64,000 nucleotides of DNA from Pseudothermotoga hypogea DSM 11164 = NBRC 106472 (GTDB taxonomy: Bacteria; Thermotogota; Thermotogae; Thermotogales; DSM-5069), in NCBI RefSeq assembly GCF_000816145.1, contig NZ_CP007141.1, forward strand, positions 930,001 through 994,000. Reading direction: 5' to 3'. The notes below the pieces were generated by a model. The model did no database searches, was not told the DNA's origin, and saw only the letters and a program-made list of their open reading frames with translations. This document shows, one piece after another, positions 1 through 64,000 of the stretch (positions are counted from its first letter, which is position 1; every line of letters begins with the position of its first letter). The position numbers and the translations under genes were made by a program.

Positions 1-2
1 CG

Positions 3-746
3 AGACTATCGGGTTATCAAGATGCTTCCATGACGGTAACGCTCAATCCAGGCGAGACGAGAACCATAACGCTCACGCTCGTACCACGAAAAGCGACGCT
101 CAACATATTCACCAACCCAGTCGGTGCATCTATTTACGTGAACGGTAACTACATTGGGACCACAAGAACAACTGGTCTTTCTGTGCAGGTCGATCCCGGC
201 ACACACACGATCATCGCCACGATGAGTGGCTATCAAGACACGACCGTGACTGTGAACGTTGGATCTGGTGAGACCAAGCGTGTCGATATAACTCTACCAC
301 CCATCATCAGAACGGGGTTCTTACTCATCTACACGAACCCCACGAACGCTTCAATATACGTCGATGGCAGATACGTAGGTGTGGCCGGTCCTACAGGATT
401 GAGAGTGGAAGTGGATGCAAACGTGGTGCACAGAGTCGTTGCGAGTTTGCCGGATTACGAGGACGCCTCCGTGGAAGTTCAAGTGTCGCCGAACGAGACA
501 AGAACTGTTAATCTCACGCTCGAGCCGATCGTGAAGGTTGGCACGGTGAGCATCAACAGTTCGCCTTCCAACGCGCTCGTGTACATAAATGGATATCTCA
601 AAGGCATCACACCGCTGAGGTTGGACCTGGAATACGGCACGTACCAACTCGTCGTGATCAAGGGTGGTTACTACGCGGAAGTGCTCACTCTCAAAGTGGA
701 CAGAAAGTCCGTCAGTGTGAGCGTGACACTCAGACCGATACAGTGA
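3..746 (+). CDS. PEGA-repeat surface/envelope protein, 5' end outside the window
   Basis: The reading frame is open from the first bases, so the true start lies upstream and only the C-terminal part is seen. It shows the tail of one PEGA repeat and then three full ones of about 65-70 residues, each with the pattern TNP-x-A-S-I-YVNG followed by G-x-H-x-I and a closing beta strand ending in E-T-R-x-V-x-x-TL. PEGA domains are short beta-sandwich repeats found in extracytoplasmic proteins of bacteria and archaea. No catalytic motif is visible, so a structural or binding role outside the membrane is likely but unproved. The gene ends at a hairpin shared with the convergent CBS gene. Confidence 0.85.
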   Translation, partial: RLSGYQDASMTVTLNPGETRTITLTLVPRKATLNIFTNPVGASIYVNGNYIGTTRTTGLSVQVDPGTHTIIATMSGYQDTTVTVNVGSGETKRVDITLPPIIRTGFLLIYTNPTNASIYVDGRYVGVAGPTGLRVEVDANVVHRVVASLPDYEDASVEVQVSPNETRTVNLTLEPIVKVGTVSINSSPSNALVYINGYLKGITPLRLDLEYGTYQLVVIKGGYYAEVLTLKVDRKSVSVSVTLRPIQ

Positions 747-762
747 CGGACTCAGAACAACT

Positions 763-784
763 GAAGGGGGCGAAAGCCCCCTTC
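763..784. terminator. Bidirectional intrinsic terminator
   Basis: Perfect 9-bp arms (763-771 and 776-784) with a GAAA loop sit between the convergent PEGA and CBS genes. The stop codon of the minus-strand CBS gene lies at its edge. The T tracts are weak on both sides. Confidence 0.7.
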
Positions 785-1430
785 AATCTTGTCTCACATC
801 GATGATGGAAACGTTCACAACACCCTCCAAGAGTTTCTTCTCGAAGTTTTCTCTGTCCAAAGATGGCTTCACCTTGATCACGACGCTGTACTCTTCTTCA
901 GACTTTTCGTACGTGCTCACGGCTATGACGTCTCCACCGCATTGGTTCATCAGGTTCAGAATCCTTGCCAGGATGCCTGGAACGTTTCGAACCTTGAAGA
1001 CGTACCTGAAGCCCTTCTCCCGCGCGCCGAGCATGTTGATGAACACTTTGAATATGTCGGTCTCGGTGACGATACCAACGAGTCTTTCTTCCTCCATCAC
1101 CAAGAGTGAGCCGATCTTTTTGTCCGTCATGATCTTCGCCGCCTCTTCTATAGGTGTGTTGGGATGAACATGAACCACATCCTTCTTCATGATCTGCTTG
1201 ACTGTGAGTTTACCCAGCAGAGTGGTGAGTTCCCACACATCCAACGTGGTCGCCTGTGAGGGGGAAGCTTTCAGCAGGTCTTTTTCAGCGATGATACCGA
1301 CGACTCTATCGTTCTTCACCACAGGCAGTCTTCTGATGCCCTTCGTCCTGATGATCTCCATGGCTTCTTGAAAGGTCGTCTCCGGTGAAACGGTGACGAC
1401 GTTCGTGGTCATGATGTCCTTCACGAACAT
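783..1430 (-). CDS. CBS-pair protein with C-terminal ACT-like domain
   Basis: A 215-residue cytoplasmic protein. Two CBS motifs span about residues 1-60 and 75-135 (KDIMTTNVVTV..., KQIMKKDVVHV...), each with the G-I-V-x-E-x-D signature, followed by an ACT-like region near residues 145-215 (FKVRNVPGILARI). This is the arrangement of AcuB-like proteins; CBS pairs bind adenine nucleotides and ACT domains small ligands such as amino acids, so a regulatory sensor role is likely. I chose the internal ATG because GGAAGGGGG precedes it; an in-frame extension of 27 codons upstream has no ribosome site. It follows the ompA-like gene on the same strand, separated by a terminator. Confidence 0.85.
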   Translation of the reverse strand: MFVKDIMTTNVVTVSPETTFQEAMEIIRTKGIRRLPVVKNDRVVGIIAEKDLLKASPSQATTLDVWELTTLLGKLTVKQIMKKDVVHVHPNTPIEEAAKIMTDKKIGSLLVMEEERLVGIVTETDIFKVFINMLGAREKGFRYVFKVRNVPGILARILNLMNQCGGDVIAVSTYEKSEEEYSVVIKVKPSLDRENFEKKLLEGVVNVSIIDVRQD

Positions 1431-1528
1431 GGTAAAACCCCCTTCCGAGAGATTGTTTAAAAAGCCGGCGTTGAAGATCCATCTTTTCATTAATGATACA
1501 CCACATCTCAAAGTTCTGTGGCAACAAA

Positions 1529-1550
1529 AAGGACCCCGCGAGGGGTCCTT
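1529..1550 (-). terminator. Intrinsic terminator of the Omp-alpha-like gene
   Basis: 9-bp arms (1529-1537 and 1542-1550), GC-rich, followed on the minus strand by five T and a further T-rich stretch. It lies just past the stop codon at 1572. Confidence 0.85.
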
Positions 1551-1571
1551 GAGTTCCTTCCAGAGACCACG

Positions 1572-2786
1572 TTACGGATTTGCACCACCCATCAACATAC
1601 CAATCAGTCCTATCACCGCACCGGCCGCACCAACGATGATGCCTATCAAGCCCATGTTGTAAGCCTCGTTGATCTTCTTCGCCTGCTCAACCGTCGCCGC
1701 TTCTATGTCGCTCATCCAAGGTTTGGAATCGATCTTCTTGGACAGGTTAGCGATGTTCTGTTCGGCTTGAGAAACTTTCTGACTCAGAGATGTCAACTGA
1801 CCTGCGAGCGTTCCAACGTTGCCTTCGAGCACGCCCACCTTCTTCGCCGCGCTGGTAGCGTCGGCAACATCTTTCTTGAGTTTTTCAACGTCGGTCACGA
1901 GCGAAGCGACTTGACCTTCGAGCAGGGACAATCTTGCATCGAGCTGGCGGGACGTTGCGTCGAGCGCCTTCCTCAAGCTGTCGACATCCGAAGCAAGCTT
2001 CGTTTCCAGGGCAGCAACACGACCCTCCAGATCGCTGAAGCTCTTTCTCAGCGTCGCGAGCGCTTGTAAGTTGGACTCCAAACCGTCCATTCTCTTGGAC
2101 AGAGCCGTCAGATCGGCCTTCGTGGCGTCGATGGACTTGGACAAAGTATCGAGCCTCGAAGAGAGGTTGTTGAACTTCGTATCGAGATCGCTCACTCTCG
2201 CGTTGATTGCATCGATGGAAGCCTTCAACTGGGACATGATTTGCGCAGAGATCTGCGCCTGCAGATCTGAAACGCTCTTCTCAACCGCGGACACCTTGGC
2301 GGAAAGTTGGTTGTACATCGTCATCATCTTGTTTTCTGAAGCGGCGATCATGGTGGGCAAATCTCTTCTCACCTGAGAGATCTCAACGATGGTAGATTTC
2401 AAAGTCGAAATTTCGGCCAGAACGGTCTGAAGTGTTTGATCCGTCGCAGCCAATTGTTCCCCTTGCCTCTGAGTTCTGTTGATCGCGGTGCTCACCAGAT
2501 CTTCGAGTGCAGCTATTCTCTTCAACGCGGTCTGCATATCGGCTGGACCTGCGGCCAGTTGCTTGGTGAGATAGTCCAGCATCTTCTTCAGTGCCACCGT
2601 GACTTGGTAGCGAGTCATGGGATTGTTACCTTGGAACGTTCCATCCGGCATGCCGGAGATGATACCGAGTTTCGCCAGCTCAGTCACAGCTTCGTACGCC
2701 CAGTGGTTCACAGGCACGTCGGAGAAAGCCTGTGCAAACATCAAACCCGTGACTAATGCCAGAACAAAAACGAGCGCTTTCTTCAT
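1572..2786 (-). CDS. Omp-alpha-like rod protein: SLH domain, coiled coil, C-terminal anchor
   Basis: 404 residues. A signal peptide (MKKALVFVLALVTG...AQA) is followed by one SLH domain near residues 22-75 (FSDVPVNHWAYEAV...GTFQGNNPMTRYQ), then a long heptad-rich coiled coil to about residue 370, and a glycine/isoleucine hydrophobic tail (GLIGIIVGAAGAVIGLIG). Thermotoga Omp-alpha has this same order: the SLH end binds the cell wall, the rod spans the wide periplasm, and the tail anchors in the outer sheath. Length also fits that family (about 400 residues). GGAGGTGAGGTGG precedes the chosen ATG; a GTG three codons upstream is possible. Its own terminator follows, so it is probably monocistronic and highly expressed. 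Confidence 0.9.
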   Translation of the reverse strand: MKKALVFVLALVTGLMFAQAFSDVPVNHWAYEAVTELAKLGIISGMPDGTFQGNNPMTRYQVTVALKKMLDYLTKQLAAGPADMQTALKRIAALEDLVSTAINRTQRQGEQLAATDQTLQTVLAEISTLKSTIVEISQVRRDLPTMIAASENKMMTMYNQLSAKVSAVEKSVSDLQAQISAQIMSQLKASIDAINARVSDLDTKFNNLSSRLDTLSKSIDATKADLTALSKRMDGLESNLQALATLRKSFSDLEGRVAALETKLASDVDSLRKALDATSRQLDARLSLLEGQVASLVTDVEKLKKDVADATSAAKKVGVLEGNVGTLAGQLTSLSQKVSQAEQNIANLSKKIDSKPWMSDIEAATVEQAKKINEAYNMGLIGIIVGAAGAVIGLIGMLMGGANP

Positions 2787-2937
2787 CCACCTCACCTCCA
2801 GAACAGTTCTCTCTCGAACTATATTACCACAGCCGACCTCATTGTTTAGACTACGACCCAGAGCTTACTTGTTCCCACGGTTCGAACACGAAGCTCAGGG
2901 TACAGTTATCACGAAAGAACTTTCCGAAGCTGTTCCG

Positions 2938-3156
2938 ATGGGAAGGCTTCTGAGGATACCTCTGCTCTGCTGCGCGCTCGTGCTGCTACTCTTTGGCTGT
3001 GGTGCTTCGCAAGAGCAAAAGTCAACGATAGAAAAGCTTGCGGAAGATCTAATCAAGGCGATCGAAAACTTTTTCACGTCTCCCAACATTTATCTCGCTG
3101 TGATATTCGTTCGCGACGGCAACGTGGTGGTCTATCCAAAACCCATCGCGACGTGA
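2938..3156 (+). CDS. Small putative lipoprotein, 72 residues
   Basis: The frame starting at this ATG begins with a typical lipoprotein signal: two early arginines, a hydrophobic run (PLLCCALVLLL) and the lipobox L-F-G-C with Cys21. The mature part is about 50 residues, with a helical segment (STIEKLAEDLIKAIENFF) and a beta-like end. I do not recognise a family. No good ribosome site stands before the ATG, and the same frame is open far upstream, antisense to the ompA-like gene; that extension is taken as spurious. The lipobox is the main support. Confidence 0.5.
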   Translation: MGRLLRIPLLCCALVLLLFGCGASQEQKSTIEKLAEDLIKAIENFFTSPNIYLAVIFVRDGNVVVYPKPIAT

Positions 3157-3221
3157 TGGTGCGATTTCTCATCGATTTCTAATCATCTGTGTGTAGAATG
3201 GTCCCCGAGGGGGCGAAGGTC

Positions 3222-4385
3222 GTGAAGAGATCACTCTCTGTGGTGATCGTGTTTTTGTCACTCGGCGTATACTTCGCAATGAACGCAGCAAATTCTGTGA
3301 ACTCGTTCGGTCTGGATCTCTACAGAGTGCTCGCGAGCAAGGAAGGAAACATCTTTTTCTCACCGTTCAGTATAAGTACCGCTCTGGCGATGACTTACCT
3401 CGGTGCGGATGGAAACACGGCTTTGCAGATGAAGCGAGTGTTGCACTTCGAAGACGAAGGCCTCCACGAAAGTTTTTCAGAATTGATCACTTCACTCAAC
3501 AAACCAGCAGAAGCTTACAAACTGATCACAGCCAACGCGCTGTGGGTGCAGAAGAACTATCCACTGTTGGATTCTTTCCTCAGAGACATCGAAAGGTATT
3601 ACAGAGCGCCTGTCAACATCGTCGATTTCGTGACCGATCTGGACAATTCAATTCGAAAGGTCAACGAATGGATTGAAGAAAAGACCGCGGGGAAGATCAA
3701 GAACATGCTCACGAGAGACGACGTCGACAGTCTCACCAGACTGATCCTGACCAACGCGATCTACTTCAAAGGCAGATGGAAAATACCGTTCGACGAGAAG
3801 TTGACGAAGAAGGATTTCTTCCATGTGAACGAAACTACAAAGGTCGAAGTGGACATGATGGAACTCACAGAGAAATTCGAATACTACGAAGATGACCAAG
3901 TTCAAGTTCTGAAACTTCCGTACGCAGAAAGCAGTCTTTCCATGGTCATCGTTCTGCCGAGAGCGGGTGTAGAGTTGATTGAGCTGGAAAAGGATCTAAC
4001 GAAAGAAAAGATCGAAGGATGGCTGAAGAATCTCAGTGAAACAAGGGTTCAGGTGTTTTTGCCAAGGTTCAAGATTTTGGAACGTCTATCGATGAAGGAA
4101 ACGCTCATGAAGATGGGCATGGTCGATCCGTTCACTGACAGGGCCGACTTTTCAAAGATCGATGGAACTCACATGTTGAAGATTCAGAACGTGATACACC
4201 AGGCCTTCGTGGAAGTCAACGAGGAAGGTACTGAAGCGGCAGCCGCAACCGCGGTGATCATGGGTATCAAGATGGCGATGCCAGTCATGCCGGTGATCTT
4301 CAGAGCCGATAGACCGTTCATGTTCTTGATTCAGGAAGAAACCAGCAACACCATACTCTTCATGGGCCGACTGCAGAAGCCGTGA
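3222..4385 (+). CDS. Secreted serpin (serine protease inhibitor)
   Basis: 387 residues from the GTG that follows a GAGGGGG site; an in-frame GTG and ATG upstream would put extra residues before the signal peptide. A signal sequence (KRSLSVVIVFLSLG) precedes a full-length serpin fold: FSPFSISTALAMTYLGA near the start, NAIYFKGRWK in the middle, and the C-terminal RPFMFLIQEETSNTILFMG strand. The reactive-loop hinge G-T-E-A-A-A-A-T (residues 336-343) has small residues, as in inhibitory serpins that insert the loop. Counting from the hinge as in alpha-1-antitrypsin puts P1 near Lys350, but the loop is a few residues longer than usual, so P1 is uncertain. Flanking genes do not indicate the target protease. 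Confidence 0.95.
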   Translation: MKRSLSVVIVFLSLGVYFAMNAANSVNSFGLDLYRVLASKEGNIFFSPFSISTALAMTYLGADGNTALQMKRVLHFEDEGLHESFSELITSLNKPAEAYKLITANALWVQKNYPLLDSFLRDIERYYRAPVNIVDFVTDLDNSIRKVNEWIEEKTAGKIKNMLTRDDVDSLTRLILTNAIYFKGRWKIPFDEKLTKKDFFHVNETTKVEVDMMELTEKFEYYEDDQVQVLKLPYAESSLSMVIVLPRAGVELIELEKDLTKEKIEGWLKNLSETRVQVFLPRFKILERLSMKETLMKMGMVDPFTDRADFSKIDGTHMLKIQNVIHQAFVEVNEEGTEAAAATAVIMGIKMAMPVMPVIFRADRPFMFLIQEETSNTILFMGRLQKP

Positions 4386-4511
4386 CAAGGTGAAAAATCT
4401 GTATCGATGTGATTGACGAAGAAAGACAGAGCAATCGAATGAAAAAATGAGTTTTGAGCAATTATTCAGGAGAAGCTTCCCAATCTTCCAGTTCTCCGTG
4501 CCGCACCGGAT

Positions 4512-4540
4512 TTGGCAGATGGTTTGACCTGTGGTATTTT
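4512..4540 (+). promoter_or_regulatory. Promoter of the first TctCBA operon
   Basis: TTGGCA at 4512-4517 and TATTTT at 4535-4540 are 17 bp apart, about 60 bp before the tctC start. An alternative -35 (TTGACC) nearby lacks a matched -10. Confidence 0.5.
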
Positions 4541-4550
4541 TGAAGCAAAA

Positions 4551-4577
4551 GCTTCCATTTCGTTTTCGGATGGAAGC
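4551..4577. promoter_or_regulatory. Inverted repeat in the tctC leader, candidate operator
   Basis: A perfect 8-bp inverted repeat, GCTTCCAT and ATGGAAGC (4551-4558 and 4570-4577), lies just after the predicted transcription start and before the ribosome site. It could be an operator for the RpiR regulator encoded at the end of this operon, or an mRNA hairpin. Inference only. Confidence 0.4.
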
Positions 4578-4601
4578 ATTTACTTCAAAGGAGGTTTTCT
4601 T

Positions 4602-5537
4602 ATGAGAAGGTTGCTCGTGTTCGTTTCGTTGGTTCTTGCGACTCTACTTCTCGCAGCTTATCCAGACAAGCCCATCACCTTCATCATCCAAGCGGCTCCC
4701 GGTGGGGCTTCGGACATGGTTTCGAGAACCATCACAGCCATCGCACAAGAGATACTCAAGGTTCCCATCAACTGCACCAACATCACAGGTGCTGCTGGTG
4801 CCATCGCGATGAAGAGACTTCAAACCAGCAAACCCGACGGTTACACCATGGGCTATGTGCCCGTCGAACTCTCGATGGTTAAGGCGCTGGGTTACGCAGA
4901 CTTTGGTCCGGAAGATTTCGATCTGCTCATGAGAATAATGGTTATACCAGCCGCCCTCACAGTGAGAGCCGATTCACCTTGGAAAACTGCTCAAGAATTC
5001 ATCGAGTATGTGAAAACTCGACCTGGCACGGTGACTGTGGGTAACTCGGGACCAGGTTCCATCTGGCACATCGCCGCGCTGAGCCTTGAAAAAGCTACGG
5101 GTATAAAACTCGTCCATGTCCCATTCGATGGTGCTGCCCCCGCGGTTGCTGCCCTTTTGGGAGGACACATCACAGCTGTGACGGTCAGCCCCACGGAGGT
5201 CAAAGCGGGTGTAGAATCAGGTCAACTCAGAATCTTGGCCGTGATGAGCGACGAGAGAACCCCTCTGTTCCCTGACGTACCAACGATGAAGGAGCTCGGT
5301 TACGATGTCTCGATCGCGGCGTGGGGAGGCTTGGCATTGCCCAAAGGTGTCGATCCAGAAGTTTACAAGATACTCGCAGATGCGTTCAAAAAGGCTTACG
5401 ACAGTGAAACCTTCCAAAAGTTCCTGCTCGACAGGGGCATGACACCAGCCTACCTCGATGGACAAAAGTTCAAAGAATTCGCCGTAGCTCAGTACAACAT
5501 GTTCATGGAACTCATACCGAAGGCGCTCGGAAAATGA
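4602..5537 (+). CDS. tctC: TctC-type periplasmic solute-binding protein
   Basis: 311 residues starting at the ATG behind AAAGGAGG. A signal peptide (MRRLLVFVSLVLATLLLA) leads into the TctC signature Y-P-x-K-P-I-T-F-I and A-P-G-G-x-S-D near residues 20-41, and the family pattern continues (GAAGAIAMKRL, VGNSGPGSIWH, PFDGAAPAVAALLGGH). TctC proteins bind carboxylate ligands in the periplasm and hand them to the TctA/TctB membrane pair in a secondary, ion-driven uptake system. The operon adds an aldolase and a sugar kinase, which points to a sugar acid rather than a tricarboxylate as ligand. A hairpin right after the stop likely limits read-through to tctB. Confidence 0.92.
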   Translation: MRRLLVFVSLVLATLLLAAYPDKPITFIIQAAPGGASDMVSRTITAIAQEILKVPINCTNITGAAGAIAMKRLQTSKPDGYTMGYVPVELSMVKALGYADFGPEDFDLLMRIMVIPAALTVRADSPWKTAQEFIEYVKTRPGTVTVGNSGPGSIWHIAALSLEKATGIKLVHVPFDGAAPAVAALLGGHITAVTVSPTEVKAGVESGQLRILAVMSDERTPLFPDVPTMKELGYDVSIAAWGGLALPKGVDPEVYKILADAFKKAYDSETFQKFLLDRGMTPAYLDGQKFKEFAVAQYNMFMELIPKALGK

Positions 5538-5542
5538 ACAGA

Positions 5543-5564
5543 AGGCTGCCCCGATGGGCAGCCT
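5543..5564 (+). terminator. Hairpin after tctC, partial terminator
   Basis: 9-bp GC-rich arms (5543-5551, 5556-5564) with a CGAT loop and a short TTT tail, inside the operon between tctC and tctB. Probably attenuates rather than stops transcription. Confidence 0.65.
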
Positions 5565-5583
5565 TTAACTTCGAGGTGAGAGG

Positions 5584-6009
5584 ATGGGTGATTTGATTTT
5601 CTCGTTGGTTTCAATAGCGTACTCGATTTATCTGTTGGTTGAGTCTTCAAAGCTTCCAGCTGGTATAGCAACGATTCCAGGCCCGGGATTCTTCCCAAGG
5701 TTGATAGCTTCAGTGATTCTTGTTCTGGCCTGTTTGCTCTTGACTTTCAGTCTTCGGAGGTTCTTCAAGAAAACCACAACTCCCTTTCCCAAGGGAAGAT
5801 GGGCTCAAGTCTCTCTGGTTCTGATCACGATCCTTTTGTACGTTCTGCTCTGGGGCAGATGTAATTTTTTGCTCAACACGTTCTTGATGTTGTTCTCGAT
5901 CCACATCGTCACGGGATCGAAATGGTACATGGGTTTGATTGGCTCGGCGGTTTTGAGCATCGGTGTTTTTCTTCTGTTCGGCAATGTTTTTCACGTGCTT
6001 TTCTTCTGA
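5584..6009 (+). CDS. tctB: TctB-type small membrane subunit
   Basis: 141 residues with four predicted membrane segments (about residues 1-18, 35-55, 77-95 and 105-140), no signal peptide, and the P-G-P-G-F-F-P motif of TctB proteins near residues 29-36. TctB is the small, poorly conserved partner of TctA in tripartite tricarboxylate transporters. The start follows GAGGTGAGAGG. tctA begins 12 bp downstream, so the two membrane subunits are translated together. Confidence 0.85.
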   Translation: MGDLIFSLVSIAYSIYLLVESSKLPAGIATIPGPGFFPRLIASVILVLACLLLTFSLRRFFKKTTTPFPKGRWAQVSLVLITILLYVLLWGRCNFLLNTFLMLFSIHIVTGSKWYMGLIGSAVLSIGVFLLFGNVFHVLFF

Positions 6010-6021
6010 AGGGGTGATCGT

Positions 6022-7500
6022 GTGCAACAGTTCGTGCAGGGATTTTTACAGGCTATCGATCCACGGGCGATAATCTATCTGCTCGTGGGAACGTTCTCTG
6101 GCCTCATCATCGGAACTCTTCCGGGTTTGACGGCAACGATGGCGGTTGCTATAATCACCCCTCTAACTTTTTGGTTGTCACCCAACGAAGGACTCGCGAT
6201 GCTCATCGGAGTGTGGAATTCCGCTATTTTCTCCGGTGGGATATCGGCCATCCTCATAAACACTCCAGGTACCCCCGCATCGATCGCGTCCACCTTCGAT
6301 GGGTTCGCCTTGACGAAGAAAGGTATGGCTGGTCTCGCGCTCGGAATAAACGTCGTTTTCTCATGCGTCGGCGGAATATTGGGTATCGTTGCGCTGATCG
6401 CCGTTGGTTTTCCGCTCGCGAAGTTCGCGCTGTCCTTCGGACCCGCCGAGTACTTCACCCTCGCAATCTTTGGACTCTCAACGATGGTCGCTGTCTCCGG
6501 CAAGTCCATTTTGAAGGGAATGATAGCGGGATTTCTCGGATTCTCGATCGCCCTGATTGGACTCGATCCCATCTTCGGTTCGGAGAGGTTCACCTTTGGC
6601 AGGATGGAGCTTCTGGGTGGTATTTCTTTCATACCGGTCATGATAGGTCTGTTTGGAATCGGAGAAGTTCTGTCGCAAATTTTCACCAAGAGTCGGACCA
6701 TGTCAGCAGACGCACGAATCACCACACAACTCAAAAGGGTGGTTCCGACCTTCAAAGAGGTGAAGGATTTGACGCCCGTGGCATTGCTGTCGTCCCTCAT
6801 AGGTATAGTCATAGGTGTCATACCAGGTGCGGGAGCAGACATCGCAGGTTTGGTGGCGTGGGATCAGAGTAGGAGAATAGCGAAGAGACCCGAGGAGTAC
6901 GGCAAAGGTTCGTTAGAAGGTTTGGCCGCATCGACGACAGCGAACAACGCTTGCCTTGGCGGAGCCTTGACAACAATGATGGCACTCGGTCTGCCCGGAG
7001 ACGCCGTCACTGCGATTCTGATAGGCGCTTTCATAATCTACGGTGTGCAACCTGGACCGATCATGTTCCGAGACCACGCCAATTTCGTCTACATGGTCAT
7101 AACGCTGATGTTGCTCGCCAACGTTGTTTTCCTCGCCGTTGGGTTCTTCTTTTCGAAAATTCTCACGAAGTTTCTCTCTTTACCTCAAAGCTTCATTTGG
7201 GCAACGATAATCATCTTATCGCTCGTTGGAAGTTACGCTATAAACAACAGCGCATTTGACCTCATGATCGTGTTTCTGTCAGGTGTGTTGGGATTCATTT
7301 TCAGATTGCTCGATGTGCCACTCGGTCCGATCGTTCTCGCGCTAATACTCGGTCCGATGGCAGAAGCTAACATGAGAAGAGCACTGATACTGAGTGGGGG
7401 CAGTTTCACCACTTTCTTCACCAGGCCGATCTCCTTGGTCTTGTTGATCCTCTCTGCGGTATCGTTGCTCACATCTGTGCTGAGGAAACGAAAATCGTGA
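6022..7500 (+). CDS. tctA: TctA-type large membrane subunit
   Basis: 492 residues, strongly hydrophobic with around 11-12 membrane segments. The family's repeated G-x-L/I-P-G motif is present twice, at about residues 31-40 (GTLPGLTATM) and 263-275 (GVIPGAGADIAG), each at the start of a related half, plus the conserved GLAASTTANNACLGGAL stretch. TctA forms the transport pathway for the ligand delivered by TctC. It starts with GTG behind GGGGTGATC, and its TGA overlaps the region where the aldolase gene begins. Confidence 0.92.
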   Translation: MQQFVQGFLQAIDPRAIIYLLVGTFSGLIIGTLPGLTATMAVAIITPLTFWLSPNEGLAMLIGVWNSAIFSGGISAILINTPGTPASIASTFDGFALTKKGMAGLALGINVVFSCVGGILGIVALIAVGFPLAKFALSFGPAEYFTLAIFGLSTMVAVSGKSILKGMIAGFLGFSIALIGLDPIFGSERFTFGRMELLGGISFIPVMIGLFGIGEVLSQIFTKSRTMSADARITTQLKRVVPTFKEVKDLTPVALLSSLIGIVIGVIPGAGADIAGLVAWDQSRRIAKRPEEYGKGSLEGLAASTTANNACLGGALTTMMALGLPGDAVTAILIGAFIIYGVQPGPIMFRDHANFVYMVITLMLLANVVFLAVGFFFSKILTKFLSLPQSFIWATIIILSLVGSYAINNSAFDLMIVFLSGVLGFIFRLLDVPLGPIVLALILGPMAEANMRRALILSGGSFTTFFTRPISLVLLILSAVSLLTSVLRKRKS

Positions 7501-7514
7501 ACGGAGGAGATACC

Positions 7515-8144
7515 TTGTTAGAGAGATTGCTCGACAGCAAAATCTTGATAGTCGTTCGTGGTTTGAACGTGAGAGAAGCGATGGACCTGTGTGAGATACT
7601 CTTGGAAAACGACCTTAGGTTCGTTGAGGTGAGCTTCTCCGAAGAGGACGCCGACAAAGTCCTGAAGGCGTTGAAAACACACTTTGGCGGCGAGCTCTTC
7701 CTCGGTGCAGGGACCGTGTTCGATGAAAGAAACTACCAAAGGGCGATCGCGGCGGGTGCTGATTACCTCTTGAGTCCAGGTTTGAGTTCAAGAGTGGCGG
7801 AGTTATCGAGAAAGGACCGTGTAGCGTACGTTCCGGGCGTTTTCACCTCCACCGATGTGCAGAACGCTCTGGAGTTGGGCCTCGATGTGCTCAAGTTGTA
7901 TCCAGCCGACGTGAACCTGCTGCGATCCTATCGTGGACCTTTTCCGAAAGTGAAGTTCATCCCGTTCGGTGGTGTGACGGACGAAAACGTGACTCGATAC
8001 TTCTCCAGTGGTGCAGCGGCCGTTGGCGTAGGTTCCTACATAGCAAACAAGAAGTTGCTACAAGAAAGAAACTTCAAAGAACTGGATGATCGAATAAAGA
8101 AGATCAAGAGTTTGATCGGTGGTTCGAGTGGATCTGAGTGTTGA
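7515..8144 (+). CDS. KDPG/KDPGal-type aldolase
   Basis: 209 residues of the class I 2-keto-3-deoxy-6-phospho-sugar-acid aldolase family. Motifs: VRG near residue 15, E38 in VEVSF, GAGTV, SPG, the Schiff-base lysine K127 in LKLYPAD, and PFGGV before the phosphate site. These enzymes cleave their substrate to pyruvate and glyceraldehyde 3-phosphate. Eda proteins have L-R-T after the active Glu; here it reads S-F-S, and the N-terminal V-R-G matches the galactonate-type DgoA better, so KDPGal is as likely a substrate as KDPG. The TTG start is chosen because GGAGGAG lies 5 nt before it; a GTG 18 nt upstream overlaps tctA. Confidence 0.85.
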   Translation: MLERLLDSKILIVVRGLNVREAMDLCEILLENDLRFVEVSFSEEDADKVLKALKTHFGGELFLGAGTVFDERNYQRAIAAGADYLLSPGLSSRVAELSRKDRVAYVPGVFTSTDVQNALELGLDVLKLYPADVNLLRSYRGPFPKVKFIPFGGVTDENVTRYFSSGAAAVGVGSYIANKKLLQERNFKELDDRIKKIKSLIGGSSGSEC

Positions 8145-9018
8145 CATAGGGGGCACGAAAACTTTAGTTGCCGCATTCGATGAAGACAGTTTGGTTCCTC
8201 GTGAAGTGCTCCAGTTCCCCACAGAACCTCACAGAGGTTTTGAAGACTTTTTGCGCAGACTCACCGAAACGGGCAAGAAGCTCTTGAGCGGTGAGCAACT
8301 CAGGATCTGGGCTATCTCCACCGCTGGAGCAGTCGACGATGATGGAAACGTGCTGTGGTCACCAAATTTGGGATGGAAAAACCTCGCGTTGAAGCAAGCC
8401 TTTAGCAGGTTCTTTGGTGATAAAGGCTTCGTGGAGAACGATTGTAACGCCGCCGCGTACGCTGAAGCTTGGGTGCGCGGATCTAAGAATTTGGCTTATG
8501 TGACGGTGAGCACGGGCATCGGTATGGGTTTGGTTCTGGAAGGAAAGGTTTATCGTGGCTCACACTACGCCGCCGGAGAGATTGGTCACACTATCGCGGA
8601 AGAAGAAGGACCCGTTTGTAGCTGTGGTAGAAAAGGATGTCTTCAGGCCATTTCTTCTGGGAGAGGTTTAGAGAACCTGATTCAGTCACTCACGGGAGAA
8701 AGACTCAGATGTGAGGACATCTTCGAAAAAGCGAAAATGCGGTTTGAACCGTACTTCCAAGTTGTTTCCCACGGTGCGAAGGTCTTGGCGAGATTTTTGA
8801 CGAACATCGTGGACACCTTGGACATAGAAGTTCTCGTGCTCGGTGGAGGGCTCATCAAGGATGAATTTTACAGAAGCGTGTTGGTAGAATACGTACAACG
8901 AAATTACTATATGACACCGGGTAAAAAGATTTCGGTGGAGTTGTCTCAGGTTCAACCGAACCCAGGAACTGTCGGAGTGCTTTTGCTCTCTCGTCAACGC
9001 TTCGGAGGGATCGTATGA
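8128..9018 (+). CDS. ROK-family sugar (acid) kinase
   Basis: About 296 residues. The phosphate-binding D-I-G-G-T-K-T motif is at the N-terminus, followed by the sugar-binding ENDCNAAAYAE, the GHT ligand motif and the ROK zinc site C-x-C-G-x-x-G-C (CSCGRKGC), then VLGGG near the C-terminus. ROK kinases phosphorylate sugars such as glucose or N-acetylmannosamine. Here it overlaps the aldolase gene and sits where a 2-keto-3-deoxy-sugar-acid kinase is needed, which suggests that job; this is inference. GTG at 8128 follows GGTGG; GTG at 8119 is the alternative start. The next gene overlaps by ATGA. Confidence 0.85.
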   Translation: MDLSVDIGGTKTLVAAFDEDSLVPREVLQFPTEPHRGFEDFLRRLTETGKKLLSGEQLRIWAISTAGAVDDDGNVLWSPNLGWKNLALKQAFSRFFGDKGFVENDCNAAAYAEAWVRGSKNLAYVTVSTGIGMGLVLEGKVYRGSHYAAGEIGHTIAEEEGPVCSCGRKGCLQAISSGRGLENLIQSLTGERLRCEDIFEKAKMRFEPYFQVVSHGAKVLARFLTNIVDTLDIEVLVLGGGLIKDEFYRSVLVEYVQRNYYMTPGKKISVELSQVQPNPGTVGVLLLSRQRFGGIV

Positions 9019-9857
9019 ACAGTGAGTACAGAAAAAAGATTCAGAGAGTTTACTCAAGGCTCACACGGAGTCAAAGAAAAGTGGCGGAGTTCATCATCGA
9101 CAATCCATCCAAGATCACATTGATGAGCGCAGATCAATTGGCCAAGGCTTCCGGTGTTGGTGAGGCAACGGTCATAAGGTTTGCTCGCATTCTGGGTTAC
9201 AAAGGATACTCCGATATGAAAGAAGAGTTCCAGCGTGCGTTGATCGACAATCTCACCTCTTCGAAGAAGGTCGAGGAGGGTTTGAAGAGCGTTTCTTCTG
9301 AAACTGTACTCGATGAACTTTTGAAAACTCATACAGCCGTTTTTCAGAACATGAACGTCGCGGAACTGACAAAAAGTTTGAAGAACGCAGCCAAGATCAT
9401 CTTCGAGGCGAACGACGTTTATGTTTTCGGTGAAGGAGCGGCACTGGTGCCAGCGATGGAACTTTCGTTCTGGTTGAACAGGTTCGGCAAAAAGACCTGG
9501 CTCTTCGGTACGACTGGTCGTTCGTTTTTCGAACACGTGGTGAACATAAGAAAAAACGACGTTTCGATTGGATTCGCTTACCGAAAGATCAACTTCGAAC
9601 TGAGGATACTGTTCTCTGAAACACGAAAAAGGGGCGGAAAGAATATATTGTTCACCGATCAGGCACTCAATCAACTGTGCGATCTGGCGGACGAGATAAT
9701 CGTTACAGATCGTGGAGGCATTGGAAGCTACCGTTCGATGGCAATACCCGTCATCATGTCAGACGCGTTGCTCTTCGAGTTCGCGGCCATCAACGAAACA
9801 AGCCTTGAAAATCTCCGAAATCTCGAAAAAATTCGTAGAGAGTATGGCTATGAGTGA
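9015..9857 (+). CDS. RpiR-family transcription regulator (HTH + SIS)
   Basis: 280 residues. An N-terminal RpiR helix-turn-helix region (residues 1-77; LTRSQRKVAEFI, ASGVGEATVIRFARILGYKGYSDMK) precedes a SIS sugar-phosphate-binding domain around 120-250 (VYVFGEGAALVPAMEL...). RpiR proteins sense phosphosugars and regulate sugar-acid or amino-sugar operons. It is the last gene of the TctCBA-aldolase-kinase operon, overlapping the kinase by four bases, so it most likely responds to the phosphorylated intermediate of this pathway. It converges on the oppF-like gene with only 18 bp between and no clear terminator. Confidence 0.9.
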   Translation: MNSEYRKKIQRVYSRLTRSQRKVAEFIIDNPSKITLMSADQLAKASGVGEATVIRFARILGYKGYSDMKEEFQRALIDNLTSSKKVEEGLKSVSSETVLDELLKTHTAVFQNMNVAELTKSLKNAAKIIFEANDVYVFGEGAALVPAMELSFWLNRFGKKTWLFGTTGRSFFEHVVNIRKNDVSIGFAYRKINFELRILFSETRKRGGKNILFTDQALNQLCDLADEIIVTDRGGIGSYRSMAIPVIMSDALLFEFAAINETSLENLRNLEKIRREYGYE

Positions 9858-9875
9858 ACTTGCCTCACGAACCCA

Positions 9876-10847
9876 TCAATACAAAAAACACGCGACTTGG
9901 TGCGAAGCCTCGACTGCTTTGAGTTGTGGTATTTGCTCTGCACAGACCTTCATGGCGTAGGGACATCTACTGGCGAAAAGACAGCAAGCCGGTGGATCTA
10001 TGGGCGAAGAGATCTCACCTTGGATGGGTTGAACGTTTCGAAGCTTTCTGAGTTTGGGATTGGGAACTGGCACAGAGGCTATCAACGCTTTCGTGTATGG
10101 ATGAAGTGGGTTTGCGAACAGCTCGTTCGAGTTCGCCAGCTCGACGATCCTTCCAAGATACATCACCGCGATGCGATCCGAAATGTATTTCACGACAGCT
10201 AAATCGTGCGCAATGAAAATGTAGGTCAGATTGTACTGCCCTTTCAGTGACATCAGAAGGTTTATCACCTGCGCCTGCACCGACACATCCAGCGCCGAAA
10301 CGGGTTCGTCGCAGATCAACAGCTCAGGTTTGAGGATCAACGCCCTCGCTATGCCTATGCGCTGTCTTTGACCACCTGAGAACTCGTGGGGGTATCTCGA
10401 AAGGTATTCAGGTCTCAATCCCACATTCTTCATCATCTCTACGGCCATCTCTTTCTTTTCTTTCTGACTCAACATCGAATCAGTTAAACCTTCTGTGATT
10501 ATCTGAAGAACGGTCATCCTTGGGTTCAAAGAGCTGTACGGATCTTGAAAGATCATCTGAATCTTTTTTCTGAAAGGTTGAAACTCGCTCAGTTTCAAAG
10601 AGAACAAGTCGATCCACTCTTTCGAATCTTTGTAAAGGAATTTCCCCGAAGTTGGTTCGTAGACCCTCACCATCAACCTTCCGAGCGTAGTTTTGCCACA
10701 GCCCGATTCTCCCACGAGCCCGAAGGTCTCTCCCCGAAAAACATTGAAAGAAACATCATCGACGGCCTTGAGATAGGACTTCTTTCCAAAACCTTTCTTT
10801 ATGGGAAACCATTTGCTGACGTTCGAGAGCTTCACGAGTTCTTCCAC
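9876..10847 (-). CDS. Oligopeptide ABC transporter ATPase (OppF/DppF type)
   Basis: 323 residues. Walker [10 protein letters not shown], signature SGGQRQR, Walker [13 protein letters not shown], the switch His in IAHD, and the C-terminal oligopeptide/dipeptide extension with a cysteine cluster ([17 protein letters not shown]). It powers peptide import with the OppD-like partner encoded just upstream, which it overlaps by 16 bp. The start is a GTG. Last gene of the minus-strand operon that begins with the SLH-bearing binding protein. Confidence 0.92.
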
Positions 10848-11821
10848 TGTTCATCACCATCCGCGTACAACCAGCACTTCACAGAGTGCGTTGGACTGAT
10901 AGATACCCGCTCAGGTTCTTTCTCTTTACACACGTTCATTCTGAAACTGCACCTTGGATTAAACCTACAACCTTTTGGATACTTCGCAGGATGTGGCACC
11001 GTACCTTCTATGGAGGCGAGCTTCTGTCTTTCTTGCCAATCGATCCGAGGCACAGAGTTGAGCAACGCTTTCGTGTAAGGATGAAGGGGATTTTCGAACA
11101 GTTCGAACACATCAGCCGTCTCTATGACTTGACCTGCGTACATCACCACGACCCTGTCGCACACCTCCGCGACGACGGCTAAACTGTGCGTGATGAGCAT
11201 GACTGCGGTGTTGTACTTCTCCTTCAGTTCGATCATGAGCTTGAGTATCTGCGCCTGTATGGTGACGTCCAACGCGGTGGTGGGTTCGTCCGCTATCAGA
11301 AGCTTGGGATTGCACGCGAGCGCCATCGCTATCATGACACGCTGTCTCATGCCTCCAGAGAGTTGGTAAGGATAATGCTTGATTCTGCTCTCTGGTTCGG
11401 GGATCTTCACATCCCTGAGCATCTTGATAACCCTGTTCGAAACTTTTTCTTTCTCCAAGAGTTCGTGTAACTCGTACACCTCCGCGATCTGCCAGCCTAC
11501 CGTGTAAACGGGATTGAGCGAAGTCATGGGTTCTTGGAAGATCATCGATATCTCCTTACCCCTGATCTTGTAAAGCTCTTGCTTTGGCAGTTTCAGAAGG
11601 TCTATGCCGTTGAACCACACGTGTGATTCTTCAGCGACGAACGCGTTCCTTGGAAGCAGCCTCGTTATCGCGTACGCTGTGACACTCTTACCACAACCGG
11701 ACTCTCCAACGACTCCAAGCGTTTCTCCTTCGTTGAGTTCGAAGGACACATCGTCAACCGGCACGATCCTTCCCATGTTTGTCTTGAAACCGATCTTGAG
11801 ATTTTCGACCTTCAACAGCAT
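10832..11821 (-). CDS. Oligopeptide ABC transporter ATPase (OppD/DppD type)
   Basis: 329 residues with Walker [11 protein letters not shown], signature SGGMRQRV, Walker [15 protein letters not shown] and the C-terminal Opp extension (GCRFNPRCSFRMNVC). It pairs with the OppF-like ATPase to drive peptide import. It lies nine bases after the OppC-like gene and shares bases with oppF, so both ATPases are in a tightly coupled operon. Confidence 0.92.
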   Translation of the reverse strand: MLLKVENLKIGFKTNMGRIVPVDDVSFELNEGETLGVVGESGCGKSVTAYAITRLLPRNAFVAEESHVWFNGIDLLKLPKQELYKIRGKEISMIFQEPMTSLNPVYTVGWQIAEVYELHELLEKEKVSNRVIKMLRDVKIPEPESRIKHYPYQLSGGMRQRVMIAMALACNPKLLIADEPTTALDVTIQAQILKLMIELKEKYNTAVMLITHSLAVVAEVCDRVVVMYAGQVIETADVFELFENPLHPYTKALLNSVPRIDWQERQKLASIEGTVPHPAKYPKGCRFNPRCSFRMNVCKEKEPERVSISPTHSVKCWLYADGDEQWKNS

Positions 11822-11830
11822 TCGATCACC

Positions 11831-12763
11831 TCATGACTCGCTCACGAACCTGGGATCGAGCGCATCCCTGAGCCCATCTCCCAAGAAGTTCACACTCAAA
11901 ACGGTTATGAAGATCATGAAGCCCGGGAAGAACACGAGCCACCACGGCACAGTTCTTTCGAGCCCCGTCGCGAGAATGTAGTTCATGGCACGTTGGAGCA
12001 TGTTACCCCAAGAAGGTGTCGGAGGTTGTATACCCAGACCGAGATAGCTCAACGAAGACTCGGCCAAGATTGCGTAAGACAGATTCAGCGTCAGCGAAAC
12101 GATCGTTATCGGCATCACGTTCGGAAGAATGTGTTTGAAGAGTATCTTCAACCTGCTCGTTCCAAGCACTCTCGCAGCCATGACGTACTCGTTCTCCCTC
12201 AGCGATAGAACGACCCCTCTCACGAGCCGTGACACACCCATCCAACCGAAGACGGTCAGGACCAAGATCGTGTTCTTCACACCCGAGCCAAAGACCATCG
12301 TCAAGATCAGCAAAATTGGAAAGAGCGGTATCGACAGCATCACATCGACGAAGCGCATCAACAATCTGTCAACGATCCCACCGAGGTATCCCGAGAGTAA
12401 ACCGATCAACAAACCTATCCCAGTCGAGAAAAGCGCCGACGTGAAACCCACAAAGAGTGAGATTCTACCACCGTACATGATTCTCACGAAGACGTCTCGA
12501 CCAAGTTCATCCGTTCCGAAGAGATATCCAGCCGAAAGGGGTGGTTTGAACCTGTTCAGAAGGTCCATCTCATCGTAGGCTTTGGATGCAACCAGAGGTC
12601 CAAAGACGCTCAGACACACGATGCAACTGAGCGCGATGAGCCCGAACAGCGCCAATCTGTGCCGCAAGAATTTTCTTCTGACCAATTGCCAGTAGGTGCC
12701 TATGGGGAGTGGTGAACTCTCTTCTTCGAGCTCCTCAACACTCTTCTTCAAAGGCAAGACCAT
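11831..12763 (-). CDS. Oligopeptide ABC permease (OppC/DppC type)
   Basis: 310 residues. A hydrophilic N-terminal stretch of about 35 residues precedes the first membrane helix, then the GTDELGRDVFVRIMYGGR motif typical of OppC, and the cytoplasmic EAA loop (AARVLGTSRLKILFKHILPN) that contacts the ATPase. Five to six membrane helices. It forms the channel with the OppB-like protein three bases upstream. Confidence 0.92.
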   Translation of the reverse strand: MVLPLKKSVEELEEESSPLPIGTYWQLVRRKFLRHRLALFGLIALSCIVCLSVFGPLVASKAYDEMDLLNRFKPPLSAGYLFGTDELGRDVFVRIMYGGRISLFVGFTSALFSTGIGLLIGLLSGYLGGIVDRLLMRFVDVMLSIPLFPILLILTMVFGSGVKNTILVLTVFGWMGVSRLVRGVVLSLRENEYVMAARVLGTSRLKILFKHILPNVMPITIVSLTLNLSYAILAESSLSYLGLGIQPPTPSWGNMLQRAMNYILATGLERTVPWWLVFFPGFMIFITVLSVNFLGDGLRDALDPRFVSES

Positions 12764-12766
12764 CTC

Positions 12767-13753
12767 TCACACCGCCTTCGCACCCAACCTGATCCTTGGA
12801 TCGACGATCACGTACAGTATGTCCGCGAGCAAGTTCGAAAGCAAGGTGATCACGGCAAGGAACATCAAACAGTTGATCGCCAAGTTGTAATCGCTCGCCA
12901 AGACCGCTTCGTAGATGAGTCTTCCCATGCCCGGCCAAGAAAAGATCGTTTCGATGATCAGTGCGCCGCCGAAGAAATAGGGTATGTCCAAAGCGATGAT
13001 CGTGATTATGGGAATGAGCGCGTTCCTGAGCGCGTGTTTCAAAATTACCCTTCTTTCGTCAGCACCCTTGGAGTATGCAGTCCTTATGTAATCCTGATCG
13101 AGCACCTCGAGTAGTGCGGTCCTGATGTACCTGACCCAGTAGGCGACTTGAACCAAACCGAGAACGAGGGCCGGGAGTGCCAAGTGTCTCAAGCGATCGA
13201 AGAAAACGTTCCAAAAGCCGCTGACACCGTAGGTCTGTACACCCGTCACGGGGAACCATCCCAGCCACACCGAAAAGACGATTATGGCCATCAGGGCGAA
13301 CCAGAAGGTTGGTAAGGATATCCCGATGAACGCCAGAACGGTGAAGAAATAGTCGAAGAAGGAGTACTTCTTCACCGCCGAATAGATACCGATGGGAAAG
13401 GCGACGATCAAACCTATGACCCATGCCGTCACCGTCAGCAACAGAGTGTTCGGAAGTCTCTTCAGAATGATGCCAAGGACCGGTTGTTTGTACATCGAAG
13501 AGTAGCCCAGATCCCCTTTGAGGAAACTCCAGAGCCACACGCCGTAGCGCACTATGAGTGGATCGTCCAGATGATAGTACTTCCTCAGTTCCGCTATCTT
13601 GGCAGGATCTCTCGTCATGGCTCTTGGATTTTCCATCCTCATGGTCAAGAGTGGATCTCCCGGCATGGCGTTCAAGATGAAGAAGATGATCAGAGAGATC
13701 AGAAAGAAGATGGGTATCAACTCGAGGAACCTTATCAACAGATACCTTCTCAA
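12767..13753 (-). CDS. Oligopeptide ABC permease (OppB/DppB type)
   Basis: 328 residues. N-terminal membrane helix and the PGDP motif of OppB, the YLGDL-like segment (LKGDLGYSSMYKQPV), and an EAA loop (AYSKGADERRVILKHALRN). The start is TTG, with GGGAGG rather far upstream (10 nt), so initiation may depend on coupling to the M14 peptidase gene that ends just before it. Confidence 0.9.
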   Translation of the reverse strand: MRRYLLIRFLELIPIFFLISLIIFFILNAMPGDPLLTMRMENPRAMTRDPAKIAELRKYYHLDDPLIVRYGVWLWSFLKGDLGYSSMYKQPVLGIILKRLPNTLLLTVTAWVIGLIVAFPIGIYSAVKKYSFFDYFFTVLAFIGISLPTFWFALMAIIVFSVWLGWFPVTGVQTYGVSGFWNVFFDRLRHLALPALVLGLVQVAYWVRYIRTALLEVLDQDYIRTAYSKGADERRVILKHALRNALIPIITIIALDIPYFFGGALIIETIFSWPGMGRLIYEAVLASDYNLAINCLMFLAVITLLSNLLADILYVIVDPRIRLGAKAV

Positions 13754-13756
13754 GAG

Positions 13757-15127
13757 TCAAAAACCTCCCTGGGCTTGAAGATGGTTGGCCGTGTACAAAC
13801 CTGCGAGAAGTTGAATCGCCACCAGATCTTTTATCGGAATCGCTCTGTAGTTCAGGTTCTTATACAAATATTCCATCTTTTTCTCAAACATTTCATCCAC
13901 ATGCTGCTTCAACTTGGAAAGCTTTTCATCGTTTCTCACCTTCAGAACACTGCTCATCAATCTTCTGAGCATGCCCAAGCTCAAACTTTGGTAGAACTGG
14001 GTCACGTAGAGATTGTCGAACACTTCGGCCACCGTGGCCTTCCTTTCGAGCTCTGGATCTGTCTCTATCCAATGTTTTTCCGCTTCCAAATGTGCCGGCA
14101 TGGTTTCGATGTAGTTCTTCAAAGTCTCGTAAAACGCAAATTTCTTTGCTTCTTCGAAACTCGCACAGTGTTCGAACGGCCCCTTTATCTGTTCGTAGTG
14201 CTCTTTGGCTTTCTCCCAAGATATTCTTCGAGCTTGTCTTCTGCTCATGTCAGTTTCGGCGGTGTCCTCGATCCTCGGATCGTAATAGTAAGGTACTTCA
14301 CACACCAAAGAAAAGGTGTTCGCAACCCTGCTCGCGTACTCGTCGGAGCTGGCGCCAGATTTTATGATCTTTGCAGGATCCACACTCGCATGTTTCTCAA
14401 GATAGTCGTACTCTTCACTTATCGGAAAGAGTTTGTACACCGCCTTGGACAGAGTTTTTGCATACGGAACTTCCGGCTCACCGAGTGAGAGTGGCACGTT
14501 GAAAAGTTGAGGTATTCTCTGATAAACTTCGTACAGAGGTGGAACTTCTCCACTGATGTAGTAATAAACACCTCCAAAGCCGGCGTTGTGCAGAGAGTAC
14601 ATGAAGGATGGCTTCGTCTCGTCTATGATGTCCATCAAAACCTTAGTTTCTGGCAACGGATTGTGGAAGTGCAACGTCTTGTAGTCCACAGGAAAGGTCC
14701 ATTCCACCTGAAGATATCCCGGGGGTCTGTAGAAGTGTTCCGCGTACCTTCTGATCGATTCAGGATTTGAAAACCAACCTTCGTTCAACTTTGTGCCGTC
14801 TGGATCGATCACCTTTATGAGATACCAAGTGTAGTCGAACTGGGATCTGAAAGCTTCATCGCTGGCGAGTTTTTCAGCGAGGAAATCCAACATCATCGCA
14901 CCTATGGGTTCGTTCGGATGGGGACAACCGAAGAGCAAAGCGTTCTTGGAACCACCCTTTATCTTGATCAGCTTTATTGGATGGCCGTTCCTCGAGAAAC
15001 CTGCCACGCTCACTTCTACGATTTGTGGATACTTCTTCGCAAGTTCATCTGTCCTTCGATCGAGTTCATCAACCGAGAAGAATCTCTTGTAATCGGGTAT
15101 GTCCTTCACCAAGACTTCAAAATTCAT
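13757..15127 (-). CDS. M14-family zinc carboxypeptidase, cytoplasmic
   Basis: 456 residues and no signal peptide. Zinc ligands of the M14 fold are visible: H70 and E73 in CPHPNEP, H180 in SLHNAG, and a candidate catalytic Glu277 in VCEVPYYYD. The N-terminal part (SVDELDRRTDELAKKYPQI...) is the usual lead-in of M14 peptidases; the last 140 residues are a helical extension I do not recognise. It lies between the peptide-binding protein and the permease genes of an Opp operon, so it probably trims imported peptides inside the cell. The ATG chosen follows GGGGGATCGAG; a 15-codon upstream extension runs through a terminator hairpin and is rejected. Confidence 0.85.
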   Translation of the reverse strand: MNFEVLVKDIPDYKRFFSVDELDRRTDELAKKYPQIVEVSVAGFSRNGHPIKLIKIKGGSKNALLFGCPHPNEPIGAMMLDFLAEKLASDEAFRSQFDYTWYLIKVIDPDGTKLNEGWFSNPESIRRYAEHFYRPPGYLQVEWTFPVDYKTLHFHNPLPETKVLMDIIDETKPSFMYSLHNAGFGGVYYYISGEVPPLYEVYQRIPQLFNVPLSLGEPEVPYAKTLSKAVYKLFPISEEYDYLEKHASVDPAKIIKSGASSDEYASRVANTFSLVCEVPYYYDPRIEDTAETDMSRRQARRISWEKAKEHYEQIKGPFEHCASFEEAKKFAFYETLKNYIETMPAHLEAEKHWIETDPELERKATVAEVFDNLYVTQFYQSLSLGMLRRLMSSVLKVRNDEKLSKLKQHVDEMFEKKMEYLYKNLNYRAIPIKDLVAIQLLAGLYTANHLQAQGGF

Positions 15128-15144
15128 CTCGATCCCCCTGAAAA

Positions 15145-15169
15145 AGGCAGGGGGGAGACCCCCCTGCCT
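15145..15169 (-). terminator. Hairpin after the SLH-type peptide-binding protein gene
   Basis: 11-bp perfect arms (15145-15155, 15159-15169) and a 3-base loop, followed on the minus strand by five T. It begins at the stop codon of the binding-protein gene and ends just before the ribosome site of the peptidase gene. Probably a partial terminator. Confidence 0.75.
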
Positions 15170-17262
15170 CATCTGACTTCGGTGTCTATGTACCAGTTGT
15201 AGATGATCCAGCCAAGGCCGCTGTCGTAGGTGGAGTTGAAGCTCTTTATGTATTTCTTCGCAAAGTGTGGTGTTGGATCAGAAATGAGTGGCAGAACGGG
15301 TAGATCGTTGGTCCACAGCGCGAAGTGTTTCTTGTAGAGTTCCACCCTCTTTTCGTAAGCAACTTCCTTGGCCATCTGCTCGAGTATCTTGTCGTTCTCT
15401 GGATTGGACCAACCTGTGTAGTTGGTGCCACCCCAGTTGTTCTCTTCCGACGGTATCATGTCTGTACCCCAGTAGTTCAAGGCTTCATCGCTCACACCGT
15501 AGCCCCAACCGGTCAGCCACGCGTCGAACTTGCCCATGGGCGCTTCTTCCCATATCACAAGCGCAGGTTTTGCTTCGAGCTTCACGTTCATACCTATTTT
15601 CTTCAACATACCCTGTATGAGCTGTGCCATGAGTTCAGCTTGGCTACTTCCCGCACCGTAAATGATAGTGAATTCAAAGACCTTGCCATCCTTTTCCAGT
15701 AAACCTTGCCTGTTCTTCTTCCAACCCGCTTCGGCGAGCAACTGTTCCGCTTTCTTAGGATCGTAAGGATACTTCTTTATGTGATCTCCTTTCAGTGCGT
15801 CCCTCATGATGTGTATCTCCGTGATCCAAGTATCCATGATCTGGCCGAGTCCGAAGAACACGACCTGGTTTATCTGCTGACGATCGAGTGCATAGAGTAT
15901 GGCCTGTCTGACCCTCACGTCAAAGAAGAGTGGGTGTGGCTTGCTCAGATCGTTAGGATCTCTGAAGTTGAGATTCAGCGTCCACAGCGCCACGTTTGGC
16001 GTGAAGTAGACGTTGAAGATGTCGCCCCTTTCTTTCTGTAATTGCAAGCTCTGCTTCAGATCCAGCGTGTATCTTCCGAAGTCGATCTCACCCTTCAACG
16101 TCGAGGCGAATATGACATCGCTGTCTGGGATGATCTTGAATATGATCCGATCGATGTTCGGCCTTCCCATGTAGTATTCGTCAAACGCTTCGAGAACCAT
16201 GTACTGACCTTCGACATACTCTTTGAACTTGTATGGGCCAGTCATAACTGGGTTAAACATGACCTTCTGGACGAATTCATCCCAATTTCCGCTCGCTTTC
16301 GCCTTTTCAAAATCTTCCCTGAACAAATGCTCCGGCAATTGGAACCAACCGTAGTAGTAAGCGTACACGGATGAGCCGAGTTCCATACCCGGCACTGGGT
16401 GTGGCAGATAAATAGTGAAGGTGTAATCGTCAATGATCTCGACTTTTTCAACCATCTTTTCGAAATAGTTCGTGGTGATGGGTGCCTCAGAGACCATCAC
16501 TTCCCACTGGAACTTGGCATCTCTCGCCGTGACGGGATGACCGTCGTGCCATTTCATGCCCTTTCTCAGCTCGAACGTGATCGCAACCGAGCCATCTGGC
16601 AAGATCTTGATCAAGCCGTTTTCGAGACTCGGGATCCTCTTTATCATCCTTGGATGGTAGAACCCATTGTCGTCGGTACCTGTGTAACCGTCACCTATGA
16701 TGTTGCAGAGCGTCCATGTCAGTCCAGAAGAGGTGAAGAGAGTGTTGAAACCCTTTGGACTTGCCACGGTCGCCGTCACGATCGTTCCACCACGTTTCGG
16801 TGGATAGAGCGCCTGGTAGAAAGATCTTGCGGCTTCAGCTTTCGTGATGGGCGAGAATGGCTCCAAAAGATGACCGTATCGATAATCCAAAAGTTGTCTG
16901 TCACTCCTGAAAGCGAGCGTGAACGCACCGACCGCTTCAGGTGGAACTTTGTCTTCGTCGTTGGCTAACGTGCATATCTCGGTGAACTTCGCCGCCTCCT
17001 GCTCAAGTCCCAGCACCTTGACCAGGCTCATAATGAAATCTTTCCTGAGAACAGGCTCAGACCCCTTCTTGACCAACCCTTCTTTCCCAGGAAAAGCCTT
17101 CGCCACAGCGGCGTGGAACTCGTCCCACGTGAGCGGTGTGTCGTCGATGGCTTTGAGAATACCGAGTTTTTGAACAACGGGCGCCGCCTCTTGCAAGCTG
17201 ATCTGCGCGAAGAAGAGAGTTGCGAGGAAAGAAACCAGTAGGACCGCCAGGAACTTCTTCAC
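15169..17262 (-). CDS. Peptide-binding protein of ABC transporter with N-terminal SLH-like region
   Basis: 697 residues, over 100 longer than usual for the SBP_bac_5 family. Signal peptide at 1-19 (KKFLAVLLVSFLATLFFAQ), then an SLH-like section at about 23-152: APVVQKLGILKA, and E-P-F-S-P-I-T-K-A-E-A-A-R-S-F-Y-Q-A-L near 134-152, which matches the end of an SLH motif (F-x-P-x-x-x-I-T-R-A-E-A). The binding protein proper starts near 155 with K-R-G-G-T-I and carries the family pattern (FELRKGMKWHDGHPVTARD). The fusion would anchor the receptor to the cell wall in the periplasm. First gene of the Opp-M14 operon; GTG start behind GGGGGTGATTCT. Confidence 0.88.
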   Translation of the reverse strand: MKKFLAVLLVSFLATLFFAQISLQEAAPVVQKLGILKAIDDTPLTWDEFHAAVAKAFPGKEGLVKKGSEPVLRKDFIMSLVKVLGLEQEAAKFTEICTLANDEDKVPPEAVGAFTLAFRSDRQLLDYRYGHLLEPFSPITKAEAARSFYQALYPPKRGGTIVTATVASPKGFNTLFTSSGLTWTLCNIIGDGYTGTDDNGFYHPRMIKRIPSLENGLIKILPDGSVAITFELRKGMKWHDGHPVTARDAKFQWEVMVSEAPITTNYFEKMVEKVEIIDDYTFTIYLPHPVPGMELGSSVYAYYYGWFQLPEHLFREDFEKAKASGNWDEFVQKVMFNPVMTGPYKFKEYVEGQYMVLEAFDEYYMGRPNIDRIIFKIIPDSDVIFASTLKGEIDFGRYTLDLKQSLQLQKERGDIFNVYFTPNVALWTLNLNFRDPNDLSKPHPLFFDVRVRQAILYALDRQQINQVVFFGLGQIMDTWITEIHIMRDALKGDHIKKYPYDPKKAEQLLAEAGWKKNRQGLLEKDGKVFEFTIIYGAGSSQAELMAQLIQGMLKKIGMNVKLEAKPALVIWEEAPMGKFDAWLTGWGYGVSDEALNYWGTDMIPSEENNWGGTNYTGWSNPENDKILEQMAKEVAYEKRVELYKKHFALWTNDLPVLPLISDPTPHFAKKYIKSFNSTYDSGLGWIIYNWYIDTEVR

Positions 17263-17292
17263 AGAATCACCCCCATGCACTTATTGTTTATC

Positions 17293-17322
17293 ATTATACG
17301 CGAACACGCTCATGGGTGTCAA
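17293..17322 (-). promoter_or_regulatory. Consensus promoter of the Opp-M14 operon
   Basis: On the minus strand, TTGACA (17317-17322) and TATAAT (17293-17298) with an 18-bp spacer, both perfect consensus, about 30 bp before the binding-protein start. Confidence 0.85.
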
Positions 17323-17640
17323 TGAGCGAAAAACAATTTGCACTTGATTCCAACTCGGATATTCACGATCCTCACGCAATTTCATCGTTCAGTTTTGATT
17401 GTGTTACTTCTTTTCAACATCAACGTTCGTATATATCATGATGGGAGCGCTCTCGAGGAAAGTGAACCGTCCAGACGGTAGCCGTGTACATTGGTGTTGG
17501 TCTAACTCGTTGATTTGTTCTTCAGATATGTTCAAAAGGATAAAGGCGCTCCCGATGAGAAAGATTTTCGTTGAAGATCCAGATGGATCGTCAGCTCACT
17601 GATGCACACAACAACAGAACGAAAAGTCGATGATAAAACC
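17323..17640. other. Gene-poor region upstream of an orphan terminator
   Basis: No protein gene is convincing here. A plus-strand open frame at 17399-17602 has no ribosome site and no recognisable family. The stretch ends in a terminator that reads well on the plus strand although no plus-strand gene precedes it, so a small RNA is possible. Confidence 0.3.
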
Positions 17641-17662
17641 AAAGCCCCAGAAATGGGGCTTT
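17641..17662. terminator. Bidirectional intrinsic terminator
   Basis: 9-bp arms (17641-17649, 17654-17662) with GAAA loop and T-rich tails on both strands (TTTTTGTTTT on plus). On the minus strand it can end the methylisocitrate-lyase-like gene, which stops about 150 bp earlier. Confidence 0.75.
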
Positions 17663-17814
17663 TTGTTTTGATGAACCCTAATCTGAGCGGGGTTTCCACA
17701 ATTTTAAGTGTTTCAAAAAGATCGTCGATCCAGCGTCCAGATATATCTCAAGCCGGCAGATCAACTCTCCTTCTGAAAGCGTCTCGACCATTCAATGCGA
17801 GTTTCTCGACATTC

Positions 17815-18702
17815 TCAACCCGAATATTTCGACTCCATCTTTCTCCATTCGCTGTAACCCACGATCTCGTTGAACTCGGACCAACTCACGCCGAGCTCGA
17901 CGACTTTTTGAAAGTCTCCTTCTTTCAACGCTTTCAAAGCTTCCATCATTGCTTTCGTAGCAGGATACAAACACACCATAGGTATTGACAGATACGTGAT
18001 TCCCACTTTGACGAGCTCGTTGAAATCGAACAGAGGAGTCTTGCCACCAGGTATGATGTTGAAAGAAATTGGCTTTGGAACTTCGTGAACCAACGTCTTG
18101 ATTTCTTCTATAGATTGTGGCGCTTCTACGTAGATGTAATCCGCACCAGCTTGTGCGTAAGCTTTCGCTCGGCGAAGAACCTCTTCAAAACCTGCAACGG
18201 ATCTTGCATCCGTCCTTGCTCCTATGACGAGTTCGGGGTTTTCCTCGTTCTTCGCATCCACAGCCGCTCTTATCTTGTTGACCATCTCTTCCAGCGAGAC
18301 GATGCTTTTTCCTTCCATGTGGCCACATCTCTTCGGCCAAACCTGATCTTCCAATCGCACTCCAGCAACACCTATCCTCGCAAAATTCTTCACCGTCCAG
18401 TACACGTTCAAGGCGTTTCCATAACCAGTGTCTATGTCCGCATCGACTGGAAGATCCGTTGCGTTGACGATCGTTCTGACTCTTTCCAACATCTCCGCGT
18501 ATCCCACAAGACCTATGTCCGGTTGACCAATCAGAGAAGCGGATATCCCATAACCTGTGGTACCCACCACTTCAAATCCCGCAAGCTGTATCAACCTCGC
18601 CGAAAGCGCGTCGTACGCGCACACCCTCAGGGTCAGTTTCCCCTTTTCGTTGAGATATTCTCTAAGCTTGCGCGCTTTCTGGAAAGCTTTCCACTCAGAC
18701 AT
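17815..18702 (-). CDS. Isocitrate lyase/PEP mutase superfamily enzyme, methylisocitrate-lyase-like
   Basis: 295 residues. The family's active-site K-R-C-G-H motif is present with Cys126, preceded by the magnesium-binding D-I-D-T-G-Y-G and R-L-E-D-Q. PrpB-type 2-methylisocitrate lyases, dimethylmalate lyase and oxaloacetate decarboxylases all belong here; KRCGH with the catalytic Cys favours a C-C lyase over PEP mutase. Start chosen behind AAGGAGGG; the upstream extension crosses the divergent promoter. It is divergent from the second TctCBA-GntR set, so the substrate of this lyase, or a precursor of it, is the likely cargo of that transporter. No prpC or prpD is visible here. Confidence 0.85.
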   Translation of the reverse strand: MSEWKAFQKARKLREYLNEKGKLTLRVCAYDALSARLIQLAGFEVVGTTGYGISASLIGQPDIGLVGYAEMLERVRTIVNATDLPVDADIDTGYGNALNVYWTVKNFARIGVAGVRLEDQVWPKRCGHMEGKSIVSLEEMVNKIRAAVDAKNEENPELVIGARTDARSVAGFEEVLRRAKAYAQAGADYIYVEAPQSIEEIKTLVHEVPKPISFNIIPGGKTPLFDFNELVKVGITYLSIPMVCLYPATKAMMEALKALKEGDFQKVVELGVSWSEFNEIVGYSEWRKMESKYSG

Positions 18703-18739
18703 CGAGATTCCCTCCTTAACTAAAGGTGAATTTTGTAAC

Positions 18740-18768
18740 TTGACGATGCGTCGGAGAACAGATATAAT
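18740..18768 (+). promoter_or_regulatory. Promoter of the second TctCBA-gntR operon
   Basis: TTGACG at 18740-18745 and TATAAT at 18763-18768, spacer 17 bp, some 58 bp before the tctC start. Confidence 0.8.
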
Positions 18769-18782
18769 ATATACGACCTCAT

Positions 18783-18796
18783 ATATGATATCATAT
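18783..18796. promoter_or_regulatory. 14-bp perfect palindrome, candidate GntR operator
   Basis: ATATGATATCATAT is fully self-complementary and lies about 15 bp past the -10 box, between the divergent lyase and tctC genes. A repressor bound here could control both directions. The FCD-type GntR protein encoded at the end of the operon is the natural candidate; the link is inferred from position only. Confidence 0.5.
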
Positions 18797-18825
18797 TGTA
18801 TAGAAACCTGCAAGGAGGTGAGTTC

Positions 18826-19800
18826 ATGAAGGTGAAAATTGTTCTGCTGATCATCTCGATGTTACTCGTCACCACAATCTTCGCTGAAACGTACCCGGCA
18901 AAGCCGCTGAACTTCATCGCACCTGGTGGTCCAGGAGGTGGATGGGACACCACGATAAGAGTCGTCGCACAGGTTTTGAAAGAAACAGGACTGGTGACCC
19001 AGCCGATCGTCGTCACCAACATGCCCGGTGGTGGCGGTGGAGTGGGCCTGGCACACATGCAGACCAAGAAGGGTGATCCTTACACGATCATAGTCTTTTC
19101 GCCTCCACTTCTTCTGATCAACCTCACTGGACAAACCCAGTACTCGTTCAAGGACCTTACCCCTCTGGCGATGTTGATACACGATTACGGTGCCTTCGCG
19201 GTGTCAAAGAAGTCCAAGTATAACAGCATCACTGAGGTTATGGATGCTTTGAAGAAAGATCCAAAGAGCGTCAGGGTTGGTGGCATCTCCGCGTTCGGGT
19301 CGATGGACCACATACAGTTTTTGATCGCGGCACGAGCGGCAGGTGTGACGAACCTCAAAGACATAACCTATGTTTCCTTCCAGGAAGGCGAACATCTGGC
19401 TGCTCTGCTTGGGGGACACATCGATGTGCTCTCAACGGGTCTTGCAGAGGTGACGACTGCGCTTCAAACTGGTACGATCAAGGTTCTTGCCATCACCTCT
19501 CCTCAACGTGTCTCTGGCGCTCTTGCTACTGTTCCAACACTCAAAGAGGAAGGCATAGATGCCGAATTCGTGAACTGGCGTGGTCTGTTCGGACCGCCAG
19601 AGATGCCCGAATACGCTGTAGAATACTGGATAAACACGCTCTCGAAGATGGTTCAAACAATTGAATGGGAAAGGGTTGTAGCAAAGTACAACTGGACCAA
19701 GGCGTTCATGCCGGGCAAAGAGTTCATGAATTACCTGGAAAAGGTCAACGAAGATTACAAAGTGGTGCTCAAAGAACTTGGACTGTACAAGGGTGAATGA
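18826..19800 (+). CDS. tctC: TctC-type periplasmic solute-binding protein (second system)
   Basis: 324 residues, start behind AAGGAGGTGAG. Signal peptide (KVKIVLLIISMLLVTTIFA) followed by the family pattern Y-P-A-K-P-L-N-F-I-A-P-G-G-P-G-G-G-W-D, which differs from the first system (APGGASD). Later FQEGEHLAALLGGH and VPTLKEEGIDAEFVNWRG are typical of TctC. Gives the ligand to the TctB/TctA pair that follows. The variant ligand loop suggests a different carboxylate from that of the 4602-9857 operon. A hairpin follows at once. Confidence 0.92.
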   Translation: MKVKIVLLIISMLLVTTIFAETYPAKPLNFIAPGGPGGGWDTTIRVVAQVLKETGLVTQPIVVTNMPGGGGGVGLAHMQTKKGDPYTIIVFSPPLLLINLTGQTQYSFKDLTPLAMLIHDYGAFAVSKKSKYNSITEVMDALKKDPKSVRVGGISAFGSMDHIQFLIAARAAGVTNLKDITYVSFQEGEHLAALLGGHIDVLSTGLAEVTTALQTGTIKVLAITSPQRVSGALATVPTLKEEGIDAEFVNWRGLFGPPEMPEYAVEYWINTLSKMVQTIEWERVVAKYNWTKAFMPGKEFMNYLEKVNEDYKVVLKELGLYKGE

Positions 19801-19805
19801 ACTTG

Positions 19806-19829
19806 GCCCGCAGGATGTTTCCTGCGGGC
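19806..19829 (+). terminator. Hairpin after second tctC, partial terminator
   Basis: 10-bp arms (19806-19815, 19820-19829), GC-rich, TGTT loop, short TTT tail, placed as in the first TctCBA operon. Confidence 0.65.
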
Positions 19830-19845
19830 TTTGGAGGGATCTTTC

Positions 19846-20280
19846 GTGGAGGCAAAAGACAGATACCTTGCGATAATCGTGCTTGTCTTCGGCTTAGTTT
19901 ACACTTTGGCATCTTGGAACTTACCCAGAGCCCCGGTGGGAAATCCCTTTGGACCAGTATATTTTCCGTTGGGTCTGGGAGTGCTTGTGAGTGTTATAGG
20001 TTTGTTGATGCTCGTTCAGAGTCTGAGAACACGCCAGGAAACGGCTCGCAAGCCCAGCAAGCTCTCAGTACGAATGTGGATCGCTGTTTTATTTTGCGTG
20101 GGCTATGCTTTGGTGTTCAATCGAGTTGGTTTCATGATATCCACTTTCGTGTTTCTCACATCTTTTTTGTTGTTGCTGAACGGATTCAAGAAATGGTTGA
20201 TGTCTCTCAGTATCGCCCTGCTCTACACGATCGGTGTTTGGTATCTGTTCGAAAAGGTTTTCCTGATAAACCTTCCTTAG
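19846..20280 (+). CDS. tctB: TctB-type small membrane subunit (second system)
   Basis: 144 residues from the GTG after GGAGGGATC. About four membrane helices: residues 7-26, 40-60, 78-95 and 100-140. The N-P-F-G-P-V-Y-F-P stretch near residue 33 corresponds to the PGPGFFP motif of TctB. Function as partner of TctA is inferred from place and topology because TctB sequences are little conserved. Confidence 0.82.
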   Translation: MEAKDRYLAIIVLVFGLVYTLASWNLPRAPVGNPFGPVYFPLGLGVLVSVIGLLMLVQSLRTRQETARKPSKLSVRMWIAVLFCVGYALVFNRVGFMISTFVFLTSFLLLLNGFKKWLMSLSIALLYTIGVWYLFEKVFLINLP

Positions 20281-20292
20281 GAGTGATCGAAA

Positions 20293-21795
20293 ATGGCCGC
20301 AGTTGAATATTTGATGTACGGCTTCAAGGTCGTTTTCGAGCCGGCAAACTTCTTCTGGTTGACGCTTGGGAGTTTCTTGGGTACAGTGATCGGAATGCTT
20401 CCAGGTCTTGGCCCGGCGACAGGTATAGCTTTGCTTTTACCCTTGACGTTCGTCATGAAGCCAGAGACTGCCTTGATCACCATGTGTGCCATCTTTTATG
20501 GAGCGATGTTTGGTGGTTCTCGAAGTTCAATCCTTCTGAACATCCCAGGCGATGGTTCAGCCGTCGTTTCGTGTTTCGACGGCTATCCCATGACCTTGAA
20601 AGGAGAGGCGGAGGCTGCACTCGCCATCTCGGCGATAGCGTCGTTCATAGGTGGGTTGATATCATCCATAGCTTTCGTACTGTTGGCTCTACCACTCGCA
20701 AGGATCGCACTCATGTTTGGACCACCCGAATACTTCGCGCTGATGGTTCTCGCACTCACAGCAACGGCTTCGATGTCGGAAGGCAAGGTATTGAAAGGGC
20801 TTCTTTCCATGGCTCTGGGCTTGATCGTCTCAATGGTTGGGCTCGATCCTCAGTCTGGTGTTTCCAGATTCACTTTTGGAAATCTTGAGCTGCAAGGCGG
20901 TATAGAATTCGTCGTGGTGATCATAGGCATATACGGTTTGGGAGAGGTTTTGAAAAATTTGGAGAAGATAGCACGCTCAGAGGCACTACAACCCATCAAG
21001 AAGAAGTTTGGACGGATTTGGATCAGCAAAGAACAATGGAAACGCAGTGTTGTACCGATACTCAGATCAACACCCATAGGATTTCTGATAGGGATACTAC
21101 CCGGCGCGGGTGGTACCATAGCCGGCCTTATGGCTTACAACGTTGAAAAAAGACTATCTAAAGAACCTGAAAGGTTTGGCAAAGGTGCCATCGAAGGTCT
21201 GGCCGCTCCAGAGGCTGCAAACAACGCTTGCTCGATCGGCGCAATACTTCCCACTCTCACGCTCGGTATTCCTGGTTCTGGCACTGCGGCGATCATGCTC
21301 GGCGCACTGATGATCTACGGTCTTCAGCCAGGACCACTTCTGTTCGAATTCTATCCAGAGATAGGATGGGGTGTCGTGGCGAGTTTCTTCGTTGGTAACC
21401 TTATAGCGGCGGTGATAAATTTGCCTCTGGCAGGTTTGCTGGTGAGGATTTTGGCGGTTCCACCGAAGATCCTCTATCCATTGATAACCGCGTTGTGTTT
21501 CATAGGAGTATACGCGATCAATTTGAGTGTCGTGGATTTCTATCTTCTCATAATGTTTGGCCTTCTGGGCTACGCGATGAGAAAGTTCGACATCCCGACA
21601 GCACCCATGATACTCGCCAGCGTCGTGGGAAGAAAGTTTGAACAATCCTTCAGGCAGTCTTTGATGCTCTCGCACGGTGATTTTTCGATTTTCTTCAAAT
21701 CTGCTATATCGGTCACCTTGCTGATTTTGGCAGTTCTTTCACTCGTCTATCCCATCGTCTCAGGAGCTATCAAAAAGAGGCGTCACACGCTATAA
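20293..21795 (+). CDS. tctA: TctA-type large membrane subunit (second system)
   Basis: 500 residues with around 12 membrane segments and both family repeats, GMLPGLGPATG near residue 35 and GILPGAGGTIAG near residue 267, followed by GLAAPEAANNACSIGA. It starts 12 bp after tctB behind TAGGAGTGATC. It forms the carboxylate channel of the second tripartite transporter. Confidence 0.92.
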   Translation: MAAVEYLMYGFKVVFEPANFFWLTLGSFLGTVIGMLPGLGPATGIALLLPLTFVMKPETALITMCAIFYGAMFGGSRSSILLNIPGDGSAVVSCFDGYPMTLKGEAEAALAISAIASFIGGLISSIAFVLLALPLARIALMFGPPEYFALMVLALTATASMSEGKVLKGLLSMALGLIVSMVGLDPQSGVSRFTFGNLELQGGIEFVVVIIGIYGLGEVLKNLEKIARSEALQPIKKKFGRIWISKEQWKRSVVPILRSTPIGFLIGILPGAGGTIAGLMAYNVEKRLSKEPERFGKGAIEGLAAPEAANNACSIGAILPTLTLGIPGSGTAAIMLGALMIYGLQPGPLLFEFYPEIGWGVVASFFVGNLIAAVINLPLAGLLVRILAVPPKILYPLITALCFIGVYAINLSVVDFYLLIMFGLLGYAMRKFDIPTAPMILASVVGRKFEQSFRQSLMLSHGDFSIFFKSAISVTLLILAVLSLVYPIVSGAIKKRRHTL

Positions 21796-21820
21796 TTGAC
21801 GTTAGGATTGGGGGAGCGTC

Positions 21821-22480
21821 ATGGAAACCATAGAAAGAAGATCGTTGAAGGAAGAGGTTCTCACGAAGATCAAAGAGTTCATAACCAAGGGTCGATACGT
21901 ACCTGGCCAGAGGATCGTTATCGATGCGCTGGCGAAGGAACTCGGTGTGAGTGTTACACCCGTCAGAGAAGCGTTGCACCATCTCGCGGCCGAAGGCTTG
22001 GTCTCGGTTGAACCAAGAAAAGGGTTCACCGTGAAGAAATGGGAACCCAAGGAAATAGAAGATTTACTCTATCTGAGAATGTATCTTGAAAAACTCGCCT
22101 GCAGGTTGTTCATCGAGAGAGCTTCGGAACAAGATATTGAAGAGTTGTCAATGATTGTGAAACAGATGGACAACGCCGTTCAAACTTCAGATTTGGAAGC
22201 TCTGACGATGTTCAATTCGCAGTTCCACAAAAAAATAGTGCGAGGCTCTGGAAACGAGGAACTTCTGAAGATCATGGAGTCTCTGAGCGCGAAACTTCAC
22301 AGGGTAAGAATCCTTTCACTTTCGTATCCAGGCAGGATGGAACAATCATGCGTTGAACATAAAGCGATTTTCGATGCCATCGTGGAAAGAAACATCCCTT
22401 TGGCTGAACAGAGGGTGGAAGAGCATATCAAGAAAGTGATGGCCACGCTTTTGAAAAGGGCCCAAGAGGGGTTGATCTGA
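21821..22480 (+). CDS. GntR-family regulator with FCD domain
   Basis: 219 residues. N-terminal winged helix (residues 1-70: VLTKIKEFITKGRYVPGQRI, ELGVSVTPVREALHHLAAEGLV) and an all-helical FCD ligand domain at about 78-210, with the metal-binding Asp/His pattern (TMFNSQFHKKIV; CVEHKAIFDAI; RVEEHI). FCD-type GntR proteins sense organic acids. It closes the second TctCBA operon and probably represses it and the divergent lyase gene. Confidence 0.92.
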   Translation: METIERRSLKEEVLTKIKEFITKGRYVPGQRIVIDALAKELGVSVTPVREALHHLAAEGLVSVEPRKGFTVKKWEPKEIEDLLYLRMYLEKLACRLFIERASEQDIEELSMIVKQMDNAVQTSDLEALTMFNSQFHKKIVRGSGNEELLKIMESLSAKLHRVRILSLSYPGRMEQSCVEHKAIFDAIVERNIPLAEQRVEEHIKKVMATLLKRAQEGLI

Positions 22481-22516
22481 CCCAAAGTTTTTTCCAACGC
22501 TTGCGCTCAGCTAAAA

Positions 22517-22540
22517 AGGGATGGCGAATCGGCCATCCCT
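22517..22540. terminator. Bidirectional intrinsic terminator
   Basis: 9-bp arms (22517-22525, 22532-22540) between the convergent gntR and transglutaminase-like genes; A-rich before and T-containing after, so usable on both strands. Confidence 0.75.
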
Positions 22541-22562
22541 AAAATTTATTTATTTTGCTTGA

Positions 22563-24557
22563 CTACTGTGTTCTTTTGACTTGAAACGTGCCAGACACAT
22601 TCGTTCCCTGAACCGTGTAAGTTCCCTGTATCGCGTTGCCTTGCACCGTGCCGTTGAAGACCACCACGTAGCTGGTGCCGTACGCGGACGATTCCATCTT
22701 TGCAGTTATCTTGACGTTGTTGCCTGAAACAGTTCCAGTGAAATCTCCCATGTCTTGGTCCGCCCAAGCAGTTCCTTTTACGGTACTACCAGACTGCTCT
22801 ATGTAGAACTCCAAAGTCCCCTGTTGACCGGTGATGCTGTTCCTGTAAGTTCCCTCGAACACACCCGTCAAGTTCACGACGGTCGTGGAAGGTTGGCTCG
22901 GTCGAGGTTGAGTGCCGGTACCAGTCTGAGGCGTGGTTGTCTGCGGTGTTGACCCGCCGGCAGTTCCTCCCGTCGCCCTGGGAAGCGTGTATCCCCAATC
23001 TTTTATGATCGTTGAAGGAAGTTGCGGAAGTTCTGGAGGTAAAACTCCCTTTCTCTGCATTTCACCGATGTCGACGATGAAAAACTTACCGAACTCGAGT
23101 TTTCCAAGCAGTTCCATCGCCATCTCCACGGCTTGCTCGAACGTGGCGCTCTTACCGACCACGGGTCCACCCAACCCTGTGGTCTCGATAGGCAGTATAT
23201 CACCCGAGGGAAGTTCTATGACCGTGAAGGCATGGCCGGGCATCACGACGAGGTAACTCTTCAAACTGACCGCTTGTCCCACCGCTGCAAACAGGATCGC
23301 CAAATCGAGGCACGTACCCGCCTTGTCCCTCAACACATCCCTTGGGTACTTGACATCCTGTCCGAGTGAAGCGTACTCGACCAAGAACCCAGAAGGGGTT
23401 TGGTAGGATATACCGTTGTGTATGGCAAGATCGTACAAAGATTTCATGAACGCTATGGCGTCTTTGTCCTTCAGAGCCGCTCCAGCTCCACCGGAGTATT
23501 GACTCACCAGACCGACGAAACTCTTCACCACATCGTCCAGGTATGTCACGAAGGCCGCGAGTAATGGGGAATTTGAAAAGTTGTCTATCCATGAACCAGT
23601 TCGCTCTTCCTCTGGGACGTTCGAAAATTCGAACTGGTTGACACCCAGCATCTGGATACGTTTGATGATCGTGTCCGAGTAAGTTTTTCCCGAACGGTCT
23701 TTGTAACTGTACTTGATCTGAAGGTCAACCGGAGTTTGAGAACGAAGCTGTGTGACGTTGGAAGATATTATGGGATAGTACAGATCGACGACTGCTCCAT
23801 TGGGTGGAACCACGTCGTAGACGGACTCCGGAGACCAAGAGGTGTAGTCACCGAGTTTGTAAGAAATCCTCAAATCCACTATGTCACCCTTGCCCTTGTT
23901 CATCAAGATGAACTTCGCCACCCAGTAGGCTCCGTCCATGACGTCCGGCATACCGTAGACTTTGTAAAGGGCAGACATGATTCTCGGTTTTACCTTCGCG
24001 TTGACATCGGCACTCACACTGCCCGAGACGTTCTTCCTTTTCATGTTGAAAGAGAAAACACCTGAGGCAGGATCGTACTTGAGTTCAGAGCAACCACTCG
24101 GCAGGTTTAGCTTCATGGTCGTGAAGATGACCTCTTCCGAAGAGGCAGCGTTCACAAGGACAAAGATGGCCATTTGATCCGTTGCGTGAACCAACTCTGC
24201 ACCTTTTCCGAGGTTGAACTCCCATCTGCCTTTCCTGTTCACCACGGCTCCGATCACATCGGTATCAACCAAAATGGAGTTCTTCGCATCGTCGTAGCTG
24301 ATCTTCGTGTTCGTCAGTTCGAATATGCTGCTGAACGTGGTGAGGTTCCTCAACAGTACGTAAGGGTTCGGGAAAGTGCTTTTCACTTGCATGTAGAGTG
24401 CGTTGGTTGGGAAGACCCACCTGAAAGAGATCTTCATGCCTCCCTGCGCGTCGATGGTTCCATCCGCAATTACCCGTATCGTGTTGATGCGTGCAAACTG
24501 ACCGAACGCCGAGGTCAAGACCATTACGATCAAAAGAACGAGTAACAGCTTCTTCAT
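22563..24557 (-). CDS. Secreted transglutaminase-like protein with C-terminal beta domain
   Basis: 664 residues. A signal peptide (KKLLLVLLIVMVLTSAFG) precedes a 350-residue beta-rich region I cannot name. Then comes a transglutaminase-like cysteine-protease core with a plausible triad: C416 in AGTCLDLAIL, H442 in PGHAF and E458 in PIETTG. A Thr/Pro/Gln-rich linker near 530-560 leads to a C-terminal domain of about 100 residues made of repeated G-T-V/G-T-Y strands, like a small beta barrel. Such proteins act outside the cytoplasm on proteins or peptides; target unknown. GGAGGTGAGAACC marks the start, and a good promoter lies upstream. Monocistronic. Confidence 0.8.
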   Translation of the reverse strand: MKKLLLVLLIVMVLTSAFGQFARINTIRVIADGTIDAQGGMKISFRWVFPTNALYMQVKSTFPNPYVLLRNLTTFSSIFELTNTKISYDDAKNSILVDTDVIGAVVNRKGRWEFNLGKGAELVHATDQMAIFVLVNAASSEEVIFTTMKLNLPSGCSELKYDPASGVFSFNMKRKNVSGSVSADVNAKVKPRIMSALYKVYGMPDVMDGAYWVAKFILMNKGKGDIVDLRISYKLGDYTSWSPESVYDVVPPNGAVVDLYYPIISSNVTQLRSQTPVDLQIKYSYKDRSGKTYSDTIIKRIQMLGVNQFEFSNVPEEERTGSWIDNFSNSPLLAAFVTYLDDVVKSFVGLVSQYSGGAGAALKDKDAIAFMKSLYDLAIHNGISYQTPSGFLVEYASLGQDVKYPRDVLRDKAGTCLDLAILFAAVGQAVSLKSYLVVMPGHAFTVIELPSGDILPIETTGLGGPVVGKSATFEQAVEMAMELLGKLEFGKFFIVDIGEMQRKGVLPPELPQLPSTIIKDWGYTLPRATGGTAGGSTPQTTTPQTGTGTQPRPSQPSTTVVNLTGVFEGTYRNSITGQQGTLEFYIEQSGSTVKGTAWADQDMGDFTGTVSGNNVKITAKMESSAYGTSYVVVFNGTVQGNAIQGTYTVQGTNVSGTFQVKRTQ

Positions 24558-24591
24558 GGTTCTCACCTCCGTGAGAGTGACCGTCGTTCAT

Positions 24592-24620
24592 ATTGTATCG
24601 CTTTTCCTTTAAATTGTGAA
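24592..24620 (-). promoter_or_regulatory. Promoter of the transglutaminase-like gene
   Basis: On the minus strand TTCACA (24615-24620) and TACAAT (24592-24597) are 17 bp apart, 35 bp before the start codon. Confidence 0.65.
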
Positions 24621-24922
24621 TGCAGTAAAAACATCGTTACTGTGAACTAATTTGCACAGATCTTTTTCTTCGCTGTTTGTGAGGATGATCCAAGCACATT
24701 GTTCAATCATCGTCAGAGGAAAATCTTCAACAAATTTGAATCCAATTATCGCGTCCTGCTCGATCTTATGTGTCTGAACTTAGCCTCCGATCGAAAGCGT
24801 TCACTCCTGTTGCGTTAATGCGACAGAAATATGAAGAGATAGTTACGAAAACATTGATCTTCGCATAGTCGAGCTTCGTATGTGATAAGCTTTAGTTAAA
24901 ACAGGGTTGCGGAGACGTGGAG
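24621..24922. other. AT-rich region without a convincing gene
   Basis: No ORF with a ribosome site is seen. A minus-strand frame is open for about 55 codons (24612-24780) but has no start or ribosome site at its head. A strong plus-strand terminator follows at 24923 with no gene before it, so a small RNA ending there is possible. Confidence 0.3.
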
Positions 24923-24946
24923 AAACCAACCCGAAAGGGTTGGTTT
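24923..24946 (+). terminator. Orphan intrinsic terminator
   Basis: 10-bp arms (24923-24932, 24937-24946), GAAA loop, then TTTTGCTTTTG. It precedes the promoter of the sugar-transport genes, so it must end some upstream plus-strand transcript. Confidence 0.75.
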
Positions 24947-24974
24947 TGCTTTTGTGGAACCTATTTCAACGAGA

Positions 24975-25003
24975 TTGTACGATTTTTTAAACATCACTAA
25001 TCT
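24975..25003 (+). promoter_or_regulatory. Candidate promoter of sugar ABC transporter A
   Basis: TTGTAC at 24975-24980 and TAATCT at 24998-25003 with 17 bp between, about 48 bp before the binding-protein start. Confidence 0.5.
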
Positions 25004-25050
25004 CTCAATGCTTATCTCTTTTTGAATCAACCTCAAAGGAGGTGTTTGTG

Positions 25051-26349
25051 GTGAGAAGGTTCTTGGTGATCGTTCTTGCGGTTCTGACAGTTCTGAGCTT
25101 CGCCAAGGTCAAGATCCAGTTCTGGCACGCAATGGGTGGCTGGAGGATCGAAGTCATTCAGAACATGGTCAACGACTTCATGAAGCTGAATCCGGACATC
25201 GAGGTGGAAGTCCAGTACGTTGGTAGCTACGAAGAGATACTCGCCAAGTTGATCTCAGCGGTTCAGGCCGGCACTCCCCCACACGTCGTTCAACTCAACG
25301 AGATCAGCACGCAGAAGATGATCGACAGTGGTGTGATCGTCCCAGTGCAAGATTTGATCGACAAAGATCCTACCTTCGATGTCGGATTGTTCCTGCCACA
25401 GGTTTTGAACTATTACCGCGTCGGTGGGAAACTCTACTCGATGCCTTGGAACAGCTCTACGCCTTTGCTTTATTACAACAAAACGATGTTCAAGGAAGTT
25501 GGGCTCGATCCGAACAACCCACCAACAACCTTCAGCGAATTGATAGAAGCTTGTCGAAAGTTGGTTAAGAAGGATGAAAAGGGCAACATCGTCAGAACGG
25601 GGATCACCTGGCCACTCTACGCTTGGTTCTTCGAGCAATACATGGCGCTTCAGAATCAACCGCTTGTGGACAACGACAACGGAAGGACCAAGAAAGCCAC
25701 CAAGGTGGTCTTCAACAACCAAGCAGCGCTCAACTTCCTGAACCTTTGGAACACACTCACGAAGGAAGGCTTGATGATCAACACAAGACGCGCTGATTGG
25801 ACCGCGGCAAGACAACTTTTCATATCTCAAACCGTCGGTATGTTGATCTCGTCCACTTCGGACGTGGCACTTTTGATGAACGAATCAAAGAAGCAAGGAT
25901 TTGAACTCGGCACAGCCTTCCTACCACTCCCAGATGGCACACAGCGCGGCGGGGTCGTGGTAGGTGGAGGAAGTCTGTGGATTTTGAAACAGAAGAACCA
26001 AGCGGAAGTCGATGCCGCATGGAAACTTGTCAAGTACCTCGCCGAACCAGGCCCGCAGATCGTTTGGCACAAGGCCACTGGGTATTATCCGATACGCGTC
26101 GATGCGATACAGACGTTGCTCGTTCAGGGTTACTATCAAGAAAATCCACACCACCTGACCGCTATTCTTCAGTTGCTCACAAGCGTTCAGAACTACAACA
26201 CTCAAGGCGCCATCATCGGTGCATTCCCAGAGGTTAGAAACGCCATAGACATGGCAGTGGAAAAGATGCTCACGGGTGAACTCACACCGAAACAGGCACT
26301 CGACGAGGCGGAAAAGAACGCAAACAAGGCCATCAAGGAGTACTTCTGA
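25051..26349 (+). CDS. Sugar-binding protein of ABC transporter (family 1)
   Basis: 432 residues. Signal peptide (RRFLVIVLAVLTVLSFA), then the family-1 sugar receptor pattern: IQFWHAMGG, FMKLNPDIEVEVQYVGSY, LPWNSSTPLLYYNKTMF (reads MPWNSSTPLLYYN). This MalE/UgpB-type fold binds oligosaccharides or glycerol-phosphate esters in the periplasm; the ligand cannot be read from sequence. AAAGGAGG precedes two adjacent GTG codons; I take the second. A 22-bp perfect palindrome follows the stop before the permease genes. Confidence 0.92.
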   Translation: MRRFLVIVLAVLTVLSFAKVKIQFWHAMGGWRIEVIQNMVNDFMKLNPDIEVEVQYVGSYEEILAKLISAVQAGTPPHVVQLNEISTQKMIDSGVIVPVQDLIDKDPTFDVGLFLPQVLNYYRVGGKLYSMPWNSSTPLLYYNKTMFKEVGLDPNNPPTTFSELIEACRKLVKKDEKGNIVRTGITWPLYAWFFEQYMALQNQPLVDNDNGRTKKATKVVFNNQAALNFLNLWNTLTKEGLMINTRRADWTAARQLFISQTVGMLISSTSDVALLMNESKKQGFELGTAFLPLPDGTQRGGVVVGGGSLWILKQKNQAEVDAAWKLVKYLAEPGPQIVWHKATGYYPIRVDAIQTLLVQGYYQENPHHLTAILQLLTSVQNYNTQGAIIGAFPEVRNAIDMAVEKMLTGELTPKQALDEAEKNANKAIKEYF

Positions 26350-26354
26350 TCTTG

Positions 26355-26376
26355 GGGCGGTCCGTACGGACCGCCC
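26355..26376 (+). terminator. Perfect palindromic hairpin after binding protein A
   Basis: A 22-bp GC-rich self-complementary stretch just past the stop codon, followed by TCTTT. Likely partial terminator or 3'-end stabiliser between the binding protein and permeases. Confidence 0.65.
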
Positions 26377-26393
26377 TCTTTGGGGGTAGTTCT

Positions 26394-27263
26394 GTGCGCA
26401 GAAAGATTTTCCCGTACTTGCTCTTAATACCAACTTACTTGGTAATAATTCTTTTTATCTACATGCCAGCTTTTGACGCTCTGTACAACAGCTTTTTCAG
26501 AGTCTCAGTGTTCGGGAGAAGAAGGATCTTTGTGGGGCTGCAGAACTTCCTTTCTCTTTTCACAGACAAGGATTATTTGTATGCGGTCAATTTCACTCTC
26601 GTTTACACCGGAACCACCGTTGTGATCTCGATCTTTTTGTCCTTCTTCCTCGCTCTCCTGCTCGATCAGAAAGTCCCTGGATCAAAGATATACAGGACCC
26701 TGATCTTTGCACCCTATGCGGTATCTTACGCGGTTGCCGGAGCACTCTGGGGTTTCCTCCTTAACCCGGTGGTTGGGCACGTGAACTATCTGATGAGAAT
26801 CCTTTTCGGCATACAGACTCACTGGCTCACGACAAGACCGTTTGCTGCGTACTCTCTCATATTTGCTTCAATCTGGAAAACTCTGCCCTTCAACGTCATA
26901 TTTTACCTGGCAGCCTTGCAGAGCGTGCCCAGTGAAGTCATGGAAGCAAGCATCATCGACGGAGCCAATTCATGGAAGAGAGTTTGGAAAATCATCTTTC
27001 CTCTGGTTTCACCAATAACCTTTTATCTGGTCATCATGAGCATTATATCGGCTACCTTCCAGTCTTTTGCGATCATCGACGTGATGACGAGAGGTGGTCC
27101 TGGCATCTACACGACGAACCTGGTTTACAAACTCTATCTGGACGGATTCAGGTTTCAGAAAATCGGTTTGGCTTCCGCAGAAAATGTGATTCTCTTCGTC
27201 ATGATGATGATCGTCACGATCCTTTACTTCACTTACGGTCAAAGACGCGTGCATTACCAATGA
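26394..27263 (+). CDS. Sugar ABC permease (MalF/UgpA type)
   Basis: 289 residues with six membrane helices and the EAA loop E-A-S-I-I-D-G-A-N-S-W-K-R-V. GTG start after GGGGGTAG; an in-frame GTG further up lies in the hairpin region. Works with the MalG-type partner downstream. No ATPase gene is in this operon. Confidence 0.9.
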   Translation: MRRKIFPYLLLIPTYLVIILFIYMPAFDALYNSFFRVSVFGRRRIFVGLQNFLSLFTDKDYLYAVNFTLVYTGTTVVISIFLSFFLALLLDQKVPGSKIYRTLIFAPYAVSYAVAGALWGFLLNPVVGHVNYLMRILFGIQTHWLTTRPFAAYSLIFASIWKTLPFNVIFYLAALQSVPSEVMEASIIDGANSWKRVWKIIFPLVSPITFYLVIMSIISATFQSFAIIDVMTRGGPGIYTTNLVYKLYLDGFRFQKIGLASAENVILFVMMMIVTILYFTYGQRRVHYQ

Positions 27264-27272
27264 GGTGATCGC

Positions 27273-28112
27273 ATGAAGAGATCCAAGAAAAGGATCATTA
27301 AGACGATTGTCTTCGAAATACTCTTGATAATATCGAGTTTGCTGATATTCGCACCAATCCTTTTGGCGATCATCATGAGCATTCAGCCCCCTGAGTTCGT
27401 CTTCTCCTACCCACCGAAGTTTTTACCCAGAGGTTTCTTCGTGCAAAACTACATCGACGCCTTCAAGATAGTTCCGTTCGCAAGGATGATACTCAACAGC
27501 GCTTTAATATCGATCTTTATAACTCTGGGTAAACTGTTCACGGGGAGTCTCTCAGGTTATGCCTATGCGAACTTTTCTTTCAAGGGTTCGAAGATCACGT
27601 TCTACGTGCTCTTTGCCACCCTTTTCATCCCCGCTGAAATTGTGCTGATCGTGCCGTTGTTCAGAATCATATCCAGGCTCGGCTGGACCAACACCTACTG
27701 GGCTATGACGATACCTTTCCTGGCCAGTGCAACCAACACCTTCTTGATGCAGCAACACTTCAAAACGATCCCAAAAGAATTCGAAGACGCCGCAAGGATA
27801 GACGGAGCAACACCTATGCAGTACTTCACGAAAGTTTTGCTGCCACTATCCAGACCTATCATCGCAGGTGCTGCGATAATAAACTTCACCTATGCCTGGA
27901 ACATGTACCTCTGGCCAATGATTGTAGCGATGGAAGACAGAATGAAAACGGTTCAGGTGGCGATAAACATGATCATGAACGCCGAGTCTTCGAACAACTG
28001 GGGCATCATCATGGCCGCAACGGTGGTTGCACTCCTTCCAACTTTGATTCTATTCTTCGCGTTGCAGGATCTTTTCGTGAAATCGCTCGTTGGAAGTGGT
28101 GTGAAGGGCTGA
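27273..28112 (+). CDS. Sugar ABC permease (MalG/UgpE type)
   Basis: 279 residues, six membrane helices and the EAA loop E-D-A-A-R-I-D-G-A-T-P-M-Q-Y-F-T-K-V-L-L-P typical of the MalG side. It starts nine bases after the first permease behind GAGGTGATCGC. Since the cluster ends here, the ATPase must come from elsewhere, as is common where a shared MsmX-like ATPase serves several transporters. Confidence 0.9.
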   Translation: MKRSKKRIIKTIVFEILLIISSLLIFAPILLAIIMSIQPPEFVFSYPPKFLPRGFFVQNYIDAFKIVPFARMILNSALISIFITLGKLFTGSLSGYAYANFSFKGSKITFYVLFATLFIPAEIVLIVPLFRIISRLGWTNTYWAMTIPFLASATNTFLMQQHFKTIPKEFEDAARIDGATPMQYFTKVLLPLSRPIIAGAAIINFTYAWNMYLWPMIVAMEDRMKTVQVAINMIMNAESSNNWGIIMAATVVALLPTLILFFALQDLFVKSLVGSGVKG

Positions 28113-28266
28113 CGTTACTCACGCCTGTGCGAAACGTATCTCTGCAACGCTAAGGTCGACTCCGAAAACCCACCAGAAGCGTATCGCTTGTTGTCTATTT
28201 TTTTGTTAGGAGTCGCATGGTAAGATAGTTTTGGTAAGAACTTTTCATTTTGGGAGAGTTTTAAAT

Positions 28267-29337
28267 ATGATCCAGCACTTATTGAGGCACGTTCTTTTGA
28301 TCTCATCTTGGCTGATCGGCTGGATATTGTTTTCGAGAATGAGATTTCTGCAGAAGAAAATCCCCAGTCGACGGCCATCGGTTTCCTTGATCGTGCCTGC
28401 GAGAAACGAAGAATTGAACATTGGAAAAATTCTGAGAGCCTTGAAAAAGCAAACCTATGAGAACCTTGAGATCATCGTTGTCAACGACAATTCGACGGAC
28501 CGCACGAAGCAAATCGTCCAAAGCTTCGAAGATGTCAAGCTCGTCGATTTTTCCAGCGAACCACCTGAAGGATGGGCAGGCAAGAGCTGGGCTTGTTGGA
28601 ACGGTTATCTCAACAGCTCGGGCGAGATTTTGATCTTCATGGATGCGGACGTCGAACCGCAACCAGAAGCCATCGAGAGTCTTGTGGCGATCCAACTGGA
28701 ACACGACGGCCTGGTCTCGGTTTGGCCCTATCAAAGATTTGAAAAACTTTACGAACATCTCTCCCTGCCGTTCAACATGATCGTGATCGGATCGATGGGT
28801 AGTTTCTCTGTTTTCAAGACCAAACCGATGGGCGCGTACGGACCCGTCATCGTCGTGAGCAGGAGGGATTACGAAAAAACACAAGGACACGCGGCGTTCA
28901 AGGACGGCGTACTGGAGGACATAAAGCTTGGAAGGTTGTTCCTGCAGAGAGGTTATCGCGTCGAGAATTACCTCGGTGGTTCGCTGATAAAGTTTCGCAT
29001 GTACCCACAGGGTTTGGCGCAACTGTTCCAAGGTTTTTCGAAGAACATGGCGCTCGGTGCCTCATCGCTTGGTCCGATGTTCTTCTTGGTTTTCATCTGG
29101 ATGGTTGGACTGTACTCAGGAATGGGTAACCTCTTTTCTTTTCCGTACAGTCTGTACTATTTTCTCTTTGCTATACAAATCTACAAGGTATCGAAAAAAA
29201 CTGGCGATTACACAATTCTGGACGCACTCCTTTATTTCTTACACTATCTGTTTTTCCTGTTGGTTTTCTTCGTCTCGCTCTACAAAGTGATCTTTCTGAA
29301 GAGCGTCGAATGGAAAGGAAGGAAGATTCGTGTTTGA
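28267..29337 (+). CDS. Family 2 glycosyltransferase, membrane-bound
   Basis: 356 residues. An N-terminal membrane helix is followed by the GT-A core: VSLIVPARNEELNIG, VVNDNSTDRT, the metal-binding D126-A-D128, and E-D-I-K-L-G-R near 217. Three or more hydrophobic helices form the last 100 residues. The arrangement resembles carotenoid-type or lipid-linked GT2 enzymes such as CrtQ, which transfer a sugar to a membrane lipid. The start follows GGGAGAG. Its 3' end overlaps a PlsY-like gene, which suggests a role in making a glycolipid; the acceptor is unknown. Confidence 0.85.
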   Translation: MIQHLLRHVLLISSWLIGWILFSRMRFLQKKIPSRRPSVSLIVPARNEELNIGKILRALKKQTYENLEIIVVNDNSTDRTKQIVQSFEDVKLVDFSSEPPEGWAGKSWACWNGYLNSSGEILIFMDADVEPQPEAIESLVAIQLEHDGLVSVWPYQRFEKLYEHLSLPFNMIVIGSMGSFSVFKTKPMGAYGPVIVVSRRDYEKTQGHAAFKDGVLEDIKLGRLFLQRGYRVENYLGGSLIKFRMYPQGLAQLFQGFSKNMALGASSLGPMFFLVFIWMVGLYSGMGNLFSFPYSLYYFLFAIQIYKVSKKTGDYTILDALLYFLHYLFFLLVFFVSLYKVIFLKSVEWKGRKIRV

Positions 29338-29938
29338 GATCTTCGTGATAGCGCTTCAGTTTCTGTCAGGTTCCATCATGTACTCGTACATCTTGGCGAA
29401 GATCAACAACGTGGATCTGAAAAAGATCAGAGACGGAAATCCAGGTTCATCGAACCTGTGGCGCGCGAAGGGGTTCAAATGGGGAGTGCTTGCTCTCGGA
29501 CTCGACTATTTCAAAGGAACCTTCCCACTGTTTTTGTTCATCGCGAGCGATTCACTGGCGAACAAGTACGTTGTCTCTCTGGCGGCGTTGGCGGGTGTTG
29601 CTGGTCATGCGTTCTCACCCATGCTGAAATTCAAAGGTGGCAAAGCCGTGGCGACTACTTTTGGAGCGTGGTCGGTACTGACGAAATGGGAAGCACCCGT
29701 CATACTCGGTGGGGTGTTCAGTCTCTTCAGTCTGTTGAAGAGAAAAACAACAGCCGAAGAAGATTCCTTCAGAGTGCTCTTGGGATTGATCGTTCTGTCG
29801 ATCTACGTGTTGTACAAGGCGTTGAACCAAGAGACGCACCTTCTTGTGTTCTATCTTGGCAACTTCACCATCTTGGCAATGAAGCATTGGAAAGATTGGA
29901 AGAAGTTTTTCTCGAGACTCTCATATCCAGCCAAATGA
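29330..29938 (+). CDS. plsY: PlsY-family acyl-phosphate:glycerol-3-phosphate acyltransferase
   Basis: 202 residues with five or so membrane helices and the three PlsY motifs: SGSIMYSYILAK at the N-terminus, GNPGSSN near residue 37, and GHAFSPMLKFKGGKAVAT near 90-107. PlsY transfers an acyl group from acyl phosphate to glycerol 3-phosphate at the membrane, the first step of phospholipid synthesis. Motif 2 reads G-N-P-G-S-S-N where GNIGATN is usual, so it could be a paralogue with another acceptor. GTG start; overlaps the glycosyltransferase by 8 bp. Confidence 0.85.
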   Translation: MFEIFVIALQFLSGSIMYSYILAKINNVDLKKIRDGNPGSSNLWRAKGFKWGVLALGLDYFKGTFPLFLFIASDSLANKYVVSLAALAGVAGHAFSPMLKFKGGKAVATTFGAWSVLTKWEAPVILGGVFSLFSLLKRKTTAEEDSFRVLLGLIVLSIYVLYKALNQETHLLVFYLGNFTILAMKHWKDWKKFFSRLSYPAK

Positions 29939-29944
29939 AAAAAG

Positions 29945-29964
29945 AGGCGGCCTTTCGGCCGCCT
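29945..29964. terminator. Intrinsic terminator between convergent operons
   Basis: 8-bp GC-rich arms (29945-29952, 29957-29964), TTTC loop. On the minus strand a run of six T follows, so it mainly ends the 33116-30056 transport operon; the plus side has weaker T content. Confidence 0.75.
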
Positions 29965-30055
29965 TCAAGCTTCGATTCATTCTGACTCGGCTTCTGTGAG
30001 TTTCTTCTTCATCCAGTTTTTTTGTTGAACAACGCATACGTATTTTTTCGACAGT

Positions 30056-30895
30056 TCAGTCCTTCTTCGCTGCGAACAGCTCGGCACCCGTGAGGAAATA
30101 GTTGGTGAGCGTGAAGAACAGAACGAACATAGGTACGCTGGCGATCGCGGCCGCAGCCATCATCGCTCCCTCGTTGGTGTACTTTTCTGTTGCGAACTGA
30201 ATGATGTAGAGTGGAATGGTGCGTTTCTCAGGACTTTGAACGATCAAGAGGGGCCATATGAGGTTGTCCCACTGAGATCTGAAGGTCAACACAGCGAGCG
30301 TGGCCAAGGCTGGTGTGCTGTTTGGAAGGATTATCCTCAAATAGATCCCGAATTCACTCGCACCATCTATCCTCGCCGCATCGATGAGCTCGTCTGGGAA
30401 AGTGATGAGAAACTGTCTCATCATGAACACACCGAACGCGTTCATGATGAGTGGTACGATCAAGCCTGCGTAAGTGTCCTGCATCTTCAGGTTCGTAACG
30501 ATCAAGTACAGCGGTATCATGATCGCTTCGAAGGGTATCATCATCGTGGCGAGTATGAGCAACAGAACGATGGTTCTACCTTTGAACTTGTACTTCGCAA
30601 GTCCAAAACCCGTGAGTGAGCACAGAAAAACGGTACCTATCGTCGTCAGGGATGCGACAACGAACGAGTTCCAGATACACCTTGGATAAAGAAACTTACC
30701 ATCGTTTCCCTTTATGGCCTGCCAGTAGTTCTGCCAGCGAAACTCTCCGCTGAACCAAGGATAAGGAATCCTTGTGATGTTCTTCGAGGACATGATCGAT
30801 GCGGTAAACATGAAGACGATGGGTGTGAGAATGAAGATGGCAAAGATTATGAGAAAGAACCACGCTGCGCTCGAAGTAAGGAATCCTTTCACCAT
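30056..30895 (-). CDS. Sugar ABC permease (MalG type), transporter B
   Basis: 279 residues from the ATG set five bases after GAGG; a GTG two codons upstream is possible. Six membrane helices and EAA loop D-A-A-R-I-D-G-A-S-E-F-G-I-Y-L-R-I-I-L-P. Last gene of the minus-strand binding protein-permease-permease operon. No ATPase gene is present. Confidence 0.9.
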   Translation of the reverse strand: MVKGFLTSSAAWFFLIIFAIFILTPIVFMFTASIMSSKNITRIPYPWFSGEFRWQNYWQAIKGNDGKFLYPRCIWNSFVVASLTTIGTVFLCSLTGFGLAKYKFKGRTIVLLLILATMMIPFEAIMIPLYLIVTNLKMQDTYAGLIVPLIMNAFGVFMMRQFLITFPDELIDAARIDGASEFGIYLRIILPNSTPALATLAVLTFRSQWDNLIWPLLIVQSPEKRTIPLYIIQFATEKYTNEGAMMAAAAIASVPMFVLFFTLTNYFLTGAELFAAKKD

Positions 30896-30902
30896 CCTCA
30901 CC

Positions 30903-31796
30903 TCAGTACGAGACCTCTTCGCTTTTAGAGATCTTCATCTGTAGATAGCTGAGAGACATGATTATCAACAACAGCAAAACGCTCATCGCACTGGCCCTGT
31001 CTATCCGATGATCCCTTATCGCCGTGTTGTAGATGCTTAGGGCGATCACGTCTATGGGTTTCAAAGGCGCGCCACCTTGAACGAAAAGATACTGCGTGCT
31101 GAAGGTTCTGAGGCACTGTATCGTCGTCATGACACAGACCAAGAGCGTGGTGGGTTTTATCAGAGGAAGCGTGATGTACCAAAAATCTTGCCACTTGGTC
31201 GCTCCATCGATCGTCGCAGCCTCGTGGACAGATCTCGGCACGCTCGCCATTCCAGCGACGAAGATGATCGTGAAATAGCCCACGTATTTCCAAAAGTAAA
31301 CGATGATCGTTGCCAACCTGAGCATGTTCTCGTTCGCCAACCAGCGGTAATCCACACCTTTCGTGTTCAACAAGAAGTTGAGAAATTGGTTGGCTAATCC
31401 TCTGGGGTCGAACATCAAGAGCCATATCGATGCCGCCACGACCGATGAAAGCACTGCTGGCGAATAGTAGACCATCTGCAAAAATCTCTGCAATCTTTTT
31501 CGACTAACGATCAGCGCAGCAAACACTAAACTGAGTACGACCATGGGCACGAACGTGCCTGCAGCGAATATGAAAGTCGCCTTGAGAGAGTTCCAGAAAG
31601 ATTCAGACGTGAAGAGATAAACGTAGTTGGCCAGTCCCACGAAGCGCGGTGGTTTCAAAGACAAAAGATCTTTCCTGTGAAAACTCATCCACACCGCATA
31701 GAAAATGGGATAAAGATTGAAAATTGCAAAGAAGACGATCGCTGGAACGGTGAAGATGAAACCCCAAAGGGCTTTCTTTCTCTCAACACCTCTCAC
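30903..31796 (-). CDS. Sugar ABC permease (MalF type), transporter B
   Basis: 297 residues, GTG start behind GAGGTG. Six membrane helices with the P-x-F-V-G-L-x-N-Y pattern of MalF-type proteins and an EAA loop (H-E-A-A-T-I-D-G-A-T-K-W-Q-D-F). Its stop is a few bases before the start of the partner permease. Confidence 0.9.
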   Translation of the reverse strand: MRGVERKKALWGFIFTVPAIVFFAIFNLYPIFYAVWMSFHRKDLLSLKPPRFVGLANYVYLFTSESFWNSLKATFIFAAGTFVPMVVLSLVFAALIVSRKRLQRFLQMVYYSPAVLSSVVAASIWLLMFDPRGLANQFLNFLLNTKGVDYRWLANENMLRLATIIVYFWKYVGYFTIIFVAGMASVPRSVHEAATIDGATKWQDFWYITLPLIKPTTLLVCVMTTIQCLRTFSTQYLFVQGGAPLKPIDVIALSIYNTAIRDHRIDRASAMSVLLLLIIMSLSYLQMKISKSEEVSY

Positions 31797-31827
31797 ACTG
31801 CACACCTCACTCAAGAGACACAACAAG

Positions 31828-31850
31828 AAGGGTGGGCGTTGCCCACCCTT
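31828..31850 (-). terminator. Hairpin after binding protein B
   Basis: 10-bp arms (31828-31837, 31841-31850) with a GTT loop, directly after the stop codon of the binding-protein gene; short T-rich tail on the minus strand. Likely partial terminator. Confidence 0.65.
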
Positions 31851-31853
31851 GAG

Positions 31854-33116
31854 TCATTCTTCCTTGAGCAAGTCGTTGGCTTTCTTTTTCAACGTCTTCA
31901 AAGCGTCTTCAACTGTGGTGTTCGTGAGCATCACCGATTCGACAGCCTCTTTGATCAACTGCTCGAGCTGGGGACCTTTCGGATGCAACGGAACTATGTG
32001 CGACTTCGCCATGTCTTCGAGGAAAACTTTGGAGTACGGATAGTTCTTGAAGGTGTCTGATTCGACGAAGTCCTTCTTTGGTTGTATCAAACCGACCTCG
32101 ACCAAGTACTCTTCTGGATGGCTCAACATGTACGCAATGAACTTCCAGGCCCATTCTTGTTTTTCTTTGGAACTTTCAGCGTTCACCATGTAGTAGTGAC
32201 CGTAATAGTTGCACCTGACATCCTTGACGGCGTCCTCGAAGACTGGGAACGGAACGACCATCCACTCTCCGCTCTCGTAGAACTGCGGATTTTCCGCCTT
32301 GATCCTGAGTATCTGGTACAACCCAGACAGACACATGGTCACCGTGTTGTTGTCCTTGTTGAAATCCTTTCTTGCAGGAGTGTAGGTCGGTGAACCGAGG
32401 TTCTTCCCGTTCGGTCCCCACTCTTTGAAGAACCTCAGCACTTTGAGCCACGCTTCGTCGTTGATGATCGCAGTCTTTCCGTCTTCACTGAGCAACGCGC
32501 CACCGAGTTGTTCAACCATGGGCAACATGAAGGTCAGATAGTACGGATATCTGAAGTCGAAGCCCCTCCTCTTGAGGATCTGACCTTCCCTTATGACCAA
32601 CTTCTCACTGACCCGCACCATGTCTTCCCACGTCTTTGGATAGTCCTCCTCAGGATCCAGGCCGACTTCTCTGAAGTACTTCTTGTTGATGAACACGCAC
32701 CAGTTGGTGAGCTCCAACGGTAAGCCGTAGATCTTCCCCTTGTACGTTACGGCGTCCAAGGTGCCCTCGACGTACATCTGCCTGAGCTCGTCGTAACTCT
32801 TCAGTCCCAGCGCACTGAGGCTCACGGGTGCGACGCGTTCGTTCACTATGTAGGGATAAGCATCCTGGATCTCCATGTTGAAAATGTCGGGCCCTTTGCG
32901 TGCAGCGAAGGCTGTGAGAACGACTTCCCTGATCTTCGCTGAAGGATAAGTAACTCGTGTGATTTTCACATTTGGATACATCTTCTGAAACTCTTGAATG
33001 TAGCGTTCTTCCAGAGGCGTTCTGTTGGGATCTTCGTGCGTCCAAAAGACTATTTCGATCTGAGAGGCGCAAAGGATTGTGGAAACTATCAGCACAATGA
33101 GGATCAACCATCTCAC
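31854..33116 (-). CDS. Sugar-binding protein of ABC transporter B (family 1)
   Basis: 420 residues. Signal peptide (RWLILIVLIVSTILCA) then IEIVFWTHEDPNR, YIQEFQKMYPNVKI and YGLPLELTNWCVFINKKYF, the layout of family-1 sugar receptors. The GTG start follows AAGGGGGTGG; the longer in-frame start adds 20 residues ahead of the signal peptide. A TATAAT -10 box lies about 30 bp upstream on the minus strand without a clear -35. Ligand unknown. Confidence 0.9.
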   Translation of the reverse strand: MRWLILIVLIVSTILCASQIEIVFWTHEDPNRTPLEERYIQEFQKMYPNVKITRVTYPSAKIREVVLTAFAARKGPDIFNMEIQDAYPYIVNERVAPVSLSALGLKSYDELRQMYVEGTLDAVTYKGKIYGLPLELTNWCVFINKKYFREVGLDPEEDYPKTWEDMVRVSEKLVIREGQILKRRGFDFRYPYYLTFMLPMVEQLGGALLSEDGKTAIINDEAWLKVLRFFKEWGPNGKNLGSPTYTPARKDFNKDNNTVTMCLSGLYQILRIKAENPQFYESGEWMVVPFPVFEDAVKDVRCNYYGHYYMVNAESSKEKQEWAWKFIAYMLSHPEEYLVEVGLIQPKKDFVESDTFKNYPYSKVFLEDMAKSHIVPLHPKGPQLEQLIKEAVESVMLTNTTVEDALKTLKKKANDLLKEE

Positions 33117-33329
33117 AAAACCACCCCCTTGGTTTTCTGACGTGATAATTATACAACTTTCCTGTGCCAAATTCATTCTTCAATCGGACATCCTTTAAAG
33201 TTCTGCGCTAAGTGCTCACCAATTTGATATCTTAGCTTCTTATAAAGTTCTGATTCTCTGTGACAAGAATTCAATGGCCTTTGAACCTGCGCGTTCTTGA
33301 AACCTTTACCTTCACGACACAGAAAGTTG

Positions 33330-33358
33330 TTGACAGTTCTGCATGGGTGAGATACAAT
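33330..33358 (+). promoter_or_regulatory. Promoter of the arginine operon
   Basis: TTGACA (33330-33335) and TACAAT (33353-33358), spacer 17 bp. Transcription would start near 33365, about 26 bases before a short leader ORF and 220 bases before argG, so the transcript must pass the terminator at 33518-33555. Confidence 0.85.
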
Positions 33359-33391
33359 CGTTGAAAACAGTTCGAGCAGGTGAAGATCGTG

Positions 33392-33490
33392 ATGCGAAGT
33401 TGGCGAGGAACTGAATTGAAAGATTTCAACACAACGCTCAATATTCGTAGACGTGCTGGGTGCCGCCGGGTGCAGGTGGTGGGCACTTAG
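33392..33490 (+). CDS. Arg-rich leader peptide of the arg operon, 32 residues
   Basis: A short ORF too small for usual gene finders. AGGTGA lies 8 nt before the ATG, and an in-frame GTG directly precedes it. It encodes a peptide with seven Arg in 32 codons: Arg2, Arg5, then Arg-Arg-Arg at 19-21 (33446-33454) and Arg-Arg at 25-26 (33464-33469), in the stretch IRRRAGCRRV, and stops at TAG 33488-33490. The codons used are CGA, CGT, AGA, CGC and CGG. It sits between the operon promoter and a strong terminator, as do trp, his and leu leader peptides. Expected role: ribosomes pause at the Arg cluster when charged Arg-tRNA is scarce. Confidence 0.75.
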   Translation: MRSWRGTELKDFNTTLNIRRRAGCRRVQVVGT

Positions 33491-33555
33491 CACGCCGTTT
33501 TCTTTGCACAGCACCTGGGCGGCCATATCTCAAAGGATATGGCCGCCTTTTTTTT
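33452..33555 (+). promoter_or_regulatory. Transcription attenuator of the arginine operon
   Basis: Three alternative helices can be drawn. Protector: 33452-33464 with 33482-33494, 13 bp including two G-U pairs. Antiterminator: 33462-33473 with 33511-33523, 12 bp with one bulge. Terminator: 33518-33529 with 33536-33547, 12 perfect pairs, loop of six, then eight T (33548-33555). The antiterminator uses the left arm of the terminator. Its own left arm begins just downstream of the Arg triplet, about where a ribosome paused there would end. A ribosome reaching the stop codon would cover that arm and let the terminator form. The structures are read by eye, not calculated. Confidence 0.75.
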
Positions 33556-33584
33556 ACAAGAACAAAACTTAGGAGGTGTGAAGG

Positions 33585-34847
33585 ATGGAAGGCAAAAAGG
33601 TTGTGCTGGCGTACAGTGGAGGTCTGGACACCTCGGTCATACTCAAGTGGCTCTGTGAGAAAGGTTTCGAAGTGATCGCGTTCGTGGCGGATGTTGGGCA
33701 AAAGGACGATCTACAGTTCATCAAGGAGAAAGCTCTGAAGACCGGTGCAACGAAGGTTTACATCGAAGATCTCCGCAGAGAGTTCGTCACAGATTTCATC
33801 TTCGTCGCCCTCATGGCGAACGCGATCTACGAAGGCAGATACCTTCTCGGCACATCCCTGGCGAGGCCCCTCATAGCCAAAAAACAAGTCGAAATCGCGC
33901 ACAAAGAGAACGCCCAGTACGTGGCGCACGGTGCGACGGGAAAAGGGAACGACCAAGTCAGGTTCGAGCTGACTTACGCGGCTCTCGCTCCACATTTGAA
34001 GGTGATCTCACCCTGGAAAGATCCAGAATTTCTGGAGACTTTCAAGGGTAGAACAGACTTGATCAACTACGCCAAAAGCAAGGGCATACAGATCAAAGCG
34101 AGCGTTGAAAAACCTTACAGTGAGGATGAAAATCTCATGCACATCTCGCACGAAGCTGGCAAACTCGAAGATCCACTCTACACACCGGACGAATCTGTTT
34201 TCAGCAGGACCGTCTCACCGAAAGATGCTCCGGATGAAGAAACGTTGCTGCAGATCCATTTCAAAGACGGTATCCCAACGAAGGTCGTGAACCTGAAGGA
34301 TGGAACGAGCAAGGAAGATCCCCTGGAACTGTTCGAGTACCTCAACGAGATCGGTTCGAAGAACGGCGTCGGAAGAGTTGACATGGTGGAGAACAGGTTC
34401 ATAGGCATAAAGTCGCGAGGGATCTACGAAACACCCGGTGCGACGATTCTGTGGATCGCCCACAGGGATCTGGAAGGGATCGCGATGGACAAGGAAGTCA
34501 TGCACCTCAGAGATATGTTGTCTGTGAAGTTCTCAGAACTGATCTACAACGGTTTTTGGTACTCTCCCGAGATGGACTTTCTCTTGGCCGCCTTCAAGAA
34601 ATCGCAAGAGGCGATCGATGGTTATGTGATCGTGTCCATCTATAAGGGAAACGTGACTCCTGTGGCCAGATTTTCACCGACGTCTCTCTACGATCAGGCA
34701 CTCTCGAGCATGGACGTCGAAGGTGGATTCAACGCACTCGACTCGAAAGGTTTCATAAACATTCACTCCATCAGGTTGAAGGCACACAACTTGGTTTTGA
34801 AACAGAAGGATCCTTTCGCGTGGAGGAAGGGACTGACGCATGCCTAA
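33585..34847 (+). CDS. argG: Argininosuccinate synthase
   Basis: 420 residues. N-terminal ATP-pyrophosphatase loop A-Y-S-G-G-L-D-T-S at 8-16, then the family blocks GAT[12 protein letters not shown] near 120-132 and SRGIYETPG near 278. The enzyme joins citrulline and aspartate with ATP to give argininosuccinate in the cytoplasm. First structural gene after the attenuator; GGAGGTG precedes the ATG. argH overlaps its end by 8 bp. Confidence 0.97.
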
Positions 34848-36027
34848 GCTGTGGGAGAAAGGTTACACTCTCGATCCACTGATCGAACGATTCACCGTTG
34901 GTAAGGACTACCTCACGGACATGAAACTGATCAAGTACGACGTTATCGCCTCCATCGCACACGCAGAGATGCTCGCAAAGGTTGGCTATCTCTCAAGTGA
35001 AGAACTCGAGAAACTGAAAGCTGCCCTCAAGAAACTCTCAGAGTTGATCGACTCGAATCAGTTCTCCATCTCGCCAGACGAGGAAGACTGCCATACGGCG
35101 ATCGAGAACTTCTTGGTGCGAGAGGTTGGAGAGATAGGCAAGAAGATCCATATGGCCCGCTCGAGGAACGATCAGGTCTTGACGGCGCTACGGCTGCTTT
35201 ACAAAGACCAGCTGAAAAGGATCGAAAAACTGATCCAGGAACTGAAAAATCAACTCGTACAGTTCTCGAAGAGGTTCGGTCGAATAAAGTTTGCAGGTTT
35301 CACGCACACCAGAAAGGCGATGCCAACGAACTTCAGAACTTGGTCCATGGCTCTGTACGATGCGTTGGATGACGATCTAAGAATTCTGAGACTCGTCTTC
35401 GAACTGATCGATCGATCTCCACTCGGCACGGGCGCCGGTTACGGTGTACCGGCGAAAATAGACCGACGCTTCACGGCTGAAAGACTCGGCTTCAAGAGTA
35501 TTCAAAAGAATCCCATCCACGCCCAGCTGAGTCGAGGAAAGTACGAATTTCTGCTTCTGCACTCTCTGAGCCAGATCAGTTTCGATCTGAACAGGTTCGC
35601 AAGCGATATCATCTTCTTCTCCCTACCGGAAATTGGCTATCTGTCCTTGGCCAGGGAGCTGTGCACGGGTAGCTCGATCATGCCACAGAAGCTCAACCCG
35701 GATCCTTTGGAATTGGTGAGGGCATACCACAACAGGATCGTCGCCAAGCAGATGGAGTGCGCTACGATCACGAGCAACCTCATCACGGGATATCACAGAG
35801 ATCTTCAATTGCTCAAAGAGACTGTTCTGGAAGCCTTCGAGATCGTCGAACAACTTTTGCTCGTTATGAAACTGATCTTCGAGAAATTGGAAGTGAACGA
35901 GCAAAAATGTCGAACCAGTTTGACCAAGGAAGTCTTGGCGACTGAGAAAGTGTACGAATTGGTCGAGCGAGGAACACCATTCAGGGACGCCTACAGGATC
36001 GTTGCGGAAGAATTTGGGGGTGAATGA
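34840..36027 (+). CDS. argH: Argininosuccinate lyase
   Basis: 395 residues of the fumarase/aspartase superfamily. Signature [12 protein letters not shown] and ARSRNDQV ([15 protein letters not shown]) are intact. It splits argininosuccinate into arginine and fumarate. It is about 60 residues shorter than the common ~455-residue form, with a reduced C-terminal part; short versions are known in thermophiles. It overlaps argG by 8 bp and abuts argC. Confidence 0.96.
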
Positions 36028-37047
36028 ATGAAGATCAAGGTGGGAATCGTTGGCGTCACAGGTTACACGGGCTTGGAGCTCCTCAGGATCTTGAGCAACC
36101 ATCCACACGTCGAAGTGACGTATCTGTCTTCGAAGAGCTTTGTGGGAAAGAGTTTGAAAGATGTTTATCCTTTCGAACTGGACGAAACCGTCTTGCAAGA
36201 TATCGAAGTCGAAAGATTCGAAGATTGTGACGTTTTGTTCACGGCTTTGCCAGCGGGTGTCAGCTACGAACTCGTCAAGGATTTGAAGAACACGAAAGTC
36301 ATAGACTTGGGTGCAGACTTCAGGTTCGACGATCCTTCACTCTATGAAAAACATTACGGCAAGAAGCTTTCAAACTACGAAACGTGCGAGAGAGCGTATG
36401 GTCTGACCGAGTTGAACAGAGAGAAGATCAAGAACGCAAAGTTCGTTGGAAACCCAGGCTGTTACCCCACAGCGGTTCTCCTCGCCACGGCGCCACTTGC
36501 GAAGAACGATGCTCTTGGAACGAGCGAAATTTTCGTTGACGCGAAGTCCGGTGTTTCTGGTGCGGGGAGAAAACAAGACGAAAGTTACACATTCTGCGAG
36601 CTGAACGAAAATCTCAAACCTTACAACCTCGTCGATCACAGACACGTGCCGGAGATGGAGGAAAAACTTGAAGCTCTGTTCAAAAAGAAGATCAACGTCG
36701 TCTTCGCCCCGCACCTCATACCCATGAATCGAGGCATTCTGTGCACGATCTATCTCAAAACATCCCTGTCGATCGAAGAAATTCACCGAATGTATCGCGA
36801 GTTCTACCAGGATGAATTCTTCGTGCACGTACTTCCCATCGGAACCTATCCTACTACGAAATGGTGTCTCGGTACGAACCACGTGTTCATATCTCTCACG
36901 AAAGACGAGAGGACCGACACCTTGATCGTGATGTCCGCCCTCGACAATCTGATGAAAGGTGCTTCGGGACAGGCTGTTCAGAACATGAACGTGATGTTCT
37001 GTTTCGAAGAGCAGACGGCTCTGAAGTTCAAAGCTGTTTATCCGTGA
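36028..37047 (+). CDS. argC: N-acetyl-gamma-glutamyl-phosphate reductase
   Basis: 339 residues. NADP-binding G-V-T-G-Y-T-G-L-E at the N-terminus, catalytic Cys145 in NPGCYPTA, and the FxPHLIPMNRGI block near 230. It reduces N-acetylglutamyl phosphate to the semialdehyde, the third step from glutamate. The ATG begins directly at the end of the argH stop codon. Confidence 0.96.
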   Translation: MKIKVGIVGVTGYTGLELLRILSNHPHVEVTYLSSKSFVGKSLKDVYPFELDETVLQDIEVERFEDCDVLFTALPAGVSYELVKDLKNTKVIDLGADFRFDDPSLYEKHYGKKLSNYETCERAYGLTELNREKIKNAKFVGNPGCYPTAVLLATAPLAKNDALGTSEIFVDAKSGVSGAGRKQDESYTFCELNENLKPYNLVDHRHVPEMEEKLEALFKKKINVVFAPHLIPMNRGILCTIYLKTSLSIEEIHRMYREFYQDEFFVHVLPIGTYPTTKWCLGTNHVFISLTKDERTDTLIVMSALDNLMKGASGQAVQNMNVMFCFEEQTALKFKAVYP

Positions 37048-37059
37048 GGAGGTGAGTGG

Positions 37060-38249
37060 ATGGAATTACCCAAGGGTTTTCTGTTTTCCGGACTAAACTG
37101 TGGAATCAAAAGATACAGAAAAGATCTTGGAATCGCATATTCAATCTTCGATTGTGTCGCTACTGGTCTTTTCACAACAAACACCGTGAAAGCTGCTCCT
37201 ATCCTTTACAACATGAACTTGCTCGGTGAGAACTGCACGAAGATTCGAGCCGTGGTTGTGAACAGCAAGATCGCCAACAGTTGCACTGGTCAACAGGGCT
37301 TAGAGAATGCGTACCGCACGGCACAGAAGGCCGCACAGGTCCTGCGGATTGATCCAAGATCCGTTCTGCTCGCCTCGACCGGCATCATAGGCTTGCAACT
37401 GCCCATGGACAAGATCGAAGCGGGTATAGAAGAAGCTTCAAAGTGCTTGAACGAAGATCCGACACCCTTTGCCGAAGCGATCACGACGACGGACACGTTC
37501 ATCAAGATGGCTTCGAGGAAAGTCGAGATCGATGGAAAGAGAGTGCACATCCTCGGTATCGCCAAAGGTTCGGGAATGATACATCCAAACATGGCAACGG
37601 TGCTGAGTTTCTTATTCACCGACGCCAACATTTCTCCGAGCGCGCTGAAGAAGGCTCTCAAAGACTCTGTCGAAAAAAGCTACAACATGATCGACGTGGA
37701 TGGCGACACGAGCACGAACGACATGGTCCTGGCTCTCGCGAACGCTCAAGCCGGAAACGGAAGAATAGAGGAAGACAGTCCTGAGTTTTCGAAATTCTTT
37801 GAAAGCCTCCACGAGATCAACATTGAACTTGCGAAGATGATCGTCAAAGATGGTGAAGGGGCGACCAAATTGATCGAAGTCAGAGTGGTCCACGCACCAG
37901 ACGAGCTTTCAGCAAGAAAGATCGCAAGATCGATCGTGTCATCCAACTTGGTCAAAACCGCGATCCATGCGCAAGATCCAAACTGGGGCAGGATCGTCGC
38001 GGCCGCGGGTTGCTCGGGTGTGAACTTCGACCTCTCTCGAATGGACCTGCACATCGGCGATGGGAAAAACACGATCACAGTGCTGAAACACGGTCTTCCT
38101 TGCGAATTCAACGAAGAAGAAGCGACCACGATCCTTTCAGCGAGCGAAATCTTTCTGACGGTGGACCTGAACGATGGTCTTCACAGCGCGACGGCGTGGG
38201 GTTGCGATCTGAGTGAAGAGTACATCAAGAAGAACGGGAGGTACAAAGC

Positions 38250-38268
<19 letters not shown>
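37060..38268 (+). CDS. argJ: Ornithine acetyltransferase / N-acetylglutamate synthase
   Basis: 402 residues. The self-cleavage site is in KGSGMIHPNMATVLSF, with Thr180 as the nucleophile that becomes the first residue of the beta chain. ArgJ moves acetyl from N-acetylornithine to glutamate, making the pathway cyclic; in thermophiles it can also use acetyl-CoA. No argA or argE is seen in the operon, which fits a bifunctional enzyme. Start behind GGAGGTGAG. Confidence 0.96.
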
Positions 38269-41448
<3,180 letters not shown>

Positions 41449-41452
41449 GAAC

Positions 41453-44400
41453 ATGCCAAAACGGCAAGACATCAAGAAGATCCTGGTCATAGGTTCTGGT
41501 CCCATAACGATCGGGCAAGCGGCGGAGTTCGATTATTCAGGCACACAGGCGCTCAAGGCGTTGAAATCGCTCGGTTATCATGTGATCGTTGTGAACTCCA
41601 ATTCCGCGACGATAATGACAGATCCACAGTTCTCCGACGCCGTCTACATAGAGCCTCTCGAAGCAACGTACTTAGAAAGAATTATTGCACGTGAAAGACC
41701 AGACGCGATACTGTGTACAATGGGTGGTCAGACTGCTCTGAACTTGGCTGTGGAACTTTACAAGAAAGGTATTCTTGAAAAATACAACGTTCAACTCATA
41801 GGAGCGAACGTGGAGACTATAGAGAAGGCCGAAGACCGTGAGCTCTTCAAGAAAGCCATGCAAGAAGCTGGTTTACAAGTTCTCAGCAGCCAAACTGTTT
41901 CGAGAGTGGACGATGCCCTACGAGTCGCACGCGAGTTGGGCTATCCCGTCGTTGTCAGGCCCAGCTTCACGCTCGGTGGAAGTGGCGGAGGAATAGCGTA
42001 CAACGAGGATGAACTCATCTCGATCGTGTCGAGGGGCTTGATCGAAAGCCCAGCCAAGACGGTACTCGTTGAAGAATCAGTCATAGGATGGAAAGAGTAC
42101 GAGCTCGAAGTGATGAGAGACTGTACGGGGAACTTCATAGTCGTCTGTTCGATAGAGAACTTCGATCCAATGGGGATTCACACGGGTGATTCGATCACCG
42201 TCGCCCCCGCTCAGACGCTCACCGACAGAGAATACCAAGCGATGAGGGATGCCGCCCTGAAAGCCATGGCCGCCATCAAGATGGAGACTGGTGGCTGCAA
42301 CATTCAGTTCGCCGTCAACCCACAGGATGGCAGGATGGTGGTGATCGAGATAAATCCCAGGGTCTCAAGATCATCAGCGCTCGCTTCGAAGGCTACAGGT
42401 TATCCCATCGCGAAGGTTGCGGCGATGTTGGCGGTCGGTTTGAGGCTCGACGAGATAGCGAACTCGATCACTCAGAAAACTTCTGCCGCGTTCGAACCAT
42501 CGATCGACTACGTGGTGGTCAAGATGCCGAGGTTCCAGTTGGAGAAATTCCCTGGCTGTGACCCAAGGCTCGGCACACAGATGAAATCGGTCGGCGAAGT
42601 GATGGCGATAGGTAGAACCTTCAAAGAGGCGCTGGGTAAAGCTCTAAGATCGCTCGAATTGGACAAGACACCCAAACTCGATCTGAACCACATCAAAGAG
42701 TACCTCGCCAATCCCACCCCTGAAAGGATCTCGTACATCTTCGCTGCCTTCAGACACGGCTTCTCCGTTGAAGAGGTACATAGACTCACGAAGATAAACG
42801 AGTGGTTCTTGGAAGAGATCAAGTCCATCATGGACTTCGAAAACCAGATCAAGGAGAGAGGGCTCAACGATCCGAACATCTTGAGGAAAGCGAAAGAGTG
42901 GGGATTTTCGGACAGAGAACTTTCGGAAATGTTGCAAATCTCTGAGAAAGATGTGCGAAGGATCAGAAAGTCTTTCAGCATAAAACCCATCTTCAAGATG
43001 GTCGACACCTGCGCGGCGGAGTTCGAGGCGGCCACACCGTACTTCTATTCGACTTACAACGGTGTCGAGAACGAGGCGATCCCATCGAACAAAAAGAAGA
43101 TCGTGGTGTTGGGTTCAGGTCCCAACAGAATTGGTCAGGGAATAGAGTTCGACTATGCCAACGTCCACGCCGTTTGGGCGTTTCAAGAGGAAGGTTATGA
43201 AGTCATCATGATCAATTCCAACCCCGAGACTGTCTCCACAGACTACGACACCTCCGACAGACTCTACTTCGAGCCTCTCACGGTCGAAGATATCCTCGAG
43301 ATCATCGAGAGCGAAAAACCTGAAGGCGTCGTGGTCTCTTTTGGAGGACAGACACCTTTGAAGCTATCGAAGGAGCTCGCAGAGGCGGGTGTGAAGATAC
43401 TCGGGACGGATTTCGAACAAATCGATATCGCTGAAGACAGGGCTCGGTTCGCAACATTCCTGAAAAAGTTGAAACTGAAAATCCCAGACTTCAAGATCGT
43501 CACAAGTGTCGAAGAGGCTCTCAGAGTCGTTGACGAACTCGGATTTCCTGTTCTTGTGAGACCGAGCTACGTGCTGGGTGGTAGGGCGATGGCCGTGGTC
43601 GAATCGAAGAAAGACTTGGTCGAGTACGTTTCGCAGGCTGCACTGGTTTCGCAGGGACATCCACTCGTTCTGGACAAGTTCTTGGAAGACGCCATCGAAT
43701 TGGACGTTGATCTGGTCTGCGATGGTGAAAGCGTCTGGATCGCTGGTTTGATGGAACAGATAGAAGAAGCTGGTATACATTCGGGAGATTCCGCATGCGT
43801 TCTACCGCCGGTGAGTCTTTCTGACAATCTGATCGATCGCATCGAAGATGTCGTTTTCAAACTGGTGAAGGGCATGAAGATCGTCGGACCAGCAAACGTT
43901 CAGCTTGCCATAAAGGACGAAGAGATCTACGTCATCGAGTTGAACCCGAGAGTTTCGAGAACTTTTCCCTTCGTGAGCAAGGCGATAGGAATAGCTGTAG
44001 CGGAGATCGCCGCGAAGGTGCTGATCGGCGAGAAACTGATCGATCTTCTAAAACCCTATTTCCCCTACAAGACGAGGAAGGTTTTTTCCAAAGATTTATC
44101 CGATTTTCGAGGCGGATTGATACCGACCCCCTGGCCCCCGTACTATTCGGTCAAGGAAGTGGTGATACCGTTCCACAAATTTTTGAACGTCGACACGTTG
44201 CTTGGACCAGAGATGCGTTCCACGGGTGAGGTCATGGGTATCGGTGAGACGTTTGCCGAGGCATTTGGCAAGGCACAACTGGCCGCGGATAACTATTTCC
44301 CAACTAAAGGTGTGCTCGTCAGCGTCAGAGACAGAGACAAACGAGAGATCATCCCGTTGGTCTCTTACCTGTACGATTTAGGGTTCGAGATCTACGCCAC

Positions 44401-44767
44401 GAACGGTACTGCGAAATCTCTCAGGGCTGCGGGTATTCCAGCGATCGTCGTGCCCAAGGTTGGTGAGGGTAGGCCAGACGTCGTCGATCTGATCGATCAA
44501 CACAAGGTGGATCTTGTCGTCATCACGCAATCCAACGAGAGGACGGATGAAATTCACCAGATCGATCCTGAAGCCAAGGCACCGTTGAGTTTCGACAGTC
44601 GAAGGACCGTTGGGTACAAGATCAGGACGGGGGCGCTCAGAAACAGAATACCGTGCATCACGACGATCGAGGCGTTCAGGGCGATGGTTTCAGCCGTGAG
44701 ACAGTCACGGTTGAGTGACCTTACTGTCCGAAGTCTGAAAGAGCTGCACACATTGAATTTCTACTAA
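41453..44767 (+). CDS. carB: Carbamoyl-phosphate synthase large subunit
   Basis: 1104 residues with two homologous ATP-grasp halves ([20 protein letters not shown] near 15 and [20 protein letters not shown] near 554), an oligomerisation segment between, and a C-terminal MGS-like allosteric domain from about residue 945. It makes carbamoyl phosphate from bicarbonate, ammonia and two ATP, feeding both citrulline and pyrimidines. Last gene of the operon; argF is not here. No good terminator follows, only a weak hairpin with T6 near 44860-44900. Confidence 0.97.
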
Positions 44768-44973
44768 TCCAATACACTCTCGATTGAGGGCTGATAAGGA
44801 ACCAACTTCTGAGATTTCCCGACAACGTGCTTTTGGTCTGGTAGAGGAAGTCTCACACGGCGAGAAATGTTGTTTTGCCTGAGAATTTTCGCTTTTTTCA
44901 TTTTAATGGCAAAATTTTTCACATTATCGTTGCCATACTCGTTGTCTTTCTATTTTTCTCGGTCTTCTAACCC

Positions 44974-45008
44974 TTGTTTTATGTGAACGTTCATGGTATC
45001 GTTATAGT
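44974..45008 (+). promoter_or_regulatory. Promoter of the GH2/sugar transporter C operon with internal palindrome
   Basis: TTGTTT at 44974-44979 and TATCGT at 44997-45002, 17 bp apart (TATAGT at 45003-45008 is an alternative -10). Between them lies TGAACGTTCA (44984-44993), a perfect 10-bp palindrome with the central CG typical of LacI-family operators. The LacI-type gene at the end of the operon is its likely partner. Confidence 0.55.
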
Positions 45009-45051
45009 AGAACCTTAGGTTCCACACTTCATCCATCAAGGAGGTGCCTTT

Positions 45052-46278
45052 ATGAAAAGGTTACTGGTGGTCACGCTGCTGCTCGCCTTCGGACTCCTCG
45101 CCCTGGCAAAAACGACGATAACCGTCTGGACGTTCTTCAGCGGTGGCGAAGGCTTCTTGGTGACTGAACTGATCAAGAGATTCAACGCTGAGAACCCAGA
45201 CATCGAAGTGATCGAACAGATCGTTGAGTGGGGCCAACTCTACAACAAGTTGACCACTGCAATTGCTGCTGGGGATCCACCCGACGTGTCCGTCATGCAC
45301 CTTGTACTGGTGCCGGACTACGCCTCAAGGGGTGCTCTCACTGCGCTCGATAATTACATTTCGAAAGAAACGCTTCAAGATTACGTTCCCGAAATCGCGG
45401 CAAAAGCTCGCTACGACGGCAAACTCTACGCGGTACCATTCGACACACACCCGTTGGTGCTCTACTACAACAAGAAACTTTTGAAAGAGGCTGGTCTGGT
45501 GGATGCCAAAGGTGAGGTGCTCGTGCCCAAGACTTGGGACGAACTGTTGAGCTACGCGAAGCAGGCGAAGGAAAAGCTTGGGCTCGAAGTTGGAATCTCC
45601 AGCGAGATCGGCGCGATGATGGGAGACAGGCTCTTCATAGCTTACTACACGCAACTTGGTGGACAAATTTACGATGAGAAGACCAAGACTCTGAAATTCG
45701 ATTTGGAAAAAGTCAAGAAAACTTACGAGTTCATGAGCAACCTTTACACAAGTGGTGTCATGAAGCCCATGACCTACGACACCGCCGAATCTCTCTTCCA
45801 GAACAACCAGTCACCATTCCACTTCAACGGTGTCTGGGTGATGGCGGTGTACCCAACTCTCGAAGGTTTGCAGTTTGGTGTGACAAACTTACCTGCAATA
45901 GCTGGAAGCAAACCTTACACGTGGGGGGACAGCCACACCTGGGTGATACCGAAGAAACCGAAGGACGATCCTGCGAAGATCGCTGCTGCAGCGAAGTTCA
46001 TAGAGTGGTTCGCAAAGAACGCCGCAGAGTGGGCTAAGGCAGGGCACTTGCCAGTCTTGAAGAGCGTTTTGAACTCTGAGGCGTTCCTGGGATTGCCGAT
46101 GAGAAAAGATTACGCACACGTTGCGGAGTTCGTTGTTCCAGCTCCCAGTGTGAAAGGATGGCTCGAGGTTAGAATAAAGATGTGGGAGATAGGTGAAGCG
46201 GTGATCCTTGGAAAGATGACGCCCGACGCGGCAGCCAAGGAATTGGTGAACTTTGCCAAGCAAGTCCTTGAAGATTGA
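45052..46278 (+). CDS. Sugar-binding protein of ABC transporter C (family 1)
   Basis: 408 residues, ATG behind AAGGAGG. Signal peptide (KRLLVVTLLLAFGLLALA), then TITVWTFFSGGEG, RFNAENPDIEV, and Y-A-V-P-F-D-T-H-P-L-V-L-Y-Y-N-K-K, as in oligosaccharide receptors. The GH2 enzyme of the same operon suggests a beta-linked oligosaccharide ligand. Hairpin directly after the stop. Confidence 0.92.
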   Translation: MKRLLVVTLLLAFGLLALAKTTITVWTFFSGGEGFLVTELIKRFNAENPDIEVIEQIVEWGQLYNKLTTAIAAGDPPDVSVMHLVLVPDYASRGALTALDNYISKETLQDYVPEIAAKARYDGKLYAVPFDTHPLVLYYNKKLLKEAGLVDAKGEVLVPKTWDELLSYAKQAKEKLGLEVGISSEIGAMMGDRLFIAYYTQLGGQIYDEKTKTLKFDLEKVKKTYEFMSNLYTSGVMKPMTYDTAESLFQNNQSPFHFNGVWVMAVYPTLEGLQFGVTNLPAIAGSKPYTWGDSHTWVIPKKPKDDPAKIAAAAKFIEWFAKNAAEWAKAGHLPVLKSVLNSEAFLGLPMRKDYAHVAEFVVPAPSVKGWLEVRIKMWEIGEAVILGKMTPDAAAKELVNFAKQVLED

Positions 46279-46297
46279 GCATTCGTCGGCTCACTCG

Positions 46298-46323
46298 AGG
46301 GAGGGAGGCTATCCTCCCTCCCT
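46298..46323 (+). terminator. Hairpin after binding protein C
   Basis: 11-bp purine/pyrimidine arms (46298-46308, 46313-46323) with CTAT loop and a TTTTCT tail, between the binding protein and the permeases. Confidence 0.7.
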
Positions 46324-46356
46324 TTTCTCAACTGACTCGTGGTGAGGTGAGACCGC

Positions 46357-47244
46357 ATGGCAGTCTACAGAAAGAAAAAGCACACGTTGCTGGCTTATTT
46401 GTTCTTCGCACCTTTTCTTGTTCTGTTACTCATCTTCAGGTTGATTCCATTCTTCAACTCGATCAGGATGATCTTCTACAAGTGGGACATTTTTGGTACA
46501 CCGAAGTACATAGGCCTTGGAAATTTCACCAGGATGATGTCCGACAAGGTCTTTTGGGCTTCGCTTTGGCATACAGTCTATTTCGTTATACTGACTGTGC
46601 CCCCCATCGTTGTTCTTTCGTTCCTAATAGCTCTCTTGATAAATTCCAAAATTAGATTTAAAGATTTTCTCAGAAGCGCCTTCTATCTGCCCTACACCTT
46701 GACCATATCGGTGGTCTGTCTAACGTGGACCATGTTGTACAACCCATACTTTGGAATGATCGGAAAGGTGATGAAGTTCTTTGGCTTGAAACCGATAAGC
46801 TGGCTCACTGATCCATTTTGGGCGATGCCTGCGATCGTGATAACTACCGTGTGGTGGACGATCGGTTTCTGTATAGTTCTGTACCTTGCCGGCCTTCAGC
46901 AGATCCCCGCCTCCTACTACGAAGCTGCTGAGTTGGATGGAGCGAACGGCTTTCAAAAGATGTTCTTCATAACGATCCCTCTGCTCAAAAGGGTACACGT
47001 GCTGGTCTTGGTCACGCAGATCATAGCGTCTCTGCAGATTTTCGGCCAAGTGTACATAATGACCGCCGGAGGCCCTGCGGGTAGAACCAGAACCCTCATG
47101 CAATACATTTACGAGCAAGGTTTCAGATACTTTCGCATGGGTTACGCTCAAGCCATGGCGTTCGTGTTGTTTCTGGTCATGTTGGTATTCGCATATCTAC
47201 AACTGCGTCTCATGATAGCCTCTGCGAAAGAGGAGCTGGTCTGA
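46357..47244 (+). CDS. Sugar ABC permease (MalF type), transporter C
   Basis: 295 residues with six membrane helices; EAA loop E-A-A-E-L-D-G-A-N-G-F-Q-K-M. The ATG follows GAGGTGAG. Its TGA is followed immediately by the ATG of the partner permease. Confidence 0.9.
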   Translation: MAVYRKKKHTLLAYLFFAPFLVLLLIFRLIPFFNSIRMIFYKWDIFGTPKYIGLGNFTRMMSDKVFWASLWHTVYFVILTVPPIVVLSFLIALLINSKIRFKDFLRSAFYLPYTLTISVVCLTWTMLYNPYFGMIGKVMKFFGLKPISWLTDPFWAMPAIVITTVWWTIGFCIVLYLAGLQQIPASYYEAAELDGANGFQKMFFITIPLLKRVHVLVLVTQIIASLQIFGQVYIMTAGGPAGRTRTLMQYIYEQGFRYFRMGYAQAMAFVLFLVMLVFAYLQLRLMIASAKEELV

Positions 47245-48051
47245 ATGAAGTTCAAAAGGTATCTTTTGACCGCATTCGCACTTGCATTGGCTTTGGTTTA
47301 CCTGATTCCACTCATATGGATGACTCTCGCTTCTTTTCAAAGCGAAAAAGACATATTGGCCAGCAAGTGGATACCAAGCAAATGGTTCGTGGAAAACTAC
47401 AAGATAATCCTGCAGAGGGCGAAGTTGAGGACTTGGTTCGTGAACAGCTTGATCTCAGCCACGGGAGCCACGGTCGGAATACTTTTGGTCTGCATCCCAG
47501 CCGCTTACGCCGTGAGTCGTATGGAATTTCCCGGAAGGAAAATTCTCTATCTCCTCTCGCTCACAGGCTTCATGATACCCACTCAGGCCATCGCGATACC
47601 TCTGTATCTGTTGGTCAGAAAGTTTGGACTCGTGAACAACCTCTTGGGAATCATAATCCCCGCCTTGCCTTCTTCCATGGCCGTGTTCATACTCTCTCAG
47701 TTCATGAAGGCCATACCTTTGGATTATGAAGAAGCCGCTCGTCTGGATGGAGCCAGTGAACTGGATGTGATGCTGAAGGTGATTCTGCCCATGTCGCTTC
47801 CCGCAGTGGTGACGGTGACCGTCCTTCACTTCACCTGGACCTGGAACGACTTCTTCTGGCCTTTGATAGTGATGACTTCAGATAAGATGTACACCCTGCC
47901 AGTGGGATTGGTGGCGCTGGCTGCATCCGATGTGAACATACGCTACGGACCCATAATGGCAGCGAACGTTTTGGCATCCTTGCCCGTGATAGCAGTTTAC
48001 ATATTCTTGCAGAGATACTTGACGCGCGGAGTGGTACTGAGTCTCAGGTGA
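47245..48051 (+). CDS. Sugar ABC permease (MalG type), transporter C
   Basis: 268 residues, six membrane helices, EAA loop E-E-A-A-R-L-D-G-A-S-E-L-D-V-M. Completes the importer with the gene before it; again no ATPase is encoded nearby. The GH2 gene starts a few bases downstream. Confidence 0.9.
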   Translation: MKFKRYLLTAFALALALVYLIPLIWMTLASFQSEKDILASKWIPSKWFVENYKIILQRAKLRTWFVNSLISATGATVGILLVCIPAAYAVSRMEFPGRKILYLLSLTGFMIPTQAIAIPLYLLVRKFGLVNNLLGIIIPALPSSMAVFILSQFMKAIPLDYEEAARLDGASELDVMLKVILPMSLPAVVTVTVLHFTWTWNDFFWPLIVMTSDKMYTLPVGLVALAASDVNIRYGPIMAANVLASLPVIAVYIFLQRYLTRGVVLSLR

Positions 48052-48063
48052 GGGGTGATCGCT

Positions 48064-50412
48064 TTGAGGCTGAAGCTGAACGAAGGTTGGCGCTTTTCGT
48101 TGGATGGAGTTCACTTCGTTGAGGTGAAGTTACCTCACGAGGTGCTCTGGGAAAACGTGAAGGAAAAGGTGAAACATGTGGTATACGAAAAGAAGCTGGA
48201 TCTGAGAGGTTACGAGAAAAAAAGGATACTTCTTCACTTTCATGGTGTAGATTACATCGCAAGAATTTTCGTGAATGACTCTGAAGTTTTTCAGCATGAG
48301 GGTGGCTACGACGACTTCAAGGTGGACATCACAAGACAACTGAAATTCAACGGGAACGACGTGGTGAAGGTCTTGGTTTCAGACGTGGATCTTTCAGAGA
48401 GATCCGACGTTGTCGCAGGCAAACAAGATTGGTACGGGAACGCCTGTGGAATCATTCAGCAGGTCGAGCTCTGGATCGTCGATGAAGTTCATGTCGACTC
48501 AATGAAAGCCTTTCCCAGAAAGGACCTCAAGAGCGTAGATTGTGAGGTACGCTTCTCGGATGGAACGTGCCACGAGTTCGAAGTGTTCCTCTTAGATCCT
48601 TTTGGAAAGGAAGTTCTGCGGGAAAAGATCAAACAGAGCAGATTCACACTACAGCTCGAGAATGCCTTGACTTGGGACCTCTCACATCCCTACCTTTACA
48701 AATTCATCGTTGAATTCAACGACGAAAGGATCGAAACCAGATTTGGGTTCAGATACATCGAAACACGAGATGACAAGATCCTTCTGAACGGTGAACCTGT
48801 TTACATCTTCGGCGCGCTCGATCAAAACTTCTATGCAGACACGCACTACACGCTCCCAGATCGCGAAAGGCTCCTTGACGAGATGCTCAAAGCCAAGGAA
48901 ATGGGTCTAAATCTTCTAAGATACCACGTGAAGATACCAGATCAAGACTATCTGGAAGTGGCAGACGAGTTGGGAATCTTGGTTTGGATGGATTTACCTT
49001 ACGCGAGGCAACTGGACGAGAAAGGGAGAAACTATTTAGAAAAACTTCTTGAAAACGTTTTGAATCGATATGCAAATCACCCATCCTTCGTGATGCTCAG
49101 TCTGATCAACGAAACGTGGGGGGTTGACCTTACCGAAAACGCCACAGAGGAAACGAAAGAGTGGATCAGAAAATTCTACGAGAAGGCCAAGACTCTGGAT
49201 TCCACACGTTTGTACGTGGACAATTCGGCTTGTCCTTGGAACTACCACGTCGTATCGGACGTGGACGATTATCATTTCTACAACGCCTTTCCGTACCACA
49301 ACGAGCAGTGGAAGAAACGCATCCAAGACTTCGCAACGGGTGAATACAAGACCTTCTTTGAACCACCGAATCGCAAGCTCCCAAAGATCGTCTCAGAGTT
49401 TGGAGTGTGGGGCCTTTCCGATCCAAAGGCTTGGCTTGGAGAATGGTCGAAATTCCCCATCAGTGTTATGGGCAACACTTTTGAAGGCTCTGAACCTGTG
49501 AGGGCGATCGAGAAAATGGTTGAGTTTCACAACATCGACGATCTCATCTACCAAGCGCAGCTCCATCAATTCTTGGGATTGAAGTACCAAGCGGAAGTGA
49601 TGCGTCTTTATCCTTCGATCAGTGGATACGTCATCACAGAGTTTTCCGACATAGCGTGGGAAGCCAACGGTCTTTTGGACTACAACAGATCGCCCAAATC
49701 CTTCCACCATCTGATGAAAACCATAAACCAACCAATCGTTTGCATCATACCCAACCACAGATCGTTACTGCTCGAAGGACAAATGTATGAGGCAGAAGTG
49801 TACTTAGCGAACAACACTTCAAAAAAGTTCGAAGCGACACTCATCGTGAGAACTGAAAGAAAAGTCTTGAAACAGACTCGAGTAGAAATAAAACCTTGGT
49901 CTGTGGAGAAAATCACAGACGTGAAGGCACAACTCGAACCTAACGCTCAGAACGTCTTCGTGGAACTGTTCGAAGGAGAAAGATTGCTGAGCCGAAACTT
50001 TTATCCGATCATGGTCCTTCGCGAGAACAAGAGGGCTTTGGATATAGTCTGGGTGAACAAGGAAAATTTTTCGGACGAAGAGTTGCTGTGTATGAGGGAA
50101 GATGAGAAGATCTACGGTATGTTGGATTTTTCAGGTGATTGGCTGAGCGCCATAACGATATTCAACACGAAGAGACAGCTGAACATCGCCGCACTGCTAT
50201 GGGATCTTGGACAGTTGGCAACAGCGAATCTGCTTGTGCCTAAGACTTTCGGCCCGATCAGCTCACAGAATTCTTTGATCAGCAAGATCATAGGCTGGGG
50301 TTACGCCGTCGCATCGCTCTTGTACGTGAGGGAGGGCAAAGAAGGTGAGCGAATCTTAACAACACTGAAGGAGTGTGAGGTTTCGAAACGATTGATCGAA
50401 GAGATCGTTTGA
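48064..50412 (+). CDS. Glycoside hydrolase family 2 (beta-galactosidase/mannosidase/glucuronidase type)
   Basis: 782 residues, no signal peptide, so it acts on imported sugar in the cytoplasm. N-terminal jelly-roll sugar-binding domain (about 1-170), an immunoglobulin-like domain, then the TIM barrel with acid/base Glu350 in LINETWG and nucleophile Glu445 in VSEFGVWG. The C-terminal 200 residues are beta domains plus a divergent tail. Substrate (galactoside, mannoside or glucuronide) cannot be decided from sequence. The TTG behind GAGGGGTGATCGC is preferred over a GTG three codons upstream that lies in the ribosome site. Confidence 0.88.
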   Translation: MRLKLNEGWRFSLDGVHFVEVKLPHEVLWENVKEKVKHVVYEKKLDLRGYEKKRILLHFHGVDYIARIFVNDSEVFQHEGGYDDFKVDITRQLKFNGNDVVKVLVSDVDLSERSDVVAGKQDWYGNACGIIQQVELWIVDEVHVDSMKAFPRKDLKSVDCEVRFSDGTCHEFEVFLLDPFGKEVLREKIKQSRFTLQLENALTWDLSHPYLYKFIVEFNDERIETRFGFRYIETRDDKILLNGEPVYIFGALDQNFYADTHYTLPDRERLLDEMLKAKEMGLNLLRYHVKIPDQDYLEVADELGILVWMDLPYARQLDEKGRNYLEKLLENVLNRYANHPSFVMLSLINETWGVDLTENATEETKEWIRKFYEKAKTLDSTRLYVDNSACPWNYHVVSDVDDYHFYNAFPYHNEQWKKRIQDFATGEYKTFFEPPNRKLPKIVSEFGVWGLSDPKAWLGEWSKFPISVMGNTFEGSEPVRAIEKMVEFHNIDDLIYQAQLHQFLGLKYQAEVMRLYPSISGYVITEFSDIAWEANGLLDYNRSPKSFHHLMKTINQPIVCIIPNHRSLLLEGQMYEAEVYLANNTSKKFEATLIVRTERKVLKQTRVEIKPWSVEKITDVKAQLEPNAQNVFVELFEGERLLSRNFYPIMVLRENKRALDIVWVNKENFSDEELLCMREDEKIYGMLDFSGDWLSAITIFNTKRQLNIAALLWDLGQLATANLLVPKTFGPISSQNSLISKIIGWGYAVASLLYVREGKEGERILTTLKECEVSKRLIEEIV

Positions 50413-50445
50413 TGTTTCTGCTATATTATTGGCAAGGTGATGGGT

Positions 50446-51447
50446 GTGAGGAAATACATAACGATGAAAGACATCGCCGAAAAGGCTGGCGTTTCTGTGA
50501 ACACCGTTTCAAGGGTTCTGAACAACAAACCCGATATAAGCAAACAGACGCGCGAAAAGATACTGCGTATCGCCAAGGAATTGGGTTACATAAAGAACAT
50601 AACCGCATCCTCGTTGCGCAGCAACCAAACCAAGATAGTCGGTGTCATACTCGAAGACATCACGAATTTGTTCTTCGCTGAAGTTATGAAAGGCATGGAG
50701 GCCGCGGCAAGGAAGTACGGCTATCAGCTGTTGCTCATGAACACCGGGACAGATGCGAAGAAACAGAGAGAAGCCATACAGACGCTCTTGGAACGCAGGG
50801 TCGAAGGCATACTGATCACACCCACGGAGGATGGCCTGAGCGACTTTGAAAGACTTTCTCACATCAACGTTCCCGTGGTGATCGTTGGAAGACACATCGA
50901 ACGATTACAACTCGATGAGATACACAGCGACGAGGTCAAAGGGGGCTATCTGGCCACAAAGCATTTGCTGTCTAAGGGTAGGAAGAAGATCCTTTTGATA
51001 AACTCCGTACCAGAGAACTCCGCGGCGAGGATGAGAGAAGAAGGTTACAGAAAAGCTCTGCGCGAGGCGAATGTTCATCTTTCCGAAGATTACATCATCG
51101 TATCGCCCGAGCCGAACATGGAAGCTGGTTACGACGCGGTTTTGAAAGCGATCGAGAAGAAGCTGGACTTTGACGGCATTTTCTGCTACAACGACATGTT
51201 CGCCTTCGGTGCGATGAGGGCGCTCGAAGAACTTGGCAAGAGAGTACCTCAGGATGTTGCAGTGGTTGGCTACGACGATGTGGCATTCGCTTCTTACTAC
51301 AGACCAGCGCTCACAACGATCAGGATAAACAAGTTCGGTATGGGGTTTGAGGCTTTCAAACTTTTGCTGCAAAAATTGAGTGGCAGGAGAAAAAAGCCCA
51401 AACGTGTGGTGCTGGACGTCGAACTCATCGCGCGAGAGTCGGCGTGA
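50446..51447 (+). CDS. LacI-family transcription regulator
   Basis: 333 residues. N-terminal helix-turn-helix and hinge (TMKDIAEKAGVSVNTVSRVLNN) followed by a periplasmic-binding-like effector domain (VGVILEDITNLFFAEVMKGME; VPVVIVGRHI; VAVVGYDDVAFASYYRPALTTI). GTG at 50446 follows AAGGTGAT; ATG 50440 and GTG 50437 are alternatives. Last gene of the transporter C-GH2 operon, so probably a repressor induced by the imported sugar. The palindrome in the operon promoter is a candidate target. Confidence 0.92.
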   Translation: MRKYITMKDIAEKAGVSVNTVSRVLNNKPDISKQTREKILRIAKELGYIKNITASSLRSNQTKIVGVILEDITNLFFAEVMKGMEAAARKYGYQLLLMNTGTDAKKQREAIQTLLERRVEGILITPTEDGLSDFERLSHINVPVVIVGRHIERLQLDEIHSDEVKGGYLATKHLLSKGRKKILLINSVPENSAARMREEGYRKALREANVHLSEDYIIVSPEPNMEAGYDAVLKAIEKKLDFDGIFCYNDMFAFGAMRALEELGKRVPQDVAVVGYDDVAFASYYRPALTTIRINKFGMGFEAFKLLLQKLSGRRKKPKRVVLDVELIARESA

Positions 51448-51448
51448 G

Positions 51449-51574
51449 TCATGACTTCAAGTTCACAGTCAGGCACGCTTTGTTAACCTGTGGATCAGCT
51501 TTAAATTCGTTGACGGGGACACAAAGGTTGCCTCCTCTTGAGAAACATGTTTCGCATCTCCATTTACAAAACAA
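51449..51574 (-). CDS. Possible small Cys-rich ORF, 41 residues
   Basis: A minus-strand frame from a TTG at 51574 has four cysteines in spaced pairs (C-K-W-R-C-E-T-C and later C) and polar residues suggestive of a small protein. There is no ribosome site, no family is recognised, and the same frame continues as antisense over the nagB remnant. Listed as a doubtful call only. Confidence 0.15.
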   Translation of the reverse strand: MFCKWRCETCFSRGGNLCVPVNEFKADPQVNKACLTVNLKS

Positions 51575-51578
51575 GTGA

Positions 51579-51818
51579 AGAGATGGGTCTTGCTGCAGCT
51601 TTCGAGAAGTGCCAACCCACGCGATAACTCTGACCGTGCCTGCCATACTGAGCGCCGAGAAGATTCTGTGCATAGTGCCCCGCGAGAGAAAGAAAGAGAT
51701 AGTTCTCCGAACTCTGGAAGGTCCCATCACGGCTGAACGTCCTGCAAGCTTTTTGAGAAGACATCGCGATGTTCATCTCTTTCTGGACGCAGAGAGTGCT
51801 TCGCTGTTGCCTGGATGA
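51579..51818 (+). pseudogene. 3' remnant of a glucosamine-6-phosphate deaminase-like gene
   Basis: About 79 codons encode the C-terminal part of a NagB-family protein: EVPTHAITLTVPAILSAEKI, then IVPRERKKE, TLEGPITAERPAS, and HLFLDAESASLL, ending at TGA. The N-terminal two-thirds with the catalytic residues is missing, there is an in-frame stop just upstream at 51576, and the bases before it give no continuous match in any frame. A proper terminator still follows. A GTG at 51609 could start a 69-residue product but has no ribosome site. NagB normally turns GlcN-6-P into Fru-6-P and ammonia; this copy cannot. Confidence 0.7.
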
Positions 51819-51837
51819 AACAACACACTTACCACTG

Positions 51838-51858
51838 AGGCGAGCTTCAAGCTCGCCT
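51838..51858 (+). terminator. Intrinsic terminator after the nagB remnant
   Basis: 8-bp arms (51838-51845, 51851-51858) with loop TTCAA, then TATTTCTTATT. Could also serve the LacI gene upstream. Confidence 0.7.
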
Positions 51859-52077
51859 TATTTCTTATTACTGCACCCAGAGAGAGCGCTTCGCGATTTA
51901 TTTTCAGCATCGCGATATCTATTCAAACCCCCTCGTTTCATGGAGTAGAAGGTTCATCTAAAGGCATTTTGTACGTTTAAGCTAACAATAGGCTTGAGCT
52001 TGACTTGATGTATTAAAATGTGGTAACCTATGTTTCGAGGAGTTCATCGGTGTGTTGCACAGAAAGCGAGGGGGAAG
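51859..52077. other. Leader region of the diaminopimelate/Opp cluster
   Basis: No gene. A 7-bp inverted repeat, TCGCGAT and ATCGCGA with an 11-base loop, lies near 51892-51917. TTGACT at 52000-52005 with TAACCT at 52024-52029 (18-bp spacer) is a weak promoter candidate for the next gene. Confidence 0.3.
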
Positions 52078-52986
52078 ATGGAGAAGATCAAAGTGGCCGT
52101 AGTCGGCATGGGAAACGTCGGAAGGTACGTGCTTCAAGCTGTCAGAGAATCACAAGACATGGAAGCTGTGGGAATCGTTGAAATTCCAGAACGAGTGAGT
52201 CAAATTTCGAGTCAGATCACAGACCTACCTGTCACGAGCAACGTGGAAGAACTTGAAAAACCTGACGTCGCGATCTTGGCGATCGACAGTCGTGCTGTGC
52301 CGAGCGTCGCTCCAAGTTTTCTCTACAAAGGCATCAACACAATCGACGCGTACGACATACATGGCGCTGAGGGGGCGCTCAGACTGAAGAAACAGCTCGA
52401 CGAGATAGCAAAGGAGAACAATTGTGTTGCGATCATATCTGCGGGTTGGGACCCCGGAACCGATTCGCTCATCAGAGCCGTCATGCAGATCATCGCGCCG
52501 AAGGGTATGACTTGTACGAACTTCGGTCCAGGCATGAGCATGGGTCACACCGTGGCTGTGAAGAGGATCAAGGGAGTGAAGGATGCCGTTTCGATCACTT
52601 GTCCGAAGGGCATGGGCATGCACATGAGGCTCGTGTACGTGGAATTAGAGGACGGATACGATTTCGACGAAGTGGCGAAGAAGATCTCGGAAGATCCATA
52701 CTTCTGTCACGATGAAGTTTACATAAATCAAGTCAGCACTGTGAAGGACTTGATAGACATGGGTCATTCCGTGAAAATAGAAAGGAAAGGAACTTCCGCA
52801 GGTGCTTGCAATCAAAGGATGGAATACCACATGTCAGTGAACAACCCAGCTGCAACGGCACAGGTTATGGTTGCAGCAGCTCGTGCAAGTGTGAAGCAAA
52901 AGCCCGGTTGTTACACGTTACTCGAGATACCTTTGATAGACTTACTGCTTGGAGAGAAGGACGAGCTGATCTGTAAGTTATTGTGA
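52078..52986 (+). CDS. ddh: meso-Diaminopimelate D-dehydrogenase
   Basis: 302 residues. Rossmann motif VVGMGNVGRYVLQA at the N-terminus, then WDPGTDSLIRA and TNFGPGMSMGHTVAVK near 130-160, and HMRLVYVELE, all typical of Ddh. The enzyme reductively aminates L-2-amino-6-oxopimelate with NADPH to meso-diaminopimelate, or does the reverse. The ATG follows GAGGGGG; an earlier in-frame ATG at 52030 lacks a ribosome site. It stands 34 bp before a peptide transporter and a cell-wall-peptide endopeptidase, which suggests use of diaminopimelate from imported muropeptides. Confidence 0.92.
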   Translation: MEKIKVAVVGMGNVGRYVLQAVRESQDMEAVGIVEIPERVSQISSQITDLPVTSNVEELEKPDVAILAIDSRAVPSVAPSFLYKGINTIDAYDIHGAEGALRLKKQLDEIAKENNCVAIISAGWDPGTDSLIRAVMQIIAPKGMTCTNFGPGMSMGHTVAVKRIKGVKDAVSITCPKGMGMHMRLVYVELEDGYDFDEVAKKISEDPYFCHDEVYINQVSTVKDLIDMGHSVKIERKGTSAGACNQRMEYHMSVNNPAATAQVMVAAARASVKQKPGCYTLLEIPLIDLLLGEKDELICKLL

Positions 52987-53020
52987 ATTTGGCCTACAAC
53001 TTTGTTGAGGGGGTGTTCTC

Positions 53021-54574
53021 ATGAAGAGAGTTCTTCTGGTAGCGGTTTTGGTCTTCGCCGCGGTGATGCTCTTCGCACAAGCGCCGAAAAGGGGTGGCAC
53101 TCTGTACGACTACTTCACCACCGACAGAATGACATTCGATGCCCAGGAAGACACGACCTTGCAGACCTATGCTTTGGCAAGACTCTTGTTCAGCACACTG
53201 GTGAGGTACAAGGGCGAAACTTTGGAGCTCGAACCGGAACTGCTCGCGAAGATGCCAGAAATTTCTGAAGATGGAAGAGTCTACACGTTTGAGCTCAAGA
53301 AGAATATCAAGTTCCACGATGGAAAGACGGAGCTCACGAGCGACGATGTGAAGTTCACGATCGAGAGGATGCTCAGTCCGAAGGGCAGGGGCGCGAGCAA
53401 GTGGTTGTTCGATGTCATACTGGGTGCCGAGGAGTTCATCAAAGGTGAATCCACAAGCCTGGAAGGTTTCAAGAAGATCGACGACTACAAGTTCCAAATA
53501 ATACTCAAAGAAGCTTACGCACCATTTTTGTACCACCTTGCGGTCCCAGGTGCCTCGATCTACTCCGAAAAGCTTGTCAAAGCCGCTGGAGACAACTGGA
53601 AACTCAACCCCGTGGGAACGGGCCCCTTCAAACTGAAGAGGCACATACCCAACACCGAGATCGTTCTTGAGAGGAACCCATATTACTTCGAAAAGGACCT
53701 TCCATACCTCGACGGCATAGTTTTCAGAATAGTCCCAGACTCAACGACCGCGCTCATGGAGTTCGAGGCGGGAACGCTCGACGTGGTGACGATACCCGTA
53801 CTCGAGTACGACAGGCTGAAGAAATCTGGAAAGTACAACATCATCGAGAAGGAAGCGCTCAATACGTACTATTTCTTGATGAATATGAGCGATCCAAAGT
53901 GGTCCAACCCGATCTTGAGAAAGGCCATGGCGCTCGCGATCAACAAGGAAGAGCTCGCAGAGGCAGTCTTTGGACCAAGAGCAACCGTGGCGACGAGTTT
54001 CGTCACACCGGGTATACCCGGATCCTATCCACTTGGAGAAGGTCCAGCTTACGAGTACAACCCAGAAGAAGCGAAAAAATTGGTTGCACAGCTTGGAAAC
54101 ATCGGCAAGGTGACGGCGTGGCAGTGGGGTGGAGACACACTCTCACAGCCGAACATAATCATCCAAGCGATGGCCAAGGAAGTTGGAATAGACCTCGAGA
54201 TCATACCAATCGAAAGGGCTGCATTCCGTCAAGCGAGAAGAGAGGGTAAAATCCCGGCAAATTATGGTAACTGGTGGGCGGACATTCCAGATCCAGACAA
54301 CTACATAGGCGTCTTCTTCGGCGAGGGTAATCAGATGTCTTCCGGCTACAACAACAAGGAAGTCCAAGAAATGATCAAGAAAGCGCGCGTCGAGGTCGAT
54401 CCGGAAAAGAGAGCGCAGATGTACAGAGAGATAGAGTACAAGATCATCAGAGAAGACATAGCAGTCATACCGTTGTTCCATTTGAAATACCTGCTTGCGA
54501 CTCAAAAGAACGTGCACGGCATAATCGCTCATCCGACTGGAATAACCGTCTATCTGTACGCGTACAAAGAGTGA
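53021..54574 (+). CDS. Peptide-binding protein of ABC transporter (SBP family 5)
   Basis: 517 residues, usual length. Signal peptide (KRVLLVAVLVFAAVMLFA), then P-K-R-G-G-T-L, FELKKNIKFHDGKTELTSDD (the family signature, seen near 90-108), NPVGTGPFKLKR and a C-terminal NKEVQEMIKKAR. Unlike the protein of the 15169-17262 gene it has no SLH region. Delivers peptide to the OppB/C-like permeases. Start behind GAGGGGGTG. Confidence 0.92.
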   Translation: MKRVLLVAVLVFAAVMLFAQAPKRGGTLYDYFTTDRMTFDAQEDTTLQTYALARLLFSTLVRYKGETLELEPELLAKMPEISEDGRVYTFELKKNIKFHDGKTELTSDDVKFTIERMLSPKGRGASKWLFDVILGAEEFIKGESTSLEGFKKIDDYKFQIILKEAYAPFLYHLAVPGASIYSEKLVKAAGDNWKLNPVGTGPFKLKRHIPNTEIVLERNPYYFEKDLPYLDGIVFRIVPDSTTALMEFEAGTLDVVTIPVLEYDRLKKSGKYNIIEKEALNTYYFLMNMSDPKWSNPILRKAMALAINKEELAEAVFGPRATVATSFVTPGIPGSYPLGEGPAYEYNPEEAKKLVAQLGNIGKVTAWQWGGDTLSQPNIIIQAMAKEVGIDLEIIPIERAAFRQARREGKIPANYGNWWADIPDPDNYIGVFFGEGNQMSSGYNNKEVQEMIKKARVEVDPEKRAQMYREIEYKIIREDIAVIPLFHLKYLLATQKNVHGIIAHPTGITVYLYAYKE

Positions 54575-54580
54575 ATCCTT

Positions 54581-54600
54581 GGGCGGGCGCACGCCCGCCC
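54581..54600 (+). terminator. Hairpin after the second peptide-binding protein
   Basis: 9-bp GC-only arms (54581-54589, 54592-54600) and TTT tail, immediately before the ribosome site of the permease gene. Partial terminator or stabiliser. Confidence 0.65.
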
Positions 54601-54619
54601 TTTCAGGAGGAAAACGATC

Positions 54620-55540
54620 GTGGTTCAATACATCGTTCGCCGTCTACTTTATTCAATACCCGTCATCATCGGAGTCACTCTGATAACCTTCATCTTGCTC
54701 AACGTAGTGCCCGGTGATCCCGTTCTGGAGATGGTTGGAAAGTACGCAGATCCAGTAGCAATTGAACAGATAAGAGAGCAACTGGGACTGAACGATCCAC
54801 TTATCGTGCAGTATTTGAGATTTCTGTTCAACCTGTTGAGAGGAGACCTTGGCAAATCGTTCAAGACCAATATGCCCGTCTCCAAGATGATCGCCGATAC
54901 GTTCCCCACCACTCTGAAACTGGCTCTCAGTTCGTACCTGGTGGCAATAGTGCTGGGAGTTTCTGTAGGTATCATTTCGGCGGTCAAGCAATATTCCATC
55001 CTTGATCGTTCCATGATGATCCTCGCACTCGCGGGAGTGAGTGCGCCCGTTTTTTGGGTTGCCGTTGTTGCACAATTGGTCTTCGGACTGAAACTTGGTT
55101 GGTTTCCCATATCTGGCTATTACAGTTTCAAACACATGATCTTGCCCGCGATCGTCTTGGGAACGAGGTTCGCCGCTTCAATCGCTCGTTACACCAGGAG
55201 CGCCCTTTTGGACGTGATAAGGCAAGATTACATCAGGACCGCTCGCGCCAAGGGGCTTTCGGAGAGAAGGGTGATCTTCATTCATGCTCTCAAGAACGCG
55301 ATGATTCCCGTAGTGACGATCCTCGGGATGCAACTCAGTGGATTGTTGACGGGTTCCATCCTCACCGAAACGGTCTTTGCGATTCCTGGGCTTGGAAGGC
55401 TTTCCGTCTGGGCTCTTTCGGAAAGAGATTTTCCGCTCGTTCAAGGAACTGTCGTTTTCACGGCGATCGTGTACATTTTGGGCAATCTGATCGTGGACAT
55501 ATCCTATGCGTTTTTGAACCCGAGAGTCAGGTTGAAATAG
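54620..55540 (+). CDS. Peptide ABC permease (OppB/DppB type)
   Basis: 306 residues, GTG start after AGGAGG. N-terminal VRRLLYSIPVIIGVTLITF and PGDP motif, RGDLGKSFKT, EAA loop (ARAKGLSERRVIFIHALKN). Six membrane helices. Pairs with the OppC-like protein that follows. Confidence 0.92.
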   Translation: MVQYIVRRLLYSIPVIIGVTLITFILLNVVPGDPVLEMVGKYADPVAIEQIREQLGLNDPLIVQYLRFLFNLLRGDLGKSFKTNMPVSKMIADTFPTTLKLALSSYLVAIVLGVSVGIISAVKQYSILDRSMMILALAGVSAPVFWVAVVAQLVFGLKLGWFPISGYYSFKHMILPAIVLGTRFAASIARYTRSALLDVIRQDYIRTARAKGLSERRVIFIHALKNAMIPVVTILGMQLSGLLTGSILTETVFAIPGLGRLSVWALSERDFPLVQGTVVFTAIVYILGNLIVDISYAFLNPRVRLK

Positions 55541-55552
55541 GAGGTAACTCTT

Positions 55553-56434
55553 GTGGCTGAGAAGAAGGCCGCTTCACTTTATGCGGATGCCTTCAGAAGA
55601 TTGAGAAAGAACAAAGCGGCGATGTTTGGGCTGATCTTCGTGATCTTCGTCGTGTTCGTCGCCGTTTTCGCACCTTTGCTCGCACCGGCCGATCCGAACA
55701 AGATAGACCTGCGAAATCGTCTCAAACCCATGGGTTCACCGTCGGGGATATGCAAAAATGGAGTTTACATTCTCGGCTCCGATGAGTACGGCAGGGACAT
55801 CCTTTCGCGTTTGATTTACGGTGCGAGGATCTCTCTGACGGTCGGTGTCATGACGCAGCTCATCACAACGGCGATAGGGATCGTCGTGGGATCTCTGGCA
55901 GGCTACTACGGTGGAGTCATCGACATGGTGATGATGAGGGTAGCGGATATGTTGTTCGCATTCCCAGAGCTTCTCTTCTACATCGGTATGATGTTCGCGC
56001 TTGGCCCGGGTTTGACGAACATGTTCATCGCACTCTCTGTGATCGGTTGGGCTGGGAAAGCGCGTTTGGTGAGGAGCCAGGTGATCTATTTGAAGGAAAC
56101 TGAGTTCGTGGAAGCTGCAAAAGCTCAAGGACTTTCAGACTTTCGAATCATCGTGAAACACATACTTCCCAACTGCATGGGTCCGATCATCGTTTCGGTG
56201 TCGTTGGGCATACCAGGCGCGATCCTGGCCGAGGCGGGTCTATCGTTCCTCGGGTTGGGCATCCTTCCTCCGACACCAAGTTGGGGAAACATGATAAGAT
56301 CGGCGAGTGCGTATCTCAGAATCCAACCTTGGTACGCCGTCTGGCCGGGTCTGGTGCTCATGCTCGCCACGTTCGCCTTCAACCTGCTCGGAGATGGACT
56401 CAGGGACGCGCTCGATCCGAGATTGAAGCAGTGA
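55553..56434 (+). CDS. Peptide ABC permease (OppC/DppC type)
   Basis: 293 residues, GTG start after AGGAGG. Hydrophilic N-terminus, GSDEYGRDILSRLIYGAR motif, EAA loop (AKAQGLSDFRIIVKHILPN) and six membrane helices. Located between oppB and the NlpC/P60 gene. Confidence 0.92.
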   Translation: MAEKKAASLYADAFRRLRKNKAAMFGLIFVIFVVFVAVFAPLLAPADPNKIDLRNRLKPMGSPSGICKNGVYILGSDEYGRDILSRLIYGARISLTVGVMTQLITTAIGIVVGSLAGYYGGVIDMVMMRVADMLFAFPELLFYIGMMFALGPGLTNMFIALSVIGWAGKARLVRSQVIYLKETEFVEAAKAQGLSDFRIIVKHILPNCMGPIIVSVSLGIPGAILAEAGLSFLGLGILPPTPSWGNMIRSASAYLRIQPWYAVWPGLVLMLATFAFNLLGDGLRDALDPRLKQ

Positions 56435-56445
56435 AAGGGTGTGCG

Positions 56446-57585
56446 ATGATGAAAAAACTCACCTTGATCTGCTTGATATTGATTGCGATCTCGTTCTTTG
56501 GGAGTGGTGTGGCTGTGGAAAGCTTGGAGCTTGCAAAAAAGCAGATAGAACTGTTCAAGAAAGAATTCAGGATCGAACCACGAGAAATGGTGTTCAACGT
56601 CACGGTGGGTAGTGAGGATGGAAAGCTGACAATCTTTGGAGAAGTTTCAGAACCCAAATTGAAAGAATCTCTGCTCGAAAGACTGAGAACGGCTCTCCAA
56701 GTTTCTTTCGAAGACAAGATCAAACTCTTGCCGGACGAATCTGTTGGTGAGAAGATCTTTGCGGTCGTGAACGTGGACGTGGTGAACTTGATGGACGCAC
56801 CCAGAAGAACTTTGCAGAAGAACGCGGTGACTCAGGCGCGCATGGGGGACATTCTGAAACTGTTCAAGAGGGATGGCGATTGGTACTTGGTGCAGATGGA
56901 AGATTCTTACATAGGTTGGATCGATGGATCCAAAATCGTGAGCATGAGCGAGATTGAACTGAAGGAATATCTCTCTTCACCTTTCGTACTGATCGTTTCC
57001 AAGTTCGCACAGCTTTACAGCGAAATGGACCCAAAGAGTGTGGTCGAAGCGAAGCTCGTACAGGGAACCACACTGCCTTGCGTCGAAGTTAAAGGTGAAT
57101 GGTTGAAACTGAGATTGCCCGATCAAAGAGAATTTTTCGTGAGATCGAGCGATGCACAGTTGTTCGAAAGCAGACACGAAGTCTTCGCAACTCAAAAAGG
57201 TACAGAGTACATCATCGAAATCGCGAAACAGCATTTGGGACTTCCCTATCTGTGGGCGGGCACGACGTCTTACGGGTTCGATTGTTCGGGTTTCACACAG
57301 TTCTGCTTCAAGATGGCAGGTTATTTCTTGAGACGGGATGCGGACATGCAGTACGAACAGGGTGAACCTGTGCTGGATAGGAAAGATCTCAAAATGGGAG
57401 ATCTGGTGTTCTTCCAAACCTACAAGGCAGGTCCCTCACACGTGGGCATCTACATCGGAAACATGAAGTATATCCACTCTGGAAGCAAGGGTGTGGCGAT
57501 AAACAGTTTCGATCCGAACGATCCCGACTATTCGGCGGACCTCGATAGAAAATACATCGGTGCGAGAAGGATCATTCAAAGGTGA
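56446..57585 (+). CDS. NlpC/P60 endopeptidase with SH3-like domains (YkfC-like)
   Basis: 379 residues. Signal peptide (KKLTLICLILIAISFFGSG), an N-terminal region of about 100 residues, two SH3b-like segments (around 105-165 and 180-240), and a C-terminal NlpC/P60 peptidase with Cys280 in FDCSGF, His332 in SHVGIY and His344 in YIHSGS. In Bacillus the YkfC enzyme of this layout cuts L-Ala-gamma-D-Glu-type muropeptides and is encoded with a peptide-binding protein. Here it lies between Opp permease and Opp ATPase genes, downstream of ddh. Two adjacent ATG codons follow AAAGGG; the first is used. Confidence 0.88.
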   Translation: MMKKLTLICLILIAISFFGSGVAVESLELAKKQIELFKKEFRIEPREMVFNVTVGSEDGKLTIFGEVSEPKLKESLLERLRTALQVSFEDKIKLLPDESVGEKIFAVVNVDVVNLMDAPRRTLQKNAVTQARMGDILKLFKRDGDWYLVQMEDSYIGWIDGSKIVSMSEIELKEYLSSPFVLIVSKFAQLYSEMDPKSVVEAKLVQGTTLPCVEVKGEWLKLRLPDQREFFVRSSDAQLFESRHEVFATQKGTEYIIEIAKQHLGLPYLWAGTTSYGFDCSGFTQFCFKMAGYFLRRDADMQYEQGEPVLDRKDLKMGDLVFFQTYKAGPSHVGIYIGNMKYIHSGSKGVAINSFDPNDPDYSADLDRKYIGARRIIQR

Positions 57586-57591
57586 TAGACG

Positions 57592-58581
57592 ATGGCAGAG
57601 CTGTTGCGTGTTGAGGATCTCACCGTGAAGTTCTTCACCAGTGATGGAATCGTACACGCCGTGGACAAGGTGAGCTTCTCCATCGAAGAAGAGGAAGTGC
57701 TCGGATTGGTTGGAGAATCCGGCTGTGGAAAGTCCGTGACCTCCTTGGCCGTGATGAGACTTTTACCAGTTCCACCAGCGAAGATCACTTCTGGAAAGAT
57801 CTTCTTCGACGGAAAGGATCTGCTCCAACTTTCGGATGCCGAAATGAGAAAGATTCGTGGCAACGCGATATCGATGATCTTTCAAGAACCCATGACTTCG
57901 CTGAACCCCGTCATAACGGTGGGAAAACAGATCGCCGAAGCGATCGTGACACACCAGAACGTGAGCATGGAGGAAGCCAAGAAAAAGTCGATCGAACTGC
58001 TCAAGCTGGTGGGTATTCCAAATCCTGAAAAACGTTACGACGATTATCCGCACCAGATGTCTGGTGGAATGAGACAGCGCGCCATGATAGCAATGGCCCT
58101 CGCGTGTAACCCGAAACTTCTCATCGCGGATGAACCCACCACCGCGCTCGATGTGACCGTTCAGGCGCAGATACTCGATCTCATCGCCCAGCTCAAGGAC
58201 AGTTTCGGAATGAGCGTCTTGCTCATAACCCACGATCTGGGAGTCATCGCCGAGATGTGCAACAGGGTCATCGTGATGTACGCAGGTCAAATCGTCGAGG
58301 AAGCTCCTTGTGTAGACTTGTTTGACTCTCCATTGCATCCCTACACGGACGGGCTTTTGAAGTCTATACCCAAACTCGAACCTGGAAAGAAACCTTTGCA
58401 CACGATCGAGGGGAGTGTTCCGAACGCGATGGATTTACCGGCAGGTTGCAGGTTTCATCCACGATGTCCTTTCGCTTTCGATCTCTGCAGGGAAAAGGTT
58501 CCAAAGCTTGTGAACGTGAACCAGCACAGAAGGGTCAGATGTTTCTTGAGAGGATCACAACCCGAGGAAGTGGAAGCATGA
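57592..58581 (+). CDS. Peptide ABC ATPase (OppD/DppD type)
   Basis: 329 residues. Walker [11 protein letters not shown], signature SGGMRQRA, Walker [15 protein letters not shown], and the C-terminal Cys-containing oligopeptide extension ([15 protein letters not shown]). Overlaps the OppF-like gene by ATGA. Confidence 0.93.
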
Positions 58582-59552
58582 ACGAAGTTCTGCTCGAAGT
58601 GAAAAACCTGGTGAAGCACTTCCCAGTGAAGGCTGGCATATTCCAAAGAACCGTTGCCGTGGTGAAGGCCGTAGACGGGGTGAGTTTCCAGATAAAGAAA
58701 GGAGAAACTTTCGGCTTGGTGGGTGAGAGTGGCTGTGGAAAGACGACCACCGGAAGATGCGTTCTGATGCTCGAGACACCCACCAGCGGTGAGATCGTTT
58801 TCAAGGGTGTGGACATAACGAAATTGAGCCAGAAACAGCTGAGAAAACTTCGTCCAAAGATGCAGATAGTTTTTCAAGATCCCTTCAGCTCGCTCAACCC
58901 CAGACTTCCAATAAAGGAGATCATCGGTGAAGCCATCGCATACCATGGAATCGCGAAAGGAAGAGAAGTTGAAAGAAGGGTTCAAGAGCTCTTAGAAATG
59001 GTGGGACTCTCCGTCGAACACATGAACAGATACCCGCACGAATTCTCTGGTGGTCAAAGACAGAGAATCTGTATCGCTCGAGCGTTGGCGACAGAGCCCG
59101 ATCTCATCGTTTGTGACGAAGCCGTTTCTGCGCTCGATGTGTCCATACAGAGTCAGATACTCAAACTTCTGGAGAACCTCCAAGCAAAGCTCGGTGTGGC
59201 CTATCTGTTCATCTCGCACGCTCTGAACGTTGTCAAGTACATCTCGCACAGAATTGGTGTGATGTACCTTGGAAAGCTCGTGGAGGTTGCAGAGAGTGAG
59301 GAACTCTATCTGAACCCACTTCATCCCTACACGAAGGCGCTCATTTCGGCCGTGCCCGTTCCTGATCCAAAGCTCAAGCGAAAGAAGATCATACTCAAAG
59401 GCGATGTTCCAAGTCCTTTGAATCCACCTCGAGGATGCAGGTTCGTCACCAGATGTCCTCAAGCGATGCAGGTTTGTGGTGAGATCGAACCACAACTGAT
59501 AGAGGTCGCGCCAAACCATTTCGTAGCGTGTCATTTGTACTCGTGGGCGTAG
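58578..59552 (+). CDS. Peptide ABC ATPase (OppF/DppF type)
   Basis: 324 residues. Walker [13 protein letters not shown], signature SGGQRQRI, Walker B LIVCDEAVSALDVS (reads DEA where DEP is usual), C-terminal extension GCRFVTRCPQAMQVC. A long in-frame extension upstream overlaps oppD and is rejected. Last gene of the ddh-opp cluster. Confidence 0.93.
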   Translation: MNEVLLEVKNLVKHFPVKAGIFQRTVAVVKAVDGVSFQIKKGETFGLVGESGCGKTTTGRCVLMLETPTSGEIVFKGVDITKLSQKQLRKLRPKMQIVFQDPFSSLNPRLPIKEIIGEAIAYHGIAKGREVERRVQELLEMVGLSVEHMNRYPHEFSGGQRQRICIARALATEPDLIVCDEAVSALDVSIQSQILKLLENLQAKLGVAYLFISHALNVVKYISHRIGVMYLGKLVEVAESEELYLNPLHPYTKALISAVPVPDPKLKRKKIILKGDVPSPLNPPRGCRFVTRCPQAMQVCGEIEPQLIEVAPNHFVACHLYSWA

Positions 59553-59685
59553 CAAAATTTTCACAAATAACGACGGGGACAAGCAAATCTTCCTTCGTCC
59601 TCGCTCAGTAGCCAAGATTTTCTGGTTCTTGAAATTTCCCAATAAAAACAAACAGTGACGAATCTTCTCTTCTCTCTCCAGAATC

Positions 59686-59714
59686 TTGCAACCTACAGAT
59701 CTGGCGTATATAAT
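59686..59714 (+). promoter_or_regulatory. Promoter of the NhaC-type antiporter gene
   Basis: TTGCAA at 59686-59691 and consensus TATAAT at 59709-59714 with a 17-bp spacer, about 30 bp before the start. Confidence 0.8.
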
Positions 59715-59742
59715 AGTAGCAACAAATTTTGTTGGGGGGGGT

Positions 59743-61293
59743 ATGAACATGGAAGGCACGGCGTGGGCAGTTTTACCTCCACTTGTGGCGATTGTGCTGT
59801 GCTTCCTGACAAGAAACGTCATACTTTCGCTCTTCCTCGGCATCTTCACGGGTGGTCTGCTCTTGAACGGTTTCAACCCCATCGCAGGCGTGGTTTATTC
59901 GCTCGAGAAGATCATCGGCTCCATGGCGGACGAGTGGAACGCGAAGTTGCTCTTGTTCAACCTACTCATGGGTTCAGGTATAGCCTTCATCTGGCGCTTG
60001 GGTGGTAGCAAGGCTCTGGCTGACTGGGCCAGGACGAAGATAAAGACCAAAAGATCGGCGAGCGTTTGGGCTTGGCTTCTGGGTGTCATCGTGTTCTTCA
60101 ACGATTACATCAACTCTGCGATCGTTGGAAACGTGATGAGGGATATCTTCGAGCAAAGGAAGATCTCGAAAGAGAAGCTCTCCTACATCCTCGATTCGAC
60201 ATCTGCACCAGTCGCCACCTTTTTCATCTCCGACTGGATAGCTTACCAACTCGCGATGATCCAGAACGGATTGACCGTGGCGGGCATAACGACTGTTGCT
60301 CCTCTCGCTGCATTCATAGGAAGTATCCCGTTCAACTTCTACTGCATCTTCACCGTTCTTTTTGTCGGTATCGTAGCGGTGAGTGGCTGGGACTTCGGGC
60401 CAATGTTGAAAGCGGAGATCAGGGCTGAAAAAGAAGGCAAAACTTCCAGAGACGGCGCGATGCCGATGCTGAACATAGACTTCGAGCTTGGAAAACCGAT
60501 CGAAAAAAGGCCTATGATAATGACCTTCGTGCTGCCGATCGTCGCACTCGTTTTTGTCACAATCTTCGGTTTTTACTACACCGGCGCTGCACAGGGCGGA
60601 GAAACTCTCATAGAGAAACTTGGGAACGCCGATGCGGCGACGGCACTGTTGTGGGGCGCATTTGCGATGGCGCTGGTCGGTATAGTGATAGCGCTCAGTT
60701 TCAAGTTGATGAGCATCACTGAGGCGATGCGAACTTTGCTGGACGGCTTCAAGTTGATGCTTTTAGCTTGTGCAATATTGGTCATGGCCTGGTCCATCGG
60801 GACCGTGACCAAGGACATGAAGTTGGCAGATTATGTGGTTTCACTCGTCGGAGAGAACGTCTCTTTCGCATTAATACCGGCGATCGTGTTCTTGATCGGC
60901 ATGTTCATTTCTTTCTCTACTGGAACTTCCTGGGGTACGATGGCAATCCTCACACCGATTGCGATACCTGTGGCCTACAGTATCACTAAAGATCCTTGGT
61001 TGTCAACGACGGTCATGGCGGGAGCGGTGTTCGCAGGTGCGATCTTTGGAGACCATTGTTCACCCATCTCTGACACGACTGTGCTCTCTTCGATATTCTC
61101 TGGTTGTGATCACATGGACCATGTGAACACGCAGATTCCTTACGCGATCACTTGTGCGATGGTGGCCTTGGTGATGTATCTGTTGTACGGAATCTTCAAG
61201 ATCAGCCCGTTCGTTCTTTTGCCGATCGGAGTGATTCTTCTGGTTTTCTTGGCACGATTGTTGCACGCACGTTCTATGAAAAGTGTGGCATAA
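59743..61293 (+). CDS. NhaC-family Na+/H+ antiporter-like membrane protein
   Basis: 516 residues with around 12 membrane segments. The family signature G-D-H-C-S-P-I-S-D-T-T-V-L-S-S lies near residues 435-449, with FSTGTSWGTMAI before it and FNDYINSAIVGNVMRD in the first half. Members exchange Na+ and H+, and some (MleN type) exchange organic acids such as malate and lactate. A run of eight G precedes two close ATG codons (59743, 59749); the second is equally plausible. Monocistronic, with its own promoter and a shared terminator. Confidence 0.88.
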   Translation: MNMEGTAWAVLPPLVAIVLCFLTRNVILSLFLGIFTGGLLLNGFNPIAGVVYSLEKIIGSMADEWNAKLLLFNLLMGSGIAFIWRLGGSKALADWARTKIKTKRSASVWAWLLGVIVFFNDYINSAIVGNVMRDIFEQRKISKEKLSYILDSTSAPVATFFISDWIAYQLAMIQNGLTVAGITTVAPLAAFIGSIPFNFYCIFTVLFVGIVAVSGWDFGPMLKAEIRAEKEGKTSRDGAMPMLNIDFELGKPIEKRPMIMTFVLPIVALVFVTIFGFYYTGAAQGGETLIEKLGNADAATALLWGAFAMALVGIVIALSFKLMSITEAMRTLLDGFKLMLLACAILVMAWSIGTVTKDMKLADYVVSLVGENVSFALIPAIVFLIGMFISFSTGTSWGTMAILTPIAIPVAYSITKDPWLSTTVMAGAVFAGAIFGDHCSPISDTTVLSSIFSGCDHMDHVNTQIPYAITCAMVALVMYLLYGIFKISPFVLLPIGVILLVFLARLLHARSMKSVA

Positions 61294-61321
61294 AAAGTGA
61301 GGGCTTTCGCCCTCACTTTTT
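61292..61321. terminator. Bidirectional intrinsic terminator
   Basis: 13-bp arms (61292-61304, 61309-61321) with TTTC loop and A/T runs on both flanks, between the convergent antiporter and dehydrogenase genes. The dehydrogenase stop codon lies inside the right arm. Confidence 0.9.
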
Positions 61322-62299
61322 CTTCAGTACCTCTGGATTGACCAAGTTGGGCGGTACCTCACCACTGAGTGCCTTGATGACGTTTTCAGCAACCATGACT
61401 GACATCTTCGATCTTGTGGCGTAAGAAGCAGAAGCAATGTGCGGTGCGAGCACTACGTTGTCGAGCTTGAGCAGTTCAGGTTCTACCTCGGGTTCGTTCT
61501 CAAACACATCCAACGCAGCTCCCTTGATCCAACCTTCCTTCAAAGCTTTCACCAACGCCTTTTCGTCCACCACGGGACCCCTCGCGGTGTTGATGAGGTA
61601 AGCATCTTTCTTCATCATCTTGAGTTCTTTCTCACCGATCAAATGGTGTGTTTCCTTTGTGAGAGGTACGTGGAGTGTGACGAAATCCGATTCTTTCAAG
61701 AGCGTTGGAAGATCGACGAAGGTGGCCTTCAACTCCTTCTCGATCTGCTCATCTACCCTCGCGTTGTCGTAGTACAGAACTCTCATGTTGAATCCAAGAG
61801 CCCTTCGCGCCATGGCTTGACCTATGCGCCCGAATCCCACGATACCGAGCGTGGCTCCGTGAACGTCGGTGCCGATTAGAAGCATGGGTTCCCAACCGCG
61901 GAACTTGCCTTCCCTGACAAACCTGTCCGCTTCAACGACTCTTCGTGCTATGGCCATGAGAAGGGTCCAAGCGAAGTCCGCTGTGGTCTCGGTCAACACA
62001 CCAGGTGTGTTCGTGACCATGATACCTCGTTTCGTTGCTTCTTCGACGTCGATGTTGTTGTAACCCACCGCGTAGTTCGCGATGATCTTCAGATTGGGAC
62101 CTGCGGCGTCCATGACCTCGGCGTCTATGTTGTCCGTGAGCAAACTGACCAGCGCATCGACTCCTTTGACTTTCTCCAGAAGCATTTCTCTGGGTATGAC
62201 TCCGTCGTAATCGCTGACTTCAACGTCGTAGCGCTCCTTGAGCATGTTCAATCCTTCCTCGAGAATCTTCCTCGTCACGAAGACTTTGAACCTATTCAT
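61313..62299 (-). CDS. D-2-hydroxyacid dehydrogenase (glyoxylate/hydroxypyruvate reductase type)
   Basis: 328 residues. NAD-binding [12 protein letters not shown] near 150, catalytic Arg in [10 protein letters not shown] and catalytic His in APHIASAS. The family reduces 2-oxo acids to D-2-hydroxy acids, or the reverse; similarity is best to glyoxylate/hydroxypyruvate reductases and glycerate dehydrogenases. It ends an operon with a TIM-barrel isomerase and a pyruvate-type aldolase and so may handle a product of the aldolase such as glycolaldehyde-derived or tartronate-level compounds. The start ATG is 4 bp past the isomerase stop. Confidence 0.9.
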
Positions 62300-62302
62300 C
62301 GA

Positions 62303-63244
62303 TCAAACCTCCTTGAGAAGTTTTGCATAGGCCGTGAGGAAAGTTCTCTTCGCATTCGCAACAACAAGGTCTGGATCTTCATCAGGCAACGGCTTGACTT
62401 CGAAAGAGATGACAGGTTTTTCCGTTGAAAGTTTTCTTTCGAAATAGCCAATTTTGACCAAAGCTTTGAGGAAGTAGGTGAGTTCTTCCACGTCGTTCTT
62501 TCCACCACTTATTCCGAACCTCGGATGTTGATCTCCGTAAGCTACATGGTTCGTTTCGAGCACCGCGTTGCCCACGTGGATGTGCGTCACGAAAGGTGAG
62601 AGTAAATTCAGTGTGTAGAAAGGATCTTCGAACAAGAGTGGCTGGTGTGACAGATCGATCGTTAAGCCAAAATTGTCGTGGAAAGATCTCACCTTCGAAG
62701 CGATTTCGAAGGCTATCGGTGCAGGACCAACGAGCGCGTTCTTTTCGATCGAATAATCGAAAACTTCGAGGTTCACAGCCAGCGTGTAACCGAACTCTTC
62801 AGACCTCTGTTTCGCATAGTCACAGATCTCGCACAGAGATTCGACCAATCTTTCCTTCGCCGCTCCGAGTTGTTCCTTCTCGGGCATTCTGCCACTCAGA
62901 AAGGCGATGGCTTTTGCATTAGAAACGTAGGCTTTTTCAACGGCCTTCTTGATCTCATCAACGGCGAGCCTTCTTTCTTCTTCGTTGAGCGAGTTCAGAT
63001 TCAATTTTCTGGAGAGAACCAGAGGTTGGGCAGCTATCAAAAGTTCGACTCTGGCAACATCGCACATCTTGCCGATCTTCTTCAAAGTATTCTCTTCGAT
63101 GAGCGCGCTCACTTCGATCGCCTGGAAGAATTCGTCCGTGAGCACTCTCTTCACCGTTGAGAGGATCTCTTCCTCACCCTTCGCGTTGGGATACGCCATG
63201 AAGTGTATCAAGCCCATGTGGAACGTGTCGTGCCAAGGATACAT
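62303..63244 (-). CDS. TIM-barrel sugar isomerase/epimerase-like protein (AP endonuclease 2 fold)
   Basis: 313 residues. Metal-binding residues typical of this fold are visible: Glu in AVNLEVFD, Asp and His in LTIDLSHQP, His-x-His in THIHVGNA, and Glu in ISFEVKPLP. Such enzymes isomerise or epimerise small sugars and hydroxy-oxo acids (hydroxypyruvate isomerase, tagatose epimerase). Which reaction is unclear. GAGGTGAGACG precedes the start, and the HpcH/HpaI-type gene ends 4 bp upstream. Confidence 0.8.
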   Translation of the reverse strand: MYPWHDTFHMGLIHFMAYPNAKGEEEILSTVKRVLTDEFFQAIEVSALIEENTLKKIGKMCDVARVELLIAAQPLVLSRKLNLNSLNEEERRLAVDEIKKAVEKAYVSNAKAIAFLSGRMPEKEQLGAAKERLVESLCEICDYAKQRSEEFGYTLAVNLEVFDYSIEKNALVGPAPIAFEIASKVRSFHDNFGLTIDLSHQPLLFEDPFYTLNLLSPFVTHIHVGNAVLETNHVAYGDQHPRFGISGGKNDVEELTYFLKALVKIGYFERKLSTEKPVISFEVKPLPDEDPDLVVANAKRTFLTAYAKLLKEV

Positions 63245-63248
63245 CGTC

Positions 63249-64000
63249 TCACCTCCTTTGGATCATCTGCTTCAAGGCATCGACGATCTTTTTACCATTA
63301 TCGACGATCAGATTGATGTCGCTGGAACACATCAAAAGCTTCATACCCTTCTCGATCCATGGCTGCAGCGCCTCGGGCGTTGGAAGGTGTATGCCACATG
63401 GTACGTTGAGCTTCAAACATTTCTCAACGAACTTATCCACGTATTCCTGAACGAGTGGATGCTTCGTGTTCCCAGGCACACCGAGGCTCTGCGACAGATC
63501 GTTGGGTCCTATCAGGCACGCATCCACACCAGGCAAGATCAGTTCCTCAAGATGGTCTATGGCTTCTTTGCTCTCTATCTGCAGTATGATCAGGGTGTTC
63601 TCGTTGGCCCACTTGGTGACCTCTTCACCCCTCACGGACGCGAAGTTCGTCGGTGTTCTCCTCAAAGCCATGCCCCTCTCACCGAGAGGATAGTACTTGG
63701 TCGCCTTTATTATCTGCTCGACCTCCTCGCGCGTCTCAACTTGTGGCACCAAAAGACCCTCCGCACCGCTGTCGAGCGGTCTGGAGAGATTGTGATGGCC
63801 GTATCTGGTTGGCACCCTGACGATCGGGGTGATCCCTCCGGCCCTCGCCGCCCAAACCATGTCCTGAACGGTTTCGAGACTGAAAGGCGAATGCTCGGTA
63901 TCTATAACGAAAAAATCGAAGCCCGATGTGGCGAACATCTGTGCTATGCCGGGCGTTCTTATCTCACTCACCATTATACCTATGGCGTGTTTGCCCTCTT
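63249..64000 (-). CDS. HpcH/HpaI-family aldolase, 5' end outside the window
   Basis: The frame stays open to the window edge (last codons G-K-H-A-I-G-I before an internal ATG at 63974), so the start is not seen. Motifs of this metal-dependent class II pyruvate aldolase family: FFVIDTEHSPF, RVPTRYG (substrate Arg), GAEGLLVPQVET, RRTPTNF, LQIESKEAI and CLIGPNDLSQSLG. Members split 4-hydroxy-2-oxo acids, such as 2-keto-3-deoxyglucarate, into pyruvate and an aldehyde. First visible gene of the operon with the isomerase and dehydrogenase. Confidence 0.9.
   Translation of the reverse strand, partial: EGKHAIGIMVSEIRTPGIAQMFATSGFDFFVIDTEHSPFSLETVQDMVWAARAGGITPIVRVPTRYGHHNLSRPLDSGAEGLLVPQVETREEVEQIIKATKYYPLGERGMALRRTPTNFASVRGEEVTKWANENTLIILQIESKEAIDHLEELILPGVDACLIGPNDLSQSLGVPGNTKHPLVQEYVDKFVEKCLKLNVPCGIHLPTPEALQPWIEKGMKLLMCSSDINLIVDNGKKIVDALKQMIQRR

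Follow-up and report, generated by a model that had tools for sequence, protein, structure and literature searches.

Arginine biosynthesis is the textbook case of control by the repressor ArgR. Neither of the two ArgR domains, PF01316 (DNA-binding) and PF02863 (C-terminal), was found in the genome of Pseudothermotoga hypogea (G000), Thermotoga maritima being positive among the controls, and the question raised by its arginine operon is what sets the expression of the latter. The window analysed is a stretch of 64,000 nucleotides (G000:C1:930001-994000; the genome is a single contig of 2,165,416 bases), and all positions refer to it unless otherwise mentioned. An Arg-rich leader peptide and a switchable terminator had been recognized at 33330-33584 in the initial annotation, with the claim of a leader-peptide attenuation. 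This claim is supported by conserved codons, spacing, mutually exclusive helices and a family of leaders with other specificities. The region is very probably a ribosome-mediated transcription attenuator, by which charged tRNA-Arg sets the expression of argGHCJBD-carAB.

Parts of the argG leader

Each of the elements previously described in 33330-33584 was found when the region was read base by base: promoter, 32-codon ORF, three helices and terminator are confirmed to the base. The sigma-70-type promoter (33330-33358, plus strand, as are all the following elements of the leader and operon) is made of TTGACA (33330-33335), a spacer of 17 nt and TACAAT (33353-33358), i.e., 11 of 12 consensus positions; G001 has identical hexamers. 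A Shine-Dalgarno (SD)-like AGGTGA (33378-33383), also read base by base, is followed by the leader ORF of 32 codons (33392-33490, ATG at 33392 and TAG at 33488-33490), which encodes MRSWRGTELKDFNTTLNIRRRAGCRRVQVVGT and has equivalents in eight further genomes. The peptide MRSWRGTELKDFNTTLNIRRRAGCRRVQVVGT contains 7 Arg, 5 of them within residues 19-26. The putative sensor codons, Arg19-Arg21 (CGT AGA CGT, 33446-33454), are localized 16 nt ahead of the antiterminator core.

Three helices can be drawn in the leader RNA. Helix A, the anti-antiterminator, pairs 33452-33464 with 33482-33494 (13 bp, two G-U); helix B, the antiterminator, pairs 33462-33473 with 33511-33523 (12 bp, one bulge); the intrinsic terminator (33518-33555) has a 12-bp stem (33518-33529 with 33536-33547) followed by eight T (33548-33555). 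The terminator scan scored the latter with 14 pairs and a 4-nt loop. Downstream, an AGGAGG read as the Shine-Dalgarno sequence of argG is found at 33571-33576, and argG itself, the first gene of the operon, at 33585-34847 (argininosuccinate synthase; NF001770, E 6e-167, and TIGR00032). The remainder of the operon, i.e., argH, argC, argJ, argB, argD, carA and carB, identified by NCBIfam matches, extends over 34840-44767. The other flank of the leader region is occupied by a divergent ABC-transporter gene (31854-33176, minus strand).

Conservation of the leader and position of the ribosome

An Arg-rich ORF, taken alone in one genome, is weak evidence. Among the small ORFs of the window (20-45 aa, all frames), 20 of 500 contain RRR and 11 of 500 have at least 5 Arg per 8 residues; such ORFs are frequent because GC-rich genes read off-frame yield Arg. 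Arg-richness was thus dropped as stand-alone evidence after this window-wide control. The fold of the leader RNA is more stable than dinucleotide shuffles (z = -3.75), a value to which the strong terminator contributes by itself. Judged on sequence comparison, it is conservation, not Arg-richness, that exceeds chance for the argG leader.

Nine argG leaders were compared, from three Thermotogota families (f1, f6 and f11): the window (G000), G001, G006, G007, G008, G009 and G010, all of the window's family, G047 (f6) and G069 (f11). The comparison of related genomes for the ORF and its Arg cluster, suggested in the initial annotation, finds both kept in these nine leaders, together with the spacing and the helices. 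Two or three Arg codons occupy the sensor place in 9/9 leaders, with Q-R-K-R (RKR) in G009. The distance from the sensor Arg codons to the antiterminator arm or core is 13-19 nt, and the stop codon of the leader ORF lies 25-30 nt ahead of the GGCCATATC stem. A purine-rich SD-like site precedes the start codon in each of the other argG leaders too, and all nine have an intrinsic terminator between leader ORF and argG. The N-terminal halves of the peptides are mostly dissimilar, while frame and stop position are conserved; the C-termini are IRRRAGCRRVQVVGT (window and G001), IRRTKGRWVQEGT, VRRTRCRWVLRGT, VRRTKCRWVLNGA, IQRKRTICRGVFART, IRRRTRCRWVMNGA, IRRRLKGRWVPIGT and IRRRPKRRWVISSA. It must be noted that the contig of G003 begins within argG, and that no argG match was found in G002 or G004.

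The covariation alignment holds only eight related sequences, and some of its measures were matched by shuffles. In helix A, 87.5% of cells are paired vs. 37-45% with slid partners, and 4 pairs are changed on both sides; in helix B, 94% of cells are paired vs. 31-46%, and 3 pairs are changed on both sides. These modest counts support helices A and B, in a supportive rather than conclusive manner. The full leader RNA folds as helix A (or an equivalent hairpin) plus terminator in 8/8 leaders of this first alignment, and the RNA lying between a ribosome halted at the Arg run and the end of the 5' terminator arm takes the antiterminator fold, also in 8/8 leaders. In folding models, the antiterminator thus excludes the terminator and competes with an upstream helix which is weak in some genomes: in the free truncated transcript the antiterminator prevails in G008, G047 and G069, i.e., helix A is not equally strong everywhere. 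Termination in these three genomes must therefore need ribosome movement and timing.

The position of the ribosome was modelled by imposing its footprint codon by codon, and helix B formation was scored as a probability, both at 37 and at 70 °C. The footprint was taken to extend 11 nt downstream of the first base in the A site; a value of 13 nt moves the switch about one codon earlier. This scoring of helix B itself replaced a version of the model in which all upstream pairings of the GGCC arm were accepted and which gave no information. In the window the probability, near 0 upstream of the Arg run, rises to 0.8 at Arg19 and 1.0 at Arg20, then is 0 from Arg21 until the last codons. Across the nine genomes, the antiterminator probability is 0.8-1.0 when the A site holds the first Arg codon of the cluster (0.9 at both Q15 and R16 in G009) and 0.4-1.0 when it holds the second one; no more than two codons later it has dropped to about 0. 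The results at 70 °C are similar, with small shifts. The Arg codons are therefore the last positions leaving the antiterminator arm free.

According to this footprint model, the ribosome hides the 5' antiterminator arm from the decoding of Arg21 up to about that of Gly31, and the arm becomes accessible again in most genomes once the stop codon is reached (0.9 in the window). That a ribosome at the TAG covers the antiterminator, as proposed in the initial annotation, is contradicted by the model. Since the arm is free at the stop codon, termination in the presence of arginine must come from the passage of the ribosome plus helix A formed after its release.

The following sequence of events is proposed. 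When arginyl-tRNA is scarce, the ribosome translating the leader would wait with Arg19 or Arg20 in the A site. It would mask the 5' arm of helix A and leave 33462-33473 free to pair with 33511-33523; the GGCGGC at the base of the terminator stem would be sequestered and RNA polymerase would enter argG. When arginine is abundant, the ribosome would pass over 33462-33473 during the synthesis of the terminator, or depart and let helix A form; by either route the terminator would fold and transcription would end near 33555. This reading is based on the elements present and conserved, on the distance between codons and helices, and on the helices excluding each other in folding models. The leader has what is expected of an attenuator: an ORF with a codon run and an SD sequence, an intrinsic terminator, exclusive helices and, in the folding model, a stall that favours the antiterminator. 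Translation of the leader ORF, the sense in which the operon responds and the sensing of charged tRNA, not of another ligand, are inferred.

A family of leaders across Thermotogota

A covariance model built from the argG leaders (R1) was searched against 103 Thermotogota genomes. It gives 29 hits at E 4e-5 or better, each of which proved on reading to be a leader ORF then a terminator. They precede argG (9), argJ (9, in family f9, with NDRRRPCSRW, NNRRRQDSRW and similar leaders), dapF (3, NKKYVK), lysC (NKKQVK), hisZ (IHHHN), trpB2 (QWWWY), a permease gene (NRKHDK) and transporter genes (NRRI and ERRHHR leaders). Two hits precede amidohydrolase genes, with a leader VVYIVLIL that has no obvious match to the gene; these loci (L056 in G064 and L058 in G052) have the leader QEVVYIVLILPAGG and the family terminator. 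Weaker hits include NRKHHVK and ENRKHVK leaders ahead of amino-acid binding proteins, LVHHHV ahead of hisZ-hisG in the window's genome and of hisZ in its genus, and WWW and WW leaders ahead of trpB2 and trpE. Hits at E of about 5e-5 and above also include ordinary terminators (L060, L063, L071, L083 and L084), and weak hits were counted as members only after the leader was read. Genes were named with NCBIfam and Pfam, and hisZ-hisG of the window's genome by reading the two ORFs.

The sensor codons fit the downstream gene: RRR for argJ (nine genomes), KK for dapF and lysC, HHH for hisZ, WWW for trpB2 and WW for trpE, the mixed RKH(H) being found before an amino-acid ABC transporter or a permease. 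A second covariance model (R2), built only from Lys, mixed-basic and His leaders, recovers the argG leaders of G008, G009 and G010 and the argJ leaders of f9; the link between argG and the other specificities therefore holds in both directions. Further leaders detected by R2 are HHHH ones ahead of hisZ in Thermotoga-type genomes and RHHSR ones ahead of f9 amino-acid transporters. When 80 argG loci, mostly outside the phylum, were searched with a covariance model, no leader other than those already known appeared. In the leaders measured, 10-22 nt separate the first sensor codon from the start of helix B, except for one Trp leader in which the wrong hairpin was scored. The argG leader is thus a member of a Thermotogota-wide family whose sensor codons vary with the pathway controlled.

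Several members deserve a description of their own. Outside the window, the same genome carries at G000:C1:219863-219990 (L065) a His leader attenuator, MSVFDRKLETLNLVHHHVFDPVAFPPGVT, before hisZ-hisG; similar leaders are present in G001, G002, G003 and G004, and among these G002 and G004, near-complete genomes of the window's genus, retain the his leader although argG was not matched. Five f2 loci (L206, L207, L208, L211 and L212) have His-rich leaders, e.g., MRIQRRIIKMFASIHHHHRFGPAVSPPGVWR, with an antiterminator and terminator of the family type before a hisZ-like gene; their genomes retain ArgR for arginine. At L215 (G021) a gene resembling a TnpB-type transposase, in place of hisZ, comes after the his leader attenuator, and at L214 (G017) the downstream sequence is the same up to the contig end, an apparent insertion between leader and operon. 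In f5, the leaders NRKHHVK, NRKHVK, NKKHHVK and NERRHHR (L061, L076, L082, L059, L088 and L075) precede amino-acid or peptide transporters; by their codons, these mixed Arg-Lys-His leaders look like sensors of three basic amino acids at once. In f9, L216 and L217 have a leader NNQPEPK and a family-type terminator before a gene reading as citrate synthase, and this leader is possibly a glutamate-family sensor. A WWW leader is found ahead of a 4Fe-4S protein gene at L073 (G047).

Two RNA motifs are shared by the family. The antiterminator motif CCGGTGG is read in the frame C-R-W or S-R-W in Arg leaders and P-G-G in Lys leaders; being kept though read in different frames, it is therefore conserved as RNA. 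An exact-motif search for the antiterminator returned mainly Lys-type leaders. The terminator stem, GGCCATATC/GATATGGCC, is identical in the nine genomes with an argG leader. In the first genome set, GGCCATATC-N-GATATGGCC has a single copy per genome in all eight genomes with the leader and is absent from the 53 others. The relaxed form GGCYAYATC-N-GATRTRGCC has 30 sites in 24 of 103 genomes, e.g., 33521-33544 in the window, and 30/30 are within leader attenuators. The stem GGC[CT]A[CT]ATC is thus kept across families and amino-acid specificities. Its GGCC part is explained by double pairing, in the terminator and in the antiterminator; its upper part, CATATC/CACATC, is not. A shared cassette by common descent is the simplest reading. 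It is conceivable, though rather unlikely, that a homologous phylum-wide cassette (CCGGTGG ... CCACCGG plus the GGCYAYATC hairpin) was copied to Arg, Lys, His, Trp and mixed-basic genes through a change of sensor codons, with a stem recognized in a sequence-specific manner by a factor or by RNA polymerase. If true, this recognition would put the cassette attenuators in a class of their own.

Alternative explanations and known systems

Three other explanations of the argG leader were considered. The leader could be an arrest peptide, the nascent chain binding arginine or ornithine in the tunnel and stalling as in SpeFL or TnaC. Residues flanking the Arg run are indeed conserved in argG leaders (NIRRRxxxCRWVxxGT, then stop), the IRRT core of some of them resembles the HIRRT of Salmonella ORF34/SpeFL (PMC6386406), and a ribosome parked at the stop codon would likewise free the antiterminator in the footprint model. 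However, the conserved C-terminus overlaps helices A and B, whose motif has a different reading frame in Lys leaders, and a stall induced by the end product would activate biosynthesis when it is not needed. Moreover, depending on the pathway, Lys, His or Trp takes the place of the sensor residue, and its distance from helix B stays similar; this swap is expected if codons are sensed, but not from a ligand pocket. An arrest peptide is thus very improbable.

The conservation of the terminator stem suggests another possibility, namely that the GGCCATATC-N-GATATGGCC dyad is the DNA operator of an unknown repressor, terminator and leader ORF being secondary: it forms a perfect palindrome that does not vary among the nine genomes and is present once per leader genome of the window's family. 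Yet a T run follows the dyad and an antiterminator lies just upstream in the leaders examined, and the 30 of 30 palindrome sites in 103 genomes fall in leader attenuators. The stem of G060 and G085, GGCTGCATC/GATGTGGCC, has U-G and G-U pairs that keep the RNA hairpin but break the DNA palindrome. The probability of an operator is extremely low. The same extremely low probability is given to a constitutive partial terminator behind a chance ORF, with no translational regulation: the frequency of Arg-rich small ORFs in the window is in its favour, but frame, stop codon, Arg codons and spacing are conserved in nine genomes, the genome has no detected ArgR, and sister leaders carry matching codons. 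Ribosome-mediated attenuation remains by far the preferred reading.

ArgR, to which the initial annotation attributed the known arginine control in Thermotoga, is indeed the situation of Thermotoga, but neither of its domains was detected in the window's genome or in the other leader genomes screened. PF01316 and PF02863 co-occur in 8 of 61 genomes; these eight all belong to the Thermotoga-type family f2 and have argG without the leader; neither domain was found in the eight leader genomes of this set (G069 is outside the set). Thus, among the relatives searched, the two domains of the Thermotoga ArgR accompany a leaderless argG. This protein exerts an arginine control on an orthologous argG, as the leader would do, but as a DNA-binding repressor. 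Several genomes have argG with neither leader nor ArgR, e.g., G031, G037, G049, G053, G055 and G059; leader and ArgR therefore do not cover all the arg control of the phylum. At the RNA level, T-boxes were given as arginine control in a 2005 survey of Actinobacteria (PMC1262725). The arginine T-box of Firmicutes also senses tRNA-Arg charging in cis and switches a terminator; however, the tRNA binds the RNA directly, without leader ORF, whereas the argG leader has an ORF and no T-box match. The window has no Rfam match, T-box included, at the gathering threshold, and a search of eight leader loci that admitted E values up to 1 returned nothing relevant; no curated Rfam family matches the leader RNA with the same thresholds.

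The classical trp, his, leu, ilv, thr and phe attenuators of Proteobacteria and Actinobacteria likewise have a short ORF with a run of end-product codons ahead of the operon, and mutually exclusive anti-antiterminator, antiterminator and intrinsic terminator; patterns in several of their pairings are also conserved over long distances (PMC1262725). The argG leader differs from them by (i) its arginine specificity; (ii) its presence in Thermotogota; (iii) a stop-codon ribosome that does not cover the antiterminator arm. Moreover, the Thermotogota leaders reuse a shared, partly invariant terminator with different sensor codons. In Salmonella, the 34-codon leader orf34 of speF (SpeFL) senses arginine with two consecutive Arg codons, by ribosome pausing and alternative RNA structures (PMC6386406). 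This system involves Rho-dependent termination, RNase G, the masking of a ribosome site and a polyamine gene, whereas the argG leader has an intrinsic terminator and precedes arginine biosynthesis genes.

Text searches of the literature retrieved no case of an arg operon attenuated through a leader peptide and no such attenuation in Thermotogota, though some attenuators of this phylum, e.g., of his or trp, may have been predicted in Lopatovskaya, Seliverstov and Lyubetsky 2010 (Mol Biol 44:128-139). The statement that no attenuation of an arg operon was known in this phylum thus stands as far as these searches go; attenuation there exceeds arginine, including the his leader of Thermotoga-type genomes. 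As far as found, the kind of regulation is known, i.e., ribosome-mediated attenuation, and what is new is its arginine specificity for an arg operon and a phylum-wide family absent from Rfam.

In this lineage of a thermophilic, deep-branching phylum, where ArgR is not detectable, ribosome-mediated attenuation seems to take its place. Genes for lysine, histidine and tryptophan, and for the uptake of basic amino acids, seemingly make use of the cassette with other sensor codons. If true, direct predictions would follow for many operons, as well as a natural experiment on the change of attenuator specificity and candidates for new Rfam families.
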